This document shows, piece by piece, positions 1 through 64,000 of a stretch of 64,000 nucleotides of DNA. Made by a program: the position numbers and the translations under genes. The first letter of the stretch is position 1, and each line of letters opens with the position of its first letter. This stretch comes from Eoetvoesiella caeni (GTDB taxonomy: Bacteria; Pseudomonadota; Gammaproteobacteria; Burkholderiales; Burkholderiaceae_B), in the NCBI RefSeq assembly GCF_003315175.1, contig NZ_QNRQ01000003.1:62001-126000 (forward strand), read 5' to 3'. Below the pieces are notes generated by a model. The model had not been told where the DNA came from. It worked only from the letters and a program-made list of their open reading frames with translations, and did not search any database.

Positions 1-1
1 C

Positions 2-2470
2 TATGCGCTAAAAAGCAATGCCGAACATCACTTGCGCAGCCGCTCGCGCCTGATGCGCCTATATCCCCGGCAAACCTTGCTGGAAACGCTGCGCATCGCC
101 AGCCTGTGCACATTCAATCTCGACGAAATCCGCTATCTCTATCCCACCGAAGCGGGGCCGGGCGGCATGACGCCCCGCGCCTATCTGCACCAGGAAACCC
201 TGCGTGGCGCAAGGCAGCGTTATCCCGCAGGCATTCCTGAAAATGTCCTGAAGCAGGTCGAGTCCGAGCTGGACATCATTACAGGCCTGCGCTACGAGTC
301 GTATTTCCTCACTGTCTACGACCTCGTGATGTTCGCACGCGAGCGCGGCATTCTATGCCAGGGCCGCGGCTCGGCCGCCAATTCCGCTGTTTGCTACTGC
401 CTGGGCATTACCGAGGTCAACCCTGAAAACGGCAACACCCTGTTTGCCCGTTTCATCAGCACCGACAGGAACGAGCCGCCCGACATCGACGTCGACTTCG
501 AACATCAGCGGCGCGAAGAAGTCATTCAATATGTCTACAACAAATATGGGCGCCAACGCGCCGCCCTGACGGCCGTGGTCACGACCTACCGCACCCGTAG
601 CGCAGTACGCGATACCGGCAAGGCGCTAGGAATAGGCCTTGACCTGGTCGACCGTATCGCACGCTCGTTCGAATACTGGGACGGCCAGCAGTCCTTGCTT
701 GAAAAGATGGCCGAACAAGGCCTGGAACCCAATTCGCATACAGTACAGGCCTGGGCTGCTCTGGCTCAAACCCTGAAGGGCTTTCCCCGTCACCTGTCTC
801 AGCATCCCGGAGGATTCGTCGTTTCCAGCGGCAAGTTAACCCGCCTGGTTCCCATCGAAAACGCCGCCATGCCCGATCGCAGCGTCGTCCAATGGGACAA
901 AGACGACCTGGACGCCATGGGCCTGCTGAAAGTCGACGTGCTTGCCCTGGGCATGCTTTCCGCCCTGCGCCGCACCCTGGAACTGGCCGGCCAGCGCCGG
1001 GGGCATCCCTTCACCATGCAGAACGTTCCCGACAACGACGAGGAGACTTTCGACATGATCTGCCAGGCCGACACCGTCGGCGTCTTTCAGATTGAGTCGC
1101 GTGCGCAAATGAGCATGCTGCCCCGCTTGAAGCCTCGATCCTTTTACGATCTGGTCATTCAAATCGCCATAGTCCGGCCCGGCCCTATTCATGGCGACAT
1201 GGTCCACCCTTATCTGCGTCGCCGCCAAGGGGTCGATACCGCCATACCTGCGTCCCCGAAACTCGAACATATTCTCAATCGTACGCTGGGCATACCCATT
1301 TTCCAGGAGCAGGTCATGCAAATTGCCATGGTTGCCGCAGACTTCAGCCCCGGCGAAGCCGACGAGCTCCGGCGCTCCATGGCGGCCTGGAAACGTAAAG
1401 GCACCATCGACAAATTGCGGCCCAAACTGATTGCCGGCATGAAGAAAAACGGCTATCCCTCCGATTTTATCGAGGCTATTTACAGGCAATTGGAAGGCTT
1501 CGGAGAGTACGGTTTTCCCGAAAGCCATTCGGCCAGCTTTGCCAAACTGGCCTACCTTAGCGCCTGGCTCAAGCGCCACGAGCCCGAAGCTTTTCTTGCG
1601 GCGTTGCTCAACTCACAGCCCATGGGCTTTTATTCGGCCAGCCAATTGGTTCAGGACGCGCGGCGCCACAACGTCCGGGTTCTGCCTGTCGACGTGGTCC
1701 ACAGTACTTGGGAAAGTCAGTTCGCGGCCCCTCAAGAGGAGAATGGAGATGCAAGGGCGCGCCCCGCTGTGCGCCTGGGCCTGCACATGGTGGCCGGCCT
1801 CTCGCAAGAAGCGGGGCTGCGCATTGAAGCCGCACGCAGCGCCAGTCCATTCGCAAGCACCCAGGATCTGGCGCGACGGGCGCAGCTAAGCCGGCACGAT
1901 ATGGATGCGCTGGCCAGCGCCGATGCTTTGTTGATATTAAGCGGCCATCGCCGCATAGCGCGCTGGGAAGCGGCCAATATGCCGCTCAAAGGTTTGCTGC
2001 GCGCGGCCGACATTCCTGAAACCGCTGCGCCGACGCTGGCGCCACCGCCCGAGCAAGAGCATATTACAAACGACTACCGGGCACTGGGGCTGTCCTTGCG
2101 GCGCCATCCTGTGGCGTTGCTGCGCCCTGCCCTGGAAGCACGCCGGTTTGTGCCCGCCGCCGTCCTGCAAGAAGACTACCCCGACAACCGCCTGGCCAGG
2201 GCCTGCGGCATCGTAACCATGCGCCAGCGCCCGCAAACGGCCAAGGGCATAGTGTTTGTCAGCCTGGAAGACGAAACCGGGCCGGTCAATGTCATCGTCC
2301 GCCCCGAGCTGGTCGAACGCCAACGGCTAGAACTGGTGCAAAGCCAACTGCTGGGCGTCTACGGTGTCTGGCAGCGGAAAAGTGGAATATGCCATTTGTT
2401 GGCCAGCCGCCTGGTCGATTTAAGTTCCTTGCTGGGCGAGTTGTCCACCCGAAGCCGGGATTTCCACTAA
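2..2470 (+). CDS. imuC: Error-prone DNA polymerase ImuC/DnaE2 (5' end outside window)
   Basis: Second DnaE-type polymerase, which in the ImuA-ImuB-DnaE2 mutasome does translesion synthesis after DNA damage. The frame is open from base 2 and continues from outside the window; 822 residues are visible of roughly 1,050 in the family, so the N-terminal PHP domain is mostly missing because of the window edge, not a truncation. Visible marks are CQGRGSAANS, the catalytic PDIDVDF motif, RPGPIHGDMVHPY and, near the C-terminus, an OB-fold segment (GIVTMRQRPQTAKG). It ends in SRDFH, a typical DnaE2 ending that distinguishes it from replicative DnaE. imuA and imuB would lie upstream, outside the window. 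Confidence 0.95.
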   Translation, partial: YALKSNAEHHLRSRSRLMRLYPRQTLLETLRIASLCTFNLDEIRYLYPTEAGPGGMTPRAYLHQETLRGARQRYPAGIPENVLKQVESELDIITGLRYESYFLTVYDLVMFARERGILCQGRGSAANSAVCYCLGITEVNPENGNTLFARFISTDRNEPPDIDVDFEHQRREEVIQYVYNKYGRQRAALTAVVTTYRTRSAVRDTGKALGIGLDLVDRIARSFEYWDGQQSLLEKMAEQGLEPNSHTVQAWAALAQTLKGFPRHLSQHPGGFVVSSGKLTRLVPIENAAMPDRSVVQWDKDDLDAMGLLKVDVLALGMLSALRRTLELAGQRRGHPFTMQNVPDNDEETFDMICQADTVGVFQIESRAQMSMLPRLKPRSFYDLVIQIAIVRPGPIHGDMVHPYLRRRQGVDTAIPASPKLEHILNRTLGIPIFQEQVMQIAMVAADFSPGEADELRRSMAAWKRKGTIDKLRPKLIAGMKKNGYPSDFIEAIYRQLEGFGEYGFPESHSASFAKLAYLSAWLKRHEPEAFLAALLNSQPMGFYSASQLVQDARRHNVRVLPVDVVHSTWESQFAAPQEENGDARARPAVRLGLHMVAGLSQEAGLRIEAARSASPFASTQDLARRAQLSRHDMDALASADALLILSGHRRIARWEAANMPLKGLLRAADIPETAAPTLAPPPEQEHITNDYRALGLSLRRHPVALLRPALEARRFVPAAVLQEDYPDNRLARACGIVTMRQRPQTAKGIVFVSLEDETGPVNVIVRPELVERQRLELVQSQLLGVYGVWQRKSGICHLLASRLVDLSSLLGELSTRSRDFH

Positions 2471-2484
2471 AAAAAGGTATGGTG

Positions 2485-2636
2485 CCCCGGCGGCAAAAGG
2501 ATGCCCCCACGCTACGCCGCTCTCGCGGCTTGCTGCCCCCCGAGGGGGCGCTTTTGCCTTGGGGCGGCCCGGCGGCAAAAGGGTGCCCCCACGCTTCACC
2601 GCTCTCGCGGTTCGCTACCCCCAAAGGGACGCTGCG
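2485..2636. repeat. Two tandem copies of an ~82-bp GC-rich intergenic repeat
   Basis: Two similar units start at about 2486 and 2568. Each reads CCCGGCGGCAAAAGG, then TGCCCCCACGCT, then a CGCTCTCGCGG core. Copy 1 contains a CCCCC-CGA-GGGGG hairpin; copy 2 is diverged at that point (CCCCCAAAGGGA). The units fill the space between imuC and the yqeY promoter region. Short open frames crossing them on both strands look like artefacts of base composition. It may be a dispersed REP-like family; copy number elsewhere cannot be judged from this window. Confidence 0.75.
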
Positions 2637-2701
2637 CTAAAATACGGCATCTTTTCATCCATGACGCGTCTGCCGCGCCAGCTACTTATCAGGAGCTCAT
2701 C

Positions 2702-3160
2702 ATGAGCAACTTGCTCAAGCCCCGTCTTGCCGACGCCGTTAAAACCGCCATGCGCGCCAAGGACAGCGCCCGCTTGGGCACGCTGCGTTTTCTGCAGGCC
2801 GCCGTCAAGCAAAAAGAGGTGGACGAGCGCCGTGAGCTGGACGATGCCGAGGTTACCTCCATCATTGAAAAACAAGTGAAGCAACGCCGGGAATCCATCG
2901 CCGCGTTCGAGCAGGCAGGCCGCACCGAAACCGCCCAACACGAAAAAGACGAACTCCTGGTGCTGCAAGAGTTCCTGCCCCAGCAGGCCGACCCTGCCGA
3001 AATCGATGCCGCCATCCAGGCCGCGGTGGCCGAAGTCACCGCACAAGGCGTCACCGGCGCACCCGCCATGGGCAAAGTCATGGCCTTGCTTAAAACATCT
3101 TTAGCCGGGCGCGCCGACATGTCGGCCATCTCGGCCCAAGTCAAGGCGCGCCTCAATTGA
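2702..3160 (+). CDS. GatB/YqeY domain-containing protein
   Basis: Protein of 152 residues matching the GatB/YqeY family, whose domain resembles the tRNA-binding tail of the amidotransferase subunit GatB; the cellular role of the stand-alone form is not settled. The sequence shows the family pattern LKPRLADAVKTAMRAKD near the N-terminus, ARLGTLRF, and a C-terminal helical part with GAPAMGKVMALLK. The ATG at 2702 is preceded by AGGAG at good spacing; an open frame running further upstream into the tandem repeat is rejected. It overlaps the next gene by four bases, implying translational coupling. Confidence 0.9.
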   Translation: MSNLLKPRLADAVKTAMRAKDSARLGTLRFLQAAVKQKEVDERRELDDAEVTSIIEKQVKQRRESIAAFEQAGRTETAQHEKDELLVLQEFLPQQADPAEIDAAIQAAVAEVTAQGVTGAPAMGKVMALLKTSLAGRADMSAISAQVKARLN

Positions 3161-3576
3161 AGCCCACGGACAATAACGCCGGCTACTTTGGCGTGGACAT
3201 TCCCTTCATGGCCTACATCGGCCTCGTGCCCGAAGCGTTCTCACCCGAACTGACCCGCACACGCTTGCCTTACCGTCAGGAAATCAGCAACAGCCGGGGC
3301 GAAATCCACGGGGGAACGCTGATGGGGGCTTTGGACTTCACGCTTAGCGCAGCGGCCCGCGCCAACGATCCTTCAACAGGCATGGCCACCATCGACATGA
3401 CCACCCACTTCATTGCCCCCGCACGCGGCACGGTGGTTTTCGAGGCCAAATGCCTGCGCATGGGAAGATCTTTGGCGTTTTGCGAAGGCCGCGCCCTGGA
3501 CGAAGACGGCCAATTGCTGGCCACGGCAAGCGCTACATTCAAGATCATGCGGCCCCGGGCCCATGGCGCCAGCTAG
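3157..3576 (+). CDS. PaaI-family hotdog thioesterase
   Basis: Small protein (139 residues) of the hotdog-fold PaaI/YbgC-like acyl-CoA thioesterase group. The typical central stretch is visible: GEIHGGTLMGALDFTLSAAA (HGG followed by the long helix), then TIDMTTHFIAPARG and a final strand region ending TASATFKIM. The start is a TTG overlapping the yqeY stop (TTGA), giving a coupled start; an in-frame ATG at 3208 is the alternative but would remove conserved N-terminal residues. Substrate unknown. Confidence 0.85.
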   Translation: MKPTDNNAGYFGVDIPFMAYIGLVPEAFSPELTRTRLPYRQEISNSRGEIHGGTLMGALDFTLSAAARANDPSTGMATIDMTTHFIAPARGTVVFEAKCLRMGRSLAFCEGRALDEDGQLLATASATFKIMRPRAHGAS

Positions 3577-3616
3577 AGCCGGTTAGCGCCATACCGGTCC
3601 TGGCGTTTATTTCAGG

Positions 3617-3644
3617 CCGGCATTTCCTTGCCGGTTTTCTGTTT
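3617..3644 (+). terminator. Rho-independent terminator after the thioesterase gene
   Basis: Six-base stem CCGGCA / TGCCGG around a TTTCCT loop, followed by TTTTCTGTTT. It ends the yqeY-thioesterase transcript and overlaps the 3' end of the convergent lipoprotein gene. Confidence 0.75.
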
Positions 3645-4044
3645 ATTTATAAGCAAAACAGACCGATGTATCCATCAGGACCGATTCGCGCATGGCATGC
3701 AAAGCATTGACATCCCACGGTCGGTGCCCTGAAACAGTGTGCGTGACCTGAGTATGCCGGTCGTCGACCGCCTTTAACACCGTGCGCGCCATGACGGCTC
3801 CGGTAATGTCCTCTTTCACAAGCACTTCGCCGGCCTGCGTGGCGGGGTCCACGTTCGCAACGACAGCAAAACCGCCATTGCCGCGCAAGCATTCGGCTGC
3901 CTGATTCTGGACGCGCAAATAAACCGTTTGATAACTATTGGTTGCAGTGTAAGAAACGCTGGGGGAATCGTCGCCGGGATGTATGCCTACCGCGCAGCCG
4001 CCCAGGGCCAGGGCAAATCCACAGCTTGCAATCAAACTCTTCAT
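3643..4044 (-). CDS. Putative lipoprotein of unknown function
   Basis: Protein of 133 residues with a type II signal peptide: short basic start, hydrophobic stretch and lipobox LGGC with the lipidated cysteine at residue 17. After cleavage the mature part is soluble and contains two further cysteines (AAECLRG and the C-terminal DTSVCFAYK), which could form a disulfide. No family recognised. It is convergent with the thioesterase gene and lies 27 bp downstream of the reductase gene, so it may be read from the same leftward transcript. Confidence 0.7.
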   Translation of the reverse strand: MKSLIASCGFALALGGCAVGIHPGDDSPSVSYTATNSYQTVYLRVQNQAAECLRGNGGFAVVANVDPATQAGEVLVKEDITGAVMARTVLKAVDDRHTQVTHTVSGHRPWDVNALHAMRESVLMDTSVCFAYK

Positions 4045-4071
4045 CGCTCTGCCTCGCGTAAGGAACGCCAG

Positions 4072-5151
4072 CTAACCAGCCGCCACTTCAGGGCTGCATG
4101 CTGCCAGCGCAGGATAGTCTGTGTAGCCTTTGGCGCCGTCTCCGTAAAAAGTGCTTGAGTCGCATTCGTTCAAGGCAGCCCCGGCACGTAAACGCGCAAC
4201 AAGATCCGGATTGGCAATAAACGCCTTGCCGAATGCCACGGCATCAGCATGGCCTAGGCTTAATATACGCTCTGCGCAGGCCAGATCATAGCCTTCGTTG
4301 GCAATAACGGGGCCGCCAAACGACTTTCTGATTCCGCTCATCAGGCTATCGTCCTTGGGCGATTCGCGCGTAAAGAGAAAAGCAATCTTGCGCTGCCCAA
4401 GCTGGCTGGCCACATAATTGAACAAAAGCGCAGGATTCGAGTCCGACATCGAATGAGAGTCGCCGCGCGGCGACAAGTGCACGCCGACGCGGTCAGCGCA
4501 CCAGATCCCAATACAGGCGTCCACGACCTCGAGCAACAGGCGCGCCCGGTTTTCAACCGACCCGCCATACTGATCGCAGCGCTTGTTCGAACCGTCGTGC
4601 AGAAATTGGTCGATCAGATAGCCATTGGCTCCATGCACTTCAACGCCATCGAATCCGGCCTCTTTGGCATTGCGGGCGGCCTGGGCAAAGTCGGCCACAA
4701 TAGCGGCGATTTCCTCAGTATGCAATGCACGCGGAGTGACATAATTGCGCTTGGGCCGCAGCAGGCTGACATGCCCGTCGCATGCAATGGCGCTGGGCGC
4801 CACCGGCATGCCTCCATTAAGGTATTCCGGGTCCGAAACACGGCCCACGTGCCACAGCTGCAAAAACATCTTGCCGCCCTTGGCATGCACCGTCTCGGTT
4901 ATTTTTTTCCAGCCTTCGATCTGCGCCTTGCACCAAATACCGGGGGTATTGGGGTAGCCCACGCCTTGCGGAGTAATGGAAGTAGCTTCCGAAATAATGA
5001 GACCCGCCTGTGAACGCTGGCAATAATATTGCCGCATCAACTCGTTGGGAATACGGCCCGGATAGGCGCGCGTGCGAGTCAAGGGAGCCATCACAATGCG
5101 ATTTTTCAACTGTACTGCGCCCAAAGTCACAGGCTCAAACAAATTCACCAT
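4072..5151 (-). CDS. nemA: Old Yellow Enzyme family alkene reductase (NemA-like)
   Basis: FMN- and NAD(P)H-dependent ene-reductase that reduces activated C=C bonds or nitro groups of electrophilic xenobiotics (NemA/XenA group). The 359-residue protein shows KNRIVMAPLTRTRA at the N-terminus, the substrate-binding His/Asn pair in HGANGYLIDQFLHDG, DQYGGSVENRARL, and the FMN phosphate-binding FGKAFIANPDL near the C-terminus. The start is set at MVNLFEPVTLG, where family proteins begin; the frame is open 24 codons further upstream into the AT-rich promoter. The ribosome site is weak. Assignment to NemA rather than a sister subgroup is by overall similarity only. Confidence 0.88.
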   Translation of the reverse strand: MVNLFEPVTLGAVQLKNRIVMAPLTRTRAYPGRIPNELMRQYYCQRSQAGLIISEATSITPQGVGYPNTPGIWCKAQIEGWKKITETVHAKGGKMFLQLWHVGRVSDPEYLNGGMPVAPSAIACDGHVSLLRPKRNYVTPRALHTEEIAAIVADFAQAARNAKEAGFDGVEVHGANGYLIDQFLHDGSNKRCDQYGGSVENRARLLLEVVDACIGIWCADRVGVHLSPRGDSHSMSDSNPALLFNYVASQLGQRKIAFLFTRESPKDDSLMSGIRKSFGGPVIANEGYDLACAERILSLGHADAVAFGKAFIANPDLVARLRAGAALNECDSSTFYGDGAKGYTDYPALAACSPEVAAG

Positions 5152-5175
5152 ATGGAATACAACTCTTGTATTAAG

Positions 5176-5202
5176 GTTAACCCTAGTATCTCTAAAGTTA
5201 AC
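5176..5202. promoter_or_regulatory. Operator-like palindrome upstream of the alkene reductase
   Basis: Two 11-bp arms, GTTAACCCTAG and CTAAAGTTAAC, face each other across TATCT with two mismatches. It lies 25 bp upstream of the reductase start in an AT-rich stretch, a typical place for a repressor site. No repressor gene is adjacent, so the binding protein is unknown. Confidence 0.55.
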
Positions 5203-5411
5203 ACATCTGCTCCAAATACACACTTAAGACCTATGAATCATTTACAAATCCGCGGCAATTGTGCACACATGCCCGCCTGGCCGCACGCGTCCAATCAGGG
5301 CGGCAAAGGCTGAAAACGCCCGCCGGCGAACGGACGGCCGCAGGCTTTGCGGCGTATTTTGCCCGGGCAATTCATGCTACAAAACAGCTTCAATAACCAT
5401 AAGGAAGCCGG

Positions 5412-6065
5412 ATGGGACAATTTGCCGTTATCGGGCTGGGGCGATTCGGCGCGGCCGCGTCGATAGAACTCATGAAGCTGGGGCATTCGGTGCTGGGCGT
5501 CGACACTGACTCGAAAGCAGTCAATCGCCATGTCGACGAACTGACACATGCCGTCATTGCCGATGTCACCGACAAGCAGGCTTTGGAAGAGCTTGGGCTG
5601 GACAACTACGACGTGGTGCTGGTCGCCATAGGCTCCGATCTTCAAGCCAGCCTGCTTTGCGTCGTTCACCTGAAGGGCCTGGGGGTGAAGAACATTTGGG
5701 TCAAGGCCACTTCCCATGCCCAGCACCTCATACTCAGCAAAATCGGAGTGGCGCGCATTGTCCATCCCGAAGAAGAGATGGGCATTCGGGTAGCCCAGTT
5801 GCTCAGCTACCCTATGGTCAACGATTACATTTCCATCGGCAATGGCGAATTCATCGTAGAGATAGACATCGGCGAACAGCTGAATGGCGCAAGCGTAGGC
5901 TCGTTCGTAGCCAGCAGCCCCAGTGCCCTCCATGTACTGCTGATCAAGCGCAAAGCCGAAGTCATTGTCCATCCCGACGACAGTTTCGTACTTAACGCCA
6001 AAGACATCATGGTGCTGCTGGGCCACTTAAATACCCTGAAAGCCATCGCGCCCAAACTGACCTGA
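5412..6065 (+). CDS. KtrA/TrkA-type potassium uptake regulator (RCK subunit)
   Basis: Cytoplasmic regulatory subunit of a Ktr-type K+ uptake system. The 217-residue length fits a single RCK unit: a Rossmann RCK_N domain (about 1-125) with the nucleotide-binding GLGRFG motif at residues 8-13 and acidic VDTD ending the second strand, then RCK_C (about 135-217). It is preceded by AAGGAAG. The membrane subunit gene begins 5 bp after its stop, so both form one operon. TrkA proper is twice this length, so a KtrA-like name fits better. Confidence 0.88.
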   Translation: MGQFAVIGLGRFGAAASIELMKLGHSVLGVDTDSKAVNRHVDELTHAVIADVTDKQALEELGLDNYDVVLVAIGSDLQASLLCVVHLKGLGVKNIWVKATSHAQHLILSKIGVARIVHPEEEMGIRVAQLLSYPMVNDYISIGNGEFIVEIDIGEQLNGASVGSFVASSPSALHVLLIKRKAEVIVHPDDSFVLNAKDIMVLLGHLNTLKAIAPKLT

Positions 6066-6070
6066 TCGAT

Positions 6071-7438
6071 ATGCGCAATTGGGACCCCTTCCATACCTAT
6101 CTGCTTTACAAGCGCTTTCGCAAAACAGGCAAATTCAATGCCAGTCCTCCTTTGGTGCTAGCCATGGGCGTTCTTGTACTGATTGTGCTTGGGTCCGTTC
6201 TGCTATATCTGCCCATTGCCACCACCAGGCCCATCAGCTATTTTGCCGCCCTGTTCACTGCCACTTCCGCCGTTACCATCACCGGGCTGACCTTGGTCGA
6301 CATAGGAACGACGTTTTCGCACTTCGGACAGTTCGTCATCGCCCTGCTGGTGCAGATAGGCGGTCTGGGCATCGTCACCTTCGCCGTGCTGGCCGCGCTG
6401 ACGCTGGGTAAAAAAATCAGTTTGCAGCAACAGGCGCTGGCCTTGGAAGCCTTCAACCAAACCAGCGTGTCAAAAGTACGTAAAACCGCTTTTGCCGTTT
6501 TCAAAATCACGATAGTCATCGAGGCCGCCGGAGCCGCCATTCTTTTTCTGCGCTGGTGGCCAGAGTCCGACCTGCCCACGGCCCTCTTCCGCTCCGCGTT
6601 CCATACTGTCATGGCCTTCAATAATGCGGGCTTTTCACTTCAGGCAACGCAGTTGTCGTTGTATATCGGCGATCCCGTCACCATTCTGACCACCACGTTG
6701 CTCATTATCCTGGGCGGTATCGGGTTTTCCGTATTGAGCGAAGTCGGCGGCAAACGCCGCTGGTCCAGGTTCACCCCGTACACCAAGCTCATACTGCTTG
6801 GCACCCTGGTGCTGAATATCGTTGGCTTCGCGCTGATCTGGGCGCTGGAGTTTCGCAACGTCGGCACCCTGGGCACCCTGCCCATACAAGAGCAGGCCCT
6901 GTCGGCCTGGCTGCAAAGCGTGGCATCGCGCACGGCGGGGTTCAGCAGCATCGACGTAGGCCTGCTAAGCGACAGCAGCAAGCTGGTTTCCATTGTGCTC
7001 ATGTTCATCGGCGGAGGCTCGCTCAGTACCGCCAGCGGCATAAAGATAGGCACGTTCATTGTCTTGCTGGCCGCCGCTTATTCCTATATTTTCCAGCGGC
7101 CCGAAGTCGTCCTGATGAAGCGCGCGGTTTCGCCCGACACCATACAGAAGTCGCTGGCCTTGCTGCTGGTAACCCTCGGCCTGGCTGTGGCCTCTGTTTT
7201 CCTGATCACTATTTTCGACCAGGAACCCTTTATCGACATCTTGTTCGAAACCATCTCGGCCCTCAGTACCACCGGCATGTCTTACGGCTTGAGCGCCAAG
7301 CTTTCTGTTCCCAGCCAGAGCTTGCTGATCATTCTTATGTTCGCCGGACGCCTGGGACCCCTGACCTTGGTGTACAGCCTGGCCACGCAAAGCCGTAGCC
7401 GTATTCGCTACGCTGAAACCGACATCCAGGTCGGCTAG
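6071..7438 (+). CDS. KtrB/TrkH-family potassium transporter membrane subunit
   Basis: Integral membrane K+ translocating subunit (455 residues) of the SKT superfamily with the expected four M1-P-M2 repeats. The filter segments, each with the key glycine, are visible as SAVTITGLT, MAFNNAGFS, ASRTAGFSS and SALSTTGMS. The first three residues of each P-loop differ as is usual in the family. It follows the RCK subunit by 5 bp, and the shared operon supports function as a KtrAB-type uptake system for osmotic and pH homeostasis. Na+ coupling cannot be judged from sequence. Confidence 0.88.
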   Translation: MRNWDPFHTYLLYKRFRKTGKFNASPPLVLAMGVLVLIVLGSVLLYLPIATTRPISYFAALFTATSAVTITGLTLVDIGTTFSHFGQFVIALLVQIGGLGIVTFAVLAALTLGKKISLQQQALALEAFNQTSVSKVRKTAFAVFKITIVIEAAGAAILFLRWWPESDLPTALFRSAFHTVMAFNNAGFSLQATQLSLYIGDPVTILTTTLLIILGGIGFSVLSEVGGKRRWSRFTPYTKLILLGTLVLNIVGFALIWALEFRNVGTLGTLPIQEQALSAWLQSVASRTAGFSSIDVGLLSDSSKLVSIVLMFIGGGSLSTASGIKIGTFIVLLAAAYSYIFQRPEVVLMKRAVSPDTIQKSLALLLVTLGLAVASVFLITIFDQEPFIDILFETISALSTTGMSYGLSAKLSVPSQSLLIILMFAGRLGPLTLVYSLATQSRSRIRYAETDIQVG

Positions 7439-7494
7439 TATCCAATCTGCTTAATTCTGCGCATTGAAGGCGCCAACCCGCCCTTGAAAATCTA

Positions 7495-7503
7495 TGCTAG
7501 AAT
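7495..7503 (+). promoter_or_regulatory. Candidate extended -10 promoter for tRNA-Pro
   Basis: TGCTAGAAT forms an extended -10 (TGN followed by TAGAAT). No good -35 lies 17 bp upstream; TTGAAA at 7484 is too close. The next gene is the tRNA, about 110 bp downstream, leaving a leader to be processed. Confidence 0.4.
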
Positions 7504-7612
7504 CTCGTTCTTTACCGGGCTTAGGGTTTAATAAAGCCGGCCAATCAGGTTAATCGATCTGGCCGTTCAACCCCTACACTCTTGGTTCGGTAAGCCGGGG
7601 AATTCCCTGGAT

Positions 7613-7692
<80 letters not shown>

Positions 7693-7700
7693 ATAAAAGC

Positions 7701-7739
7701 CAAGGGCTTGCAGATTTATCTGCAAGCCCTTGTTCATTT
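7701..7739 (+). terminator. Terminator downstream of tRNA-Pro
   Basis: Perfect 14-bp inverted repeat (CAAGGGCTTGCAGA / TCTGCAAGCCCTTG) around TTTA, followed by TTCATTT. It begins eight bases after the tRNA CCA end and probably ends the tRNA transcript; it could also serve the convergent EAL gene. Confidence 0.75.
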
Positions 7740-7781
7740 GCGGCCTCTACTTCGTTATTACGTGCAGTTCAGCCGCGCGTG

Positions 7782-9572
7782 TCAACCCGAAAAAGAATGC
7801 ATGGCCCGCGGGCGGCGCCGCTCGATAAACAAACTATTGCCCTTGGTTTTCTTTGCCTGGGTCTTCGCCAGGGCCGCGGCGGCGGCTATCTGGTAATGGG
7901 ACTCGAACCGCAGCGGCTCTACTTCGATTACGCCCAAAGACAACGTGGGCAAAGAGTAGAACTGCTTCTTGCCGCTTCTGCTTTTGGCGACGTAGCCCGG
8001 GGCAGCCTCGTGGTTGGCGCCGAAATATTCGAGCATGGCGTTGGAAAACTCGCGCAGCATTTCCCGGCAGCGATGTTCCCAGTCTGCCGTTTGAAATACC
8101 AGCAAAAAGTCGTCGCCGCCGATATGCCCCACGAAATCGTGTTCGGCATCGGTAAAGCTGCTTAGGATGTCGCCGGTCATTTGTATGACATCGTCGCCGC
8201 GGTTGTAGCCAAAGACATCGTTGAAAGGCTTGAAATTATCCAGGTCGGCATAGCAAACGCGAAAGTGGCATTCGGACTGCAGCAAATAATCGATGTGCTG
8301 GTTGATAGGCACATTGCCGGGCAACTGCGTAAGCGGATTGGCGTAGCGTGCGGCGTCGATCTGCATGTCGGTGAGTTCGCGCAATAGGTCATGGCTGGTG
8401 CCTATACCCAGATAATGGCCATTTTCGGTAATGATGAAATCGCTGACCAGGCGGTGGCGGTCGGCTTCGACCAGAATATGGCTAAGCTGTTGCAGGCTGG
8501 TGTCCTTGTCGGCCACCAGCGGCTTGTCGTCCATGAACATCGAACAAGCCTTCTTGCCGTACAGTTCGCGCTGGTAAGGCCGCGCAAACCTGTCGATAAG
8601 CGCCGAACGCGTGATGACGCCCAAGGGCTTGCCGTGTTCGACCACCGGCAGCGTATGCAGCTCTGGATGCATGGCAAACAGATCGCATACATCGTTGTTG
8701 CTTAGTGCCGGCGCGATCACCGGCACAGAGCGCAGAAGCCTTTGCGCACGGCGCCCCTGGCGGACCGGATGCCTATTTTTATGACGCGGAGCCGATTGCG
8801 CGGGGCCGGTGGGTTGTCGGCTGGCTATGTGCAGCACCGCATCGGGATTGCTGCGCGGGTGCGCTATATAGAATCCTTGGCCGCATGCCACTCCGCATTC
8901 GCTTAGAAAGCGGAATTCATTTTCGGTTTCGATGCCTTCGGCGATTATCGTCGTGCCCGCCACGCCCGCAATGGCATTCAATGAACGCACAAATTGCTGC
9001 TTGACGATATTGCTGTCTACATCCCGAATGAAATGCATGTCGATCTTGACGTATTCGGGCAGCAATTCCGACCAGCGCCTCAGGCTGGAAAAGCCTTCGC
9101 CCAGATCGTCGATGGCGATCTGAAAGCTCAGGCCGCGATAACGCGAGACGATTTCGCGCAGCGCCTGATAGTCGCCGCCGCCATGCAGCTGTTCGGTCAG
9201 CTCGAATACGACTTTGTCCGAAGCTACGCCAATGCCGTCCAGAAAACTGAAAATATCATCCGGCTTATAGTGCGTGGTTTCCAGGGCGCCTGGGCTGACA
9301 TTAAGAAAGAGCTTGCCCGGAAGATTCAATTGGGCGAAGCGCTTCAAGATAATAGAGCAGCATAGCCTTTCGACCTCGAGGGTAAGGCCGCTTTCGCCGG
9401 CGACCTTGAACAGCTCGAGCGGAGAATACAGCGGTCCGTCGGACGGGCCGCGGATAAGGCCTTCGTAGCCGCGGATATCGCCCTTGTCCAGCCCGACAAT
9501 AGGCTGAAAGACAGCGTATAGCTGCCGTGCCGCAAGAATTTTCTTTAAATAAAAATCCCCAGAGTTGCTCAT
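7782..9572 (-). CDS. EAL-CBS-GGDEF-like cyclic di-GMP protein
   Basis: Protein of 596 residues with an N-terminal EAL domain (about 10-250), a central CBS-pair region (about 275-400) and a C-terminal GGDEF-like domain (about 420-580). EAL-type phosphodiesterase residues look present: EGL in place of EAL (metal Glu kept), LFLNVSP, FELTE, AIDDLGEGFSSL, VKID, AEGIE and GQGFY. The GGDEF signature is degenerate (IGGDDF), so cyclase activity is doubtful and the domain may be regulatory. CBS pairs often bind adenine nucleotides. No signal peptide or membrane segment is seen. It lies beside pgaABC, whose product is c-di-GMP controlled in other bacteria, so a local role in matrix control is inferred. 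Confidence 0.9.
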   Translation of the reverse strand: MSNSGDFYLKKILAARQLYAVFQPIVGLDKGDIRGYEGLIRGPSDGPLYSPLELFKVAGESGLTLEVERLCCSIILKRFAQLNLPGKLFLNVSPGALETTHYKPDDIFSFLDGIGVASDKVVFELTEQLHGGGDYQALREIVSRYRGLSFQIAIDDLGEGFSSLRRWSELLPEYVKIDMHFIRDVDSNIVKQQFVRSLNAIAGVAGTTIIAEGIETENEFRFLSECGVACGQGFYIAHPRSNPDAVLHIASRQPTGPAQSAPRHKNRHPVRQGRRAQRLLRSVPVIAPALSNNDVCDLFAMHPELHTLPVVEHGKPLGVITRSALIDRFARPYQRELYGKKACSMFMDDKPLVADKDTSLQQLSHILVEADRHRLVSDFIITENGHYLGIGTSHDLLRELTDMQIDAARYANPLTQLPGNVPINQHIDYLLQSECHFRVCYADLDNFKPFNDVFGYNRGDDVIQMTGDILSSFTDAEHDFVGHIGGDDFLLVFQTADWEHRCREMLREFSNAMLEYFGANHEAAPGYVAKSRSGKKQFYSLPTLSLGVIEVEPLRFESHYQIAAAAALAKTQAKKTKGNSLFIERRRPRAMHSFSG

Positions 9573-9981
9573 GCTGCGCAGACACCCTTCGTTAGTGGTT
9601 GTTACGGCCTTTACATGCTGCCCGACGACTACACCGCTGTTGTCTCCAGGCGGCCAAAGCGACGGCCCGATTTCAACAATCCGTAACTATACAAGAGGGT
9701 AGCGCCAAAGGCAGGAAATTTTTATCAGCAGATACGTACGGAACAGCACTCGGCCATTTAAACACTATGGTTTACAGCCTATGTCCTAGACCGGTCTGTT
9801 TACAACATATGAGGGCCGCAGCCTAAGTCGTTTGCCGCATGTCGCCTGCATACCCGGATGCTTAAGATACAAACGTATCAAATCTGTATCGAGACATAAG
9901 TCCCCGCCTCAATCCTGATCCTGGCATCGAAGATCGCCCTGCCCCTGTGCCAATGAATCCAACAGCGAAGGAGCAAAGACG
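9573..9981. other. Divergent intergenic region between c-di-GMP gene and pga operon
   Basis: About 400 bp without a convincing gene; a 75-codon open frame at 9599 has no family match or ribosome site. It contains a palindrome AGACCGGTCT (9788-9797) and a cluster of GTATC elements: GATAC-AAAC-GTATC (9866-9879), with a further GTATC at 9886-9890. These may be regulator sites for either divergent gene. Confidence 0.5.
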
Positions 9982-10029
9982 ATGAGCCCAACACCTTTAG
10001 TGCGTCGCACTGCAAAAGAACCGGCATGA
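9982..10029 (+). CDS. Putative 15-residue leader peptide upstream of pgaA
   Basis: Short frame MSPTPLVRRTAKEPA. It has the better ribosome site (GAAGGAG, seven bases before the ATG), whereas pgaA itself has only a weak AAAGAA. Its stop overlaps the pgaA start as ATGA. Translation of pgaA could therefore be coupled to this frame. In E. coli the pgaA leader is a target of CsrA, which binds GGA motifs; the GGA in this ribosome site would be a natural place, but that is inference. Whether the peptide has any function is unknown. Confidence 0.5.
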   Translation: MSPTPLVRRTAKEPA

Positions 10030-12470
10030 ACGACATGACACGCGCCCTTTGCCTGCCCTTGATGCTGCTCTTGAGCGCGGCGCCCGCGCTTGCGTTGGCC
10101 GCTTCGGATTACGACATGCTGATTCAGCGAGCCCGCAATGGCGACTACCAGCCGGCCCTGGAAATGCTGCAGCAGCGCGAACAACAAGGCCAGGCAGACA
10201 TGCGCAGCCGCTATGACCACATGCTGATCGCGTCGTGGGCGGGTTTGTCCAATGAAGTCCTGCGGTTGTATCAACAGTCAGGGCAGGCTCACGAAAAACT
10301 GCCGGCATCCGTTCTGTTGGCGGTAGCCCGCGCATATCGGGATACCAAAGACTGGGATCAGGCCCTGGCTCTATACCGCACTGGCCAGAAGCGCTACCCG
10401 AAGGAGCAGGCCTTTGCACTGGACGAGGCAATGACCCTGGCCGATGCCGGCCAGACCGATCAGGCGCTGAACCGGCTGCAAGCTATCGTCAGCGCCAACC
10501 CCAGCAGCGCTGACGCTCATTTGGCCTTGAGCTATGCCTTCCGCGTCAAGCGGGAACCCTACGCGGCCCTGCAGCACGCCGACCGGGCGCGCATACTGGC
10601 ACCCAATAAGACAGCCGTCATCCGCGGCTATATCCTGGCCCTTCAACAAGCGCGCTTGGCTCTTGCCGCATTGCGCACGGCTCAGGCCCACCCACAAGCG
10701 GTCAATGCGGCAGAAATGCGCGAACTGGAAGGTGATTACGCCGCCGAATTGAGCAATCTGGCTTCCATGCCGACGCGCACACGGCAAGAGCGATACGACA
10801 TCGCCGACAAAGCCCTTGAGCGCTACCAGAACGAGCTCGAGCAATGGCAGTCCTCCGATGCGCAAAGGTCCGTTCTGCGTGCCCGGATAGACCGCATGCA
10901 AGCGCTTGAAGCACGTGCACGCATGCAAGAGACCGTGAATGAATACGAACGGCTGATCGCCGAAGGGATTACGCCGCCCGACTACATATTGAACGAGGTG
11001 GCCGCCGCTTATCTTTATCTGCGCCAACCCGACAAGTCGCGCGACTTGTTCCAGAAGGCGCTGGATAGTGAAATCGCCCAGCCGGGAGAAATTGAAAAAG
11101 CAGACGATCAAACCAGCCTGTTTTATTCAATGATAGAAAGCGGGCATTTCAATGAGGCCGACAAGCTGATAACCGATGCCCAGGCGGGCCAGGCCACATG
11201 GATTTACATCAAGGGCGTTCCGCAAAGACGCCCCAACGATGCACACCTGATCCTGGCGCAGACGGCGGCCGTCGGAAAGCAATACACCCGTGATCTGGCC
11301 GACGCCGACCAAAGCCTTTCACCCATGCTGGCACTCGCCCCGCGCGATGTAAGCCTGCGCGTCGCGCTGGCACAAATCCACAGGGACAGAACCTGGCCGC
11401 GCCAGGCCGAAAAGGAATTGAAGATGGCCGAAACCCTGGAACCGCAGAATCATAACTTGATCATCGAGCAAGGTATGACGGCGTTGACTCTGCAGGACTG
11501 GAGGCAAGCGGAAGTGTTGAAAGACACGGCCCTGGCAAGATATCCCGAATCCGGATCAAGCAAGCAGTTGGCGCGGGAATGGGAAGTACACCAGAAATCG
11601 GAATTGCGCGTCGCTGCTTACCTGGACAGCGCATCCAACAGTCCGGTTTCTGGCAACGGCGACTTTGGCGTCGACACCGTTTTATACACGCCTCCTATCG
11701 ATTACAACTGGCGGGGATTCGCCGGAGTCGGCTACGCCCATGGCGACTTTGAAGAAGGCCGCGGCATCTACCGGTGGATGCGCGGCGGCGCCGAATGGCG
11801 CGGACGCGACCTTACTGCGGAAGCGGAGGTCTCGGCCAACAACTATGGATTCGGCACCAAGACCGGTGCGCGCCTATCGGCCGCCTACGACCTGAGCGAC
11901 CAGTGGCAGATAGGAGCCTCGGCGGCATTTCGCTCCCGCGAAACCCCGCTGCGTGCGTTGGCCAACAATGTCTACAGCAACAAACTGTCGATCTTCGCGC
12001 ACTGGCAGGCCAACGAAGGGCGCGAATGGGCTTTCTCGGTATCGCCCAGCCGATTCAGCGACGGCAACAACCGGCTAGAAATGCAAATCAATGGCCGCGA
12101 ACGCGTCTACAGTTCGCCGCGCGTTGCCGTCGACCTGCATCTGGACCTCAGTGCATCGCGCAATACTTTGGAGGATGCGCCCTACTTCAATCCCCGCTCC
12201 GACATCACCGCCGTGCCGTCCGTAAGCCTTACCCATACGCTCTACCGCCATTACGACACCGCACTGGAACAAACCTTCACGCTGGGCGCAGGCGCTTACA
12301 CGCAACAAGGTTACGGCACGGGCGCAATCGGGCTGCTCGGATACGGCTTGCGCTACCGCTTCAATAAAGTCGTGGATGTGGGCCTCTCGGTCACTGGCGT
12401 CAGCCGGCCTTATGACGGCGTGCGAGAGCGCGACCTGAACGTCATGGCCAACCTCAACTTCCGCTTTTAG
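10026..12470 (+). CDS. pgaA: PgaA: outer membrane poly-GlcNAc export porin with TPR domain
   Basis: Outer-membrane exporter of poly-beta-1,6-N-acetylglucosamine (PgaA/HmsH; BpsA in Bordetella). The 814-residue protein has a Sec signal peptide ending near ALALAA (about residue 26), a periplasmic TPR region (about 30-500) with repeated helix pairs, and a C-terminal beta-barrel of about 300 residues from RVAAYLDSASNSP onward. It ends in NLNFRF, with the terminal Phe usual for outer-membrane barrels. It is the first gene of pgaABC; pgaB follows after 9 bp. Translation may depend on the overlapping leader frame. Confidence 0.95.
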   Translation: MNDMTRALCLPLMLLLSAAPALALAASDYDMLIQRARNGDYQPALEMLQQREQQGQADMRSRYDHMLIASWAGLSNEVLRLYQQSGQAHEKLPASVLLAVARAYRDTKDWDQALALYRTGQKRYPKEQAFALDEAMTLADAGQTDQALNRLQAIVSANPSSADAHLALSYAFRVKREPYAALQHADRARILAPNKTAVIRGYILALQQARLALAALRTAQAHPQAVNAAEMRELEGDYAAELSNLASMPTRTRQERYDIADKALERYQNELEQWQSSDAQRSVLRARIDRMQALEARARMQETVNEYERLIAEGITPPDYILNEVAAAYLYLRQPDKSRDLFQKALDSEIAQPGEIEKADDQTSLFYSMIESGHFNEADKLITDAQAGQATWIYIKGVPQRRPNDAHLILAQTAAVGKQYTRDLADADQSLSPMLALAPRDVSLRVALAQIHRDRTWPRQAEKELKMAETLEPQNHNLIIEQGMTALTLQDWRQAEVLKDTALARYPESGSSKQLAREWEVHQKSELRVAAYLDSASNSPVSGNGDFGVDTVLYTPPIDYNWRGFAGVGYAHGDFEEGRGIYRWMRGGAEWRGRDLTAEAEVSANNYGFGTKTGARLSAAYDLSDQWQIGASAAFRSRETPLRALANNVYSNKLSIFAHWQANEGREWAFSVSPSRFSDGNNRLEMQINGRERVYSSPRVAVDLHLDLSASRNTLEDAPYFNPRSDITAVPSVSLTHTLYRHYDTALEQTFTLGAGAYTQQGYGTGAIGLLGYGLRYRFNKVVDVGLSVTGVSRPYDGVRERDLNVMANLNFRF

Positions 12471-12479
12471 GAAACGGCG

Positions 12480-14531
12480 ATGCTCGAATCCCTCTCCCGC
12501 ATGCGTGCCTTGTTGCTTGGCTTGTATACCTTGTTGCTGCTGGGCGGATGCGCCGCCAATTCAGTGCCATTCGTTCCGCCCGACCAGCGCCCCTTCGCCG
12601 CGAATGAACAGCCCTGGCCCCAGGGCAGCTTTGCCGTACTAGCCTACCATGATATTGAAGACCGGGATCCCGACCAGACCTATGTAGCCGTGCGCGCCGA
12701 CAATTTGCAAAGGCAGTTTGCCTGGCTGCGCGAGAACAACTACCAGCCTGTTTCCATAAGCCAGATATTGGCCGCGCGCGATGGCGGCCCTGCGCTGCCG
12801 CCCAAAGCCATCCTGCTTTCATTCGACGACGGCTACAGCAGTTTCTACACCCGGGTCTTTCCCATGCTGAAGGCCTACAACTGGCCTGCCTTGCTGGCGC
12901 CCGTCGGTACATGGGTCGATACACCCGCCGACAAACCCGTCGACTTTGCCGGTGTATCGACACCCCGAGGGCGCTTTCTTAATGTGGCTCAACTGCGCGA
13001 ACTGTCCAAGTCGCCGCTTATAGAGATAGGCGCCCATACCTACAACCTCCACTACGGCGTGCTGGCCAACCCCCAGGGCAATCTGCAGCCGGCCGCGGCA
13101 ACCTATATCTATGATCCCAAGAGTGGCAAACATGAAAGCCGCGCGGCATTCGAACGCCGCATTACCGCAGACGTGGAGCGCGTCAACCGCCGTTTCAAGG
13201 AAATCACGGGCAAAACGCCGCGGGTCTGGGTTTGGCCATATGGCGCGGCCAATGGGCAGACCTTGCAGATACTTAAGAAGCACGGCTATCAAATGGCGCT
13301 TACCCTGGAGGAAGGGAGGCTGGGCAATGTGAACAGCCTGATGAATGTACCGCGCCTGCTCGTATCCGAGGATCCGCGGCTGTCGGAATTCGCGAACGCC
13401 GTGATTTCTGTCGAGAACCGCAATCCCATACGGGTTGCGCATGTCGACCTGGACTATGTTTACGATCCCGATCCGGTACAAATGGATCGCAACGTGGGCG
13501 AGTTGGTTCAGCGCATTGCCGACCTGAACATCAATACCGTGTTCCTGCAAGCTTTTGCCGATCCGGACGGCGACGGACTGGTCAAGTCGGTTTACTTTCC
13601 GAACCGGCACCTACCCATGCGTGCCGATCTCTTCAACCGGGTGGCCTGGCAATTGATGACGCGCGCCTCCAGTACCGCTTCGGTTCAGGTATTTGCCTGG
13701 ATGCCTGTACTGAGTTTTGATCTTGCGCCCTCTATCGCCCGGGTCGAGCGCTGGGATCCCAAGACAGGCGCTGTCGGCATTGACCCGAAGCAGTATCGGC
13801 GGCTCTCTCCGTTCGACCCCGAAGCACGCAAGCAGATCACGGAGATCTACGAAGACCTTGCCAGAAGCAGCAGCTTCGGCGGCATCTTGTATCACGACGA
13901 TGCCTTGCTCTCGGACTTCGAGGATGCCAGCCCTCCAGCCCTGGCCGCATACCGGCAGGCCGGCCTGCCGGATACTCCGGCAGCCTTGAACGCCGACCCG
14001 GCCATTGCCCAGCGCTGGATGCGTTTTAAAAGCCGATACCTCATCGACTTCACCAAGACGCTGACACAACACGTTCGTAATATTCGCGGGCCGCAAATCC
14101 AGACCGCGCGCAATATCTATGCGCCGCCCATACTCGAACCGCAAAGCGAAGCCTGGTTCGCACAGAACCTGGACGACTTCCTAAGCACTTACGACTGGAC
14201 GGTCCCCATGGCCATGCCGCTGATGGAAGGGGTCCCGCGCAATCGCGCCGATGCATGGCTGGACAAACTGGTCGATGCCGTGGCTGCCCGGCCAGGCGCG
14301 CTGGACAAGACCGTCTTCGAAGTCCAGGCGCGCGACTGGAACCGCCAGGCCGATACGGCCGACGCCGACGCCGGCGCCATCGACTCAAAGCTGATTGCCC
14401 ACTGGATGAATCGCCTGCTGTTACGCGGAGCAACCAGCTTTGGGTACTACCCCGACGACTTTGTCAAAAATCAACCTCGCGTCGATATTATCCGGCCCGC
14501 CATTTCAACCTCCTGGTATCCATTCAAATGA
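12480..14531 (+). CDS. pgaB: PgaB: poly-GlcNAc N-deacetylase lipoprotein
   Basis: Periplasmic, outer-membrane-anchored enzyme that partly de-N-acetylates poly-GlcNAc before export. Lipobox LGGC puts the lipidated Cys at residue 24. The N-terminal carbohydrate esterase family 4 domain (about 50-310) carries the catalytic and metal residues: SFDDGYSS with Asp116/Asp117 and the metal histidines His186 and His191 in AHTYNLHYG. The C-terminal domain (about 320-680), starting at RVAHVDLDYVYD, matches the glycoside-hydrolase-like domain of PgaB. Length 683 residues fits the family. Its stop overlaps the pgaC start by four bases. Confidence 0.95.
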   Translation: MLESLSRMRALLLGLYTLLLLGGCAANSVPFVPPDQRPFAANEQPWPQGSFAVLAYHDIEDRDPDQTYVAVRADNLQRQFAWLRENNYQPVSISQILAARDGGPALPPKAILLSFDDGYSSFYTRVFPMLKAYNWPALLAPVGTWVDTPADKPVDFAGVSTPRGRFLNVAQLRELSKSPLIEIGAHTYNLHYGVLANPQGNLQPAAATYIYDPKSGKHESRAAFERRITADVERVNRRFKEITGKTPRVWVWPYGAANGQTLQILKKHGYQMALTLEEGRLGNVNSLMNVPRLLVSEDPRLSEFANAVISVENRNPIRVAHVDLDYVYDPDPVQMDRNVGELVQRIADLNINTVFLQAFADPDGDGLVKSVYFPNRHLPMRADLFNRVAWQLMTRASSTASVQVFAWMPVLSFDLAPSIARVERWDPKTGAVGIDPKQYRRLSPFDPEARKQITEIYEDLARSSSFGGILYHDDALLSDFEDASPPALAAYRQAGLPDTPAALNADPAIAQRWMRFKSRYLIDFTKTLTQHVRNIRGPQIQTARNIYAPPILEPQSEAWFAQNLDDFLSTYDWTVPMAMPLMEGVPRNRADAWLDKLVDAVAARPGALDKTVFEVQARDWNRQADTADADAGAIDSKLIAHWMNRLLLRGATSFGYYPDDFVKNQPRVDIIRPAISTSWYPFK

Positions 14532-15859
14532 TCGATAGACTAATCGCCTTTGTCGTCCTTTGCCTTGTACTGGGAGCACCTGTCGGCTTGCTGGCTACTC
14601 TGACAAGCGACGTACTGTTGAACTTCGTCTTTTTCTATCCCTTGTTCATGTCCGGCATATGGATCGCGGGCGGGCTGTATTTCTGGTTCGTCTGGGAGCG
14701 GCACTGGCCGTGGCGGCCGGGACTGCCTACGCCATGGCTCAAGGGTTCGCCTTTGGTCAGCATTATTATTCCTTGCCACAACGAAGAAGCGCATGCCGAA
14801 GAAACCATACTGGCAGCGCTGCAGCAGGACTATCCTCATGTCGAAGTCGTCGCCGTCAACGATGGCTCCACCGACGGCACGGGGGATCTGTTCGACAGGC
14901 TCACCGCGGAACACCCGCGCCTGCGCGTCATACACCTGGCCCGCAACCAGGGTAAAGCCATGGCGCTGCGCATGGGAGCTCTGGCTTCGCGCAGCGACTA
15001 TCTGGTTTGCATCGACGGCGACGCCATGCTGGAACCCAGCGCCGTAAGCTATCTGGTGGCCCCCCTGGTCAACCACCCGCGCGTTGGCGCGGTAACGGGA
15101 AACCCGCGCATACGCACGCGCTCGACACTGATAGGCCGCATACAGGTGGGCGAGTTCTCATCCATTATCGGCCTGACCAAACGCGCCCAACGCGTATACG
15201 GCCAGATATACAGCGTCTCCGGAGTAGTGACGGCATTTCGGCGCGAAGCGCTCGAAGAGGTCGACTACTGGAGCGTGGACATGATCACCGAGGACATCGA
15301 TATCACGTGGAAACTGCAGCGCAAGCATTGGACGATCTTCTTCGAGCCGCGCGCCTTGTGCGGCGTGCTGATGCCCGAAACCTTAAGGGGATTGTGGCAT
15401 CAGCGCCAACGCTGGGCCCAAGGCGGCGCCGAGGTCCTGCGCAAGAACCTTGATTGCCTGGGCAACTGGGAACAGCGCCGCATGTGGCTTCTGGTGCTGG
15501 AGTATGTCTTGTCGACAGTCTGGGCCTTTGGCGTTGCTCTGACGGTATTGCTTTGGCTGCTTGGCATGATTGTTCCGCTGCCGCCCAGCATACATATCCC
15601 CTCGCTGCTTATTCCGTCTTTCACGGGGATGGTGCTTGCGCTGATGTGCCTATTGCAATTCAGTGTAAGCGTTCTTATCGATCGCAGGTACGAGCCGGGC
15701 CTGTCGAACTCGTTGTACTGGATCGTCTGGTATCCATTCGTCTACTGGCTCATTAGCTTATGTACAACCTTGACAAGTTTCCCCAAAGTAATGCTTAGGG
15801 CTCGGCGCCGTCGCGCCAGATGGATCAGCCCGGACCGAGGCATAAAGGAGTCGCCATGA
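14528..15859 (+). CDS. pgaC: PgaC: poly-beta-1,6-GlcNAc synthase
   Basis: Inner-membrane family 2 glycosyltransferase that polymerises UDP-GlcNAc. The start at 14528 overlaps the pgaB stop (ATGA); a longer frame inside pgaB is rejected. The 443-residue protein has N-terminal membrane helices (about 1-55), then GT2 motifs: VSIIIPCHNEE, VNDGSTDGTG, the DGD motif (Asp163-Asp165), TEDID (254-258, catalytic base) and QRQRWAQGG (292-300, QxxRW), then C-terminal membrane helices. In E. coli PgaC works with PgaD, and c-di-GMP binds both. Here no intact pgaD follows; a pgaD-like gene lies at 20268-20738. Confidence 0.95.
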   Translation: MIDRLIAFVVLCLVLGAPVGLLATLTSDVLLNFVFFYPLFMSGIWIAGGLYFWFVWERHWPWRPGLPTPWLKGSPLVSIIIPCHNEEAHAEETILAALQQDYPHVEVVAVNDGSTDGTGDLFDRLTAEHPRLRVIHLARNQGKAMALRMGALASRSDYLVCIDGDAMLEPSAVSYLVAPLVNHPRVGAVTGNPRIRTRSTLIGRIQVGEFSSIIGLTKRAQRVYGQIYSVSGVVTAFRREALEEVDYWSVDMITEDIDITWKLQRKHWTIFFEPRALCGVLMPETLRGLWHQRQRWAQGGAEVLRKNLDCLGNWEQRRMWLLVLEYVLSTVWAFGVALTVLLWLLGMIVPLPPSIHIPSLLIPSFTGMVLALMCLLQFSVSVLIDRRYEPGLSNSLYWIVWYPFVYWLISLCTTLTSFPKVMLRARRRRARWISPDRGIKESP

Positions 15860-15924
15860 TTAAAATTGTTCGTACACCATATACCCGTACCACCCATTTG
15901 TCCTCAGAGTTTCAGGCACAATAA
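15856..15924 (+). pseudogene. Possible vestigial pgaD start (22 codons)
   Basis: A 22-codon frame whose ATG overlaps the pgaC stop (ATGA) and which has AAAGGAG eight bases upstream. It begins MIKIVRTPYT and stops after QAQ. This is the place of pgaD in pgaABCD operons, and the first residues resemble the MxxIxRxP start of PgaD proteins, including the displaced copy here (MVVILRSP). No hydrophobic segment follows in any nearby frame. It could be the remnant of the original pgaD or a chance coupled peptide. Confidence 0.4.
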
Positions 15925-16298
15925 AGAACCAATCGGCAGTAAATTGCATTTGCCGCTAGCTGGCCTTTCAGGGGTGCCATGCAACGCAAAGTAGGGCAGT
16001 TTTTTGCTTACTTTACGTCGAAAATCTGTTTGTGAGCGTTTCTAGTTAGTTGGTACTTGTAGGCTGCTCGTATTGACATCAAGGCGGCAGGATGTATGCC
16101 GGCCAATTTACCCAAATAGGCAAATAATGTGGTTTGCTGCACATTACTGCCGCTGGGTGTTCGATAATATCAGTACAAACCGGTGTCGTGTAGATCTTTT
16201 AACCCATAGATACATAATATCAATGGCTTAGTTACATTGGCCTTAAATGGCTTTGAAATTTTAATCGTTGACATCTGGAAAACCCTAATTTCAGCCCA
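15925..16298. other. AT-richer gene-free region between pga and curli operons
   Basis: About 370 bp with lower GC than its surroundings, lying between two convergent operons. No open frame of note, no transposase remnant and no tRNA were seen. A partial hairpin (AAAGTA 15988-15993 / TACTTT 16009-16014, T-rich loop) could help end pgaC transcription. The composition and the truncated frame at its left edge suggest a rearrangement scar. Confidence 0.45.
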
Positions 16299-16616
16299 TC
16301 AGGCCGGCACCGGGCACTCGAAAGAGTAAGTTTTTTTCAGCACTTGCCCATCCGATATTACGATTTCTATGTGACAACTATCTTGCGACTGCCTTGTTAT
16401 TGACATGCGCACCAACGGAGTCGCTACGTTGGCCTGGGCGGTAACCGTGCCCGCCTGCCTCATTTCGGTTCGTCCCTGCTTGCCGCTTTTTACTGTATGA
16501 AGGCTGTATTGCAAAGTCCTGCTTTCAGGGGTTTGCACATAGGGAATAATCACGTTCGGGTGGGTATTGGACCCGGTCTCGAGCCATACCTGCAGATTCA
16601 AATCGGCTGCCATCAT
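16299..16616 (-). CDS. CsgH/CsgC-like curli accessory protein
   Basis: Small protein (105 residues) last in the curli operon. It begins MMAADLNLQVWLE and is predicted mostly beta, with two cysteines (DSCHIEIV and FECPVPA) that could bond. Size, position after the curlin genes and strand-rich pattern fit the CsgC/CsgH group, periplasmic chaperones that keep curlin from aggregating inside the cell. No obvious signal peptide precedes it, which is odd for a periplasmic protein. The start has AGGAGA upstream; either of two adjacent ATGs may be used. Family assignment rests largely on context. Confidence 0.65.
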   Translation of the reverse strand: MMAADLNLQVWLETGSNTHPNVIIPYVQTPESRTLQYSLHTVKSGKQGRTEMRQAGTVTAQANVATPLVRMSITRQSQDSCHIEIVISDGQVLKKTYSFECPVPA

Positions 16617-16644
16617 GATTGTCTCCTTGTGTACGCGCCTTGCG

Positions 16645-16680
16645 GTTCGCGGCAGGCCCCGTACGAGGCCTTCCGCGAAC
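16645..16680 (-). promoter_or_regulatory. Intercistronic stem-loop between csgA and the CsgH-like gene
   Basis: Two nested inverted repeats: outer arms GTTCGCGG / CCGCGAAC and inner arms AGGCC / GGCCT around an 8-base loop. There is no T-run after it, so it is more likely an mRNA stabiliser or partial attenuator that keeps the upstream curlin message more abundant than the downstream gene. Confidence 0.65.
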
Positions 16681-16704
16681 TGGCCCTGGCTCGGGCTTTA
16701 GGTA

Positions 16705-17463
16705 TTACCAGCCTACCTGGGTAATGTTGCTGACGTTCATGGCGCCAAGCTGGACTGAAGTACCTTTCAGCGAGGAGCCCGTCTGGGTAATGGTAGAGGT
16801 ATTGTTGAAGCCGCCTTGGTAGATGTCGGCGGATTGGCCTATGCCATACTTCTGGGTCGTCGTCGCTACGTTAAGAGCGCCTTCCTGGACGATCTTGGAA
16901 TCCGCCCCCCAGTTCCCCATCTGAGTGGCATTGGCCGTGTTCCTATAGCCAATTTGATAGACATCGGCCTTTTGGTCGACACCGAACGATTGATTCGTAT
17001 TGGCTACGTTCATGACGCCTTCCTGGACGACCTTCGAGTCGGCCCCGGTATTCCAAGACTGCTTCACGCTGGCGGTATTATTGAATCCGGCCTGATAGAC
17101 ATCAGCTTTCTGATTATTGCCATTTTCCTGGCTAGTGCTGGCCACGTTCAGAAGACCTTTCTGTTCGACCTTGGAAGTGGCATGGTTCGTGTCTTTTTGG
17201 CTGGCGTTAGCCGTATTGTTGAAGCCTTTCTGGCCAACGTCGATGCTGGAGTGCTGGGTATGCTGTTGTGAAGCCGAAGCTACATTCAAAGCGCCCTCCT
17301 GTCCTATATAGGCGGTAGCATCCGAGTTGTATGACTGCGAAATAGCCGCGTCGTTGTTGAAACCGTTCTGGTAGGTTTCGCCCGTCGAGCCCGCAGCAAA
17401 TGCTGTTGGTCCGGCAAAAGCCAGGGCAAGTCCGGATGCCAATGCGCAAAGAGTGATTTTCAT
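16705..17463 (-). CDS. csgA: CsgA-like major curlin with ten repeats
   Basis: Secreted amyloid subunit of curli fibres. The 252-residue protein has a Sec signal peptide (MKITLCALASGLALAFAG, cleavage near AFA-AG) and then ten curlin repeats of about 23 residues ending three residues before the C-terminus (VGW). Each has the Q-x-G-x-x-N-x-A-x-x-x-Q pattern. E. coli CsgA has five repeats, so this is about twice as long. Repeats alternate between a GFNNTA type and a G-hydrophobic-NVA type, giving a 46-residue double repeat. The start is placed at the signal peptide Met; the frame is open 25 codons upstream. It follows csgB by about 100 bp. Confidence 0.93.
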   Translation of the reverse strand: MKITLCALASGLALAFAGPTAFAAGSTGETYQNGFNNDAAISQSYNSDATAYIGQEGALNVASASQQHTQHSSIDVGQKGFNNTANASQKDTNHATSKVEQKGLLNVASTSQENGNNQKADVYQAGFNNTASVKQSWNTGADSKVVQEGVMNVANTNQSFGVDQKADVYQIGYRNTANATQMGNWGADSKIVQEGALNVATTTQKYGIGQSADIYQGGFNNTSTITQTGSSLKGTSVQLGAMNVSNITQVGW

Positions 17464-17566
17464 GGTGAAACTCCTTTGGAGTAGACAAGACCAGGGTTTA
17501 ATACGCCACCCGGCGGCCTTGGTACCGGGTTTTGTCAAAAAATCGATGTCACGAGTGCTGTTTCGT

Positions 17567-18115
17567 TTACTTGAAGACTTTCAGCTGCAGATGATTGCCA
17601 ATCTGGTAGATGGGCGCCATCACGCCCGGAGTGGTTTGCATGACGCTTAACTGATTGAGGTTGCCAATCTGGTTCAGCGTGGCGCTGGCATTGTCCGTGT
17701 ACTGACTTACGCCTGCCTGGTTGCCCATGCCATACTGATTGGCTATTGCGGTATCGTTGCTGCCGTATTGCGCAACCTGGACTCCATTGCCGATGCCGTA
17801 CTGGGCCGCCACGGCCAGGTTGTTGAAGCCCACCTGATTAATGCTGACGCTGTTGTCGCGGCCGGTCTGGCTTACCGACGCATTCTCGAAAGCTCCTTTC
17901 TGACTGACCTGGCTGGTGTTCAACTCTCCCTTTTGAACCACCATGGCTTTAAGAGAGGTTTGGCCCAGCTCGGCGACGGGAAGCTCGGACATTGAAGCCA
18001 AGTCCGGGTTCTGGCTGTAGGCGGCCAGGGGAACGGCCAGCAGCAGGGCGAAGGCGCCCATCGCCAGCCCGCGACGCTCTTTGCCGCGGGTTTGGGTTGT
18101 TTTGAATTGAGACAT
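17567..18115 (-). CDS. csgB: CsgB-like minor curlin (nucleator)
   Basis: Curlin-repeat protein of 182 residues, upstream of csgA in the position of the nucleator CsgB. It has a basic N-terminus (MSQFKTTQTRGKERRG), a hydrophobic signal segment and cleavage near AYS-QN. About six less regular curlin repeats follow (VGFNNLAVAAQ, YGIGNGVQVAQ, YGMGNQAGVSQ, IGNLNQLSVMQ). The tail HLQLKVFK is basic; E. coli CsgB also has a divergent last repeat with basic residues, linked to cell-surface attachment. Preceded by CAGGAG. It starts 39 bp after csgG. Confidence 0.88.
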   Translation of the reverse strand: MSQFKTTQTRGKERRGLAMGAFALLLAVPLAAYSQNPDLASMSELPVAELGQTSLKAMVVQKGELNTSQVSQKGAFENASVSQTGRDNSVSINQVGFNNLAVAAQYGIGNGVQVAQYGSNDTAIANQYGMGNQAGVSQYTDNASATLNQIGNLNQLSVMQTTPGVMAPIYQIGNHLQLKVFK

Positions 18116-18154
18116 GGCTGACTCCTGGTAATGTGGTGTGGATCGACTTCACAT

Positions 18155-19105
18155 TTACAACGTGGATTGAGTGTCGGCCACAGCTGGGGTAGAGGCTCCA
18201 GAGGTGGGGTTGTCGTGGCGAGGCGTTACCGTCACCGCATAATCGTTTTCAGTTTTCAGATACCGCTGGATGGCCGGCGAATTCCAGTCGGCGGAGTTCC
18301 TCAACTGCCACAGATTGTTTTTGATGCCCTGCACGGTCAGGTGCATGACGGCGGCATCTATTGCTTCTTTGACTGCCAGCTGCGCGGGCTCGTTATGGGT
18401 GTAGCCGCCTTCGATCTCGAGCAGGTCGTAGTAATTGACGAAGCGGAAATAGCTGGGGTGAATCTCATAGGAGTAGATGGTCTTGGTGGTCGAGACACTG
18501 TCCAGAACCGCGCCTGTCATGACGTCGACCGCGCGCAGATTGATGGTGACTTGATCCACGCTGTACTTGGTCGACAGCCCGATACCAAGGAATTGCGCAC
18601 CCAGCCCGCCGGTGCGGGTATTGCTGTCATATGCGATGACTCCGCCTTCAAGAATGATGGAGGCCGGCAGCAGGTTGGGAACTGATGTCGTGCCTTTGCC
18701 CTGGGGCTGCTCGTCAACCGCACGCAGCACGCGGCGCTCTGTCAAAAGCGACTGCAAGCCTTCGCGTTCCACCGGGGTGTACCAGCCGGAATCTTTCAGC
18801 GCTTTCATCAGCATCGAGGCAGCGCCTTGGGTGACCGCTGTCGAGAATGAGCTGTCCGGCGCGGGCTTGTATTGCCCCGTTTCGTCCCGGAAGCCATAGA
18901 CGGCCGCTACGATTTTTTTCTGCGGCGGCGGCAACCTCATTAAGGCTATGGTCGAGGGTGTCGCGGGGGTCAATTGCGCCTCGTCGGAGACATTCGAGGG
19001 CTTTTGCAAGGCGCAAGCCGACAAGGTCAAAGACGCCAGCCCAGCTACGAACAGGCGTCGAGCCCGAAGATAGGAGGGCAGGGCAAGTAGTTTGGCGCCT
19101 TTCAT
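18155..19105 (-). CDS. csgG: CsgG curli secretion channel lipoprotein
   Basis: Outer-membrane lipoprotein that forms the nonameric channel for curlin subunits. Lipobox LSAC with Cys31, longer than usual before the signal core. Family marks include KKIVAAVYGFRDETGQYKP, GWYTPVEREGL, the LLPASIILEGGVIAYDSNTRTGGLGAQFLGIG segment (constriction-to-barrel region) and YSYEIHPSYFRFV. The length of 316 residues is slightly above the E. coli protein (277) because of a C-terminal extension after RYLKTENDY. The start overlaps the csgF stop by four bases (ATGA). Confidence 0.95.
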   Translation of the reverse strand: MKGAKLLALPSYLRARRLFVAGLASLTLSACALQKPSNVSDEAQLTPATPSTIALMRLPPPQKKIVAAVYGFRDETGQYKPAPDSSFSTAVTQGAASMLMKALKDSGWYTPVEREGLQSLLTERRVLRAVDEQPQGKGTTSVPNLLPASIILEGGVIAYDSNTRTGGLGAQFLGIGLSTKYSVDQVTINLRAVDVMTGAVLDSVSTTKTIYSYEIHPSYFRFVNYYDLLEIEGGYTHNEPAQLAVKEAIDAAVMHLTVQGIKNNLWQLRNSADWNSPAIQRYLKTENDYAVTVTPRHDNPTSGASTPAVADTQSTL

Positions 19106-19488
19106 TTCAGGCTCCCGGAAGACTCCAGGCCCGCGCCTGTGGTGCTATTGAAATCGATCAGGCGCAATGTCCCAGTATCGATGCCGTAGGAGTAATAGCT
19201 GTCTCCCTTTTTGAATATAAGGGTATTGTCGGTTTGAGCGACGATGCCCAACGAGTTCATGAAGTCCAGATCGTCGGTGGGCAGCGGATAGCTTTTGCCG
19301 GACTGGGCCTTTTGGAGGAGATATGAGCCATTCAGCGGATTTCCGCCGAAGGACGGGTTCACGGGCGTATAGACCAGCTGTCCCGCCGCCGCGGGGCCTG
19401 CGGCAAGCCACGGCAGTGCGGCGAGGGCCGCCGCCAAAGCCCGCAGTCCCGTTCTATGAACGCCGTATTTGCTTTTTTGGGTATTCAT
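19102..19488 (-). CDS. csgF: CsgF curli assembly protein
   Basis: Accessory protein that couples CsgB to the CsgG channel at the cell surface. The 128-residue protein has a signal peptide ending near PAAA-GQL. The mature N-terminus QLVYTPVNPSFGGNPLNGSYLL is the characteristic CsgF segment that inserts into the CsgG pore. It sits between csgE and csgG, adjacent to csgE with no gap. Confidence 0.95.
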   Translation of the reverse strand: MNTQKSKYGVHRTGLRALAAALAALPWLAAGPAAAGQLVYTPVNPSFGGNPLNGSYLLQKAQSGKSYPLPTDDLDFMNSLGIVAQTDNTLIFKKGDSYYSYGIDTGTLRLIDFNSTTGAGLESSGSLK

Positions 19489-19938
19489 TTACATCTCCTC
19501 GGGACCCAAGTCGGCGTCCTGAAATAATTTGCGACGAAGGTCGATTTCCGCTACATTTTTGCGAACGATCTCTATGGCTTGCTTGCTTTCGTCCCTGGCC
19601 CGCGACCGCGCTGGCGACAGGAAGGTGTGATAGACATTCTGGTTTTCATAACTGATCCAAATTTCACTGCCGAATTTGGCCGTAGGTCTTTCAGTAATGG
19701 CGAGCGTGTCTTTTGATGCGGGATATAGCGCTTGCCAGATACTCGAAAAGCTTGTGTAAAAATTCCAGCCCACGACAGTAATGGTCCGGTTGATGATCAG
19801 TCCACGTAGAGGCTCATTACTGATGCGACCTGAATCGAGACCGTTACCTTGCTGGCGAGGTTCCTGTGCTCGCACATCGGCAGACTGCCCCGCCAATGCA
19901 AGCATGATCAAGCTGGATACAAGGCCGGATCGGAACAC
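19489..19938 (-). CDS. csgE: CsgE curli secretion specificity factor
   Basis: Periplasmic adaptor that caps the CsgG channel and directs curlin to it. The protein has 149 residues with a signal peptide (MFRSGLVSSLIMLALAGQSADVRAQ). The CsgE pattern is visible: LIINRTITVVGWNFYTSFSS, then TLAITERPTAKFGSEIWISYEN and VYHTFLSPARSRARD. It is the first curli gene of the leftward operon csgE-F-G-B-A-H, preceded by GGAGGATAAAAA. Confidence 0.92.
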   Translation of the reverse strand: MFRSGLVSSLIMLALAGQSADVRAQEPRQQGNGLDSGRISNEPLRGLIINRTITVVGWNFYTSFSSIWQALYPASKDTLAITERPTAKFGSEIWISYENQNVYHTFLSPARSRARDESKQAIEIVRKNVAEIDLRRKLFQDADLGPEEM

Positions 19939-19999
19939 TTTTTATCCTCCAGTACGTAAGCCGTATGAGTCTTTGTCGTTGCTAGGACTTAGCGCTTGA

Positions 20000-20054
20000 G
20001 ATAATGTTACTTATCTTGAGAGTGCTTACATATAGGACAGAAGCTGTAAGTCAA
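20000..20054 (-). promoter_or_regulatory. Candidate promoter and operator of the curli operon
   Basis: On the minus strand a -35 TTGACT (20054-20049) and -10 TATGTA (20032-20027) are 16 bp apart, about 90 bp upstream of csgE. Just downstream is an inverted repeat GATAA-N6-TTATC (20000-20015) flanked by CTTGAG on both sides, a possible regulator site. The whole 19939-20210 stretch is AT-rich. Prediction only. Confidence 0.5.
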
Positions 20055-20211
20055 TATCTCGAGATGTGGCCGGCGACTAAGACAAATGCACTAGGAAATA
20101 GTGGGGAGCTGCGCCCAGTTTCATAGGACGGAAATTTCTTCGCTTAATATCCAGATGTGAATAAATATTGCCGGCGACATTTTTCAAGTTGTTGCCGTGT
20201 TGCATTCTGTT

Positions 20212-20243
20212 GGAAATAAAAACGGCCGCAGTACACGGCCGTT
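20212..20243 (-). terminator. Terminator of the displaced pgaD-like gene
   Basis: Eight-base stem AACGGCCG / CGGCCGTT with a seven-base loop; on the minus strand it is followed by TTTATTTCC, so six of the last stem and tail bases are T. It lies 25 bp after the pgaD-like stop and separates that gene from the curli operon. Confidence 0.8.
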
Positions 20244-20267
20244 CGATCCTGAAGGTGGCGGTGCCTG

Positions 20268-20738
20268 TCAGGCAATGTGCGCAGCATCGAAGTAGTCGGC
20301 ATTGCTTACTGGCGGTATGCGCGACTTGTCGGTTATCACGGCCGCTATCTCGCCGTCGTCCCGGTGATGGATGACCGTGACCTGGCTGTCCTGGACCTCA
20401 TGTACCTGCGTGTCGGTGATGGCGAACTTCGCCGCGGTAATTTCATTATTGGGCACACCGCGGCTGACGGCGCGATGCAATTCGGGGAAAATCCGCTTTC
20501 GGTACGTACCCCATACGGTAAAAAGCATGGCATTGAAAACCGCAATGGTCAGGTAGATGAGCAGTGTCTGCAAGGTGGGCGCCATGCTTTGCGCCGAGGA
20601 CTCGCTTGGGTTGAAGGCGCCGGCCAGTGATATGGAAAACAAACCGTGAACGATCAAGTACAAGAATCCTGTCCAGCCGACGGCTGTCATGCATGCGTCG
20701 ATGACGCCGGTGCTAGGGGAACGAAGTATGACAACCAT
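20268..20738 (-). CDS. pgaD: PgaD-like poly-GlcNAc synthase subunit, displaced from pgaABC
   Basis: Inner-membrane partner of PgaC. The 156-residue protein has the PgaD layout: short start MVVILRSP, first membrane helix (about 16-38, AVGWTGFLYLIVHGLFSISL), a periplasmic loop, second helix (about 56-78, LLIYLTIAVFNAMLFTVWGTY), a basic YRKRIF at the cytoplasmic side, then a soluble tail. The start at 20738 is chosen because PgaD proteins begin with this IxRxP stretch; the frame extends 13 codons upstream inside the divergent gene. It is about 4.4 kb from pgaC, in the opposite direction, and its first 11 bases overlap the start of the divergent LuxR gene. It has its own terminator. Confidence 0.8.
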   Translation of the reverse strand: MVVILRSPSTGVIDACMTAVGWTGFLYLIVHGLFSISLAGAFNPSESSAQSMAPTLQTLLIYLTIAVFNAMLFTVWGTYRKRIFPELHRAVSRGVPNNEITAAKFAITDTQVHEVQDSQVTVIHHRDDGEIAAVITDKSRIPPVSNADYFDAAHIA

Positions 20739-21483
20739 TATCGTCGTCGAGCCGCATGCCATTTTAAGAATGGGCATTGTTCAGCTGCTCTCCAGTGTAG
20801 AGCCTGATATTAATCTTGAAGGGTTCGATTATTCAAGTCTAACGCAGCCCCATGCCGAACAACGCCAAAGCGACCTGGTTTTACTGTCGGTATGCGTTGC
20901 CGAAGACGTCGACGACCTAATTGACGCCACACAGCGCAGGTACGATCCGCGCTCCATAATATTGCTGTCGGAAAACAATAACGTTCAGGCGCGGATACGG
21001 CCATTGCCCAAGCTGGTGGCCGGCCACGTCCTGAAAAACGCCGCACCCGAGGTCCTGCAAGCATCTACCCGCCTGGTTCTGGCCGGCGGCACCTGTTTTC
21101 CGCCATCGCCTTCCTGGACCGCCAGCGAAGCCGAGCGCAACCTGGTCCAATACGAAGAAGCCAAATGGGCTTTGGCTGAAAGCGCCCCCAGGCCGCTCAA
21201 GAAAGCTTGCGAAGAATCCGCAATGCTGGGCCTTACACCGCGCCAATACGAAGTCCTGGTCCTGCTGGCACGCGGCTATCCCATGAAAATGGTGGGGCGG
21301 CATCTGAACATATCGGTCGCCACGGCCAAGGCCCACACTGAAACCTTGTATCAGCGCCTGAACGTCCATAATCGCAATGCGGCGGTATATGCGGCCATTT
21401 CGCGCGGAGCCAAGCTGGGTTGGGCATCGATAGGCGGCAACCCGGACTTAAACCAGAACGACGAAGACAAGTCAGCAGCGTAA
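20728..21483 (+). CDS. LuxR-family regulator with pseudo-receiver domain (CsgD-like)
   Basis: Transcription factor of 251 residues with an N-terminal receiver-like domain (about 1-125) and a C-terminal LuxR helix-turn-helix (about 165-230: GLTPRQYEVLVLLARG, ATAKAHTETLYQRLNV). The receiver lacks the phosphoacceptor: where the third strand should end in Asp it reads DLVLLSVCV, and the acidic pair is VEP. The Ser (ILLSE) and Lys (VLKNA) positions remain. CsgD of E. coli also has an unphosphorylatable receiver, and the gene stands beside curli and pgaD, so control of this locus is inferred. The start has GGGGA upstream; an earlier in-frame ATG at 20689 is less likely. Confidence 0.85.
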   Translation: MTTIIVVEPHAILRMGIVQLLSSVEPDINLEGFDYSSLTQPHAEQRQSDLVLLSVCVAEDVDDLIDATQRRYDPRSIILLSENNNVQARIRPLPKLVAGHVLKNAAPEVLQASTRLVLAGGTCFPPSPSWTASEAERNLVQYEEAKWALAESAPRPLKKACEESAMLGLTPRQYEVLVLLARGYPMKMVGRHLNISVATAKAHTETLYQRLNVHNRNAAVYAAISRGAKLGWASIGGNPDLNQNDEDKSAA

Positions 21484-21520
21484 ATAAAAACCGAATCCGC
21501 GCCGCGCCCTGTGGCTGCGG

Positions 21521-22081
21521 CTACATCATGCCCATTTCAAGGCGCGCCAGTTCGCTCATCATCTCGCGCCCCCAGGGCGGATCCCAGACCAGATTGACAT
21601 TGACATCGCTGACGCCGTGTATGGACAGCAGCTTGACCCTGGCTTCGTCGGCAATCATGGTTCCCATGCCGCAGCCGGGGGCGGTCAAGGTCATGTCCAC
21701 ATCGATGCGGTAGTCGTCCGGCCCCAGCGTCTCTACCTCGCAGCGGTACACCAGCCCCAGATTGACGATGTCGACGGGAATTTCGGGGTCGAAGCACGTT
21801 GCCAGCAGACTCCAGGCCATGTCGCGAACGGATTCCGCGCTAAGCGGGCCCTCTGGCATGACCGGCGTATTCACGGCTTCGGTGGGCTCGAACCCCAGGG
21901 CATCGGCGTCCACGCCTTCAACCCGGTATAAGTTGCCATCCACATAAACCGTGTAGCTGCCGCCCAGCTTTTGCGTTATCTGGGCCATGCAGCCCTTTTC
22001 TATGGTGACCGGCGCCCCATAAGGAACGCTGACTGCAGGACAGTCTCGGCTAACCTCGATTTGCTCTCTTTCGTGATGCAT
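21521..22081 (-). CDS. sufT: SufT Fe-S assembly protein
   Basis: MIP18/DUF59-family protein of 186 residues that helps mature Fe-S proteins alongside SUF. It shows the family signature FDPEIPVDIVNLGLVY and the Cys-containing MTLTAPGCGMG near the end, after an N-terminal extension typical of SufT (ITQKLGGSYTVYVDGNLYRVEG). The start at MHHEREQIEVSRD is preferred; the open frame continues 18 codons upstream. It is the last gene of the SUF operon, 13 bp after sufU, and is convergent with the LuxR gene. Confidence 0.92.
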   Translation of the reverse strand: MHHEREQIEVSRDCPAVSVPYGAPVTIEKGCMAQITQKLGGSYTVYVDGNLYRVEGVDADALGFEPTEAVNTPVMPEGPLSAESVRDMAWSLLATCFDPEIPVDIVNLGLVYRCEVETLGPDDYRIDVDMTLTAPGCGMGTMIADEARVKLLSIHGVSDVNVNLVWDPPWGREMMSELARLEMGMM

Positions 22082-22094
22082 GGTTTGCTTCCTT

Positions 22095-22550
22095 CTATTC
22101 CGTGTGGGCGGTATCGCGCATGCCGGCCAATGCATTGTGCAAAGTGTGCCAGGCCAGCGTGGCGCACTTTACCCGGGCGGGAAATTCGCGTACGCCGGAC
22201 AGCACCTCCAGCTTGCCGAAATCGCGGCCTTCAGGGTGCGCCTGCGTCAACATGGCGTGCATGTCCTGAAACAATGACTCGACCTCGGCCAGCGGCTTGC
22301 CCTTGACCGCTTCCGTCATGAGCGAGGCCGACGCCGTTGAAATGGCACAACCGTGCCCGACAAAACTGGCCTCTTCGACTATGCCGTTGTGCACCTTCAG
22401 ATATACGGTAAGTTGATCGCCGCACAAGGGGTTGTAGCCGTCGGCCGCGTGGCTGGCGTCTTCCATCGCATGGAAATTGCGAGGATGCCGGTTGTGATCG
22501 AAGATGACTTCCTGGTAAAGCTCGCGTAAATCTTGCTGCATATCGGCCAT
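22095..22550 (-). CDS. sufU: SufU Fe-S scaffold / sulfur transfer protein
   Basis: SufU-type protein (151 residues) that accepts sulfur from SufS through a Zn-bound site. The three conserved cysteines lie in NPLCGDQ, GHGCAIS and VKCATLAW, with the Asp of CGD as a fourth ligand. The insert HPEGRDFGKLEVLSGVREFP between the second and third Cys is the SufU-specific segment absent from IscU. It starts 2 bp after the sufS stop. Confidence 0.93.
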   Translation of the reverse strand: MADMQQDLRELYQEVIFDHNRHPRNFHAMEDASHAADGYNPLCGDQLTVYLKVHNGIVEEASFVGHGCAISTASASLMTEAVKGKPLAEVESLFQDMHAMLTQAHPEGRDFGKLEVLSGVREFPARVKCATLAWHTLHNALAGMRDTAHTE

Positions 22551-22552
22551 GC

Positions 22553-23806
22553 TTACCGCTCCACTCCAAACATTGTCTGTGCCGCGCCGATGGCTTTGAC
22601 CAGCGCATCGATATCGTCCCGGTTGTTGTACAGGGCAAGCGAAGCCCTTGCCGTGCCCGGAATGCCGAACCGCGTCATGACCGGCATGGCGCAGTGGTGT
22701 CCGGCGCGTATTGCCACGCCGTCTGTGTCCAGGATGGTGCCCAGGTCATGCGGATGAATGCCGTCGACGACGAAAGAAAGTATGCCGGCCTTGTCGGCGG
22801 CGGTGCCTATAAGACGCACGCCGCTGACGGCCTGCAAGGCTTTGGTGCCGTAGTCGAGCAAAGCGCCTTCGTGCGCAGCAATGCGCTCAAGCCCGATATC
22901 CAGCACATAGTCGATGGCCGCGGCCAGGCCCACTACGCCGGCAATATTAGGAGTACCGGCTTCGAATCGTTGTGGCGCGTCGGCATAGGTGCTGCGCTCG
23001 AAACTGACTGTGCGGATCATGTCGCCTCCGCCCTGCCAGGGCGGCATGGCCTGCAGCAGGTCGTAACGCCCGTACAGCGCACCTATACCAGTAGGCCCGT
23101 AGAGTTTATGGCCGGAAAAGGCATAGAAGTCGCAGCCGATTTCCTGGACATCCACCGGCTGGTGCGCCACCGCCTGGGCCCCGTCGACCAAAACCAGCGC
23201 GCCGGCATCGTGCGCCAGCCGGGTCATTTCGGTAACCGGATTGATGGTGCCCAGCGCATTCGAGATATGTGCAATGGCGACCAAGCGCACGCGCGGGCCA
23301 AGCATCTGCTTGTACTGCTGCAGGTCCAGTTCGCCCTGATCGTTCAAGGGAATGACTTTAGTCTTGGCCCCCGTGCGTTCGCACGCCAGTTGCCACGGCA
23401 CGATATTGGAATGATGCTCCAGACCGCTGAGGATAATTTCGTCGCCGGGCGAAAGCTTGGAACACGCCCAGCTTTGCGCAACCAAGTTAATGGCTTCGGT
23501 CGTACCGCGCGTGAAGACGATTTCATTGGCCTGAGCGGCATTGAGAAGCTGCCGCACGCGTTCGCGCCCCTGCTCGTACAAGTCGGTTGCGTGCTGCGAA
23601 AGCCAGTGCACGCCGCGATGAATATTGGCGTTGGATTCTTGGTAAAAGCGGCGTTCGGCCTCGATGACCGACTGCGGCTTTTGCGTAGTGGCGCCGTTAT
23701 CCAGGTAGACCAGCCGCTTGCCGTGCACCAGGCGCGACAATATGGGAAAGTCCGCCTTGTTGCCCATGTCGAGCGATTCGGCGTGAAAATAAGCCGGCGC
23801 GTTCAT
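22553..23806 (-). CDS. sufS: SufS cysteine desulfurase
   Basis: PLP enzyme of class II that releases sulfur from cysteine for the SUF machinery. The 417-residue protein has the PLP lysine in SGHKLYGPTG, HH in GLEHHSNIVPW, and the active-site cysteine in RAGHHCAMP. The start [15 protein letters not shown] overlaps the sufD stop (ATGA); a longer frame inside sufD is rejected. Confidence 0.95.
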   Translation of the reverse strand: MNAPAYFHAESLDMGNKADFPILSRLVHGKRLVYLDNGATTQKPQSVIEAERRFYQESNANIHRGVHWLSQHATDLYEQGRERVRQLLNAAQANEIVFTRGTTEAINLVAQSWACSKLSPGDEIILSGLEHHSNIVPWQLACERTGAKTKVIPLNDQGELDLQQYKQMLGPRVRLVAIAHISNALGTINPVTEMTRLAHDAGALVLVDGAQAVAHQPVDVQEIGCDFYAFSGHKLYGPTGIGALYGRYDLLQAMPPWQGGGDMIRTVSFERSTYADAPQRFEAGTPNIAGVVGLAAAIDYVLDIGLERIAAHEGALLDYGTKALQAVSGVRLIGTAADKAGILSFVVDGIHPHDLGTILDTDGVAIRAGHHCAMPVMTRFGIPGTARASLALYNNRDDIDALVKAIGAAQTMFGVER

Positions 23807-25116
23807 GTCATGCTCCCTATCAATTCGTGGCCCGGCAATAGGCTTCGGATGGCGCGGGTAACCCGATTGCGCAAGGGCTCGGCTTCGATCCGGTTGATGG
23901 CCTGGGCGGCGAATGCGTAAATCAGGATACCGCGGGCGTGGGCCTCGTCCAGCCCTCGCGAACGCAGGTAGAACATGCTGGTTTCGTCGAGCTGGCCCAC
24001 GGTAGCACCATGCGCACACTTGACGTCGTCGGCGTAAATTTCCAGTTCGGGGCGCGTATCGGCGCGGGCCAGGCGCGACAGCAGCAAGCTGTCCGAACGC
24101 TGGATGGCATCGGTGCCGTCCGCCCCGGGTGCAACGTGTATGCGTCCGGCAAATACACCCCGGGATGTATCGGCCAAAATACCGCGATAGTATTCGTGGC
24201 TGACGCCGAACGGGCTGGCATGGTCGATATACGTATGATGGTCGACGTGCCGGCGTCCGTTTACATAATAAAGACCGTTAAGCAGGGTTTCGCAGTGTTC
24301 GCCATTGAAGCGCGTGAGAATATCGTGGCGAGCCAGGCGGGCTCCGAACGACATCGAATGCGAAACATAGCTAGAGCCCTGGGCCTGGGCGACGTCGCTT
24401 GCGCCCAGGTGGAAAGCCTGTTCGTCTTCTTGTTGCAACTTAAGGTGGACAAGCTTGGCTTTGGGGGCCAGCGACACGCGCAACACGTTGCTGTTCAGGG
24501 ATGCGCCGGCGCCCTCGCCCAGATAGTGTTCGACCAGCGTTGCCTGCGAGCCCTCTTCCAGGACCACCACGTTGCGCGAAAAGCTGGCGGCTTGCTTGGA
24601 AACGGCGATAAAAACCGCATGTATGGGCAAATCGACGTGCACGTCCTTGGGGATGTGCAGGCAAACGCCGTCGCCGGCCATGGCCAGGTTCAACGCATCC
24701 GTGCTGGAGCCGTCGCTTTCTGTACCCATGTGTTCTTGCAGATACTCGGGATGCGCCGCCAGCGCTTCAGAAAGCAGAGCAATACGCACACGCGCCGGCA
24801 AGGCGCCGACCTCGGATAAGTTCGGCGCATAACGCCCATCGACAAACACCAGCCAGTGTCCCGCCTCGCCGTTGCGCAATGTCTGCAAAAAGGCCTGGGG
24901 AACAGTGGCTGACGCTTGCGCCGCGGCAAACTCGTGCTGCTCGAGCGCGGCCAACGAAGTGTGATGCCAGTTCTCTTGCCGGCTGACCGGCCATCCTTCC
25001 TGCATGAATCGGTCGAAAGCGCGCTGGCGCAGTGCCGCCAGCCACGGCACATTGGCGCCGGCCAAAGCCCCCGAGCCCGACTTGAAGCCGGCCGCGAAGA
25101 ATTCTTGCGCACTCAT
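23803..25116 (-). CDS. sufD: SufD, SufBC2D scaffold subunit
   Basis: Subunit of the SufBCD Fe-S scaffold, 437 residues. It has the SufB/SufD beta-helix core, with [54 protein letters not shown], and the C-terminal [20 protein letters not shown], with the conserved Cys-Ala-His segment. The N-terminal part is less conserved, as usual. It overlaps sufC by four bases and sufS by four bases, indicating tight coupling. Confidence 0.94.
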
Positions 25117-25892
25117 GCGGCTGCTCCTTGGCCGGGCTTGCCCGGCTTTGCCGCCTCGCCCAGCCAGCCATAGCCGCGCTCTTCGAGTTCGAGCGCCAGT
25201 TCGCGTCCGCCGGAGCGGACAATGCGGCCAGCCGAAAGCACGTGCACGAAGTCGGGCACGATATAGTCAAGCAAGCGCTGATAGTGCGTAATGACAATAA
25301 GCGAACGCTCGGGCGAACGCAGGCGATTCACGCCATCGGCAACGACCTTCAGGGCGTCGATGTCCAAACCGGAATCGGTTTCGTCAAGTATGGCTAGGCG
25401 CGGTTCGAGCAGAGCCATTTGCAGGATTTCATTGCGCTTTTTCTCGCCGCCCGAAAAACCTTCGTTGACCGAACGGTATAAAAATTCTTCCCTCATGCCG
25501 ACGGCTTTCATTTCGCTTTTGACGCGGGCAAGGAAGTCCATGGCGTCCAGTTCTGGCAAGCCTTGATGGCGGCGAACCGCATTGACCGCGGTTTTCAGGA
25601 AGTACGCATTGGATACGCCGGGTATCTCGATGGGATACTGGAAGGCCATGAACAGTCCCGAGCGCGCGCGCTCTTCAACAGGCATGGCAAGCAAGTCCTG
25701 CCCCTGCCAGGTTACTGTGCCGCCCTCGATATGGTAGCTGTCGCGACCGGCCAATACTTGCGACAGCGTGCTTTTACCCGAGCCGTTCGGGCCCATGATG
25801 GCATGCACTTCACCCGCCTTGACCGATAGGCTCAGGCCGCGCAAGATTGGTTTGTTATGGATGGAAGCATGTAAATCGCGAATTTCAAGCAT
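25113..25892 (-). CDS. sufC: SufC Fe-S assembly ATPase
   Basis: ABC-type ATPase of 259 residues that powers the SufBC2D scaffold. Walker [10 protein letters not shown] (about 34-42), SufC-type signature [14 protein letters not shown], Walker [13 protein letters not shown] and the switch His in VITHYQRLL. No membrane partner is encoded, as expected. The start is 15 bp after sufB. Confidence 0.96.
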
Positions 25893-25907
25893 GTATAACC
25901 TCGTTTA

Positions 25908-27356
25908 TCAACCTACGCTGCCTTCCAGACTTACGCCGAGCAGATTCTGTGCTTCGACCGCAAACTCCATGGGCAATTCTTTGAAAACTTCTTTACAGAA
26001 CCCGTTGACTATCATCGACACGGCGTCTTCGGCCGACAGACCGCGCTGCATGGCGTAGAACAATTGGTCTTCGCCTATGCGCGAGGTCGTGGCCTCGTGC
26101 TCGACCTGGGCCGTGGGGTTTTGCACTTCAATAGTGGGGAACGTGTGCGCCGCGCATTTCTTGCCGATCAGCAAGGAGTCGCACTGCGTGTAGTTGCGTG
26201 CGTCCTCGGCCTTGGGCGTCATGCGCACCAGTCCGCGGAAGGTATTGCTGCCGTGGCCGGCGGAAATGCCCTTCGAGACGATCGTGCTGGTGGTATTGCG
26301 CCCCATGTGGATCATTTTGGTGCCGGTATCGGCCTGCTGGCGATGATTGCTTAACGCCACCGAATAAAATTCGCCAATGGAATCGTCGCCGCGCAGCACC
26401 ACGCTGGGGTACTTCCAGGTAATGGCCGAGCCGGTTTCAACCTGGGTCCAGGAAATATGCGAACGCGCGCCGCGGCAGTCGCCTCGTTTGGTGACGAAGT
26501 TATAGATGCCGCCCTTGCCGTCTTTGTCTCCGGGATACCAGTTTTGCACCGTCGAGTACTTGATCTTGGCGTCGTCCAGCGCCACCAGCTCGACCACAGC
26601 CGCGTGCAGTTGGTTTTCGTCGCGCATGGGCGCCGTACAGCCTTCAAGGTAGCTGACGCTGGCGCCTTCTGCCGCGATGATGAGCGTGCGTTCGAACTGC
26701 CCGGTATCTTGCGCATTGATGCGAAAATAGGTGGATAGTTCCATCGGACATTTCACGCCCTTCGGTATGTATACAAAAGAACCGTCGGAAAACACGGCTG
26801 AATTCAGCGCCGCGTAAAAATTATCGCCCTGGGGCACAACGGTGCCCAGGTACTGGCGGACCAGGTCGGGATAGTCTTTGACCGCTTCGGAAAACGAACA
26901 GAAAATAACACCGACATCATGCAGTTGCTTGCGAAAAGTAGTTGCCACCGAAACCGAGTCGAACACCGCGTCCACCGCCACGCCGGCCAGCCGGGCACGT
27001 TCGTGCAGGGGCACGCCCAGTTTTTCGTAGGTGCGAAGAAGTTCGGGGTCGACCTCGTCGAGCGACTTGGGGCCGTCGGCCTTGGACTTGGGCGCCGAGT
27101 AGTAAATAATGTCCTGAAAGTCGATTTCGGGAAAACCCAGCTTGGCCCAGTCGGGCGGCGTCATGGTCAGCCAATGGCGGTAAGCCGACAAGCGCCATTC
27201 GAGCATGAACTCGGGCTCGCCCTTCTTGGCCGACAAAAGCCTGATGGTATCTTCCGACAGCCCCTTGGGTATCGTGACGGACTCGATGTCGGTAATGAAA
27301 CCGGCCGCATATTCCCTGTCAAGGAACGAGTCGATTTTTTCGGTCGCTGTTTTCAT
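25908..27356 (-). CDS. sufB: SufB, SufBC2D scaffold subunit
   Basis: Main scaffold protein of the SUF pathway, 482 residues. It carries the conserved [57 protein letters not shown] and [16 protein letters not shown] segments, with the Cys used for sulfur transfer. The start at [13 protein letters not shown] fits the family; the frame is open 29 codons upstream within the regulator gene. The start lies inside the 3' end of the rrf2 gene (38-bp overlap). Confidence 0.96.
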
Positions 27357-27792
27357 GCGATAAAACCTCTGGTTCAAAATGCATAGATATAGGCTGCGCC
27401 ATATCGGCGATACTGATGTCTTCAAGCGTGCGGCGCACGACATTGTTGATGCGCATCCAGTTCGAGCGGATGCGGCAGTCGGCTTCGAAACTGCACACGC
27501 CGGGCGTTGCGCTGCATTCGGTCAGCCCGAAGGGCTGGTCGTCCAGCGCATCGACCACCTGGGCGATGGAAATCTGCGCGGCCGGGCGATTAAGCGCATA
27601 GCCGCCGCGCGCGCCGCGCATGCTGCGCACCAATTCGTGGCGCCCTAGCGCTTTAAGCACCTTGCTGACCGTGGGTTGGCCGATTCCCAGCGTCCCGGCC
27701 AGGTCGGCCGCGCTGTAATGGCGCGAAGGCTCGCTGGCCATATGGGTCAGGACCAAAGTGCCGTAGTCGATAATTTTGCTGACACGCAACAT
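27319..27792 (-). CDS. Rrf2-family regulator of the SUF operon
   Basis: Winged-helix regulator of 157 residues starting [19 protein letters not shown]. The helix-turn-helix is in [13 protein letters not shown] with the wing [12 protein letters not shown]. Three cysteines in [15 protein letters not shown] fit an Fe-S cluster site as in IscR and the SUF-associated Rrf2 group. It is the first gene of the operon, so it probably represses it when its cluster is loaded. A 25-bp palindrome sits in its own promoter. The 3' end overlaps the sufB start. Confidence 0.9.
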
Positions 27793-27873
27793 AAAAATTC
27801 CGTAGCCGGTAAAATGCCTGGTGTTGATCAAAACAATTAAAATTGCCCGCGAGACAAGCTTGCGCGCTTAGCC

Positions 27874-27905
27874 ATACAGTACCATTTTAGTACTGTATCT
27901 GTCAA
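27874..27905 (-). promoter_or_regulatory. SUF operon promoter with IscR-type-1-like operator
   Basis: On the minus strand: -35 TTGACA (27905-27900) and -10 TACTGT (27881-27876), 18 bp apart. Overlapping spacer and -10 is a perfect inverted repeat, arms ATACAGTAC and GTACTGTAT with a 7-base centre (27874-27898). The 25-bp span with outer ATA/TAT and central ACT-AAAA-T resembles the E. coli IscR type 1 site, which fits binding by the Fe-S form of the adjacent Rrf2 regulator. About 82 bp lie between the operator and the regulator start. Confidence 0.7.
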
Positions 27906-27916
27906 GAAACACACGG

Positions 27917-29716
27917 CTATTCCTGCACAACGGCCTCATCGTCCTGACCGGCCTGTTGCATCATCCACATCTGCGCATAACGGCCGCCCAGAAGCAGCAA
28001 TTCGCGGTGCGAGCCCTGCTCGATCACGCGGCCGTGATCCAGCACCAGAATCTCGTCGGCGTCCACTATCGTAGATAGTCTGTGGGCGATGATCAGAGTT
28101 GTCCGATCTCGTGCGATCTGGGTCAGTTCGTCCTGGATTTCTCTTTCTGTGTGCGTATCCAGGGCGCTGGTGGCCTCGTCGAAAATGAGAATGGGAGGAT
28201 CCTTGAGCAAGGTCCTGGCAATCGCCACACGCTGCTTTTCACCGCCTGAAAGTTTCAAGCCGCGCTCGCCAACCTGGGTTTGGTAGCCTTCGGGCAAACT
28301 CATGACGAAATCATGGATCTGCGCCGCCTTGGCGGCCCGGATAATGTCCTCTTCGGACGCGTCGGGGTTGCCGTAGGCAATGTTGTACAGAATGCTGTCA
28401 TTGAACAGCACCGTATCCTGAGGCACGATGCCGATATGGCGCCGCAGACTCTCTTGGCTTACCTCGCGCAAATCGGTACCGTTGATGCGTATGGCGCCTT
28501 CGCTTACATCGTAGAACCTGAACATCAGCCGGGACAAGGTCGACTTTCCCGCCCCGGAAGCGCCTACCACAGCCAAAGTCTTGCCGGGAGGAATACAGAA
28601 GTTCACATCGAAAAGGATTTGCCGGTTGGGCTCGTAGCCGAATTCCACATGTTCGAACTGGATGCCGGCCTGGTCTGCCTTCAGGTCGGGCGCCCCGGCT
28701 TTGTCGGCGACCTCCTCGTGTTCTTTCAGCAAGCCGAACATGCGCTCCATATCGGCCAGCGCATGCTTGATTTCACGGTACACAAACCCCAGGAAATTAA
28801 GCGGCGCGTACAGTTGAGTGAGGTAGGCCGAAACGAGGACCACGTCGCCCACTGTCATGGTCTGCGCGACCACGCCCGCCGCCGACAACCAAAGCAGCAG
28901 CGTCACGCCCGTGGTGATGATGAGGCCCTGCCCCATATTCAGAAAATTCAGCGAGACCTGGTTCTTGACGGCCGAGTCGACCCAGCGTTCCAGGTTGCGA
29001 TCGTAGCGCTCGATTTCGTAGTTCTCGTTGCCAAAATACTTGACAGTCTCGTAATTGAGCAAAGCGTCGATAGCCTTGCTGTTGGCCTTGCTGTCCAGGT
29101 CGTTCATGCTGCGCCGATACACCATGCGCTTTTCGGTTACCAGCAACGTAAAGGCAATGTAGGCCAGTATCGTACCTATCGTCACCACCGCGAACAACAA
29201 GTCATAGCGCCACAGCAGCACGGCGGCCACCATGCCGATCTCTAGCAGAGTCGGCAATACATTGAATACGGTAAAGTTAAGCAGGAACCCTATGCCTTTG
29301 GTGCCTCGTTCGATGTCGCGGCTAAGGCCTCCGGTCTGGCGTTGTAAATGAAAGCGCATCGACAATGCAAACAAATGCTTGAACAAGCGGGTGGCGATGC
29401 GCCGGATCGACCCCTGGGTTACCCGCGCGAACAACGCATCGCGCAGCTCGCCGAACACACTGGTCGACAAGCGTGCAAAACCGTAGCCCAGCAAGGCAGC
29501 CACGGGCAATACCAGCATGGTTTGCGGCATGCCCAGTTTATCGACGATGTCCTTGAGATACAAAGGCAGCATTACGCTGGCGACCTTGGCGGCTATCAGG
29601 CAGCCCATGGCCAGCAAGACTCGCTCTTTGAACTGCCAAATATAAGGAAACAACGACTTGATGGTCTGGATGTCGTCGCGGTTTTTGGGCGCCGGGCCCG
29701 TATGGCTGAATTTCAT
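27917..29716 (-). CDS. Atm1-type ABC exporter
   Basis: Half-transporter of 599 residues: six-helix membrane domain (about 25-330) and an ATPase domain (about 355-590) with Walker A GASGAGKST, signature LSGGEKQRVAIA, Walker B ILIFDEATSALD and switch His in IIAHRLS. The membrane domain has RYDLLFAVVTI and the NYETVKYFGNE segment typical of Atm1/HMT1 proteins, which export glutathione-linked or sulfur compounds tied to Fe-S and metal homeostasis. Its position just upstream of the SUF operon, in the same direction, supports that role. The start at MKFSHTGPAPKNRDD is preferred over a frame 41 codons longer. Confidence 0.9.
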   Translation of the reverse strand: MKFSHTGPAPKNRDDIQTIKSLFPYIWQFKERVLLAMGCLIAAKVASVMLPLYLKDIVDKLGMPQTMLVLPVAALLGYGFARLSTSVFGELRDALFARVTQGSIRRIATRLFKHLFALSMRFHLQRQTGGLSRDIERGTKGIGFLLNFTVFNVLPTLLEIGMVAAVLLWRYDLLFAVVTIGTILAYIAFTLLVTEKRMVYRRSMNDLDSKANSKAIDALLNYETVKYFGNENYEIERYDRNLERWVDSAVKNQVSLNFLNMGQGLIITTGVTLLLWLSAAGVVAQTMTVGDVVLVSAYLTQLYAPLNFLGFVYREIKHALADMERMFGLLKEHEEVADKAGAPDLKADQAGIQFEHVEFGYEPNRQILFDVNFCIPPGKTLAVVGASGAGKSTLSRLMFRFYDVSEGAIRINGTDLREVSQESLRRHIGIVPQDTVLFNDSILYNIAYGNPDASEEDIIRAAKAAQIHDFVMSLPEGYQTQVGERGLKLSGGEKQRVAIARTLLKDPPILIFDEATSALDTHTEREIQDELTQIARDRTTLIIAHRLSTIVDADEILVLDHGRVIEQGSHRELLLLGGRYAQMWMMQQAGQDDEAVVQE

Positions 29717-29849
29717 GCTTTCAATTGAAAAGGCGGCCGCATGGGCCGGTACACGTATAGTATCTTGGCCTGGAACGCAGCGCTTGGCCGCACGCCGGGC
29801 GCCAACCCTAATACAATATGCACCGCTCCCCCGAAACACTGGAGATTCG

Positions 29850-30377
29850 ATGCCTGCCCACTCTTTCGATTACGAAGCCAATCTTGCTGCCTGCGCCCGA
29901 GGCAACCAGGCGGCACTGCGCGACTTGTACCATCAGGAATCACCCTGCATGCTTGCGCTGGCTGTACGCGTGCTTGCCGACAACAGCGCCGCCCAGGCCA
30001 TAGTTCGCGATTCCTTTGTCCTGATCTGGAAAAACGCCGCCAGTTATGATCCGCAGGCCGGCACCGCCCGGGCCTGGATATACAGCATCATGCGCTACCG
30101 CATCATGAACCGCCTGCGCCAGGCTGGCCGCCCCACGCCGGCAATGAAAACCGGCTGGCAGGCGGAACTGCCCTCGCAACCCGCCGCGGGCAAAACTCCC
30201 AGCCTGGTGCGCGCGCTGGAAGGCCTGGACAAAACTCAGCGCTTGCCCGTGCTCATGGCATATTACGGCGGCCTTAACTACGAACAGATCGCGGCCCTGA
30301 CGCATGTTTCGCAAGAACAGGTCAGAACCCACGTGCATGCGGCATTGGCCGCCATACTCGAGGCCCAGACCGCATGA
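29850..30377 (+). CDS. ECF-type RNA polymerase sigma factor
   Basis: Group 4 sigma factor of 175 residues. Region 2 (about 12-80) includes LRDLYHQESPCMLALAVRVL and the -10 recognition part FVLIWKNAASYDPQAGTARAWIYSIMRYRIMNRLR; region 4 (about 120-172) has LNYEQIAALTHVSQEQVRTHVHAAL. The start ATG follows GGAGATTCG. It overlaps the anti-sigma gene by four bases. The pair resembles SigK/RskA-type modules; its signal is unknown. Confidence 0.92.
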   Translation: MPAHSFDYEANLAACARGNQAALRDLYHQESPCMLALAVRVLADNSAAQAIVRDSFVLIWKNAASYDPQAGTARAWIYSIMRYRIMNRLRQAGRPTPAMKTGWQAELPSQPAAGKTPSLVRALEGLDKTQRLPVLMAYYGGLNYEQIAALTHVSQEQVRTHVHAALAAILEAQTA

Positions 30378-31279
30378 GCAGCACCAACAACCACCCATTC
30401 CTGACCGCCGAATATGCCCTGGGCTTATTGAATCTGCGCGAAACCGCCCAGGCGCACGCCTTGCTCGGCTCCGACGACCAGGCCGTCATCAGCGCGCTGA
30501 AATGGGAAGACCGCTTCCTGGCGCTGGCCGATCAACTGCCCCCGCTAGAGCCCCCTGCCGACCTGCTTTTGCAGATCCAGACCGCGCTGGGACACGACAC
30601 CACGGTACCGTTGCGGCCCAGCGCCGTGCCGCCGGTAAAAACGGCAAGCCCCGCGCCGGCGCAGCCCTCCTTGCAGAAGCCTCTGAAGCAGGCGCCCAAG
30701 CCGTCCAGGCCGCCGCAGGCAACCGCTCCGGCCAAAAAGACCGCGGCGCCGGCGCAAAGCGCGCCGCGCGCGGGCTTCTGGTCCAGCCTATGGCTTTGGC
30801 GTGCGATCGCCGTTGTCCTGGCGCTGGCGCTGGCGACGGCCATGCTGTCGCCACGGCATACATCCGACTCTACGACAGCGTTTTCCGCGGCCGAGCCTGA
30901 AGAAAGCAGTTCCATGGCCCAGCCGCCCGCGCAAGCCCCTGCTCAGTTGGCCGCCGTGCTGCAAGCCCCTGGCCAGTCTTCCACTCCAGGCTGGATCGCC
31001 ACTATCGACAGGCTCGGGAATCTGATCCTGACGCCCAAAGTCGCCATCGAAGTGCCCCAGGACAGCGCCGTGTACTTATGGACCCGACAGGACACTGAAG
31101 CGCCACGCCTGGTGGCCGCCCTAAGCCCCAATACCCCGGCAACGGTGCCGGCCAGCGCCACAGGCCCGCTGCCGGCGGGGCAGATCTTCGAGATAACCCA
31201 GGAAGTGCGCGAAGCAACGCCGCCGCAAGCGCCCAGGGGGCCGATCCTGTTTATCGGAAGGCTGGTCGCACTGAACTGA
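30374..31279 (+). CDS. RskA-type transmembrane anti-sigma factor
   Basis: Single-pass membrane protein of 301 residues. The N-terminal cytoplasmic part (1-75) contains AEYALGLLNLRE, the usual anti-sigma start. An Ala/Pro/Lys-rich linker (about 80-130) is followed by one membrane helix (LWRAIAVVLALALATAML, about 140-158) and a periplasmic RskA domain (GWIATIDRLGNLILTP to the end). No zinc HxxxCxxC motif is present. It is translationally coupled to the sigma gene and would release it on regulated proteolysis. Confidence 0.9.
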   Translation: MSSTNNHPFLTAEYALGLLNLRETAQAHALLGSDDQAVISALKWEDRFLALADQLPPLEPPADLLLQIQTALGHDTTVPLRPSAVPPVKTASPAPAQPSLQKPLKQAPKPSRPPQATAPAKKTAAPAQSAPRAGFWSSLWLWRAIAVVLALALATAMLSPRHTSDSTTAFSAAEPEESSSMAQPPAQAPAQLAAVLQAPGQSSTPGWIATIDRLGNLILTPKVAIEVPQDSAVYLWTRQDTEAPRLVAALSPNTPATVPASATGPLPAGQIFEITQEVREATPPQAPRGPILFIGRLVALN

Positions 31280-31311
31280 CCGCCAAGCGCAACGGTGCCT
31301 GACAGCACCAT

Positions 31312-31361
31312 GAAAAACACCCCAGAAACGGAATGAACGTCCATTTCTTGGGGTGTTTTTC
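31312..31361. terminator. Bidirectional terminator between anti-sigma and merR genes
   Basis: Arms GAAAAACACCCC (31312-31323) and GGGGTGTTTTTC (31350-31361), extended inward by AGAAA/TTTCT with a one-base slip. A-rich and T-rich ends on both sides suit either direction, ending the two convergent transcripts. Confidence 0.8.
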
Positions 31362-31437
31362 AAATCGAAGCGTCTTTGCCGGCTACGGCCGACAAGCGGC
31401 TATGCGGTCAAACCGCCCAACTGCCGAAATACGCGGA

Positions 31438-31824
31438 TCAAGAACCTTCCAGCGCCTGCGCAAGCATGTCCCGCACCGCGACAAGGTCGGTGCGCAAGGC
31501 CTGGAACTCCTGGCCGCTTAGGCGCACCGCGGCATCCTGGTCGTGTGGGGCGTCGCGTACGTCGCCAAGGCGATTGCGAGCACCGCTGATCGTAAATCCT
31601 TGCTCGTAAAGCAAGTCGCGTATGCGGCGGATAAGCAGCACTTCGTGATGCTGGTAGTAGCGGCGGTTGCCGCGGCGCTTGACCGGCTTGAGCTGCGTGA
31701 ACTCTTGTTCCCAATAGCGCAGCACATGCGGCTTGACGCAGCATAGGTCGCTGACCTCGCCGATGGTGAAATAACGTTTGGCCGGGATAGGCGGCAAAAT
31801 AACAGGTGTTTCGGGTTGACTCAT
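31438..31824 (-). CDS. MerR-family transcriptional regulator
   Basis: Regulator of 128 residues with the N-terminal MerR DNA-binding domain (YFTIGEVSDLCCVKPHVLRYWEQEF, then RRGNRRYYQHHEVLLIRRIRDLLYEQGFTISGAR) and a short C-terminal helix. This compact type is commonly found next to ihfA in beta- and gammaproteobacteria. It has no metal-binding Cys cluster like MerR or CueR; the paired Cys in LCC lies in the helix-turn-helix. Target unknown. Confidence 0.9.
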   Translation of the reverse strand: MSQPETPVILPPIPAKRYFTIGEVSDLCCVKPHVLRYWEQEFTQLKPVKRRGNRRYYQHHEVLLIRRIRDLLYEQGFTISGARNRLGDVRDAPHDQDAAVRLSGQEFQALRTDLVAVRDMLAQALEGS

Positions 31825-31899
31825 GTGCAGATTTTAGGCCGATTAATGAACAGCTCGAATAAAGCCGAATAACGCATATGCCAGCGCCATGCGCCCGGA

Positions 31900-32229
31900 T
31901 TAATCTGTGCCGGCCGAAGCTGGCCGCCCGCCGGTCAATTCGACCACGCTCTTGAGCTTCTGGCTAGCATGGAAAGTAACTACGCGGCGCGCCTCGATGG
32001 GAATGACTTCGCCGGTTTTAGGGTTGCGGCCGGGACGCGGCGGCTTGTCGCGCACCTGGAAATTACCAAAGCCCGAAAGCTTTACCTCGACCCCGCGAGC
32101 CAGCGAGTCACGTATCTCTTCGAAAAACGTGTCGACGATGTCTTTGGCTTCGCGCTTGTTCAAGCCGACGCGCTCGAACAGCAACTCGGCCAGTTCTGCC
32201 TTGGTTAGCGTACGCGGATCTGAATTCAT
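31900..32229 (-). CDS. ihfA: Integration host factor subunit alpha
   Basis: DNA-bending protein subunit of 109 residues. It starts [32 protein letters not shown] and contains the HU/IHF signature [22 protein letters not shown], including the intercalating Pro in RNPKTG. It follows pheT by 12 bp in the classic pheST-ihfA order, so it is probably cotranscribed. IHF is also the usual helper for sigma54 promoters such as that of glnK here. Confidence 0.97.
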
Positions 32230-32241
32230 TGCTTAAGTTCC

Positions 32242-34653
32242 TTATGCGCGCAAGCGCACTCCGTGTGCGCTGACTAGCGCTTGTAATAACAGACTCATGC
32301 ACTGCTCGACCCGGGCGTCGTCAAGCGTTACTTCGGGGTCTTGCAACCAAAAATGGAAAGCCATGCTTTTTTCGGAAACATCGCCCGCTGCCTTGTCACG
32401 CCAGACATCAAACAGCTTTATGTCCTTGATAACGCTAAGAGTAGCATTAGACGCGATGGTTTGGGACAGCGTACCCAATAAATCCTGATACGAAACTTTA
32501 ACATCGACCCATACCGCAAGGTCGCGCACCACGATAGGCTGGCGCGACACTTCCGTCGGCTGCGGCAGCCTGGCGGCGGAAATAGCCTGCACGTCGACCT
32601 CGAACACCACCGGCGCGTGCGTGAGCTCGGCCTTCTGGGCCAAGCGCGGGTGCAGCTCGCCCAGCCAGCCTATGTCGCGCCCATCCAGGACCAGGCGTGC
32701 GCTGCGTCCCGGATGCAAAGCCGGGTGCGTTGCCGCCACGCACACCAACCCCCCAGCCTGCTCGCCCAGCAAAACTTCGACATCCATTTTTACATCATAG
32801 AAGTCGACATGGCGCGTGGGCGTACCCCACTGTTCGTCCACCGCGGGGCCCCAGGCAGCGCCGGCAAGGCGTTGCGGCTGGTCCACTCCGGCGACGGTCA
32901 AGTCGGTATCGCCCACCGAGGCATCGCGCGCAAACACGCGCCCAAGTTCGAAAACACGCACCCGGCTTTGCTTGCGATTGGCGTTATGGACGATATTCGC
33001 GACCAGGCCGCCTATCAGGCCGGAGCGCATGACAGCCAATTGGCTGGCTATGGGATTCAAAAGGCGGATAGGGTCGCTATTGCCGGCGTAATCCGTTTCC
33101 CAGGCCTCTTCGACGAAGGAAAAATTGACGACTTCCTGGTAGTCCAGGCCGGCCATGATGCGGCGCAAAGCATGTGGCCCGCGCAAGGTTTCGGGCGCCA
33201 CGCGCATCTCGGCCCTGGCCAGCGGTGGCAAGTCGGGAATGCGCTCGAAGCCGTAGACACGCGCCACTTCTTCGATGAGGTCTTCTTCAATGAAAATATC
33301 GAAGCGATACGATGGCGGCGTCACCGTGAACACGCCGTCCTGCAGCGTGAACGGCAAGTTCAGGCTGGTAAAGATGCGCTCGACTTCGCTTTGCTCGACC
33401 GGCACGCCCAGAATGCGATGGCAGCGCGCCAGGCGCATGTCCACCGGGGCCCGCGGCGGCAGATTGACGATCTGGTCGTCGATCGGGCCGGCCTGGCCAC
33501 CGCAAATATCGATGATCAGCCGGGTCATGCGTTCCAGGTGCTGCGGGATCGAATCGAAATCCACGCCGCGCTCGAATCGGTGGCTGGCCTCGGAGCTGAA
33601 TTTGAAACGCTTGGAGCGGCCCATGATGGCTTCGGGCCACCAGAAAGCCGCTTCCAGGTATATGTCTGTGGTGTCCAGCGTTACAGCGCTGGCTTCACCG
33701 CCCATGATGCCGGCCAGGCTTTCGGGCATGCCGCCGGCTGCGACAATGCCGACATCGGGTTCCAGCGTCACCGTCTGGCCGTTAAGCAGTTCCAGCGTCT
33801 CGCCGCTGCGCGCCCAGCGTACCGTCAGACCGCCGTCTACACGCTGCAGATCGAACACATGGGTGGGACGGCCCAACTCGAGCATGACGTAATTGGAAAT
33901 GTCGACCAAAGCCGAGATCGAGCGCTGCCCCGCGCGTTCAAGGCGCGACTTCATCCAGGCGGGCGTTGCCGCGCGCGCATTGACCCCGCGAACCACGCGC
34001 CCGGCAAAGCGGCCGCATAAATCGGGCGCCTGCACGTCCACGGCAAGGCGGTCTTCGAGCTCGACCGGTACGGCGTCAAAAGCCGGCATGATCAAAGGTA
34101 CGCCGGTCAACGCCGCCACTTCGCGCGCCACGCCCAATATAGAAAGGCAGTCGGCGCGGTTGGGAGTCAGCTTGATCGTGAACAGCGTATCGTCCAGGTC
34201 CAGCGCTTCGCGTATGGACAGCCCCACTTGCGCATCGGCAGCCAGTTCAAGCAAGCCGCCATGGTCCTGGGAAATACCCAGCTCGCGCGCCGAGCACAGC
34301 ATGCCGAAGGACTCGACTCCACGCATCTTGGCCTTGCTTATTTTCATGTCGCCGGGCAGCCGCGCGCCAATGCGCGCCAAAGGCACTTTAAGCCCCGCGG
34401 CCGCGTTGGGCGCGCCGCAAACGATTTGCAAAAGCGAGCCGGAGCCATCGTCCACCTGGCAAACACGCAACTTGTCGGCATCGGGGTGCGGCGCAATCTC
34501 GACAATATGCGCCACGACGATGCCGGTAAAAGGAGGAGCGGCCGCCGCGGTCTCCTCGACTTCCAGCCCCGCCATGGTCAGGCGGTGCGACAGCTCGTCG
34601 GTGCTGAGGCCGGGATTGGCGAACGTACGTAGCCAGGATTCTGGGAATTGCAT
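32242..34653 (-). CDS. pheT: Phenylalanine-tRNA ligase beta subunit
   Basis: Large subunit (803 residues) of PheRS, with a full domain set: N-terminal tRNA-binding OB domain (about 40-150: VVAHIVEIAPHPDADKLRVCQVD), B3/B4 editing domain (about 210-400), B5 region, catalytic-like core and the C-terminal anticodon-binding FDX-ACB domain (SRQPIVVRDLAVWVD to the end). The start MQFPESWLRTF is standard. It lies 37 bp after pheS. Confidence 0.97.
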   Translation of the reverse strand: MQFPESWLRTFANPGLSTDELSHRLTMAGLEVEETAAAAPPFTGIVVAHIVEIAPHPDADKLRVCQVDDGSGSLLQIVCGAPNAAAGLKVPLARIGARLPGDMKISKAKMRGVESFGMLCSARELGISQDHGGLLELAADAQVGLSIREALDLDDTLFTIKLTPNRADCLSILGVAREVAALTGVPLIMPAFDAVPVELEDRLAVDVQAPDLCGRFAGRVVRGVNARAATPAWMKSRLERAGQRSISALVDISNYVMLELGRPTHVFDLQRVDGGLTVRWARSGETLELLNGQTVTLEPDVGIVAAGGMPESLAGIMGGEASAVTLDTTDIYLEAAFWWPEAIMGRSKRFKFSSEASHRFERGVDFDSIPQHLERMTRLIIDICGGQAGPIDDQIVNLPPRAPVDMRLARCHRILGVPVEQSEVERIFTSLNLPFTLQDGVFTVTPPSYRFDIFIEEDLIEEVARVYGFERIPDLPPLARAEMRVAPETLRGPHALRRIMAGLDYQEVVNFSFVEEAWETDYAGNSDPIRLLNPIASQLAVMRSGLIGGLVANIVHNANRKQSRVRVFELGRVFARDASVGDTDLTVAGVDQPQRLAGAAWGPAVDEQWGTPTRHVDFYDVKMDVEVLLGEQAGGLVCVAATHPALHPGRSARLVLDGRDIGWLGELHPRLAQKAELTHAPVVFEVDVQAISAARLPQPTEVSRQPIVVRDLAVWVDVKVSYQDLLGTLSQTIASNATLSVIKDIKLFDVWRDKAAGDVSEKSMAFHFWLQDPEVTLDDARVEQCMSLLLQALVSAHGVRLRA

Positions 34654-34690
34654 AATAAGTCAGGTCCGTTTAACTGCGCAGGTAAAGGAA

Positions 34691-35713
34691 TTAGCGATTG
34701 AACTGGCGTAAAAAGCGCAGATCGCCTTCGAAGAACTGGCGCAAATCGTTGACGCCATAACGCAACATGGCCAGGCGCTCCAGCCCCGAACCAAACGCAA
34801 ACCCGATGTAACGCTCGGGGTCCAGGCCGAAATTGCGCACGACCTGGGGATGCACCTGGCCGGACCCCGAGATTTCCAGCCACCGGCCCTGGTTGGGGCC
34901 CGAGGTAAACATCATGTCGATTTCGGCCGACGGCTCGGTAAACGGGAAAAACGAAGGACGAAACCGGACGGACAGATCGTCGGTTTCAAAGAATGCCCGC
35001 AAGAAATTGCTGTACACGCCTTTGAGGTCGGCAAAAGAAATGTCTTCGGCGATCCACAGGCCTTCCACTTGATGGAACATGGGCGAATGCGTTGCATCGC
35101 TGTCGACGCGATAGGTGCGCCCTGGCGCTATGACTTTGATGGGCGGCTTGTGCATGCGCGCATAACGTACCTGCATGGGACTGGTATGCGTGCGCAGCAG
35201 CAAAGGCAAGCCCTGAGCATCCTTCATGTCGACATAAAAAGTGTCCTGCATGGAACGCGCCGGATGATTTTCCGGATTGTTCAAGGCGGTGAAATTGGTC
35301 CAGTCGTTCTCGATCTCGGGGCCGTCGGCCACATCGAAACCAATAGACTGGAAAATAGCCTCGACCCGTTGCCAAGTCTGGATTACCGGGTGGACGCCCC
35401 CGGCGCGGCGGCCGCGCCCAGGCAAGGAAACATCGATGGTCTCGGAAGCCAGACGCTTGTCCAGCTCGGCCTGGGCCAGTTCGGCGCGCCGGTCGTTGAG
35501 CAAGCCTTCGATTTGCTGCTTGAGCTGATTAATGCGTGCGCCTTCGGTGCGTTTGGTTTCGGGGTCCATCTGGGCCATGCCCTTGAGCATGGCGGTCAGG
35601 GCGCCCTGCTTGCCAAGAAACTTGGCTTTGGCGTTTTCCAACGCCGCCGCCTCGGTGGCTTGGGCAAACAGTTCTTTCGCCTGGAGAATCAGGCCGTCAA
35701 CCGAAGAAGTCAT
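34691..35713 (-). CDS. pheS: Phenylalanine-tRNA ligase alpha subunit
   Basis: Catalytic subunit (340 residues) of class II PheRS. An N-terminal coiled-coil (about 1-85) is followed by the catalytic core with [43 protein letters not shown] (motif 1-2 region), the tRNA/ATP motif [30 protein letters not shown] and motif 3 [15 protein letters not shown] hairpin lies in the leader between rplT and pheS. Confidence 0.97.
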
Positions 35714-35737
35714 GGATTAATCGCTTTTCCAAATGCA

Positions 35738-35762
35738 AACGGAGCCCGCAAAGAGCCCCGTT
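35738..35762 (-). promoter_or_regulatory. Hairpin in the rplT-pheS intercistronic leader
   Basis: On the minus strand AACGGGGC pairs with GCTCCGTT (one G-U pair), followed by TGCATTTGG. It lies 25 bp before pheS. The T-rich tail is weak, so partial termination or attenuation is possible but not certain; no run of Phe codons is seen in the leader. Confidence 0.4.
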
Positions 35763-35823
35763 CGTAGCAAAACAGAACCGGAGCCATTGCCGGCCCCGGA
35801 CACTGCAACCGATATATAACCGA

Positions 35824-36183
35824 TTAGGCTGCCAAAGCAGCTTGCGCCTGTGCAACAACCGCTGCAAAACCAGCCTTGTCATGCACAGCCATATCGGCCA
35901 GTACCTTGCGGTCGAGCTCGATCGAGGCTTTTTTCGTACCGGCGATGAACACGCTGTACGAAACGCCCAGCTCGCGGCAAGCCGCGTTGATGCGAGTGAT
36001 CCACAAAGCGCGGAAAGTGCGCTTCTTGTTGCGGCGGTCGCGGTAGGCGTATTGCCCTGCGCGCATGACCGCCTGTTTGGCGATGCGGAATACATTACCG
36101 CGGCGGCCGCGATAACCTTTTGCTGCTTTAATAACTTTTTTGTGACGGGCACGGGCAGTAACGCCGCGTTTTACGCGTGGCAT
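35824..36183 (-). CDS. rplT: 50S ribosomal protein L20
   Basis: Ribosomal protein of 119 residues, basic throughout: [33 protein letters not shown] at the start and the L20 signature [12 protein letters not shown]. In E. coli L20 represses its own operon by binding the rpmI leader; here a long leader precedes rpmI. It starts 19 bp after the rpmI stop. Confidence 0.98.
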
Positions 36184-36202
36184 AGTAGTGGATCTCCGTT
36201 AA

Positions 36203-36400
36203 TCAAGCAAAAGGCAACATGGCCTTGACCGAAGCGACGTCCGACTTATGGACGGCCGCCGAACCGCGCAGCTGGCGCTTGTTCTTGGTGGTTTTTTTGG
36301 TGAGGATGTGACGCTTGAACGCCTGGCCCCGCTTGATCGACCCGCTACCACGGACCTGGAAGCGCTTGGCAGCGCCCCGCTTGGTTTTCATCTTAGGCAT
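36203..36400 (-). CDS. rpmI: 50S ribosomal protein L35
   Basis: Ribosomal protein of 65 residues: [36 protein letters not shown], the standard L35 pattern. It is usually directly downstream of infC; here infC is about 23 kb away, so rpmI opens its own transcription unit with a long AT-rich leader. Confidence 0.98.
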
Positions 36401-36498
36401 GATGTGACTTTGCTTTTAGCTATGTTCGATACGACGGCAGGTGATTTTCATGCAACGAAAATACTTGTACAACCAGCGCGTCGCTTATCAAAATGTAT

Positions 36499-36527
36499 TA
36501 AGTACCTTGGCGCATTTCATTTTTCAA
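36499..36527 (-). promoter_or_regulatory. Candidate promoter of rpmI-rplT
   Basis: Minus-strand -35 TTGAAA (36527-36522) and -10 TACTTA (36504-36499), 17 bp apart, about 100 bp upstream of rpmI. The AT-rich 36401-36625 stretch holds no gene. The leader could carry the L20 autoregulatory structure, which was not identified. Confidence 0.5.
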
Positions 36528-36625
36528 TGTGTAAGGCAAAATACACTTCCCGCAATCAATAAATTACGAAAAGCCCCTGATTATATGACGATTTTGTCGT
36601 CCGTGTCCAGTGCCAAATTCAGCAA

Positions 36626-38026
36626 CTACGACCCCACGCGCTGCGCAATGGCGTCGTCCGACAGTTTACCGTCATAGCCGTTCAGATATAAATTCAGCAG
36701 CAATGCGGTAAGCGCCGCCAGGACAATACCGCTGTGCGTAAACGGCGACAGCCACTGGGGCAGCCTGCTGAATACTCCTGGATTGACCATGGGAATCATG
36801 CCCATGACCATGCTGACCGCCACAATGAACAAATTATGGCGGCTGCTTTCTTTTGAATAGTTCACATCGGCCAGCACCTTGATGCCCGTGGCAACGACCA
36901 TGCCGAACATGACGATGCCGGCGCCGCCCAGAACCGACTGGGGTATCAGCGCAAACACAATCGAAAGCTTGGGCAGCAACGCCAGCACAATCATGATCAG
37001 GCCGGCCGCCGCGCAGACCCAGCGGCTTTTGATTCCTGTCACCCCCACCAGCCCGACATTCTGCGAGTATGTGACATAGGGAAAGGTGTTGAAAATACCG
37101 CCGATGAACGTTGCCAGGCCATCGACCCGCAGACCCCTGGTAATGTCTTTGGCATTTACTTTCTTGCCGACCATTTCCGCGACGGCCAGCATCATGCCGG
37201 TGGTCTCGACCATCACCACGATCATGATGACCGACAAGGCAATAATAGGGCCGATGTCGAACTGCGGCACGCCAAAGTGCATGGGCGCGATGAATTCGAA
37301 CCAATGGGCGTTGCTCATGCGCGAGAAGTCCACCTTGCCCAGAATCGCCGCCACGGCGAAGCCAATGCCGATGCCGATAAGCACGGCCACATTGCGCAAG
37401 AACCCGCTGGCGTATTTGGTTATGGTGATGATGGAAAGCAAGACAATAAGGCTGATGAGCAGATTGACCGGGTCGCCGACAGCCTGGCCCCTGCCCGCCA
37501 CCCAATTCACCCCGACAGGAATCAGGTTAAGGCCGGTCACCGTGATGACGGTGCCCGTGACCACCGGCGGAAACAATTTGATCAAGCGCCCTACCAGGGG
37601 CGCCAGCAGCATCGTGATGAGGCCGGCGGCTATGATCGCCCCGAACATGCCAAGCAGGCCGGTCTCCGGGTTGCTGACCATGACCATCATGGGCGGCACG
37701 GCGGCAAAGGTACAGCCCATCATCAAAGGCAAGCGAATGCCGAACTTCCAGATGCCGACCGACTGAATAATGGAAGCAACGCCGCAGACGAACAAATCGG
37801 CGCTGATCAAAAAGCCGATTTCCTCCATCGAGAGCTTGGCCGCGCCGCCTATAAGTATGGGGACCGCAATAGCGCCGGCATACATGACCAGCACATGCTG
37901 CAGGCCGAAGAAAAACAGTTTATTGGCCGGCAGGACTTCGTCCACCGGCGCGACGGCCTGCTCGCGCTGGTTATCCGCCGACATCCTGGCGCGCTCCGCG
38001 CCGTCGATCGCTGCATCCATCTCCAT
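36626..38026 (-). CDS. NCS2-family nucleobase (xanthine/uracil-type) permease
   Basis: Membrane transporter of 466 residues with about 12-14 helices. NAT/NCS2 marks: the QH motif in GLQHVLVMYAG, the substrate-site Glu in VMVETTGMMLAVAE, and the signature NVGLVGVTGIKSRWV. It belongs nearer to the xanthine/urate branch (longer, with N-terminal cytoplasmic extension of about 35 residues) than to UraA, but the substrate is unproven. It follows a Rieske oxygenase and a sugar-isomerase-like gene in the same direction, suggesting uptake of their substrate. Confidence 0.88.
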   Translation of the reverse strand: MEMDAAIDGAERARMSADNQREQAVAPVDEVLPANKLFFFGLQHVLVMYAGAIAVPILIGGAAKLSMEEIGFLISADLFVCGVASIIQSVGIWKFGIRLPLMMGCTFAAVPPMMVMVSNPETGLLGMFGAIIAAGLITMLLAPLVGRLIKLFPPVVTGTVITVTGLNLIPVGVNWVAGRGQAVGDPVNLLISLIVLLSIITITKYASGFLRNVAVLIGIGIGFAVAAILGKVDFSRMSNAHWFEFIAPMHFGVPQFDIGPIIALSVIMIVVMVETTGMMLAVAEMVGKKVNAKDITRGLRVDGLATFIGGIFNTFPYVTYSQNVGLVGVTGIKSRWVCAAAGLIMIVLALLPKLSIVFALIPQSVLGGAGIVMFGMVVATGIKVLADVNYSKESSRHNLFIVAVSMVMGMIPMVNPGVFSRLPQWLSPFTHSGIVLAALTALLLNLYLNGYDGKLSDDAIAQRVGS

Positions 38027-38128
38027 GCTTACTCCTTAGAAGCATGCCGGCCTTGCTTTTATTTGAACCGGGCCGACGTTGTTGTCTCGTAATTTTTTCT
38101 TGTGCACCCCCGGCCGGCATCATGCCAC

Positions 38129-39193
38129 TTAATCGACCGGTTGGGATTCTTTGAGGGCTTGCAGTTCCTTTTCGATTTGCGCCTGCGTCTCGCGAATAAA
38201 ACGGCCCACGGCGACGCTACTTTCGTAAGTGTTGTAGTGCACGCCCAAACCGTAGTCGGGCAGATTGATGTAGTCCACAGTCATAAGCTGCAATGGGCTG
38301 TCGTCATGCGTCAGGTGGTAGCGCAACGTCTTGCGAATAAGCTCTTTGCTCGGCTCGAGCAAGTATTCATGCCATTCGTCGTACCACTCGCCCGGCCGCG
38401 GCCGCACAAACGGATACTGCACGCCGCGGCCCGGTTTACCGTCGTCGCCCTTGGCCCATATATTGACCGGCCCATTGGGCACGGCGGGCCGGTTCTGCTG
38501 CCACCAGACCATGTTCATTGAAAGCCATTCGTCGGCCAGATTGCCCTTCTCAAACGGATCCAGCACCACTTTTCCAGCCGCCACATCTTCGCGTATGCCG
38601 GAAATGTCCTGCTCGGACGGATTGCCTATCTTGAAGATGCAATGGCTGTAGTCCATTACAAAGTTGAACGGAACGCCCTGGGCGCGGATCTTGTTCGCCA
38701 CGGGAGTCACCCGCCTGAAATCTTCCGACCACATCAGGATGTGCACTTCGAACCCGATTTCAATTCCATATTTGTGTCCCAGTTCGTATGAACGCAAATA
38801 CAGATCGATCAGTTCCTCGTCGGTAACCACATGGCCTTTGGCATGGTGAGTAAGCACCATCATATTGTGATAGCGCACCCCGGTCGCGGCGCAATTGACC
38901 AAATGCCCTTCCAGGACTTTCAAGGGCTCGTCGCCGATGCGGTAAGTCCAGGCCGACCCCCAAACCGGAAAATCGTATTTTTCGACGGCCTTGATGTAGT
39001 CGTCGACTTTATCGGCCAGCGGCAGGCGGTCGAAAAAGTCGAACACCCCCGCCTCGACCACCATGCGAAACTGGGTGTCGACCGGCAGTTCCTGCAAAGA
39101 CACCGGATTGCCCGGGGCCGAGTTCTGCACCCCCCGGCCAGCGCAACCCAGCTTGATGCGTTTATCAGCCAATTTGTTTGCTTTCATATCCAT
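38129..39193 (-). CDS. Xylose isomerase-like TIM-barrel protein, unknown substrate
   Basis: Protein of 354 residues with features of the AP endonuclease 2 / sugar epimerase TIM-barrel family: metal-ligand candidates in IGFEVHILMWSEDFRR (Glu), FVMDYSHCIFKIGN (Asp, His) and MTVDYINLPDYG. The unusual N-terminus (KRIKLGCAGRGVQN) and the repeated aromatic WYDEWHEYLLEP segment were not matched to a named enzyme. It starts 12 bp after the Rieske gene stop, so the two are coupled. It may act on the oxygenase product as an isomerase or lyase; this is inference. Confidence 0.65.
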   Translation of the reverse strand: MDMKANKLADKRIKLGCAGRGVQNSAPGNPVSLQELPVDTQFRMVVEAGVFDFFDRLPLADKVDDYIKAVEKYDFPVWGSAWTYRIGDEPLKVLEGHLVNCAATGVRYHNMMVLTHHAKGHVVTDEELIDLYLRSYELGHKYGIEIGFEVHILMWSEDFRRVTPVANKIRAQGVPFNFVMDYSHCIFKIGNPSEQDISGIREDVAAGKVVLDPFEKGNLADEWLSMNMVWWQQNRPAVPNGPVNIWAKGDDGKPGRGVQYPFVRPRPGEWYDEWHEYLLEPSKELIRKTLRYHLTHDDSPLQLMTVDYINLPDYGLGVHYNTYESSVAVGRFIRETQAQIEKELQALKESQPVD

Positions 39194-39205
39194 GCCTGGC
39201 TCCTG

Positions 39206-40291
39206 TTATGCAACTGCCGCCGCAGCCTTGACGCCTTGGGCCTGGCCACGCGCCTGATACTCTCGGATCAATTCCACATACCAGCGGCGATACGCCAGCG
39301 TTACGGCATCCGCGCCGCCGACCGGCAGCTCCAGACGGACTTCCTCCCCCACCATGGGCGCCAATTTAGGCTGCTGCGACTCGATGACCGGCTTGTCCTG
39401 CTCCAGCACTACTCGTTCGAAGTCCAGCAAGATGCCATCGTGTTCGGGTTCGACACCGAAGTCACGGCTGATCCACCAAAAACTGCGAGTCTTGGTGGCC
39501 GACACGGGCGACGCCGCCATCATCAGCACGTAGTGCTTGCCGTTCTCGAATGTACGGCGCAAATGCACGGCATGCGGCAGCATCACGCGATACGAGTTGG
39601 CCACAGCGATCCACTGGTCGCCTTCGATACCCAGCATCTTGCGTTTCTGGCCCACGCTGGGCTCTTTAATGTAGGGGCGTTCGAATCGCAGCACATGCTC
39701 TTCACGCCAGGGCTCGACAGTGTCGACTTCGGGACGCGAGCGGCTGCCTATGCTGCCGTCGTGCACAAAGGCAAAATGCGAAAAATCTACGAAATTCTCC
39801 AGGCGGCGCGGTGCGCTGGTTTCCCAGTCGTAAACCGGTCCCTGGATGTGACGGTAGCTAGGGTCGTCATACTCGGGAAAATCGGGTACGGGAAACCTCG
39901 GCTCGGACTCCAGGCAGACCCATACGATGCCTACGGACTCGCACACAGCGTATGCGGGAACGCTGGGCTTCATGGCCGCCACGAGTTCGTTGCGGGCCGG
40001 AATCTTCACGCAGCGGCCGGCGGCATCGTAGCGCCAGCCATGATAAGGACACTCAAGCACACCGTCCACGACCATGCCGTTGGACAGAGCCGCGCCGCGG
40101 TGCGCACAGCGATCGGCCAGGGCGGCGACCTTGCCTTCGATCCGGACAAGAACAATGGCCTGGTCGAGCAGCACGACTTGCATGGGGCTTTCGCCCACCT
40201 CGCTCGAATACGCCACCGGATGCCAGAACTGATGCATGGTTTTGTAGAGTGGGTGGTCGCTATAATCGCGCGCCGCGTTTTCCATCTTCAT
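39206..40291 (-). CDS. Rieske non-heme iron oxygenase, terminal oxygenase component
   Basis: Protein of 361 residues with an N-terminal Rieske domain (2Fe-2S ligands Cys62, His64, Cys81, His84 in CAHRG and CPYHGW) and a catalytic domain with the mononuclear-iron motif: Asp169, His172 and His177 in ENFVDFSHFAFVHDG. Size and layout fit vanillate-demethylase-like (VanA) and related O-/N-demethylases. No ferredoxin-reductase partner is encoded nearby, so electrons must come from a protein coded elsewhere. It is the first gene of a leftward unit with the isomerase-like protein and the NCS2 permease, divergent from a LysR gene. Confidence 0.9.
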   Translation of the reverse strand: MKMENAARDYSDHPLYKTMHQFWHPVAYSSEVGESPMQVVLLDQAIVLVRIEGKVAALADRCAHRGAALSNGMVVDGVLECPYHGWRYDAAGRCVKIPARNELVAAMKPSVPAYAVCESVGIVWVCLESEPRFPVPDFPEYDDPSYRHIQGPVYDWETSAPRRLENFVDFSHFAFVHDGSIGSRSRPEVDTVEPWREEHVLRFERPYIKEPSVGQKRKMLGIEGDQWIAVANSYRVMLPHAVHLRRTFENGKHYVLMMAASPVSATKTRSFWWISRDFGVEPEHDGILLDFERVVLEQDKPVIESQQPKLAPMVGEEVRLELPVGGADAVTLAYRRWYVELIREYQARGQAQGVKAAAAVA

Positions 40292-40403
40292 TCGTACCCC
40301 CTATTGGCAAATATCTTGATCAGGCATTCGATGCCGTAGCAGAAGTCGGCGGCATTCTGCCTTGTTTTGCTATTTAATCCGACGGCAACTTATCAGACAA
40401 ATT

Positions 40404-40444
40404 GTTAATTTAGATGTATTCATAATATGATTCGATAAATTAAC
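40404..40444. promoter_or_regulatory. LysR-type operator region between Rieske gene and lysR
   Basis: Perfect inverted repeat GTTAATTTA (40404-40412) and TAAATTAAC (40436-40444) with a 23-base interior. Inside it lies a second palindrome, TCATA-A-TATGA. The nested AT-rich sites end 17 bp before the lysR start and about 110 bp before the Rieske gene, the usual place for LysR recall and activation sites. Confidence 0.65.
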
Positions 40445-40461
40445 CAAACAGCACACCCATC

Positions 40462-41370
40462 ATGGATCCAACGGTTCGCCAATTACGCGCTTTCCTGCAT
40501 GTTGCTCAGACGGGCCAGTTCACGTTGGCCGCCCAGAAAATGCACATCACGCAGTCGGCGTTGAGCACTCTGATCAAAGAGCTGGAGAACAGCCTGAATG
40601 TGCGCCTGTTCGACCGCCACACCCGCATGGTCGAACTGACGGAAGCGGGAGCCCGCTTCTACGGCGAAGCCGACAAGACGCTTGGCACCCTGGACAACGC
40701 CATTGCGGAAATGCACGAACTGGCGTCCTTGCGCACCGGGCGCGTGCGCATTGTGGCTTCGACGGTGATTTCGTCGGGCCTGCTGTCCAAGACCTTCAAG
40801 AAATTCAAAGAGGCCCACCCCAACATGCAGTTCGTCCTGCACGACATCGCCGAAGAAGACATCATGCGCACCGTGCTGTCGGGCAATGTGGACTTCGGCA
40901 TTGGCACCTCGAACGAGCTTGAACACGGGCTGGACGAAGACTGGCTTTTCGACGACCGGTTCATTGCCTTATTCCAGCATGATCATCCGCTGGCCCAGCG
41001 CGACGAAGTAAGCTGGAGCGACTTGCAGGGCTTGCCTTTTATCGCGCTGGCTGCGAAAAGCCCCATACGCAGGCTTATAGACAAGGCCCTGGCCGATCAT
41101 GGCCTGGACCTGAATATTGTCAATGAAGTGTCGTTCGCCACGACCGTATTAAGCCTGGTCAGCGCCGGCCTGGGTGTAAGCGTACTGCCTATGAACAACC
41201 ACCCTTCGCTGCCCGCTTTCAATCTACATGCCTGCCGCCTGGTAGACCCCATCATCACGCGCAAGATTTCCATCTTCACACCCAGCCACCGTTCGCTGTC
41301 GCCGGGCGCGGCGGCATTTGCGGAATTTCTGCATGCTTATATCAAGAGCAATGGCGAAAGCCTGGGCTAA
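40462..41370 (+). CDS. LysR-family transcriptional regulator
   Basis: Regulator of 302 residues. N-terminal winged helix-turn-helix: LRAFLHVAQTGQFTLAAQKMHITQSALSTLIKELENSLNVRLFDR. The effector-binding domain (about 90-295) starts at GRVRIVASTVISSGLL. It is divergent from the Rieske-isomerase-permease unit and very probably controls it. Its 3' end is 5 bp from the convergent marR gene. Confidence 0.93.
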   Translation: MDPTVRQLRAFLHVAQTGQFTLAAQKMHITQSALSTLIKELENSLNVRLFDRHTRMVELTEAGARFYGEADKTLGTLDNAIAEMHELASLRTGRVRIVASTVISSGLLSKTFKKFKEAHPNMQFVLHDIAEEDIMRTVLSGNVDFGIGTSNELEHGLDEDWLFDDRFIALFQHDHPLAQRDEVSWSDLQGLPFIALAAKSPIRRLIDKALADHGLDLNIVNEVSFATTVLSLVSAGLGVSVLPMNNHPSLPAFNLHACRLVDPIITRKISIFTPSHRSLSPGAAAFAEFLHAYIKSNGESLG

Positions 41371-41375
41371 GCTGG

Positions 41376-41861
41376 TCAGCGGGAGGCATGGCGCTCGTTT
41401 TTCGGGGCTCTGCTTAATTCGTTGTTGCCTTCGACCAACACACTAAGCATCCGTACGAATTCTTTGCGTTCGTTTTCCGGCAGTGGTTCAAGCATAAGAC
41501 GCTGAGCATGCGAAACCGCGGGCAATATCCTTTCGAGCAGCTTGCCGCCAGCAGGCGTCACCCGCACATGCTTGACCCGGCGATCCGTCGCAGAGGCCTG
41601 GCGTTCGAGCAGCTTGCGCGCTTCCAGCCTGTCGATGACACCGGTCGTGGTCGAGGCATCCAGGCCCGCCGCACCCGCCAATGTGCGCTGGTCGATATCC
41701 GGATTGGCGGCCACGAAGCGCAGTGCGGCAAACTGCACGGGCGTAATGCCGAACTCTTCGGTTTCACGCAGGAATATAGCAACCGAAATCTGCTGCAGAT
41801 GGCGAATGTAATAGCCCGGCAGACTATTTGCGTCTTCGAAAACCAGTTTGCTATTTTCCAT
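41376..41861 (-). CDS. MarR-family transcriptional regulator
   Basis: Winged-helix regulator of 161 residues with the MarR core: ITPVQFAALRFVAANPDIDQRTLAGAAGLDASTTTGVIDRLEARKLLERQASATDRRVKHVRVTPAG, including the DRR wing. It is divergent from an aromatic-acid-type MFS transporter and has a palindrome in the shared promoter. This group often responds to phenolic acids. Confidence 0.92.
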   Translation of the reverse strand: MENSKLVFEDANSLPGYYIRHLQQISVAIFLRETEEFGITPVQFAALRFVAANPDIDQRTLAGAAGLDASTTTGVIDRLEARKLLERQASATDRRVKHVRVTPAGGKLLERILPAVSHAQRLMLEPLPENERKEFVRMLSVLVEGNNELSRAPKNERHASR

Positions 41862-41902
41862 GATCCTAGGGTTTTCCCTTATTCAGCCATGACTTGTTAG
41901 AA

Positions 41903-41923
41903 GTATACTTATAGTAAGCATAC
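41903..41923. promoter_or_regulatory. Putative MarR operator
   Basis: Arms GTATACTTA and TAAGCATAC around TAG, with one mismatch over nine base pairs. It lies 41 bp upstream of marR and 150 bp upstream of the MFS gene; its size and symmetry fit a MarR dimer site. Confidence 0.6.
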
Positions 41924-42072
41924 AAACTATCAGTACTCTGAATCAATCGGGGATAACCCGCGCGATGCACTTGCCTGCCCGTTGGGCCTATTCACCGCCC
42001 GACAGACCAAATTACCTTCCCATAGCGTCCCAGTTCATCGTTCGCTTTAAAAATCCGCTAATACTATCCATC

Positions 42073-43434
42073 ATGCCAACATCACGTTTTATCGACGTCC
42101 AACACTTTATTGATGAAAAAAAGCTGTCAGGCTTTCAAATACTCACGCTCATACTGTGCTTCTTCATTGTTGCCGTCGACGGCTTCGATACAGCGGCAAT
42201 AGGCTTCATTGCGCCCGCCATCCGTGCCGAATGGCAGCTGGACGCTGTTCACCTGGCGCCGGTCTTCGGTGCTGGCCTGGTGGGCCTGATGGGCGGCGCC
42301 CTGCTCTTCGGCCCTCTGGCCGACCGCTACGGGCGCAAACCGATCTTGATCGTGTGCGTCGCCTTCTTTGGCCTGATGACATTATTGTCGGCGTGGTCCA
42401 CCAATGTGGAGATGTTGATCGCACTGCGATTCCTGACGGGCCTGGGCCTGGGCGGCGCCATGCCGACCGCCATTACTCTTAGCTCCGAGTACTCGCCGGC
42501 GCGGCACCGCTCGGTGCTCGTCACCACCATGTTCTGCGGCTTTACCCTGGGCTCGGCGCTAGGCGGAATCGCCGCCGCGCATATCGTGGCCAGCATGGGC
42601 TGGCACTACGTTTTGATCGCGGGCGGCATACTGCCGCTGGCGCTCGTCCCCGTCCTGGCCTTTGCCTTGCCGGAGTCCGCGCGCTACCTGGCAATCAAGC
42701 AAGGAGCCTCGCAGCGAATCACAAAGCTATTGCAGCGCATTGCGCCGCAAGAAGACCTGGCGAGCGCAACATTCACCGTCGCTGAAAAGCCCCAGACCGG
42801 ATTCCCCGTCAAGCAATTGTTCAGCGCAAAACTGCGTGCCGGCACCGTGGCGCTATGGGTCGTCGTCTTCATGACGCTGCTGGTCATCTATCTGCTTTCG
42901 AGCTGGCTGCCCACTGTCATCAACAATACCGGGATGTCCCTGAAAAATGCCTCGCTGGTTACCGCCATGTTCCAGGTGGGCGGCACGCTGGGCGCCATCA
43001 TTCTCGGACGCCTCATGGATCGCCACTCGCCGCAGCGAGTGCTGGCCATCACCTACCTGCTGGGCGCCGTCTTTACGGCCCTGATAGGAAGCAGCGCCGG
43101 CAACACAGCCATGCTGGTATTCGTCGTATTTGCCGCGGGCTTCTGCGTTTCGGGCGGGCAAGTCGGCACCAACGCACTGGCGGCCGCATTCTACCCCACA
43201 GCATCGCGCGCCACGGGCGTAAGCTGGTCCTTGGGCATCGGCCGGATTGGCTCCGTGCTGGGCTCTCTGGCCGGAGGCTGGATGCTGGCGCTGGGCTGGG
43301 GCATGTCCACCATGTTCATGGTCGTCGGCATTCCTTCGTTGATTGCGGCAGGCGCCATATCGCTGATGGCCCGCAAGCGCAAACAGCAACGCGGCAGCGA
43401 CACAACGCAAGACGCCGCCTTGCAGCAAGCCTGA
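42073..43434 (+). CDS. MFS transporter, aromatic acid:H+ symporter (AAHS) type
   Basis: Twelve-helix transporter of 453 residues. The first helix carries the AAHS mark DGFDTAAIGFIAPAI, followed by the loop motif GPLADRYGRKP and later GRLMDRHSPQR, as in PcaK, BenK and VanK. The start is placed at MPTSRFIDVQHFIDEKKLSG, typical of this family; the frame is open 36 codons upstream. It probably imports a benzoate- or vanillate-like acid; its neighbour MarR would control it. Convergent with comM. Confidence 0.88.
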   Translation: MPTSRFIDVQHFIDEKKLSGFQILTLILCFFIVAVDGFDTAAIGFIAPAIRAEWQLDAVHLAPVFGAGLVGLMGGALLFGPLADRYGRKPILIVCVAFFGLMTLLSAWSTNVEMLIALRFLTGLGLGGAMPTAITLSSEYSPARHRSVLVTTMFCGFTLGSALGGIAAAHIVASMGWHYVLIAGGILPLALVPVLAFALPESARYLAIKQGASQRITKLLQRIAPQEDLASATFTVAEKPQTGFPVKQLFSAKLRAGTVALWVVVFMTLLVIYLLSSWLPTVINNTGMSLKNASLVTAMFQVGGTLGAIILGRLMDRHSPQRVLAITYLLGAVFTALIGSSAGNTAMLVFVVFAAGFCVSGGQVGTNALAAAFYPTASRATGVSWSLGIGRIGSVLGSLAGGWMLALGWGMSTMFMVVGIPSLIAAGAISLMARKRKQQRGSDTTQDAALQQA

Positions 43435-43455
43435 TTCGTTGGGCACCCGCCGCGC

Positions 43456-44979
43456 TTACGGCGGGGTTCCCCAGGGTTGCCGATATTGGATGGCTTCGGC
43501 TATATGCGCCGAGCCTATCGCATCTAGCGCCGATAAATCGGCCAGTGTGCGCGCGACACGCAACACCCGGTGCACCACGCGCGCAGACCAGCTCCAGCGC
43601 AGCACGGCCTGGCGCAGCAAAGACTTCGCCTTGCCGTCCAGCACGCAAAAGCGCTCAAGGTCGGCCACGCTTAGCCTGGCATTGCTGCAGGCTTGCCTGG
43701 CCTGCTGCAGTTCGCGGCACAGGATGACTCTTGCCCGGACTGGCGCCGACGCTTCGCCGGGCGGATCGTCCATCCATTCAAGGCCGGCCGAAGGCAAGGC
43801 TATCTGCAAGTCCACACGATCCAGTAAAGGCCCCGACAAGCGATTGCGGTATCTTGCTATTTGCTCGGCGGTGCAGCGGCAAACCACCCGGGCATGGCCG
43901 AGCCAACCGCAGGGGCAAGGATTCATTGCGGCGATAAGTTGAAACGAAGCTGGAAACGTCATTGTGCGGGCAGCGCGGGCAATCGACACCGTGCCGGTTT
44001 CCAGCGGCTCGCGCAGCGATTCAAGCACCCGGCGGCCGAACTCAGGCAACTCGTCCAGAAAAAGTACGCCCCGATGAGCCAGGCTGATTTCTCCGGGGCG
44101 AGGAAGAATGCCCCCGCCAACCAGCGCCGGCATGGAGGCCGAATGATGCGGCGCCCGGAATGGCGGCGTACTGCTGATCAGGCACTGGGCTGTGCCGGCC
44201 GCGTTGTGCAAGGCCGCGACCTCAAGCGATTGTTCGGCGTCCAGGCCGGGCAGCAGGCCCGGCAAGCGATGCGCCAGCATGCTCTTGCCGGCACCCGGCG
44301 GGCCGGCCATAAGAAGGCTATGCCCGCCCGCCGCCGCAATTTCCAGGACCCGCCGCGCCACGGCCTGGCCCCGCACCTCGGACAAGCACAGGCCCGCCGC
44401 CCCATCGGCGGCTATCGGGCTGGCGCTGGCGACGGGCAAAGGCACTGAGCCCGTAAAATGCGCCACCACTTCGCACAGGCTTTGGGCGGCCAATACCGTC
44501 AAGCCATGGACATTGGCGGCAATGCCGGCGCTGGACGCCGGCAAGACCAGGGTGGATCCGGGGCGCGAGCGATGCACCGCCATTGCGATGGCCAAAGGCG
44601 CTTCTACCGGGGCCAGCGCGCCGGTCAGGGACAGCTCGCCCGCAAACACATACTGGCCAAGCCCGCTGACGGCTTCTCCGTTGGGCAATGCGACTTGCCC
44701 CGAAGCCAGCAGAATTCCCAAGGCTATCGGCAAATCGAAGCGCCCCGATTCTTTGGGCAGATCGGCCGGCGCCAAGTTTGCCGTGATGCGTCCCGCGGGA
44801 AATTCAAACCCGCTGCTGATGACGGCCGAACGCACGCGCTCGCGGCTTTCGCGCACGCCCGCGTCGGGCAGCCCCACCAAATGAAATGCCGGCAATCCGC
44901 TGCCCACATGCACCTCGACCCGCACCGCCAGGCCGTCCAGGCCGCACAAAGCCCGGCTTGCCAACACCGCCAGCGACAT
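43456..44979 (-). CDS. comM: ComM/YifB family AAA+ helicase of natural transformation
   Basis: Mg-chelatase-like AAA+ protein of 507 residues. N-terminal ChlI-like domain (MSLAVLASRALCGLDGLAVRVEVHVGSGLPAFHLVGLPD), Walker A GPPGAGKSML, Walker B GVLFLDELPEF, and a C-terminal Mg-chelatase segment with the zinc-type cysteines AAMNPCPCGWLGH and VCRCT. In naturally competent bacteria ComM is a branch-migration helicase for integrating incoming DNA. The start at MSLAVLAS is preferred over an upstream ATG 11 codons away. Confidence 0.94.
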   Translation of the reverse strand: MSLAVLASRALCGLDGLAVRVEVHVGSGLPAFHLVGLPDAGVRESRERVRSAVISSGFEFPAGRITANLAPADLPKESGRFDLPIALGILLASGQVALPNGEAVSGLGQYVFAGELSLTGALAPVEAPLAIAMAVHRSRPGSTLVLPASSAGIAANVHGLTVLAAQSLCEVVAHFTGSVPLPVASASPIAADGAAGLCLSEVRGQAVARRVLEIAAAGGHSLLMAGPPGAGKSMLAHRLPGLLPGLDAEQSLEVAALHNAAGTAQCLISSTPPFRAPHHSASMPALVGGGILPRPGEISLAHRGVLFLDELPEFGRRVLESLREPLETGTVSIARAARTMTFPASFQLIAAMNPCPCGWLGHARVVCRCTAEQIARYRNRLSGPLLDRVDLQIALPSAGLEWMDDPPGEASAPVRARVILCRELQQARQACSNARLSVADLERFCVLDGKAKSLLRQAVLRWSWSARVVHRVLRVARTLADLSALDAIGSAHIAEAIQYRQPWGTPP

Positions 44980-45241
44980 GGCTTTCCTCCAAGACAAAGC
45001 CCAGAACGGCAATAGAGGAAGTGTGCCTCACGGGATGGCATCCCGGCGCCGAAAAATGATAAAAACAACCTTGGCAGTTCTACGTACGCAGCGAAGAATT
45101 GGCCCTGGCGCTTCGGCCTGAACCTGCTCCAGGCGCCCCCGTGAACCGGAAAAGCGAATCTGTTCAATTTTCTTGCACTCATAAAAAAAAACTGATTTAA
45201 TAAGTTCAGAAGTTCCCGTTTGACGTAGGCTGCATATAAAA
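44980..45241. other. Intergenic region upstream of the hydantoinase-type cassette
   Basis: AT-rich divergent region (with the operators, 365 bp to 45344) and no gene seen. It holds a -35-like TTGACG at 45220-45225 with a 17-bp spacer to TGAAAT at 45243-45248, which falls inside the first palindrome. Confidence 0.5.
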
Positions 45242-45255
45242 GTGAAATATTTCAC
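45242..45255. promoter_or_regulatory. Operator palindrome copy 1
   Basis: Perfect 14-bp palindrome GTGAAATATTTCAC. It overlaps the candidate -10 of the cassette promoter, so a bound protein would block polymerase. Copy 2 is identical and lies 75 bp downstream. Confidence 0.75.
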
Positions 45256-45316
45256 AAAAACGCAAACGCGTGCTTCGTAGTCCAAAAACAACCATAAAGT
45301 GAACAGATGCATAAAA

Positions 45317-45330
45317 GTGAAATATTTCAC
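45317..45330. promoter_or_regulatory. Operator palindrome copy 2
   Basis: Second perfect GTGAAATATTTCAC; the identity with copy 1 extends into the flanking AAAA. It ends 14 bp before the MFS start, next to the ribosome site TTGGAGAG. The 75-bp centre-to-centre distance is about seven helical turns, which would allow looping. The IclR gene of the same cassette is the likely binder. Confidence 0.75.
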
Positions 45331-45344
45331 CAATTGGAGAGACA

Positions 45345-46766
45345 ATGGAAAATACAATACCTGCGGAGATGGCCGAAGGCCTTGCCGCGACAGACTCGGA
45401 CAGTGCCGGTATTGACCGGCGGGAAGCAGCTTTAGTATCGGCGCGGCTGGAGCGCCTGCCTTTTTCGAAGTGGCACGCCAAGGCGCTGGCCGTCGTGGCA
45501 ACCGGACATGTGTTTGACGCCTTCGACGCCATAACGATTGCCTTCGTTCTGCCCGTCCTTGTCGTCCAGTGGCACATGACCCCCGGCGAGGTCGGGCTGC
45601 TGATATCCGCCGGCTATTTCGGACAGTTGATCGGCGCCTTGATGATGGGAGCCGCGGCCGAACGTTACGGCAGGATACCGACCTTCAGGGCCGCTCTTGT
45701 CATCATTGCGGTATTCAGCCTGGGGTCCGCATTTGCTTGGGGATTCACCATTTTCCTGATCCTGCGTTTTATTCAGGGCATTGGACTGGGCGGGGAAGTG
45801 CCGGTGGCGGCGACTTACTTGAACGAATTGAGCCCCGCCAAGAACAGAGGCCGCATCATCTTCACCTTGCAGTCCGGCTTCTCGTTCGGTGTATTGCTGA
45901 CCTCGATCATTGCTGTGTGGGTGATTCCGGCTTTCGGGTGGCAGTCCATGTTCTTTATCGGCGCCTTGCCGATTGTGCTTGCGGCTTTGCTTCCCCGCCT
46001 TGCCCCCGAGTCGCCACGCTGGCTGGCCACCAATGGCCAGCTGCGCAAAGCCCAGGAAATCGTCACCGGCATGGAAAGCCACCTTTCCAGCCAGGCCAGG
46101 GCCGCCTTGCCGCCTTTGAATGTCGCCACGCCGCCGCTGCGCAAGCGCCCTTCCTTCAAGCATTTGTTTACCGACGGGCTGGCCCCACGGACCATCGGCG
46201 TATGGATACTTGCGTTCTGCACCTCGGTGACGGGCTATGGGCTGATAGTGTGGATGCCTACGCTGTACCGCACCGAATATCACATGCCTGTGGACGTCGC
46301 CCTGCGCTATGGCATGTTCAGCAATATTGCGGGCTTGGCGGCCATGGTCGCCGGCATTCTGTTGATCGACTATATCGGGCGCCGCATGACCTTCATGCTG
46401 GGATTCCTGGGCAGTGCGTTGCCGATGTTGTACCTGACTTATGCAGGCACAAGCCTTCCGGCGTTTGAAGTCATGATCTATGCGTCCATCGGCCTGTTCT
46501 TCATTACTTTCCTGCTTGCCGGCCTGTATGTATACGCCCCCGAAATCTATCCGACGCGCATTCGCGCCACCGGGGCGGGCGCGGCCAGCGCATCGCTGCG
46601 GGTCGGTTCGATCATCGGCCCCGTGGTGGTCGGCGCCCTGCTTACCAACGTCAGCATCAACTCCGTGTTCCTGCTCTTTGGCGGTACCGCCGTAGTGGGG
46701 CTGCTGGCTGTTGCTGTATTGGGCCTGGAAACAAAAGGCAAGGCCTTGGACGAGATTGCGTCATAG
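45345..46766 (+). CDS. MFS transporter of the hydantoinase-type cassette
   Basis: Twelve-helix transporter of 473 residues with a 50-residue N-terminal cytoplasmic part. Marks: GHVFDAFDAITIAFVLP in helix 1, GAAAERYGRIPTF loop, RFIQGIGLGGEVPVAATYLNE and the PESPRWL motif of the sugar/organic-acid porter group. It is the first gene of the unit with hyuA, hyuB and the FAH gene, so it should import the substrate. The ATG follows TTGGAGAG. Confidence 0.9.
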   Translation: MENTIPAEMAEGLAATDSDSAGIDRREAALVSARLERLPFSKWHAKALAVVATGHVFDAFDAITIAFVLPVLVVQWHMTPGEVGLLISAGYFGQLIGALMMGAAAERYGRIPTFRAALVIIAVFSLGSAFAWGFTIFLILRFIQGIGLGGEVPVAATYLNELSPAKNRGRIIFTLQSGFSFGVLLTSIIAVWVIPAFGWQSMFFIGALPIVLAALLPRLAPESPRWLATNGQLRKAQEIVTGMESHLSSQARAALPPLNVATPPLRKRPSFKHLFTDGLAPRTIGVWILAFCTSVTGYGLIVWMPTLYRTEYHMPVDVALRYGMFSNIAGLAAMVAGILLIDYIGRRMTFMLGFLGSALPMLYLTYAGTSLPAFEVMIYASIGLFFITFLLAGLYVYAPEIYPTRIRATGAGAASASLRVGSIIGPVVVGALLTNVSINSVFLLFGGTAVVGLLAVAVLGLETKGKALDEIAS

Positions 46767-46858
46767 TCCTGCGAACCCTGTCGACCCCGAGCCTGCTTCG
46801 GCTCTGAAACAGACATTGAACACGTGCGAAGCCTTTGGCGCGTGATTCCATACTCAGC

Positions 46859-48958
46859 ATGAGCACAATGAACGACAACACTTCAGTAGTTCAGAAACAG
46901 CGCCGCTTGCGGCTGGCCGTGGACATCGGCGGAACCTTCACCGATTTGGCCGCATTCGACGAAACCGGAAAGCAGCTGCTGTTCGGCAAGTCCTTGTCAA
47001 CCCACGACAACCTTGTAACGGGTATTCAAGAGACCCTGGACATTGCCGGCGTTCAGTTCAGCGAGGCCGATCTCTTCCTGCATGGGTCGACCATAGCCAT
47101 CAATACCCTGCTTGAGCGCAGCGGCGCCCACACCGCTCTCTTGGTGACCGAAGGTTTCCGGGACATTTATGAAATTGGCCGCATCAACCGGCCCGATGCC
47201 TACAACTTGTTCTTTTCCAAACACGAGCCGTTGATAAAACGTTCTTTACGTTTTGAAGTGAACGAGCGGCTGCTGGCGGACGGAAGCGTCCACAAGGAAC
47301 TGGACGAGAACGCTGTCAGGGATGTCGCCGCCGGGCTGCGCGAACAGGGTGTAGAGGCCGTTGCCATAATCTTGCTGCATTCCTATAGCAACGACGCCCA
47401 TGAGAAACGGGTAAAGGAAATCATCCGGGAAGAACTGCCCATGGCCTTTGTCAGCGCCTCGCACGAGCTGTCCAAGGAATACCGCGAGTTTGAGCGCGCA
47501 TCGACCGTAGCGGCCAATGCCTACGTAGGACCCAAGGTCGCGAACTATCTCCAGTTGCTGGAATCGCACCTGGAGCAGAACGGATTTCCGGGAAACTTCT
47601 ATGCCGTGCAATCAACCGGCGGCCTCTTTCCCGTCGAGGACGCCAAGCAGCACTGTGTGCGGATGCTGGAGTCCGGACCCGCCGCGGGCGTCATAGGCGC
47701 CCAGGCGGTATGCGCCCAGTTGGGCCTGACCCAGGCAATCGCCTTCGACATGGGCGGCACAACGGCCAAGGCCGGCGTCATCAGCAACGGAGCGCCGCTA
47801 ACGACCAGCAACGCCTTGATCGGAGGCTATGCCAAGGCGCTACCCATCCAGATTCCCATGATCGACATATTCGAGGTGGGCACCGGCGGCGGCAGTATTG
47901 CCGTATTGAACGAAGGCGGCGCGCTGCGGGTTGGGCCGCGCAGCGCCGGATCGATGCCGGGTCCGGCATGCTATGGGCGCGGCGGCGACAAGCCGACAGT
48001 AACCGATGCCAACCTGTTGCTGGGACGACTGGACCCCGACTCGTTTCTGGGCGGCAGCATGAAGCTGGATGTCGGCGCGGCCGCCGATGCCGTCGACCGC
48101 CACCTTGCCGAACCGCTGCACCTCGACACCACGACAGCCGCCAACGGTGTCCTTCGAATCGCAGTCACAGCCATGTCATACGCCGTCAAGGGCGTAACGA
48201 CCGAGCGTGGGCTGGATGCCGGCGCGTTCACAATGATTGTTTACGGCGGAGCAGGCCCATTGCACTCATCGGCCATAGCCCGCGAACTTGGCATACGCAG
48301 GGTCATCATCCCCTTCTCTCCCGGACACTTTTCCGCCTACGGCATGCTGTTCAGCGATCTGCGATACGACTATGTCCGCTCATGTTTCGAAGCCCTGACG
48401 CCGGGAGCTTTCGACGGCATTGAAACGCTGTACTCCGAAATGGAACAAACCGGGCGCAACGCGATTTCGAACTCGGCGATCCTGCCCCAATCTATCCAGA
48501 TCAAGCGGTACGCAGACATGCGCTATGTCGGACAAGAGCATGCCGTTACGGTCGAGCTGGCCCAGCAGCATTTTGACCGGCGCGACGTCGACGCAGTGAA
48601 GCAGGCTTTTGATCAGGTGCACTTGCAGCGCTACGGCACTTGCGCCCCGAAAGAAGCCGCGCAGATCGTCAGCGTCAGAGTCTCGGTGGCGGGCCGTATG
48701 CCGAAGCCGCCGCAAGAGAAACAAACGCCGGATGCCAGCAGGAACGTTCGCCAAGCCGTCGCCCGCACGAAGAAAGTCTTTTTCGATCAAAAGGGATTCA
48801 TCGACACACCCGTATATGACCGCCTGCTGCTGCAAAGCGGACATCAGATTTCCGGCCCCGCCCTGGTTGAAGAACATGCATCGACCACGGTCATATACCC
48901 GGGCGACAGCTTGCTGGTGGATGCCTTCGGCAATCTTGACATCACCATCGGAGAATAA
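46859..48958 (+). CDS. Hydantoinase/oxoprolinase subunit A (HyuA-like)
   Basis: ATP-dependent ring-opening or carboxylating enzyme subunit of the hydantoinase A / 5-oxoprolinase / acetone carboxylase group, 699 residues. The actin-like ATP fold shows DIGGTFTDLAAFDE near the N-terminus, HGSTIAINTLLER, the central AFDMGGTTAKAGVI, GTGGGSIA and IVYGGAGPLHS. Several starts are possible: ATGs at 46859 and 46868 and a TTG at 46835; no strong ribosome site helps. hyuB follows after one base. The true substrate is not known. Confidence 0.9.
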   Translation: MSTMNDNTSVVQKQRRLRLAVDIGGTFTDLAAFDETGKQLLFGKSLSTHDNLVTGIQETLDIAGVQFSEADLFLHGSTIAINTLLERSGAHTALLVTEGFRDIYEIGRINRPDAYNLFFSKHEPLIKRSLRFEVNERLLADGSVHKELDENAVRDVAAGLREQGVEAVAIILLHSYSNDAHEKRVKEIIREELPMAFVSASHELSKEYREFERASTVAANAYVGPKVANYLQLLESHLEQNGFPGNFYAVQSTGGLFPVEDAKQHCVRMLESGPAAGVIGAQAVCAQLGLTQAIAFDMGGTTAKAGVISNGAPLTTSNALIGGYAKALPIQIPMIDIFEVGTGGGSIAVLNEGGALRVGPRSAGSMPGPACYGRGGDKPTVTDANLLLGRLDPDSFLGGSMKLDVGAAADAVDRHLAEPLHLDTTTAANGVLRIAVTAMSYAVKGVTTERGLDAGAFTMIVYGGAGPLHSSAIARELGIRRVIIPFSPGHFSAYGMLFSDLRYDYVRSCFEALTPGAFDGIETLYSEMEQTGRNAISNSAILPQSIQIKRYADMRYVGQEHAVTVELAQQHFDRRDVDAVKQAFDQVHLQRYGTCAPKEAAQIVSVRVSVAGRMPKPPQEKQTPDASRNVRQAVARTKKVFFDQKGFIDTPVYDRLLLQSGHQISGPALVEEHASTTVIYPGDSLLVDAFGNLDITIGE

Positions 48959-48959
48959 T

Positions 48960-50663
48960 ATGAACGCAATAGCACTTGAGGCCGGCCACCGGCACAAGGT
49001 CGACGCCATCACGGTGGAACTTGTTCGCAACGGTGTACTGGCGGTTACCGAAGAGATGAAAACCAATCTCATGCGCACTGCCTACAACATGATCATCTAT
49101 GAGGCTCTGGATTTCACGGTAGGCTTGTTCACGGCTGAAGGCGACACGATTTCGATCGGCCTGGGGCTGCCGATGTTCATCCGGGGAATGTCCGAAACCA
49201 TCAAGGCCAAAATTCGCCACTACGGCCTGGAAAACATCCACCCGGGCGACATCATCGTAACCAACGATGCCTATATTACCGGCAGCCATCTGAACCACGT
49301 CACTTTCACCTTGCCGGTTTTCCATAAAAATGAACTCGTCGGATTCACCTGCTGCATGGCGCATTGGCTGGATATCGGCGGATCCATGGGCCATGTCACC
49401 ACGGACATTTATTCCGAGGGCTTGCAGATTCCCATCCTCAAGTACCAGAGCCGGGGAATCGTCAACCAGGACCTGCTGGACATGATCATGATCAATGTGC
49501 GGCTTCCCGACCTGGCCATGGGCGACCTGAGAGCCCAGATCACGGCTGTCACCACTGGCGAACGGCGCTTTCTGGAACTGATCGAACGCTACGGCCGGAA
49601 CGAAGTGCTGGAGTCCATAGCAAGCATCATGGACCATACCGATGCGGCGGCACGGGCCAATGCCGAGAAAATACCGGACGGCGTCTATAACGCCGAATCG
49701 TTCATGGACGACGACGGCATCAACGAAGGCGTGCCTATCCCGATTCGCGTCAGCGTTATCGTCAAGGGCGGCCAGGTCACCATCGACCTCTCCGAAGTCA
49801 GCAAGCAGGTCGGCGGCTTTTACAACTCGGGCATCACAACCGGCATTGCCTGCGCGCAAGTGGCCTATAAATGCCTGACCACTCCCGAATGGTATCCCGT
49901 CAACGACGGCAGCTTCCGGTCCCTGAAAGTCATCATGCCGGAAGGCAGCGTCATCAGCGCCACCCGCCCCGCGCCGATGCGCTGGTGGATGACCTTCCCC
50001 ATGACCGTCATCGACACTATATTCAAGGCGCTTGCCCCGGCTCTCCCCGATCACGTCATCGCCGGCCACCACGCGGACCTGGTGGTTGCGACACTGCACG
50101 GCTTTTCGCCAAAAGACGGACGCTTCTTCATTGCCAGCATCGGCCCTCTGGGCGGCGGCTGGGGCGCCAAGTCGACAGAGGACGGCGTTTCAGTGACGGT
50201 TTGCATCAATGACGGCGACACGCACAACAGCCCGTCAGAGCAGATCGAAGCCAAGTACCCCATATTGATCGAACGCTACGAACTCAGGCAAGACAGCGGC
50301 GGAGCCGGCCTGCATCGCGGCGGGCTGGGAGCCACGCTGGTGGTGCAGGCCCTGGCCCCCTTCTCGTTCAATACATCCATAGAGCGCTCGCGCTGCAAGC
50401 CCTGGGGCCTGAACGGCGGCCTGGAAGCTGAAGGCAACTCGGTCGGCATCCGTACGAACGGCGTCTGGGAACCCAGGCTTCCCAATGCAAAGCTGGCCCA
50501 CCGGCGCCTGAAGAAGGGCGACGCTGTTGCGCTGCATTCCGGCGGCGGAGGCGGCTACGGCGACCCAGCAAAACGCCCACGAGAAAAAATAGCCCACGAC
50601 GTGGCGGAAGGATACATCAGTCTTGCCGCAGCCAAGCGCGACTACGGTTTCATCCCGGATTAA
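48960..50663 (+). CDS. Hydantoinase/oxoprolinase subunit B (HyuB-like)
   Basis: Partner of HyuA, 567 residues. Family marks include DAITVELVRNGVLAVTEEMKTNLMRTAYN, GDIIVTNDAYITGSHLNHVTFTLPVF, HWLDIGGSMGHV and the C-terminal glycine-rich SGGGGGYGDP. The frame is also open 117 codons upstream inside hyuA, but family proteins begin at this ATG. A/B pairs act as complexes on hydantoins, 5-oxoproline, acetone, acetophenone or related carbonyl compounds. Confidence 0.92.
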   Translation: MNAIALEAGHRHKVDAITVELVRNGVLAVTEEMKTNLMRTAYNMIIYEALDFTVGLFTAEGDTISIGLGLPMFIRGMSETIKAKIRHYGLENIHPGDIIVTNDAYITGSHLNHVTFTLPVFHKNELVGFTCCMAHWLDIGGSMGHVTTDIYSEGLQIPILKYQSRGIVNQDLLDMIMINVRLPDLAMGDLRAQITAVTTGERRFLELIERYGRNEVLESIASIMDHTDAAARANAEKIPDGVYNAESFMDDDGINEGVPIPIRVSVIVKGGQVTIDLSEVSKQVGGFYNSGITTGIACAQVAYKCLTTPEWYPVNDGSFRSLKVIMPEGSVISATRPAPMRWWMTFPMTVIDTIFKALAPALPDHVIAGHHADLVVATLHGFSPKDGRFFIASIGPLGGGWGAKSTEDGVSVTVCINDGDTHNSPSEQIEAKYPILIERYELRQDSGGAGLHRGGLGATLVVQALAPFSFNTSIERSRCKPWGLNGGLEAEGNSVGIRTNGVWEPRLPNAKLAHRRLKKGDAVALHSGGGGGYGDPAKRPREKIAHDVAEGYISLAAAKRDYGFIPD

Positions 50664-50672
50664 GAGGAAAAC

Positions 50673-51581
50673 ATGGCATACAAATTACTTAGCTATCAAG
50701 CAGGAGACGAGATCGTCGCCGGCATTCTGGTGAACGGCCTAGTCTACCCGGCAACGGAAGCGCTGGCCGATGCACGCTACCATTCGATGATCCACATTCT
50801 TGAAGACTGGAGTACGCTCCGCCCCAGACTGGCCGCCTTTGCAGCCAGCACCACCGGGACCGGCGTTCCGCTGGAAGACATAACGCTGGCCGCTCCCATC
50901 CCCCGCCCGCCGGCCATCTACTGCGCCGGCGCCAACTACAAGGACCATGTCGAGAACATGGCCAGGATCCTGAAGCTCGAACGCGAAGCCGACCCTCACG
51001 AAACCGGCTTCAAGCCGTGGCATTTCATTAAATCGTCGGCCTGCGTCACGGCAACTGGAACGACGGTGGCGGCGGAATCCGAAAAGCTCGACTGGGAGGC
51101 CGAACTGGCCCTGGTGGTGGGGACACGGGCGCGCCACCTTAACCTGGACAACGCCCTGAGCTGCATCGCTGCGGTAACCTGCGCCAACGACTTCTCGGCG
51201 CGGGACTATTTGCAGCGCGAGCAGGCGGACTTTCGCTCGCCCTTCAAATACGACTGGATAGGCCAGAAGAGCTTCGACGGCTCTTGCCCTCTTGGCCCCT
51301 GGCTGACTCCGGTGGAGGATGTCGACGACATCCAGTCGCTACCCATATCGCTATGGGTCAACGATGTTCTGAAACAAAACTCCACGACCGCCAATATGAT
51401 TTTCACCGCCGCAGAACAAATTGCGCAGCTGTCCAGCCGTTTGACGCTACATCCGGGCGACGTCATCCTGACCGGCACGCCGGCAGGCACCGGCGCCGAG
51501 TCGGGAGAATTCCTGAAACGCGGAGACACGGTGCGCATCCGGATCGGAGGCTTGGGCGAGCTTGTCAATACGGTCGGATAA
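50673..51581 (+). CDS. Fumarylacetoacetate hydrolase (FAH) family protein
   Basis: Metal-dependent C-C hydrolase or decarboxylase-type protein, 302 residues. FAH core: CAGANYKDHVENM, metal ligands Glu-x-Glu in DWEAELALVVG, CANDFSARD, and HPGDVILTGTPAGTG near the C-terminus. It is read from the hyu operon (9 bp after hyuB, AAGAGGAAA ribosome site). Members include hydrolases of aromatic ring-cleavage products and oxaloacetate decarboxylases; substrate unassigned. Confidence 0.9.
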   Translation: MAYKLLSYQAGDEIVAGILVNGLVYPATEALADARYHSMIHILEDWSTLRPRLAAFAASTTGTGVPLEDITLAAPIPRPPAIYCAGANYKDHVENMARILKLEREADPHETGFKPWHFIKSSACVTATGTTVAAESEKLDWEAELALVVGTRARHLNLDNALSCIAAVTCANDFSARDYLQREQADFRSPFKYDWIGQKSFDGSCPLGPWLTPVEDVDDIQSLPISLWVNDVLKQNSTTANMIFTAAEQIAQLSSRLTLHPGDVILTGTPAGTGAESGEFLKRGDTVRIRIGGLGELVNTVG

Positions 51582-51621
51582 ACCGTAAGCTAGTAGGTTC
51601 GCAATCCTGGATATATCAGAC

Positions 51622-52524
51622 ATGATCACCTCTGCAGTTGCCCGCGGACGGCCAAAAAGCAAAAGCGAACAATCCATTGGTATCCAAACCGTGGATACCG
51701 CGCTCAAAGTACTGGAAATCATTACCCAGGAAGGGGCTCCTATCGGCTTGAGCGAGCTTTCACGCCGCACGGGGCTAATACCAAGCAAACTGCACCGTTA
51801 TCTGGTCACTCTGATACGCCACGACATGCTCAAGCAATCGCCCATGACAGGCCTCTACGACCTGGGTTCGGCCGCCCTGCGCATCGGGCTGGCCGCCCTT
51901 AGCCGGCACGACGCCATTTCAACCGCCCAGGAACTGATCAGCGCCCTGGCCGCCAACACCAAAACCACCGTGGCCCTATATGTCTGGACCGAAATGGGGC
52001 CAACGCTTGTGCGCATGGAGCTGGGGACTCCGCCACCCGCAATACTGCGCATAGGCACTGCCCTGCCCTTGGTCCACTCCGCTACCGGCCGGGTGTTCCT
52101 GGCCCATATGCCCAGCTCGAAAACCGAACACCTGGTTCGCAAAGAGCGCGCCGCCGCCAAGTCGGACGGCGTGCCCTTTCCGACGCAACAAGAGCTGAAC
52201 GACATAAGCAACGATATCCGCCAGCACGAAATCTACTGGACCCGCGATGCGATCATCACGGCCAGTGTCGGCGTCATCCCGGTCCTTAGAAAGCCCCAGG
52301 ACCCCCTGTGCGTGATCATTGCCATTCTTCCCCTGGGACGCGCAAGCGAGGCCCAGCAACAGCGTACAGGCCTGCAGTTGATGGCGGCGCGCGACGTGCT
52401 GCAAAAGGAATGCGGCTTCGACGCCGCAGTCCCAACGCCGGACTCCGACCGCAAGACACGCGAATTGCAAAAGCGATTGGACCAGATCACCGCCCATCTG
52501 AAACGCCAGGAAGCGGAACCATGA
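51622..52524 (+). CDS. IclR-family transcriptional regulator
   Basis: Regulator of 300 residues: N-terminal IclR winged helix (IQTVDTALKVLEIITQEGAPIGLSELSRRTGLIPSKLHRYLVTL) and the effector domain with HSATGRVFLAHM and VGVIPVLRKPQDPL. A Lys/Arg-rich, helical C-terminal tail (DSDRKTRELQKRLDQITAHLKRQ) extends beyond the usual end. It follows the FAH gene and probably controls the whole cassette through the two palindromes upstream of the MFS gene. Coupled to the next gene by ATGA. Confidence 0.92.
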   Translation: MITSAVARGRPKSKSEQSIGIQTVDTALKVLEIITQEGAPIGLSELSRRTGLIPSKLHRYLVTLIRHDMLKQSPMTGLYDLGSAALRIGLAALSRHDAISTAQELISALAANTKTTVALYVWTEMGPTLVRMELGTPPPAILRIGTALPLVHSATGRVFLAHMPSSKTEHLVRKERAAAKSDGVPFPTQQELNDISNDIRQHEIYWTRDAIITASVGVIPVLRKPQDPLCVIIAILPLGRASEAQQQRTGLQLMAARDVLQKECGFDAAVPTPDSDRKTRELQKRLDQITAHLKRQEAEP

Positions 52525-52865
52525 CCGACTGCGATACCGACAACGTCGACCTTCTTATCCAAAGGCGGTGGAGCACCATGAACACGGGCGTGTGGCACGC
52601 CATGTCGTGCCGCTGTTGCGGCGGCGGCATGTTCTCTATGAATGCCAAAGTGGTGGAAGCCGATATGCTGGATTATCTGGCCGACAAGTATCAGTCTGAA
52701 GGGCTGGAGCCGCTATGCAACGCCATTGCACAACGCAAGAACAACCCCGTGCCCGCGTTACCGGCCTGGTTGCAGGCACTGGATGCGGACGGCGCCATAC
52801 CAGCCGCCGCCATGAAGCAGCTTAAATGCGATATTGCGAATATGCTTGAAAGCCTTCAGGGGTAA
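52521..52865 (+). CDS. Small cysteine-containing protein of unknown function
   Basis: Protein of 114 residues, not recognised. It starts MTDCDTDNVDLLIQRRW at an ATG overlapping the IclR stop, and has a cysteine cluster SCRCCGGGMF around residues 29-38, which could bind a metal or be redox-active. The rest is helical with KVVEADMLDYLADKY and LPAWLQALDADG. There is no signal peptide. It is cotranslated with the regulator and so belongs to the cassette; a role as a small sensor or accessory factor is a guess. Confidence 0.6.
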   Translation: MTDCDTDNVDLLIQRRWSTMNTGVWHAMSCRCCGGGMFSMNAKVVEADMLDYLADKYQSEGLEPLCNAIAQRKNNPVPALPAWLQALDADGAIPAAAMKQLKCDIANMLESLQG

Positions 52866-52891
52866 ACCCAGGCACTGGACAGACGGTTTGA

Positions 52892-53152
52892 TTACTCGGC
52901 CGATGCCCGGCCAGTATTGACGGCCGTTTCAAGCTCGCGAACCTTGACTTCAAGGACCGCAATACGCGCAAGCGCACGCTCCAGAAGTTCGGCTTGTGTG
53001 TCGAACTCGTCGCGGGAAATGAGGTCGAGCTTGGTGAATGTTTGCGCCATGACAGCCTTGACGTTGCGCTCGATATCGGCAGCGGGGCTTTTGGCGATGA
53101 GTTCTGATATGTTTTTCTGAAAGTCTTCGAACCACTCTGTGCGGGTAGCCAT
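52892..53152 (-). CDS. ubiK: UbiK ubiquinone biosynthesis accessory factor (YqiC-like)
   Basis: Small coiled-coil protein of 86 residues: WFEDFQKNISELIAKSPAADIERNVKAVMAQTFTKLDLISRDEFDTQAELL then a heptad region ARIAVLEVKVRELE. This matches the YqiC/BMFP family, now called UbiK, which assists the Ubi complex in E. coli and related bacteria. It normally sits near comM, glnK and amtB in Burkholderiales; here the hyu cassette separates it from comM. Confidence 0.9.
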   Translation of the reverse strand: MATRTEWFEDFQKNISELIAKSPAADIERNVKAVMAQTFTKLDLISRDEFDTQAELLERALARIAVLEVKVRELETAVNTGRASAE

Positions 53153-53212
53153 GGCCGTTCCTTGTTAATTAGCAATATCGCTAGTGTAATAAAAAACGCC
53201 CGGTAAAAGGCT

Positions 53213-53257
53213 CGACACCCTGGAGGCCGCAAGCACATGCCGGCATCCAGGGTGTCG
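53213..53257 (-). terminator. Large inverted repeat, probable terminator of the lipoprotein gene
   Basis: Perfect 11-bp arms CGACACCCTGG and CCAGGGTGTCG around a 23-base interior with an inner GCCG/CGGC stem. It is 20 bp after the leftward lipoprotein stop and is followed on that strand by a T-rich stretch about 20 bases later. Confidence 0.55.
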
Positions 53258-53276
53258 TTACTGCGAACGGCGCAAG

Positions 53277-53630
53277 TTATTTTGCGCCGTCGGCCGCGGG
53301 GGCTGTCCCGGTGCCATTGCCCAGCTTGTCCTGAATCGCCTTGTCGGCACTGGCCGCGCCGTCTTTTACGGATTCGCGGGCCCGGTTTGCCATGTCGACC
53401 GCACCGTCTTTGGCGGCACTGGCCTTGTCAGACAGTGTGTCGCCCGTAGAGCTGGACGAACTGCTGGGCGCTGGAGCCGGAGCCGGCGACGTCGAGGGGG
53501 CCGGCGATGTGGCCGGAGGAGTCGAATCAGCCGGGGGGGCCGTCGTATCGTTTTCTTTGGAGCATGCCGCCAACAGGCTTAGCGAAGCCGCCATAGCGAT
53601 AACAGCAATTTGTGTACGTTTGATTTGCAT
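53277..53630 (-). CDS. Putative lipoprotein with Pro/Ala/Ser-rich linker
   Basis: Protein of 117 residues with a lipoprotein signal peptide: basic start MQIKRTQ, hydrophobic core and lipobox LAAC. After the Cys comes a low-complexity linker of Pro, Ala, Ser and Thr (about 25-60), then an amphipathic helical part with repeated Lys-Asp-Ala-like units (DKASAAKDGAVDMANRARESVKDGAASADKAIQDKLG). The start has AGGAT upstream. Function unknown; it resembles surface- or envelope-linked stress proteins. Confidence 0.7.
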   Translation of the reverse strand: MQIKRTQIAVIAMAASLSLLAACSKENDTTAPPADSTPPATSPAPSTSPAPAPAPSSSSSSTGDTLSDKASAAKDGAVDMANRARESVKDGAASADKAIQDKLGNGTGTAPAADGAK

Positions 53631-53993
53631 AATGATCCTCACTTGTCCAAAGTCGCGATTGATGAAGACTGAGCCCGGTGCGACTAACGGTTCAGCAGCG
53701 AGCTTGTTACAACTGGCTTAGTTACAATTCTAGCCATGCCGCTGAAGGAAGATGCGAACCTAGTGTAAATCCTGATGACAACGAAAAAATTGTCCTGTTC
53801 GTTTTTTTCACGAAAGCCCTTGCGGGATAACAGCTTGTGGCTATCAGGAAGCTGAACGCTACCCTACATACAGTGACAAATGACCGGCCAGAACAACCTT
53901 TCGTCACACATTCAGGCTCGAAAACCACAGATCCGCACGTAGTTTCCCCTCACCCCAGTTGCCGTCCACGCCGGTGCGGCTTGGATGCCCAGC
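53631..53993. other. Gene-free region upstream of glnK
   Basis: About 360 bp, with a short minus-strand frame (53722-53928) lacking family features. It separates the lipoprotein gene from the nitrogen-control region. No other signal was found. Confidence 0.4.
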
Positions 53994-54008
53994 GCACCAA
54001 ACCGGTGC
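53994..54008. promoter_or_regulatory. Putative NtrC-binding site
   Basis: GCACC-AAACC-GGTGC, an exact match to the core GCACC-N5-GGTGC of NtrC enhancer sites. It lies about 85 bp upstream of the sigma54-type promoter of glnK. Confidence 0.75.
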
Positions 54009-54086
54009 TGCCGAACGATTCGAGTGCGCATTGGCAGCAAATTGCGGCCAGGCAAAGCTGCCTATTGCGCTTTCATGCGCGAAAAA

Positions 54087-54104
54087 TTGGCATGAACTTT
54101 GCTT
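54087..54104 (+). promoter_or_regulatory. Sigma54-type promoter of glnK-amtB
   Basis: TTGGCATGAACTTTGCTT has the GG at -24 and GC at -12 separated by 10 bases, matching TGGCAYG-N4-TTGCW. An inverted repeat TAGGTAATT / AATTACCTA (54105-54129) follows in the leader. Together with the NtrC site this predicts nitrogen-limitation control. Confidence 0.85.
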
Positions 54105-54122
54105 TAGGTAATTCGAAAGTAA

Positions 54123-54479
<357 letters not shown>

Positions 54480-54496
54480 CCTCAGGAGATAACACT

Positions 54497-55723
54497 ATGG
54501 ATAAGGCAGATTTCGTCTGGGTAGGCATTTCCACCTTGCTGGTCTTGCTTATGGTTGTGCCCGGACTGGCGTTGTTCTATGCCGGACTGGTCCGTTCCAA
54601 GAATGTCTTGTCGATGCTGGCCCAGGTACTTGCAACCTTTGCGCTGGCCATCGTCATTTGGTTCGTCTATGGCTACTCGCTGGCCTTTACCGAAGGCAAC
54701 GCCTTCATCGGCGGCGTCTCGCGCATACTGCTTGGGGGGATCGTCGATTTCGGCACGGGCAAATACGCGCTGGCCGGCACGCTGCCTGAACTGGCGTTCG
54801 CCGCGTTCCAGGCTACTTTCGCCGGCATTACCTGCGCGCTTATTGTGGGCAGCTTCGCCGAGCGCGCCAAGTTCCAGGCCGTCCTTGTTTTTACCCTGAT
54901 CTGGCTTACATTCGCCTATCTTCCCATAGCCCATATGGTCTGGGCGCCGGACGGCTGGCTGTTCAAGCAAGGCGCGCTGGACTTCGCGGGGGGCACCGTC
55001 GTGCACATCAACGCCGGCATAGCCGGCCTGGTGGGCGCCTACTATATTGGACCGCGCCTGGGCCACGGCCGCGAAGCCATGGCGCCTCATAATTTGCCCA
55101 TGACCATGATAGGCGGCTCGCTGCTGTGGGTGGGCTGGTTCGGCTTCAATGCGGGCTCGGCCTTGGGCGCCAATGAAATCGCCGCGCTGGCGTTCTTCAA
55201 TACGCTGATTGCCACGGCCGGCGCCATCCTGGCCTGGATGGGCGTGGAATGGGCAGTCAAGGGCAAGCCTTCCATGCTGGGCGCGGTATCCGGCGCGGTG
55301 GCCGGCCTGGTCGGCATCACCCCCGGCGCGGGGCTGGTCGGCCCGGGCGGTGCGCTGCTTATCGGCATACTCGTTGGCGCCCTGTGCGTCTGGGGCGTGA
55401 ATGGGCTGAAACGCATGCTGCGCGCGGACGACACACTGGATGTGTTCGGCATCCATGGCCTGGGCGGCATGGCCGGCGCCCTGCTTACCGGCCTATTCAA
55501 CGCCAAGGCCTTGGGCGGACCCGGCCTGGATTCGCTAAGCCTCGTTCCACACCAACTCTGGGTTCAGTTGGAAGGCATACTGATTACCCTGGCATGGTCG
55601 GGCGTGGTAGCCCTGGCTGCATACTATATTGCCGACAAGCTGTGCGGCCTGCGTGTAAACAAGGAAATCGAGCGCGAAGGCCTGGATACGGCTTCGCATG
55701 GTGAGTCGGCGTACCAGCGCTAA
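54497..55723 (+). CDS. amtB: Ammonium transporter AmtB
   Basis: Trimeric ammonium channel, 408 residues and 11 predicted helices. Marks: GLALFYAGLVRSKNVLSM, the Phe gate region FAAFQATFAGIT, the signature DFAGGTVVHINAGIAGLVGA with the first pore His, and DVFGIHGLGGMAGAL with the second. The ATG follows CAGGAGATAAC. No cleaved signal peptide is evident, unlike E. coli AmtB. Confidence 0.96.
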   Translation: MDKADFVWVGISTLLVLLMVVPGLALFYAGLVRSKNVLSMLAQVLATFALAIVIWFVYGYSLAFTEGNAFIGGVSRILLGGIVDFGTGKYALAGTLPELAFAAFQATFAGITCALIVGSFAERAKFQAVLVFTLIWLTFAYLPIAHMVWAPDGWLFKQGALDFAGGTVVHINAGIAGLVGAYYIGPRLGHGREAMAPHNLPMTMIGGSLLWVGWFGFNAGSALGANEIAALAFFNTLIATAGAILAWMGVEWAVKGKPSMLGAVSGAVAGLVGITPGAGLVGPGGALLIGILVGALCVWGVNGLKRMLRADDTLDVFGIHGLGGMAGALLTGLFNAKALGGPGLDSLSLVPHQLWVQLEGILITLAWSGVVALAAYYIADKLCGLRVNKEIEREGLDTASHGESAYQR

Positions 55724-55766
55724 AGCACTTGCCGGCTTGACTCTGTTTCGGAACGTCAGCGCGAAA

Positions 55767-55798
55767 GCCAGCCCAGATATTGCTTTATATGGGCTGGC
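55767..55798. terminator. Bidirectional terminator between amtB and ptsI
   Basis: Nine-base arms GCCAGCCCA and TGGGCTGGC, extended by an AT-rich inner stem with one bulged G. It lies between the two convergent stop codons. Confidence 0.7.
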
Positions 55799-55832
55799 GC
55801 GCCAGTAAGGCACGCGTGATTCAAGAATGAAA

Positions 55833-57593
55833 TCAGCCGGCCAGCGAGGCCAGGTCGATCCGTTCGGCGCGATTCAGCGCCGATGCCACTTTAATGCGCA
55901 GGGCGTTGGAATGCGCCAGGCGCACTTCTTTTTTAACATCCAGCAATTGCTGCGGATGCATGGAAAATTCCTTCAGGCCCAGGCCCAGCAACATGCGCGT
56001 TACGCTGGCATCCCCCGCCATTTCGCCGCATACGGCAACCGGCTTGCCGGCTCTTTCGCCGGCGTTGATAGTGTGGGCGATCAGGCGCAGCACCGCTGGG
56101 TGCATGGGGTCGTACAGTTCGGCGACGTCGTTGTCTCCGCGGTCGATTGCCAGCGTGTACTGAATCAAATCGTTGGTACCTATAGACAAAAAGTCCAGGC
56201 TGTCGATGAACGGTTCGATGGCGATGGCAATGGCCGGGATTTCCACCATGGCGCCAAGTTCGTAATTGCTGGCGTAAGGTATGCGCCGCGCTTCGAGCTC
56301 GGCGCCCGCCACCGCAATCGCCTGGCGCACAGCATGCACTTCGTGCATATGCGAAATCATGGGGATCAGGATACGGATTTTGCCGTGCAGCGAGGCGCGC
56401 AGCAAGGCGCGCAGCTGCGTTCCGAAGATTTCCGGATTGGCCAGGCAATAACGTATGGCGCGCAGCCCCAGGGCCGGGTTTGCAGCCACGGCAATATCGC
56501 CATCCAGGGTTTTATCCGCGCCAATATCCAGCGTGCGTATGGTCACCGGCCGCCCGGCCATGGTCTGCACGACCGAGGCGTAGGCTTCGTATTGTTCTTG
56601 TTCGCCAGGCAAGTCACTGCGGCCCATGAACAGAAATTCGCTACGGAACAGGCCTATGCCGTCGGCGCCGGCTTCAAGCGCCATGGCAGCCTCTTCCGGT
56701 AGTTCGATATTGGCTTCAAGCTTGACCCGCACCCCGTCCAGCGTAATGGCTTCGGCGTCGCGCAGCAGGCTTAGTTCGGCCCGGTCGTCAGCGTATGCGG
56801 CCTGGCGGCGCAGGTATTCGTTGAGGGCGAACTGGGGCGGGTTGACGAGAACAGCGCCGGTTGCGCCATCGACCACCAGCACATCGCCGTCGCGCACCAG
56901 AGAGCGCACATTGCCGATGCCGACCACCGCCAGTACGTTCATGCTGCGGGCAACGATGGCCGTGTGCGAGGTGGGGCCGCCCAGGTCGGTCAGGAACGCC
57001 GCAAACCGGCCGCCGCGCAGTTTGAGCATGTCGGCTGGCGAGATGTCTCGAGCCACAACGATAAGGGCTTCGTCGGCAGGCGCCTCGCTAAGCCGGGGCA
57101 GAAGTACCGTGGACCCCGACAAGACCCGCAGCACACGCTCGATGACCTGGCGGATATCGGCGCCCCGTTCGCGCAAATAGGCGTCTTCCATGATGGCGAA
57201 CTGCTCGCCCAGTATTTGCCCCTGCGTGGTCAGAGCCCATTCGGCGTTGTAATGCCGCTCGATGATGAGCTCGCATGTCTGCTGGGCCAGCATCGGGTCG
57301 TCCAATAGCATGCTGTGCACGGTCAGCAAAGCCCCCATTTCGCGCGGAGCGTCGTCGGGCAAGTTGGCGACCATGCCTTGCAATTCGTCGCGCGCCAGCG
57401 CCAGCGCCGATTTAAGCCGCTGGCATTCAGCCTGGACCGCCTCGGGCTGAATGCGGTAATGCGCAACTTCCAGCGTGGCCGCGCCCATGACGACCGCGCG
57501 GCCAATGGCATAGCCTTTGACCACGCCCTGCCCGCGCATGCACAGCATGGAGTTCAGGGTATTCGGTGGCGGATGATGAGGAGCCGGATTCAT
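55833..57593 (-). CDS. ptsI: PTS enzyme I
   Basis: PEP-dependent phosphotransferase, 586 residues. Phospho-His in DLGGPTSHTAIVAR (about His210), PEP-binding GADGIGLFRSEFLFMGR, and the C-terminal catalytic VCGEMAGD. The N-terminus is about 20 residues longer than in E. coli; ATGs at codons 16 and 19 are alternatives. It is last in the unit gshB-EIIA-ptsH-ptsI. No EIIB or EIIC permease is present here, so the system may be regulatory, as in other Burkholderiales. Confidence 0.95.
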   Translation of the reverse strand: MNPAPHHPPPNTLNSMLCMRGQGVVKGYAIGRAVVMGAATLEVAHYRIQPEAVQAECQRLKSALALARDELQGMVANLPDDAPREMGALLTVHSMLLDDPMLAQQTCELIIERHYNAEWALTTQGQILGEQFAIMEDAYLRERGADIRQVIERVLRVLSGSTVLLPRLSEAPADEALIVVARDISPADMLKLRGGRFAAFLTDLGGPTSHTAIVARSMNVLAVVGIGNVRSLVRDGDVLVVDGATGAVLVNPPQFALNEYLRRQAAYADDRAELSLLRDAEAITLDGVRVKLEANIELPEEAAMALEAGADGIGLFRSEFLFMGRSDLPGEQEQYEAYASVVQTMAGRPVTIRTLDIGADKTLDGDIAVAANPALGLRAIRYCLANPEIFGTQLRALLRASLHGKIRILIPMISHMHEVHAVRQAIAVAGAELEARRIPYASNYELGAMVEIPAIAIAIEPFIDSLDFLSIGTNDLIQYTLAIDRGDNDVAELYDPMHPAVLRLIAHTINAGERAGKPVAVCGEMAGDASVTRMLLGLGLKEFSMHPQQLLDVKKEVRLAHSNALRIKVASALNRAERIDLASLAG

Positions 57594-57623
57594 GGTGCGG
57601 ATCGTGCCGATAACACCGCTATC

Positions 57624-57896
57624 CTACTCTTGTTCGCCGAACTTGCTATGGAATAACGCTTGTATTTCGCCCAGGGCCGCTTCGGCGTCGGGGCCGTTGG
57701 CATCGATCTTGACGGTAACGCCAAGGCCGGCGGCCAGCATCATGACGCCCATGATGCTTTTGGCATTCACCCGCTGTGCGCCGCGCGCAATGAAGATTTC
57801 GCAGCCGGCGAAGCGGCCGGCCAGTTGCGTGAGCTTGGCCGCTGCCCGCGCATGCAAGCCCAATTTATTGCTGATGACGATATCTACTGTAGGCAT
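57624..57896 (-). CDS. ptsH: HPr phosphocarrier protein
   Basis: PTS phosphocarrier of 90 residues: MPTVDIVISNKLGLHARAAAKL with the phospho-His at position 15, and the Ser site in NAKSIMGVMML (Ser47), target of HPr kinase in species that have it. An upstream in-frame ATG would add seven residues. It lies 30 bp before ptsI. Confidence 0.95.
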   Translation of the reverse strand: MPTVDIVISNKLGLHARAAAKLTQLAGRFAGCEIFIARGAQRVNAKSIMGVMMLAAGLGVTVKIDANGPDAEAALGEIQALFHSKFGEQE

Positions 57897-57934
57897 AGGA
57901 CTCTTGTTTTCATTCATTCAGTAATCAAAACAAC

Positions 57935-58357
57935 TCAGGAAAGTTGCCTGCAATCGGCATTCACGATGCCCTTGAGTGCCCCCAGGCGAACTTTCTCGCT
58001 AAGCTCGTCGGGCGCTTCCTGTTGTTCTGTCAAGGCCTTCAGGACCATGCACAGATTCGTGCCTGTAATCAGGTGTCCGGCCACCTTGCTTTCAAGCGCA
58101 ATTTTCAAAGCCCGATTGGCAATATTAAACGGTGTAGCTCCGAATATATCGCACAAGATCAGGATGCCGTCGTCTGCGCCGCCCTTGCCGTCTGGCTCGG
58201 CCAGCAACGCGGACAACTGCTGGACCCGTTCTTCGATGGGATCGTCGGGCGCGACGTCGAACACGGTCAATAAGGGCTTGGCGCCCAGGATATGCTCGGC
58301 ACACGCCGCAAACGCCTGGCCCAGCGGCGCGTGCATGACGAGAACAATGCGTACCAT
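57935..58357 (-). CDS. PTS EIIA-Man family protein
   Basis: Protein of 140 residues of the mannose-type EIIA fold: MVRIVLVMHAPLGQAF with the likely phospho-His at position 9, DDGILILCDIFGATPFNIANRA, and GTNLCMVLKAL. With EI and HPr it forms a phosphorelay lacking its own sugar permease. It starts directly after the gshB stop. Confidence 0.92.
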   Translation of the reverse strand: MVRIVLVMHAPLGQAFAACAEHILGAKPLLTVFDVAPDDPIEERVQQLSALLAEPDGKGGADDGILILCDIFGATPFNIANRALKIALESKVAGHLITGTNLCMVLKALTEQQEAPDELSEKVRLGALKGIVNADCRQLS

Positions 58358-59317
58358 TCAGGCACCTACTGCTTTTTCTAGCGCGACGGCAAAAAACTCC
58401 GCCACATTGAAATCGGTCTGCTCGGTGATTTCGACGAAACAGGTGGGACTGGTTACGTTGATCTCGGTGACGTAGTCGCCAATGACGTCCAGGCCTATCA
58501 GCAGCAGCCCACGCTGCGCCAGGCGCGGCCCTATGGCATTGGCGATTTCAAGGTCGCGCTCGGACAATTTGCGCGCAACGCCCCTGCCGCCGGCAGCCAA
58601 ATTACCGCGAGTTTCACCGGCCAAGGGAATACGCGCCAGCGCATATGGCACGGGCTGGCCGCCAATGATAAGAATGCGCTTGTCGCCGTTGACGATTTCC
58701 GGGATATACCGCTGCGCCATAATGGTGCGAGCGCCGTTGTCGGTCAGGGTTTCAAGTATGGCGCCAAGGTTGGGCTCGGTCTTTTGCAGCCTGAAGATTC
58801 CTGTCCCACCCATGCCGTCCAGCGGCTTGACGATGACATCGCCATGCAAATCATGAAAGGCCCTCAGGCGTTTCATGTCGCGCGAAACCAGCGTCGGCGC
58901 GGTAAATTGCGCGAACTCGGTAATCGCCAGCTTTTCGGGATGATTGCGGATTGCCGCCCCGGAATTGAACACCCGTGCGCCCTGCGCTTCGGCACGCTCG
59001 AGCAAATGCGTCGAATAAACGTATTCCATGTCGAACGGAGGGTCTTTACGCATGATGACGGCATCGAAAGCCGTCAAAACGGTATCTGTGCGAGATCCGC
59101 GCTCGCGCCACCACTCGTGGCCGTGCAGGTCGGCGCCCTCGATCAGTTCGACGGCGGTGCTGGCCGCCTTGACGACCCCCTCGTCGACATACAGGTCGCC
59201 CTGCAGCACTACGCTTAATGCATGACCGCGGCTGCTGAGCGCACGCATCATCGCTACCGAAGAGTCTTTATACGCCTTTAGCGAGGGTAAAGGGTCAATA
59301 ACAAATAATACGTGCAT
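58358..59317 (-). CDS. gshB: Glutathione synthetase
   Basis: ATP-grasp enzyme joining gamma-glutamylcysteine and glycine, 319 residues. It begins MHVLFVIDPLPSLKAYKDSSVAMM, with the GshB hallmarks DPPFDMEYVYSTHLLE, FNSGAAIRNHPEKLAI, VKPLDGMGGTGIFRL and DVIGDYVTEINVTSPT. The frame is open eight codons upstream. gshA, often next door in this order of bacteria, is not in the window. A leader hairpin lies upstream. Confidence 0.95.
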   Translation of the reverse strand: MHVLFVIDPLPSLKAYKDSSVAMMRALSSRGHALSVVLQGDLYVDEGVVKAASTAVELIEGADLHGHEWWRERGSRTDTVLTAFDAVIMRKDPPFDMEYVYSTHLLERAEAQGARVFNSGAAIRNHPEKLAITEFAQFTAPTLVSRDMKRLRAFHDLHGDVIVKPLDGMGGTGIFRLQKTEPNLGAILETLTDNGARTIMAQRYIPEIVNGDKRILIIGGQPVPYALARIPLAGETRGNLAAGGRGVARKLSERDLEIANAIGPRLAQRGLLLIGLDVIGDYVTEINVTSPTCFVEITEQTDFNVAEFFAVALEKAVGA

Positions 59318-59336
59318 GAGACACCTGCGAACGCAA

Positions 59337-59364
59337 GCCATCGGGCTGTTCAGGCCCGGATGGC
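59337..59364 (-). promoter_or_regulatory. Hairpin between infC and gshB
   Basis: Arms GCCATCGGGC and GCCCGGATGGC (one bulged base) around TGTTCAG. No T-run follows in the leftward direction, so it is more like a leader or mRNA-processing hairpin than a strong terminator. Confidence 0.45.
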
Positions 59365-59394
59365 GCAGCGCCTGCTTAAGTTAAGAGGCGAATT

Positions 59395-59946
59395 TTATGA
59401 GGCGGATTCGCCCGATTTGCCGGACACCGCCTTTTTGCGCGGCGCCAGCACCATGACCATTTGCCGCCCTTCAAGCTTGGGCATGGCTTCGACCTGGCAC
59501 AGGTCGAGCAGATCATCGCGCACGCGTTCAAGCACGCGCATGCCCAGCTCTTGGTGCGCCATTTCGCGGCCGCGGAAACGCAAGGTCACCTTGGCCTTGT
59601 CGCCTTCTTCGATAAAGCGTTTCAGGTTGCGCAGCTTGACCTGGTAGTCGCCCTCGTCGGTGCCCGGACGGAATTTGACTTCTTTTACCTGGATGACTTT
59701 TTGTTTGGAGCGGGCTTCGGCCTGACGCTTTTGTTCTTGGTACTTGAACTTCCCATAGTCCATGAGGCGGCAGACCGGCGGCTCGGCATTGGGCGCGATC
59801 TCGACCAGGTCTACTTCGTGTTCTTCTGATAAATTGATGGCATCTGAGGTTTTGACAACACCCAGTTGCTCGCCATCCACTCCTATAAGGCGCACCTCTG
59901 GGACACGGATTTCACCATTGATGCGATGAGCTTTTTCGGTTGCGAT
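59395..59946 (-). CDS. infC: Translation initiation factor IF-3 with AUC start
   Basis: IF-3, 183 residues, starting at a non-standard ATC (59946-59944): the reading is (I/M)[24 protein letters not shown]. The N-terminal segment [13 protein letters not shown] is conserved in IF-3, so the GTG at 59895, which would remove it, is rejected. TAGGAG stands eight bases before the ATC, and no ATG, GTG or TTG lies in frame between the thrS stop and that codon. The rest is standard: [23 protein letters not shown] and the C-terminal domain with [17 protein letters not shown]. Rare starts allow IF-3 to repress its own translation in E. coli (AUU). Confidence 0.95.
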
Positions 59947-59981
59947 GTCTAAGACTCCTAGAATTGATAAAAAATGCCCGG

Positions 59982-61919
59982 TCAGGCTTGCCCGACTTCA
60001 AGGCGGGCATCGATTTCGTGTTGCAGGCGTGCGGCGAATTGGCCTATGGGCATAACCCCAAGGTCGATGCCGCCACGGCTGCGTACCGCCACTGTTGCGG
60101 TTTCGCGCTCTTTTTCGCCAACCACAAGAATATACGGCACTTTTTGCATACTGTGCTCTCTGATTTTACGGGTGATTTTTTCCCCGCGCAAATCGGCGCT
60201 GACCCGAAAGCCCTGTTTGGCAAGAGTTTGCGATATTTCCGTTGCATAAGCGGCAAAGTTCTCGGAGATGCAGCAGACCACGGCATGCTGCGGCGAGAGC
60301 CAAGGCGGCATGGCGCCGGCGTGGTTTTCGATGAGCATGCCAATGAAGCGCTCGAAAGAACCCAGAATGGCCCGATGCAGCATAACCGGGGTTTTACGCT
60401 GGTCGCTGGCATCGACATACTCGGCACCCAGCCTTGCCGGCATGGAGAAGTCGACCTGGATGGTGCCGCACTGCCAATGGCGCCCAATGGCATCCTTCAG
60501 GGTGTATTCGATTTTGGGGCCATAGAAGGCGCCTTCGCCCGGCGAGACTTCGTATTTGCAGCCGGTGCGGTCCAAGCTTTCCATCAGGGCTTTCTCGGCC
60601 TTGTCCCAGACTTCGTCGGCCCCGATGCGTTTTTCAGGCCGCGTGGCCACTTTGTACAGAATTTCGGTGAAGCCGAAGTCGGCATATACCTTTTGCAATA
60701 GCGCGGTGAAGGCCGAGCATTCGTCCTGCAACTGGTCTTCGGTACAGAATATATGGCCATCGTCCTGGGTAAAACCGCGCACGCGCATCATGCCGTGCAA
60801 CGAGCCCGAAGGTTCATTGCGATGGCACTGGCCGAACTCGCCATAGCGAATGGGCAATTCGCGATATGAATGCAGGTTGGCATTGAAGATCTGCACATGG
60901 CCGGGACAGTTCATGGGTTTGAGGCCATAAACGCGATTCTCGGATTCGGTCGTGAACATGTTTTCGGCGTAGTTGTCCCAGTGCCCGGTTTTCTTCCAGA
61001 GGGACAGGTCGAGAATCTGCGGCGCCTTGACCTCTTGGTAGCCGTTATCGACATACACGGCACGCATGTATTGCTCGACCTGCTGCCATAAAGTCCAGCC
61101 TTTCGGGTGCCAGAAAATAAGCCCGGGCGCCTCGTCCTGGAAATGGAACAGGTCCAGTTCGCGGCCCAGTTTGCGGTGGTCGCGTTTTTCGGCCTCTTCA
61201 AGCATCGTCAAGTATGCCGCCTGCTCTTCTTTGCTGGCCCAGGCCGTGCCGTAGATACGCTGCAGCATCTCGTTCTTGCTGTCGCCGCGCCAATAAGCGC
61301 CGGCCACTTTCATCAGCTTGAATACCTTGAGCTTGCCGGTGGACGGTACGTGAGGCCCCCGGCACAAATCGATGAAGTCGCCTTCGCGATAGAGGCTGAT
61401 GGCCTCGTTGGACGGGATAGAGGCGATGATCTCGGCTTTATAGGTCTCGCCTATGCCCTTGAAGAACTCGACTGCATCGTCCCGCAGCCATTCTTCGCGG
61501 GTAACGGTTTCGTCTTTCTTGGCCAGTTCCGCCATTTTCTTTTCGATGGCGGCCAGATCTTCAGGCGTGAACGGCCTTTTGTAGGCGAAGTCGTAGTAGA
61601 ACCCGTTGTCGATTACCGGACCGATAGTGACCTGCGCCTCGGGAAACAGTGACTTGACCGCATAGGCCAGCAGGTGCGCGGTTGAATGGCGGATCAAGTC
61701 CAGCCCTTCGGGATCCTTGGCCGTGATTATGGCCAGGTGCGCATCTTGCTCGATGACGAAGCTGGTGTCGACCAGCTTGGGTTCGCTGCCCTGCGTGCTG
61801 ACGCGTCCGGCCAGCGCGGCGCGACCCAGCCCCGTGCCTATCGAGTGCGCAATATCGTTGATGGATACCGGGCCCGGAAACTCGCGCTTCGAACCATCGG
61901 GCAGAGTAATTTGAACCAT
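59982..61919 (-). CDS. thrS: Threonine-tRNA ligase
   Basis: Class II synthetase of 645 residues. It has an N-terminal TGS domain ([16 protein letters not shown]), an editing domain with [17 protein letters not shown], the catalytic core including [31 protein letters not shown] and [20 protein letters not shown], and a C-terminal anticodon domain. The frame is open 53 codons upstream through the leader; the conserved TGS start and position after a leader terminator fix the ATG at 61919. It is cotranscribed with infC (35 bp gap). Confidence 0.97.
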
Positions 61920-61936
61920 ACAAAACCTTACGTAAA

Positions 61937-61962
61937 CGAAAAAACGCGGCATCTGCCGCGTT
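61937..61962 (-). terminator. Terminator-like hairpin in the thrS leader
   Basis: On the minus strand AACGCGGCA pairs with TGCCGCGTT across a two-base loop and is followed by TTTT CG, giving six T in a row. It lies 24 bp before the thrS start with no upstream gene on this strand, so it is a leader element, probably an attenuator. Confidence 0.7.
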
Positions 61963-62060
61963 CTTGGAATTTCCTGCCTGCTTTCCGGGCTGCTTTTCAG
62001 ACTGTTCCGGCCTGCGCAAAAATAAATTTCATACCATGCAAGCAATATAAACAGTTTGTT

Positions 62061-62089
62061 AGTGTAGCACCGCCCCATGCCCCGAACAA
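62061..62089 (-). promoter_or_regulatory. thrS-infC promoter
   Basis: Minus-strand -35 TTGTTC (62089-62084) and -10 TACACT (62066-62061) with a 17-bp spacer. The predicted leader is about 130 nt and contains the hairpin at 61937-61962. Confidence 0.6.
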
Positions 62090-62265
62090 GTTGGAAAGCC
62101 GCAAATCGGCCGCGGCAATGACGGCCATCGGCAGCGGCCGCTACGGGCTAACCCCAAATTTCAAATAGTTTTCCAAATGTTATTCTTGCGCTTTGGTTTT
62201 GAGTTAGCCTGCACAATCCTACCAAGGCCACGCTGCCATATTCTCAAGACGCAACAGGATCGCCG

Positions 62266-63390
62266 ATGCACGACTCAAACGCAGGCGAATTTCTTAAATT
62301 CGCCAACGTCAAGAAAACCTACGATCAAAAAACCCTGGTAGTCAAAGACTTCAGCCTGCATGTAAAGCAGGGCGAGTTCGTAACCTTGCTGGGCCCTTCG
62401 GGTTCGGGCAAAACCACAGTCCTCATGATGCTGGCGGGCTTCGAGAACGTGACCAGCGGCAGCATTACCGTCGAAGGCCGCTCTATTACCCAGACAGCGC
62501 CATACAAACGCAATATCGGCGTGGTCTTCCAGCACTATGCTCTTTTCCCGCACATGACGGTTGCGCAAAACCTGGCTTATCCGCTCAAGGTCCGACGCAT
62601 GCCCAAGGCGCAAGTCAAGCAACGCGTCGATCGATACCTGGAACTGATCGAGCTGGAACAGTTCGGCAACCGGTATCCCGCCCAGCTCTCGGGCGGCCAG
62701 CGGCAACGGGTTGCCCTTGCACGCGCCCTTATTTTCGAACCGACCCTGGTTCTCATGGACGAACCCCTGGGAGCCCTGGATAAAAAACTGCGCGAGCAAA
62801 TGCAGTTTGAAATCACACGGCTGCATAAGCAACTGGGATTCACCGTTATTTACGTAACGCACGACCAGGCTGAAGCCCTGACCATGTCCAGCCGCATCGC
62901 GGTCTTCAACAAGGGCGTCGTGCAGCAATATGCAACGCCCGACGACTTGTACGAGCGCCCGGCGAACGCCTTTGTGGCCAGCTTCATCGGCGAAAACAAC
63001 TTGATCCCCGCATCGTCGCCCGCCTTGGCCGCTGAGCGGCTTACAGCCAGCCTTGAATGCGGCGCGGCCGTTACAGCGCGCAACGGCGACTGCGATTCCA
63101 CCGACACAGAATGCGTCATATCCGTCCGTCCTGAAAAGCTGGCCATAGCCGCGCAAGGCCATGCCTACGACAACCAGGTCTTCGCCACGTTCATAGCCCG
63201 CCACTATGTGGGCGACTTCATCCGTTATTACTTCGCCTTGTCCGGCGGCAGCCATCTTGCCGTCAAGACGCTCAACGATACCAAGGCGCCCGACTTTACC
63301 GAAGGACAGTCCACAGTCCTGGGCTGGATGGCGAAAGACTGCTTTGCATTTAAAACCAGTACCTATACACCACAAGGAAAGCAACGATGA
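62266..63390 (+). CDS. ABC transporter ATP-binding protein, polyamine/PotA type
   Basis: Import ATPase of 374 residues. Walker [10 protein letters not shown], signature [15 protein letters not shown], Walker [13 protein letters not shown] and switch His in [10 protein letters not shown]. The C-terminal TOBE-type domain (about 250-370) fits PotA and related importers. Its stop overlaps the start of a solute-binding protein gene (ATGA). The permease genes should follow outside the window. Divergent from thrS, with about 350 bp between. Confidence 0.92.
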
Positions 63391-64000
63391 GGAAGCTAGA
63401 AAATCCCCACACGGGCAGGCAGGACAAGACTCGTTCATCCCGTGGCCGGCGGATGCCGGACACGAAGCCCAGGCTTGGCGGATCGGGCAAGCTTGCGGGG
63501 TTTGCCCTGGTTCTAGGGCTGGCCCTGGGCGCCACGGCGCATGCCAAGGACGAACTGACGGTCGTTTCTTTTGGCGGCGCCTACGGCGCCACCCAGAAGC
63601 TGCATCAAATCGATCCTTATGTTGCCAAGACTGGCAAGAAAGTTCTCTTTGAGAACTATGCCGGCGGCGTCGCCGAACTGAAGGCACAAGTGGGCTCGGG
63701 CAAAATCCAGTGGGATGTGGTCGACGTGGAAACCATCGACCTCGAACGCGCATGCTCCGAGGGGCTGCTGGAAGCCATTCCGCGCAACATCCTGCTGCCC
63801 GGCGATGACGGCACCCCCGCGGAAAAAGACTTCTTTCCGGCCGCGCTTGAAAACGAATGCGGCGTAGGCGAAATCATCTATAGCACTATCTACGCCTACA
63901 ACGACAAAACCATAGGCGACAAAAAGCCGACCACCCTGAACGATTTGTTCGACCTTAAAAAATTTCCGGGCAAACGCGCCTTGCGCAAGCGAGCCCAGTT
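63387..64000 (+). CDS. Extracellular solute-binding protein, PotD-like (3' end outside window)
   Basis: Periplasmic binding protein of the polyamine/organic-cation type, cut by the window edge after 204 codons. A long N-terminal region of about 35 residues, rich in Arg and Lys ([18 protein letters not shown]), precedes a signal peptide (LAGFALVLGLALGATAHA), then the mature start KDELTVVSFGGAYGATQKLH and ENECGVGEIIYSTIYAYND. Either the signal peptide is extended or the true start is the ATG at residue 23. It pairs with the ATPase by overlap. Confidence 0.88.
   Translation, partial: MRKLENPHTGRQDKTRSSRGRRMPDTKPRLGGSGKLAGFALVLGLALGATAHAKDELTVVSFGGAYGATQKLHQIDPYVAKTGKKVLFENYAGGVAELKAQVGSGKIQWDVVDVETIDLERACSEGLLEAIPRNILLPGDDGTPAEKDFFPAALENECGVGEIIYSTIYAYNDKTIGDKKPTTLNDLFDLKKFPGKRALRKRAQ

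Follow-up and report, generated by a model that had tools for sequence, protein, structure and literature searches.

A pgaD gene split from pgaC in Eoetvoesiella caeni, very probably by one local inversion that also flipped six curli genes

The window, by which we mean the whole 64,000-nucleotide stretch of the Eoetvoesiella caeni contig analyzed here, carries pgaA, pgaB and pgaC, a complete curli set (csgA, B, C, E, F and G), a pgaD gene and a gene for a LuxR/NarL-type regulator (luxR; Table 1). PgaA, PgaB and PgaC all exceed their TIGRFAM equivalog cut-offs. PgaC contains the DGD, TED and QRQRW motifs and, when aligned with its E. coli counterpart, is identical at 251 of about 442 positions; a second pgaC was sought in the genome and none was found, which makes this the sole copy. 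Sequence matching against solved structures returned only distant glycosyltransferases for PgaC and no match for PgaD. A tRNA-Pro (ggg) gene is located at 7616-7692, about 2.3 kb upstream of pgaA.

Table 1. Features of the PNAG-curli locus; positions are those of the 64,000-nucleotide window.
Feature	Position	Strand	Basis or remark
pgaA, PNAG export porin, 814 aa, intact	10026..12470	+	TIGR03939, 774 bits (cut-off 366.65)
pgaB, PNAG N-deacetylase, 683 aa, intact	12480..14531	+	TIGR03938, 852.8 bits (cut-off 321.9)
pgaC, PNAG synthase, intact	14528..15859	+	TIGR03937, 595.8 bits (cut-off 422.3)
Orphaned pgaD start, 22 codons	15856..15924	+	Shine-Dalgarno AAAGGAG; ATGA overlapping the pgaC stop; MIKIV RTPYTRTTHLSSEFQAQ
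Probable left inversion breakpoint interval	15869..15885	+	Junction comparison
Putative old luxR upstream region, now 3' of pgaC	15886..16298		Length only
csgC, curli chaperone	16299..16616	-	PF10610, 1.4e-13
csgA-like curli subunit gene	16705..17463	-	PF07012 and CsgA model
csgB-like curli nucleator gene	17567..18115	-	PF07012 and CsgB model
csgG, curli secretion channel, Castellaniella type	18155..19105	-	PF03783, 2.8e-70; tree
csgF	19102..19488	-	Gene position; tblastn matches to the relatives' csgF
csgE	19489..19938	-	PF10627, 1e-32
Putative csgE promoter element, TCCTATATGT...TAACATT	20000..20037	-	Common to Castellaniella-type loci
Intrinsic terminator of pgaD	20220..20244	-	11-bp stem and T tail
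pgaD, 156 aa	20268..20738	-	PF13994 and TIGR03940 matches; first residues MVVIL read from luxR antisense
Probable right inversion breakpoint interval	20709..20725	-	Junction comparison
luxR/narL-type regulator gene	20728..21483	+	GerE PF00196; N-terminus MTTIIVVEPH as in relatives

A preliminary description had called the 156-residue product PgaD-like, and profile searches bear this out: the frame scores above the curated cut-offs of both PF13994 (69.2 bits, cut-off 27, E-value 5e-19) and TIGR03940 (60.4 bits, cut-off 31.45). The lack of a PgaD-family match, named beforehand as a result that would speak against the description, thus did not come up. The tryptophan equivalent to E. coli W71, invariant in 45/45 sequences, is retained, as are the tyrosine and lysine at the positions of E. 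coli residues 74 and 76, after helix 2. A structure model contains two long helices (8-41 and 52-92) at low confidence (mean pLDDT 61.8). The GC3 of the gene (0.71) resembles that of pgaABC, and its frame stays open up to an alternative ATG at 20777, which would give a protein of 169 residues. With its full-length frame, its conserved residues and a normal profile score, PgaD looks intact at the level of sequence. It is encoded by a single copy: a genome search for another pgaD elsewhere gave none, and the position 3' of pgaC holds only a 22-codon stub (15856-15924).

The arrangement described earlier was likewise recovered. The pgaC gene ends at 15859 on the plus strand, and pgaD lies on the minus strand across a gap of 4.41 kb. 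Filling the gap are csgC, csgA, csgB, csgG, csgF and csgE, which have the same orientation as pgaD; luxR follows on the plus strand and the suf genes on the minus strand. A strong intrinsic terminator with an 11-bp stem (20244-20220) stands just 3' of pgaD, as had been proposed; a comparable scan saw no terminator 3' of pgaD in the relatives. Like the pgaABCD/hmsHFRS locus of E. coli K-12 (NC_000913, 1086106-1092289), E. caeni encodes four Pga proteins, all above their family cut-offs, and its PgaD shares the invariant tryptophan. In contrast to the E. coli gene, however, pgaD does not close the operon; it sits 4.4 kb off in the opposite orientation and is followed by a terminator of its own.

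Comparison of gene order among relatives placed this arrangement in context. In more than 25 loci of family relatives, including a same-genus genome (G001, locus L018), Pusillimonas noertemannii (L035) and Parapusillimonas granuli (L034), the genes pgaA, pgaB, pgaC, pgaD, csgE, csgF, csgG, (csgB), csgA, csgC and luxR follow one another on one strand, with suf next on the other strand (type A). Castellaniella and a neighboring genus have a second order, csgEFGBAC-pgaABCD-luxR (type B). PNAG and curli genes with a common LuxR-type regulator thus appear as a conserved matrix block in many Alcaligenaceae-like genera, arranged in one of these two orders. In the same-genus genome, pgaA (12996-15448) is apparently split into two reading frames, by a frameshift or a sequencing error. 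The expectation that pgaD normally follows pgaC was confirmed: a same-strand pgaD lies 3' of pgaC in about 150 other loci (96 loci, 74 of 74, and 18 of 18 class-level judgeable loci; the sets overlap and some contigs occur twice, hence the approximate total), and E. caeni is the sole exception found. Its order differs from type A by a single inversion of the pgaD-to-csgC segment. The genes, the suf neighbors and the adjacency of pgaD and csgE are those of the type-A block in P. noertemannii and P. granuli. What sets E. caeni apart is the inverted segment and a curli set whose genes and promoter match the Castellaniella type.

The two junctions carry a readable trace of such an event. At the end of pgaC, the ATGA overlap between the pgaC stop and the pgaD start, found in 43/43 relatives tested, is retained and is preceded by a strong Shine-Dalgarno sequence (duplex -8.2 kcal/mol); after MIKIV, the frame runs into unrelated sequence and then a stop. 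Read in this way, the stub is the old pgaD start and the scar of the left breakpoint. The displaced PgaD begins with MVVIL-RSPSTGVIDAC, and its MVVIL portion is the luxR start read in antisense. Fusing the left-hand start with the right-hand body yields MIKIVRSPSTGVIDAC..., which keeps the frame and the length and is in register with the relatives; on the sequence, a normal PgaD start reappears once the two breakpoints are rejoined. Against a profile of relatives, the rejoined form scores 144.3 bits and the present form 142.7 bits. The breakpoints are placed only to about 17 bp, and TTCGT or ACC are each possible as the joint. If the segment is turned back, the former gap between csgC and luxR would have been 432 bp (102-689 bp in relatives); the 413 bp at 15886-16298 gave no sequence match to relatives. 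We had also considered the stub as a duplicated pgaD start and dropped this idea, since a plain inversion accounts for both sides without duplication.

Taken together, it is very probable that a single local inversion, about 4.85 kb long (about 15.87-20.72 kb), turned pgaD and csgEFGBAC around between pgaC and luxR. The gene did not move alone: it was flipped in one block with the six curli genes. Rearranged pgaC, missing pgaB and missing pgaD are documented in an operon-clustering survey of pga operons (PMC7112194), the main text of which does not contain the word "inversion"; an inversion of pgaD with curli genes is not among the cases described there.

The curli genes have a history of their own. 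CsgG falls inside a Castellaniella-type clade (support 100/100, identity up to 89%), whereas PgaC, and PgaB, PgaC, PgaD and LuxR combined, cluster with other relatives (SH-aLRT 100). Grouping of pga and luxR with type B was rejected (p-AU 0.031); the corresponding test that placed csg with type A (p 0.078) is uninformative, as it only shifts E. caeni to the base of type B. Upstream of csgE, an element consisting of CCTATRNR followed about 20 bp on by TAACATT is present in E. caeni and in 8/8 type-B loci, and in 0/25 type-A loci; this upstream region is 80% identical over 61 bp to that of a Castellaniella-type locus (L205). The linked LuxR-type regulator is a candidate for binding this element. 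The Castellaniella-type block (Castellaniella sp. UBA6218, L046; L029, L205-L208) shares its curli proteins (CsgG 80-89%) and csgE promoter element with E. caeni, but in that block pgaA comes after the curli genes and pgaD lies 3' of pgaC, and the pga and luxR genes of E. caeni belong to another clade. Since curli genes and promoter match the Castellaniella type, whereas pga and luxR fall among the other relatives, the curli part (16299-20049) is, on this phylogenetic evidence, a separate acquisition with its own promoter, that is, a horizontal replacement from a Castellaniella-type source. Curli replacement and inversion together need at least two events. A second, complete curli cluster is present on the same contig (L204, C3 about 282-287 kb), with luxR, csgE, F and G, two subunit genes and csgC; its CsgG is only 62% identical to the copy described here.

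A different route to the same gene order would be that pgaD was deleted 3' of pgaC and a second pgaD arrived in reverse together with the foreign curli genes. The separate phylogenetic origin of the curli genes and a motif common to the stub and the gene (RTPYT/RSPST) fit this scenario, yet the curli donor type lacks the pgaD-csgE adjacency, E. caeni PgaD resembles type A (44%) more than type B (32%), and the stub tail is accounted for by an inversion without duplication; we regard such an arrival as very unlikely. A chimeric join would fit the fact that the inverted arrangement is known from one draft genome (50 contigs, contamination estimate 3.29%) whose curli genes cluster with another genus. 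An assembly artefact of this kind would nevertheless have to produce two reciprocal junctions at matching sites within a single 478-kb contig, both free of repeats and complementing one another codon by codon, and the GC3 of csgB, csgG and csgF resembles that of their neighbors; its probability is minimal. Equally slight is the chance of an invertible element, by which cells would alternate between pgaD 3' of pgaC (PNAG on) and the reversed state (PNAG off or separately controlled), even though the breakpoints lie at the starts of both genes to be switched and both orientations are readable. Inspection by eye of the open reading frames between 10 and 32 kb recognized no recombinase, relatives have one orientation only, and no inverted repeats above chance were found at the segment ends, on which ground a site-specific or repeat-mediated inversion was rejected. 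The similarity of the two break sites is also at chance level (best 17-bp identity 11/17, longest match 5 bp; shuffled sequences often reach these values), which makes an illegitimate break-and-join likelier than a programmed switch. A 17-bp pattern linking the break sites was set aside as evidence, having been constructed from both sites themselves.

Analyzing the new surroundings of pgaD, we noted that its start (ATG 20738) and that of luxR diverge with an 11-bp overlap; the luxR start is of the same kind as in relatives. The predicted Shine-Dalgarno duplex is almost absent at ATG 20738 (-1.7 kcal/mol) and reaches -6.4 kcal/mol at ATG 20777. A promoter scan found none for pgaD at the consensus threshold. 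As read from these starts, PgaD is without its native ribosome-binding site and without translational coupling to pgaC, the ATGA overlap being lost. On the far side, luxR and sufT converge (21483-21523), 37 bp apart and with no clear terminator between them. Read-through from suf would pass antisense through luxR into pgaD.

These features also suit a reading in which pgaD is decaying: the inversion would have cut both translation and transcription, PNAG would be off or much reduced, and the frame would be open only because the event is recent. Besides the near absence of a Shine-Dalgarno sequence at ATG 20738 and the missing consensus promoter, the location of the start within the luxR reading frame and the orphaned old start 3' of pgaC speak for it. 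However, the frame is full length, every conserved residue is retained with a normal profile score, GC3 has stayed like that of an equally intact pgaABC, and ATG 20777 offers a start with a Shine-Dalgarno sequence. We consider decay possible, although on the unlikely side. As a whole, the explanation that we find likely is an inversion followed by continued PgaD function from a separate, weaker transcript.

According to this preferred explanation, an inherited pgaABCD-csgEFG-csgBAC-luxR block would have undergone the inversion with one break a few codons past the pgaD start and a second immediately ahead of the luxR start codon, so that pgaABC and luxR stayed in place while pgaD and the six curli genes flipped. 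The PgaD start would have changed from MIKIV to MVVIL, possibly with 13 additional residues if ATG 20777 is used; translation probably begins at that codon or at ATG 20738. luxR would have lost its old upstream region, whereas pgaD ends at its own terminator and the curli genes keep their own promoter, brought along from the Castellaniella-type source. The pgaD transcript may stem from a weak promoter inside luxR (antisense) or from suf read-through, and PgaD would still be made and still be the partner of PgaC, probably at a lower supply. Alternatively, luxR and pgaD, whose starts diverge within one another's reading frames, might form mutually antisense, mutually exclusive transcripts for the regulator of the block and for the synthase activator; PgaD supply would then act as a bistable on/off control of PNAG, with curli under its own promoter. 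We hold this to be unlikely, and if true, it would be a new circuit created by the inversion.

PgaC and PgaD form one enzyme that is switched on by c-di-GMP. The preliminary description had proposed that its assembly depends on two separately controlled transcripts. PgaC and PgaD are encoded on opposite strands and therefore on separate transcripts, and, judged from the gene arrangement, it is certain that PNAG synthesis draws on both; the two may also be controlled separately. In E. coli, the PgaD level is set post-translationally by PgaC and c-di-GMP, and PgaD is unstable without them (PMC8461298). Thus, a separate pgaD transcript need not change much. By the same token, a surplus of PgaD would be cleared and a shortage would limit the synthase. 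By analogy with E. coli, the suggestion that PgaD could be the limiting switch for polymer synthesis is plausible and reasonable in direction.

The locus, itself of a known kind, represents a lineage-specific operon rearrangement whose scar can still be read. E. caeni provides a natural strain with pgaC and pgaD on opposite strands and the old start still visible, and hence a convenient system for asking whether the co-expression and translational coupling of both subunits matter and whether PgaD supply limits PNAG. For the family, the PNAG-curli matrix block emerges as conserved throughout, yet shuffled by horizontal exchange and inversion.
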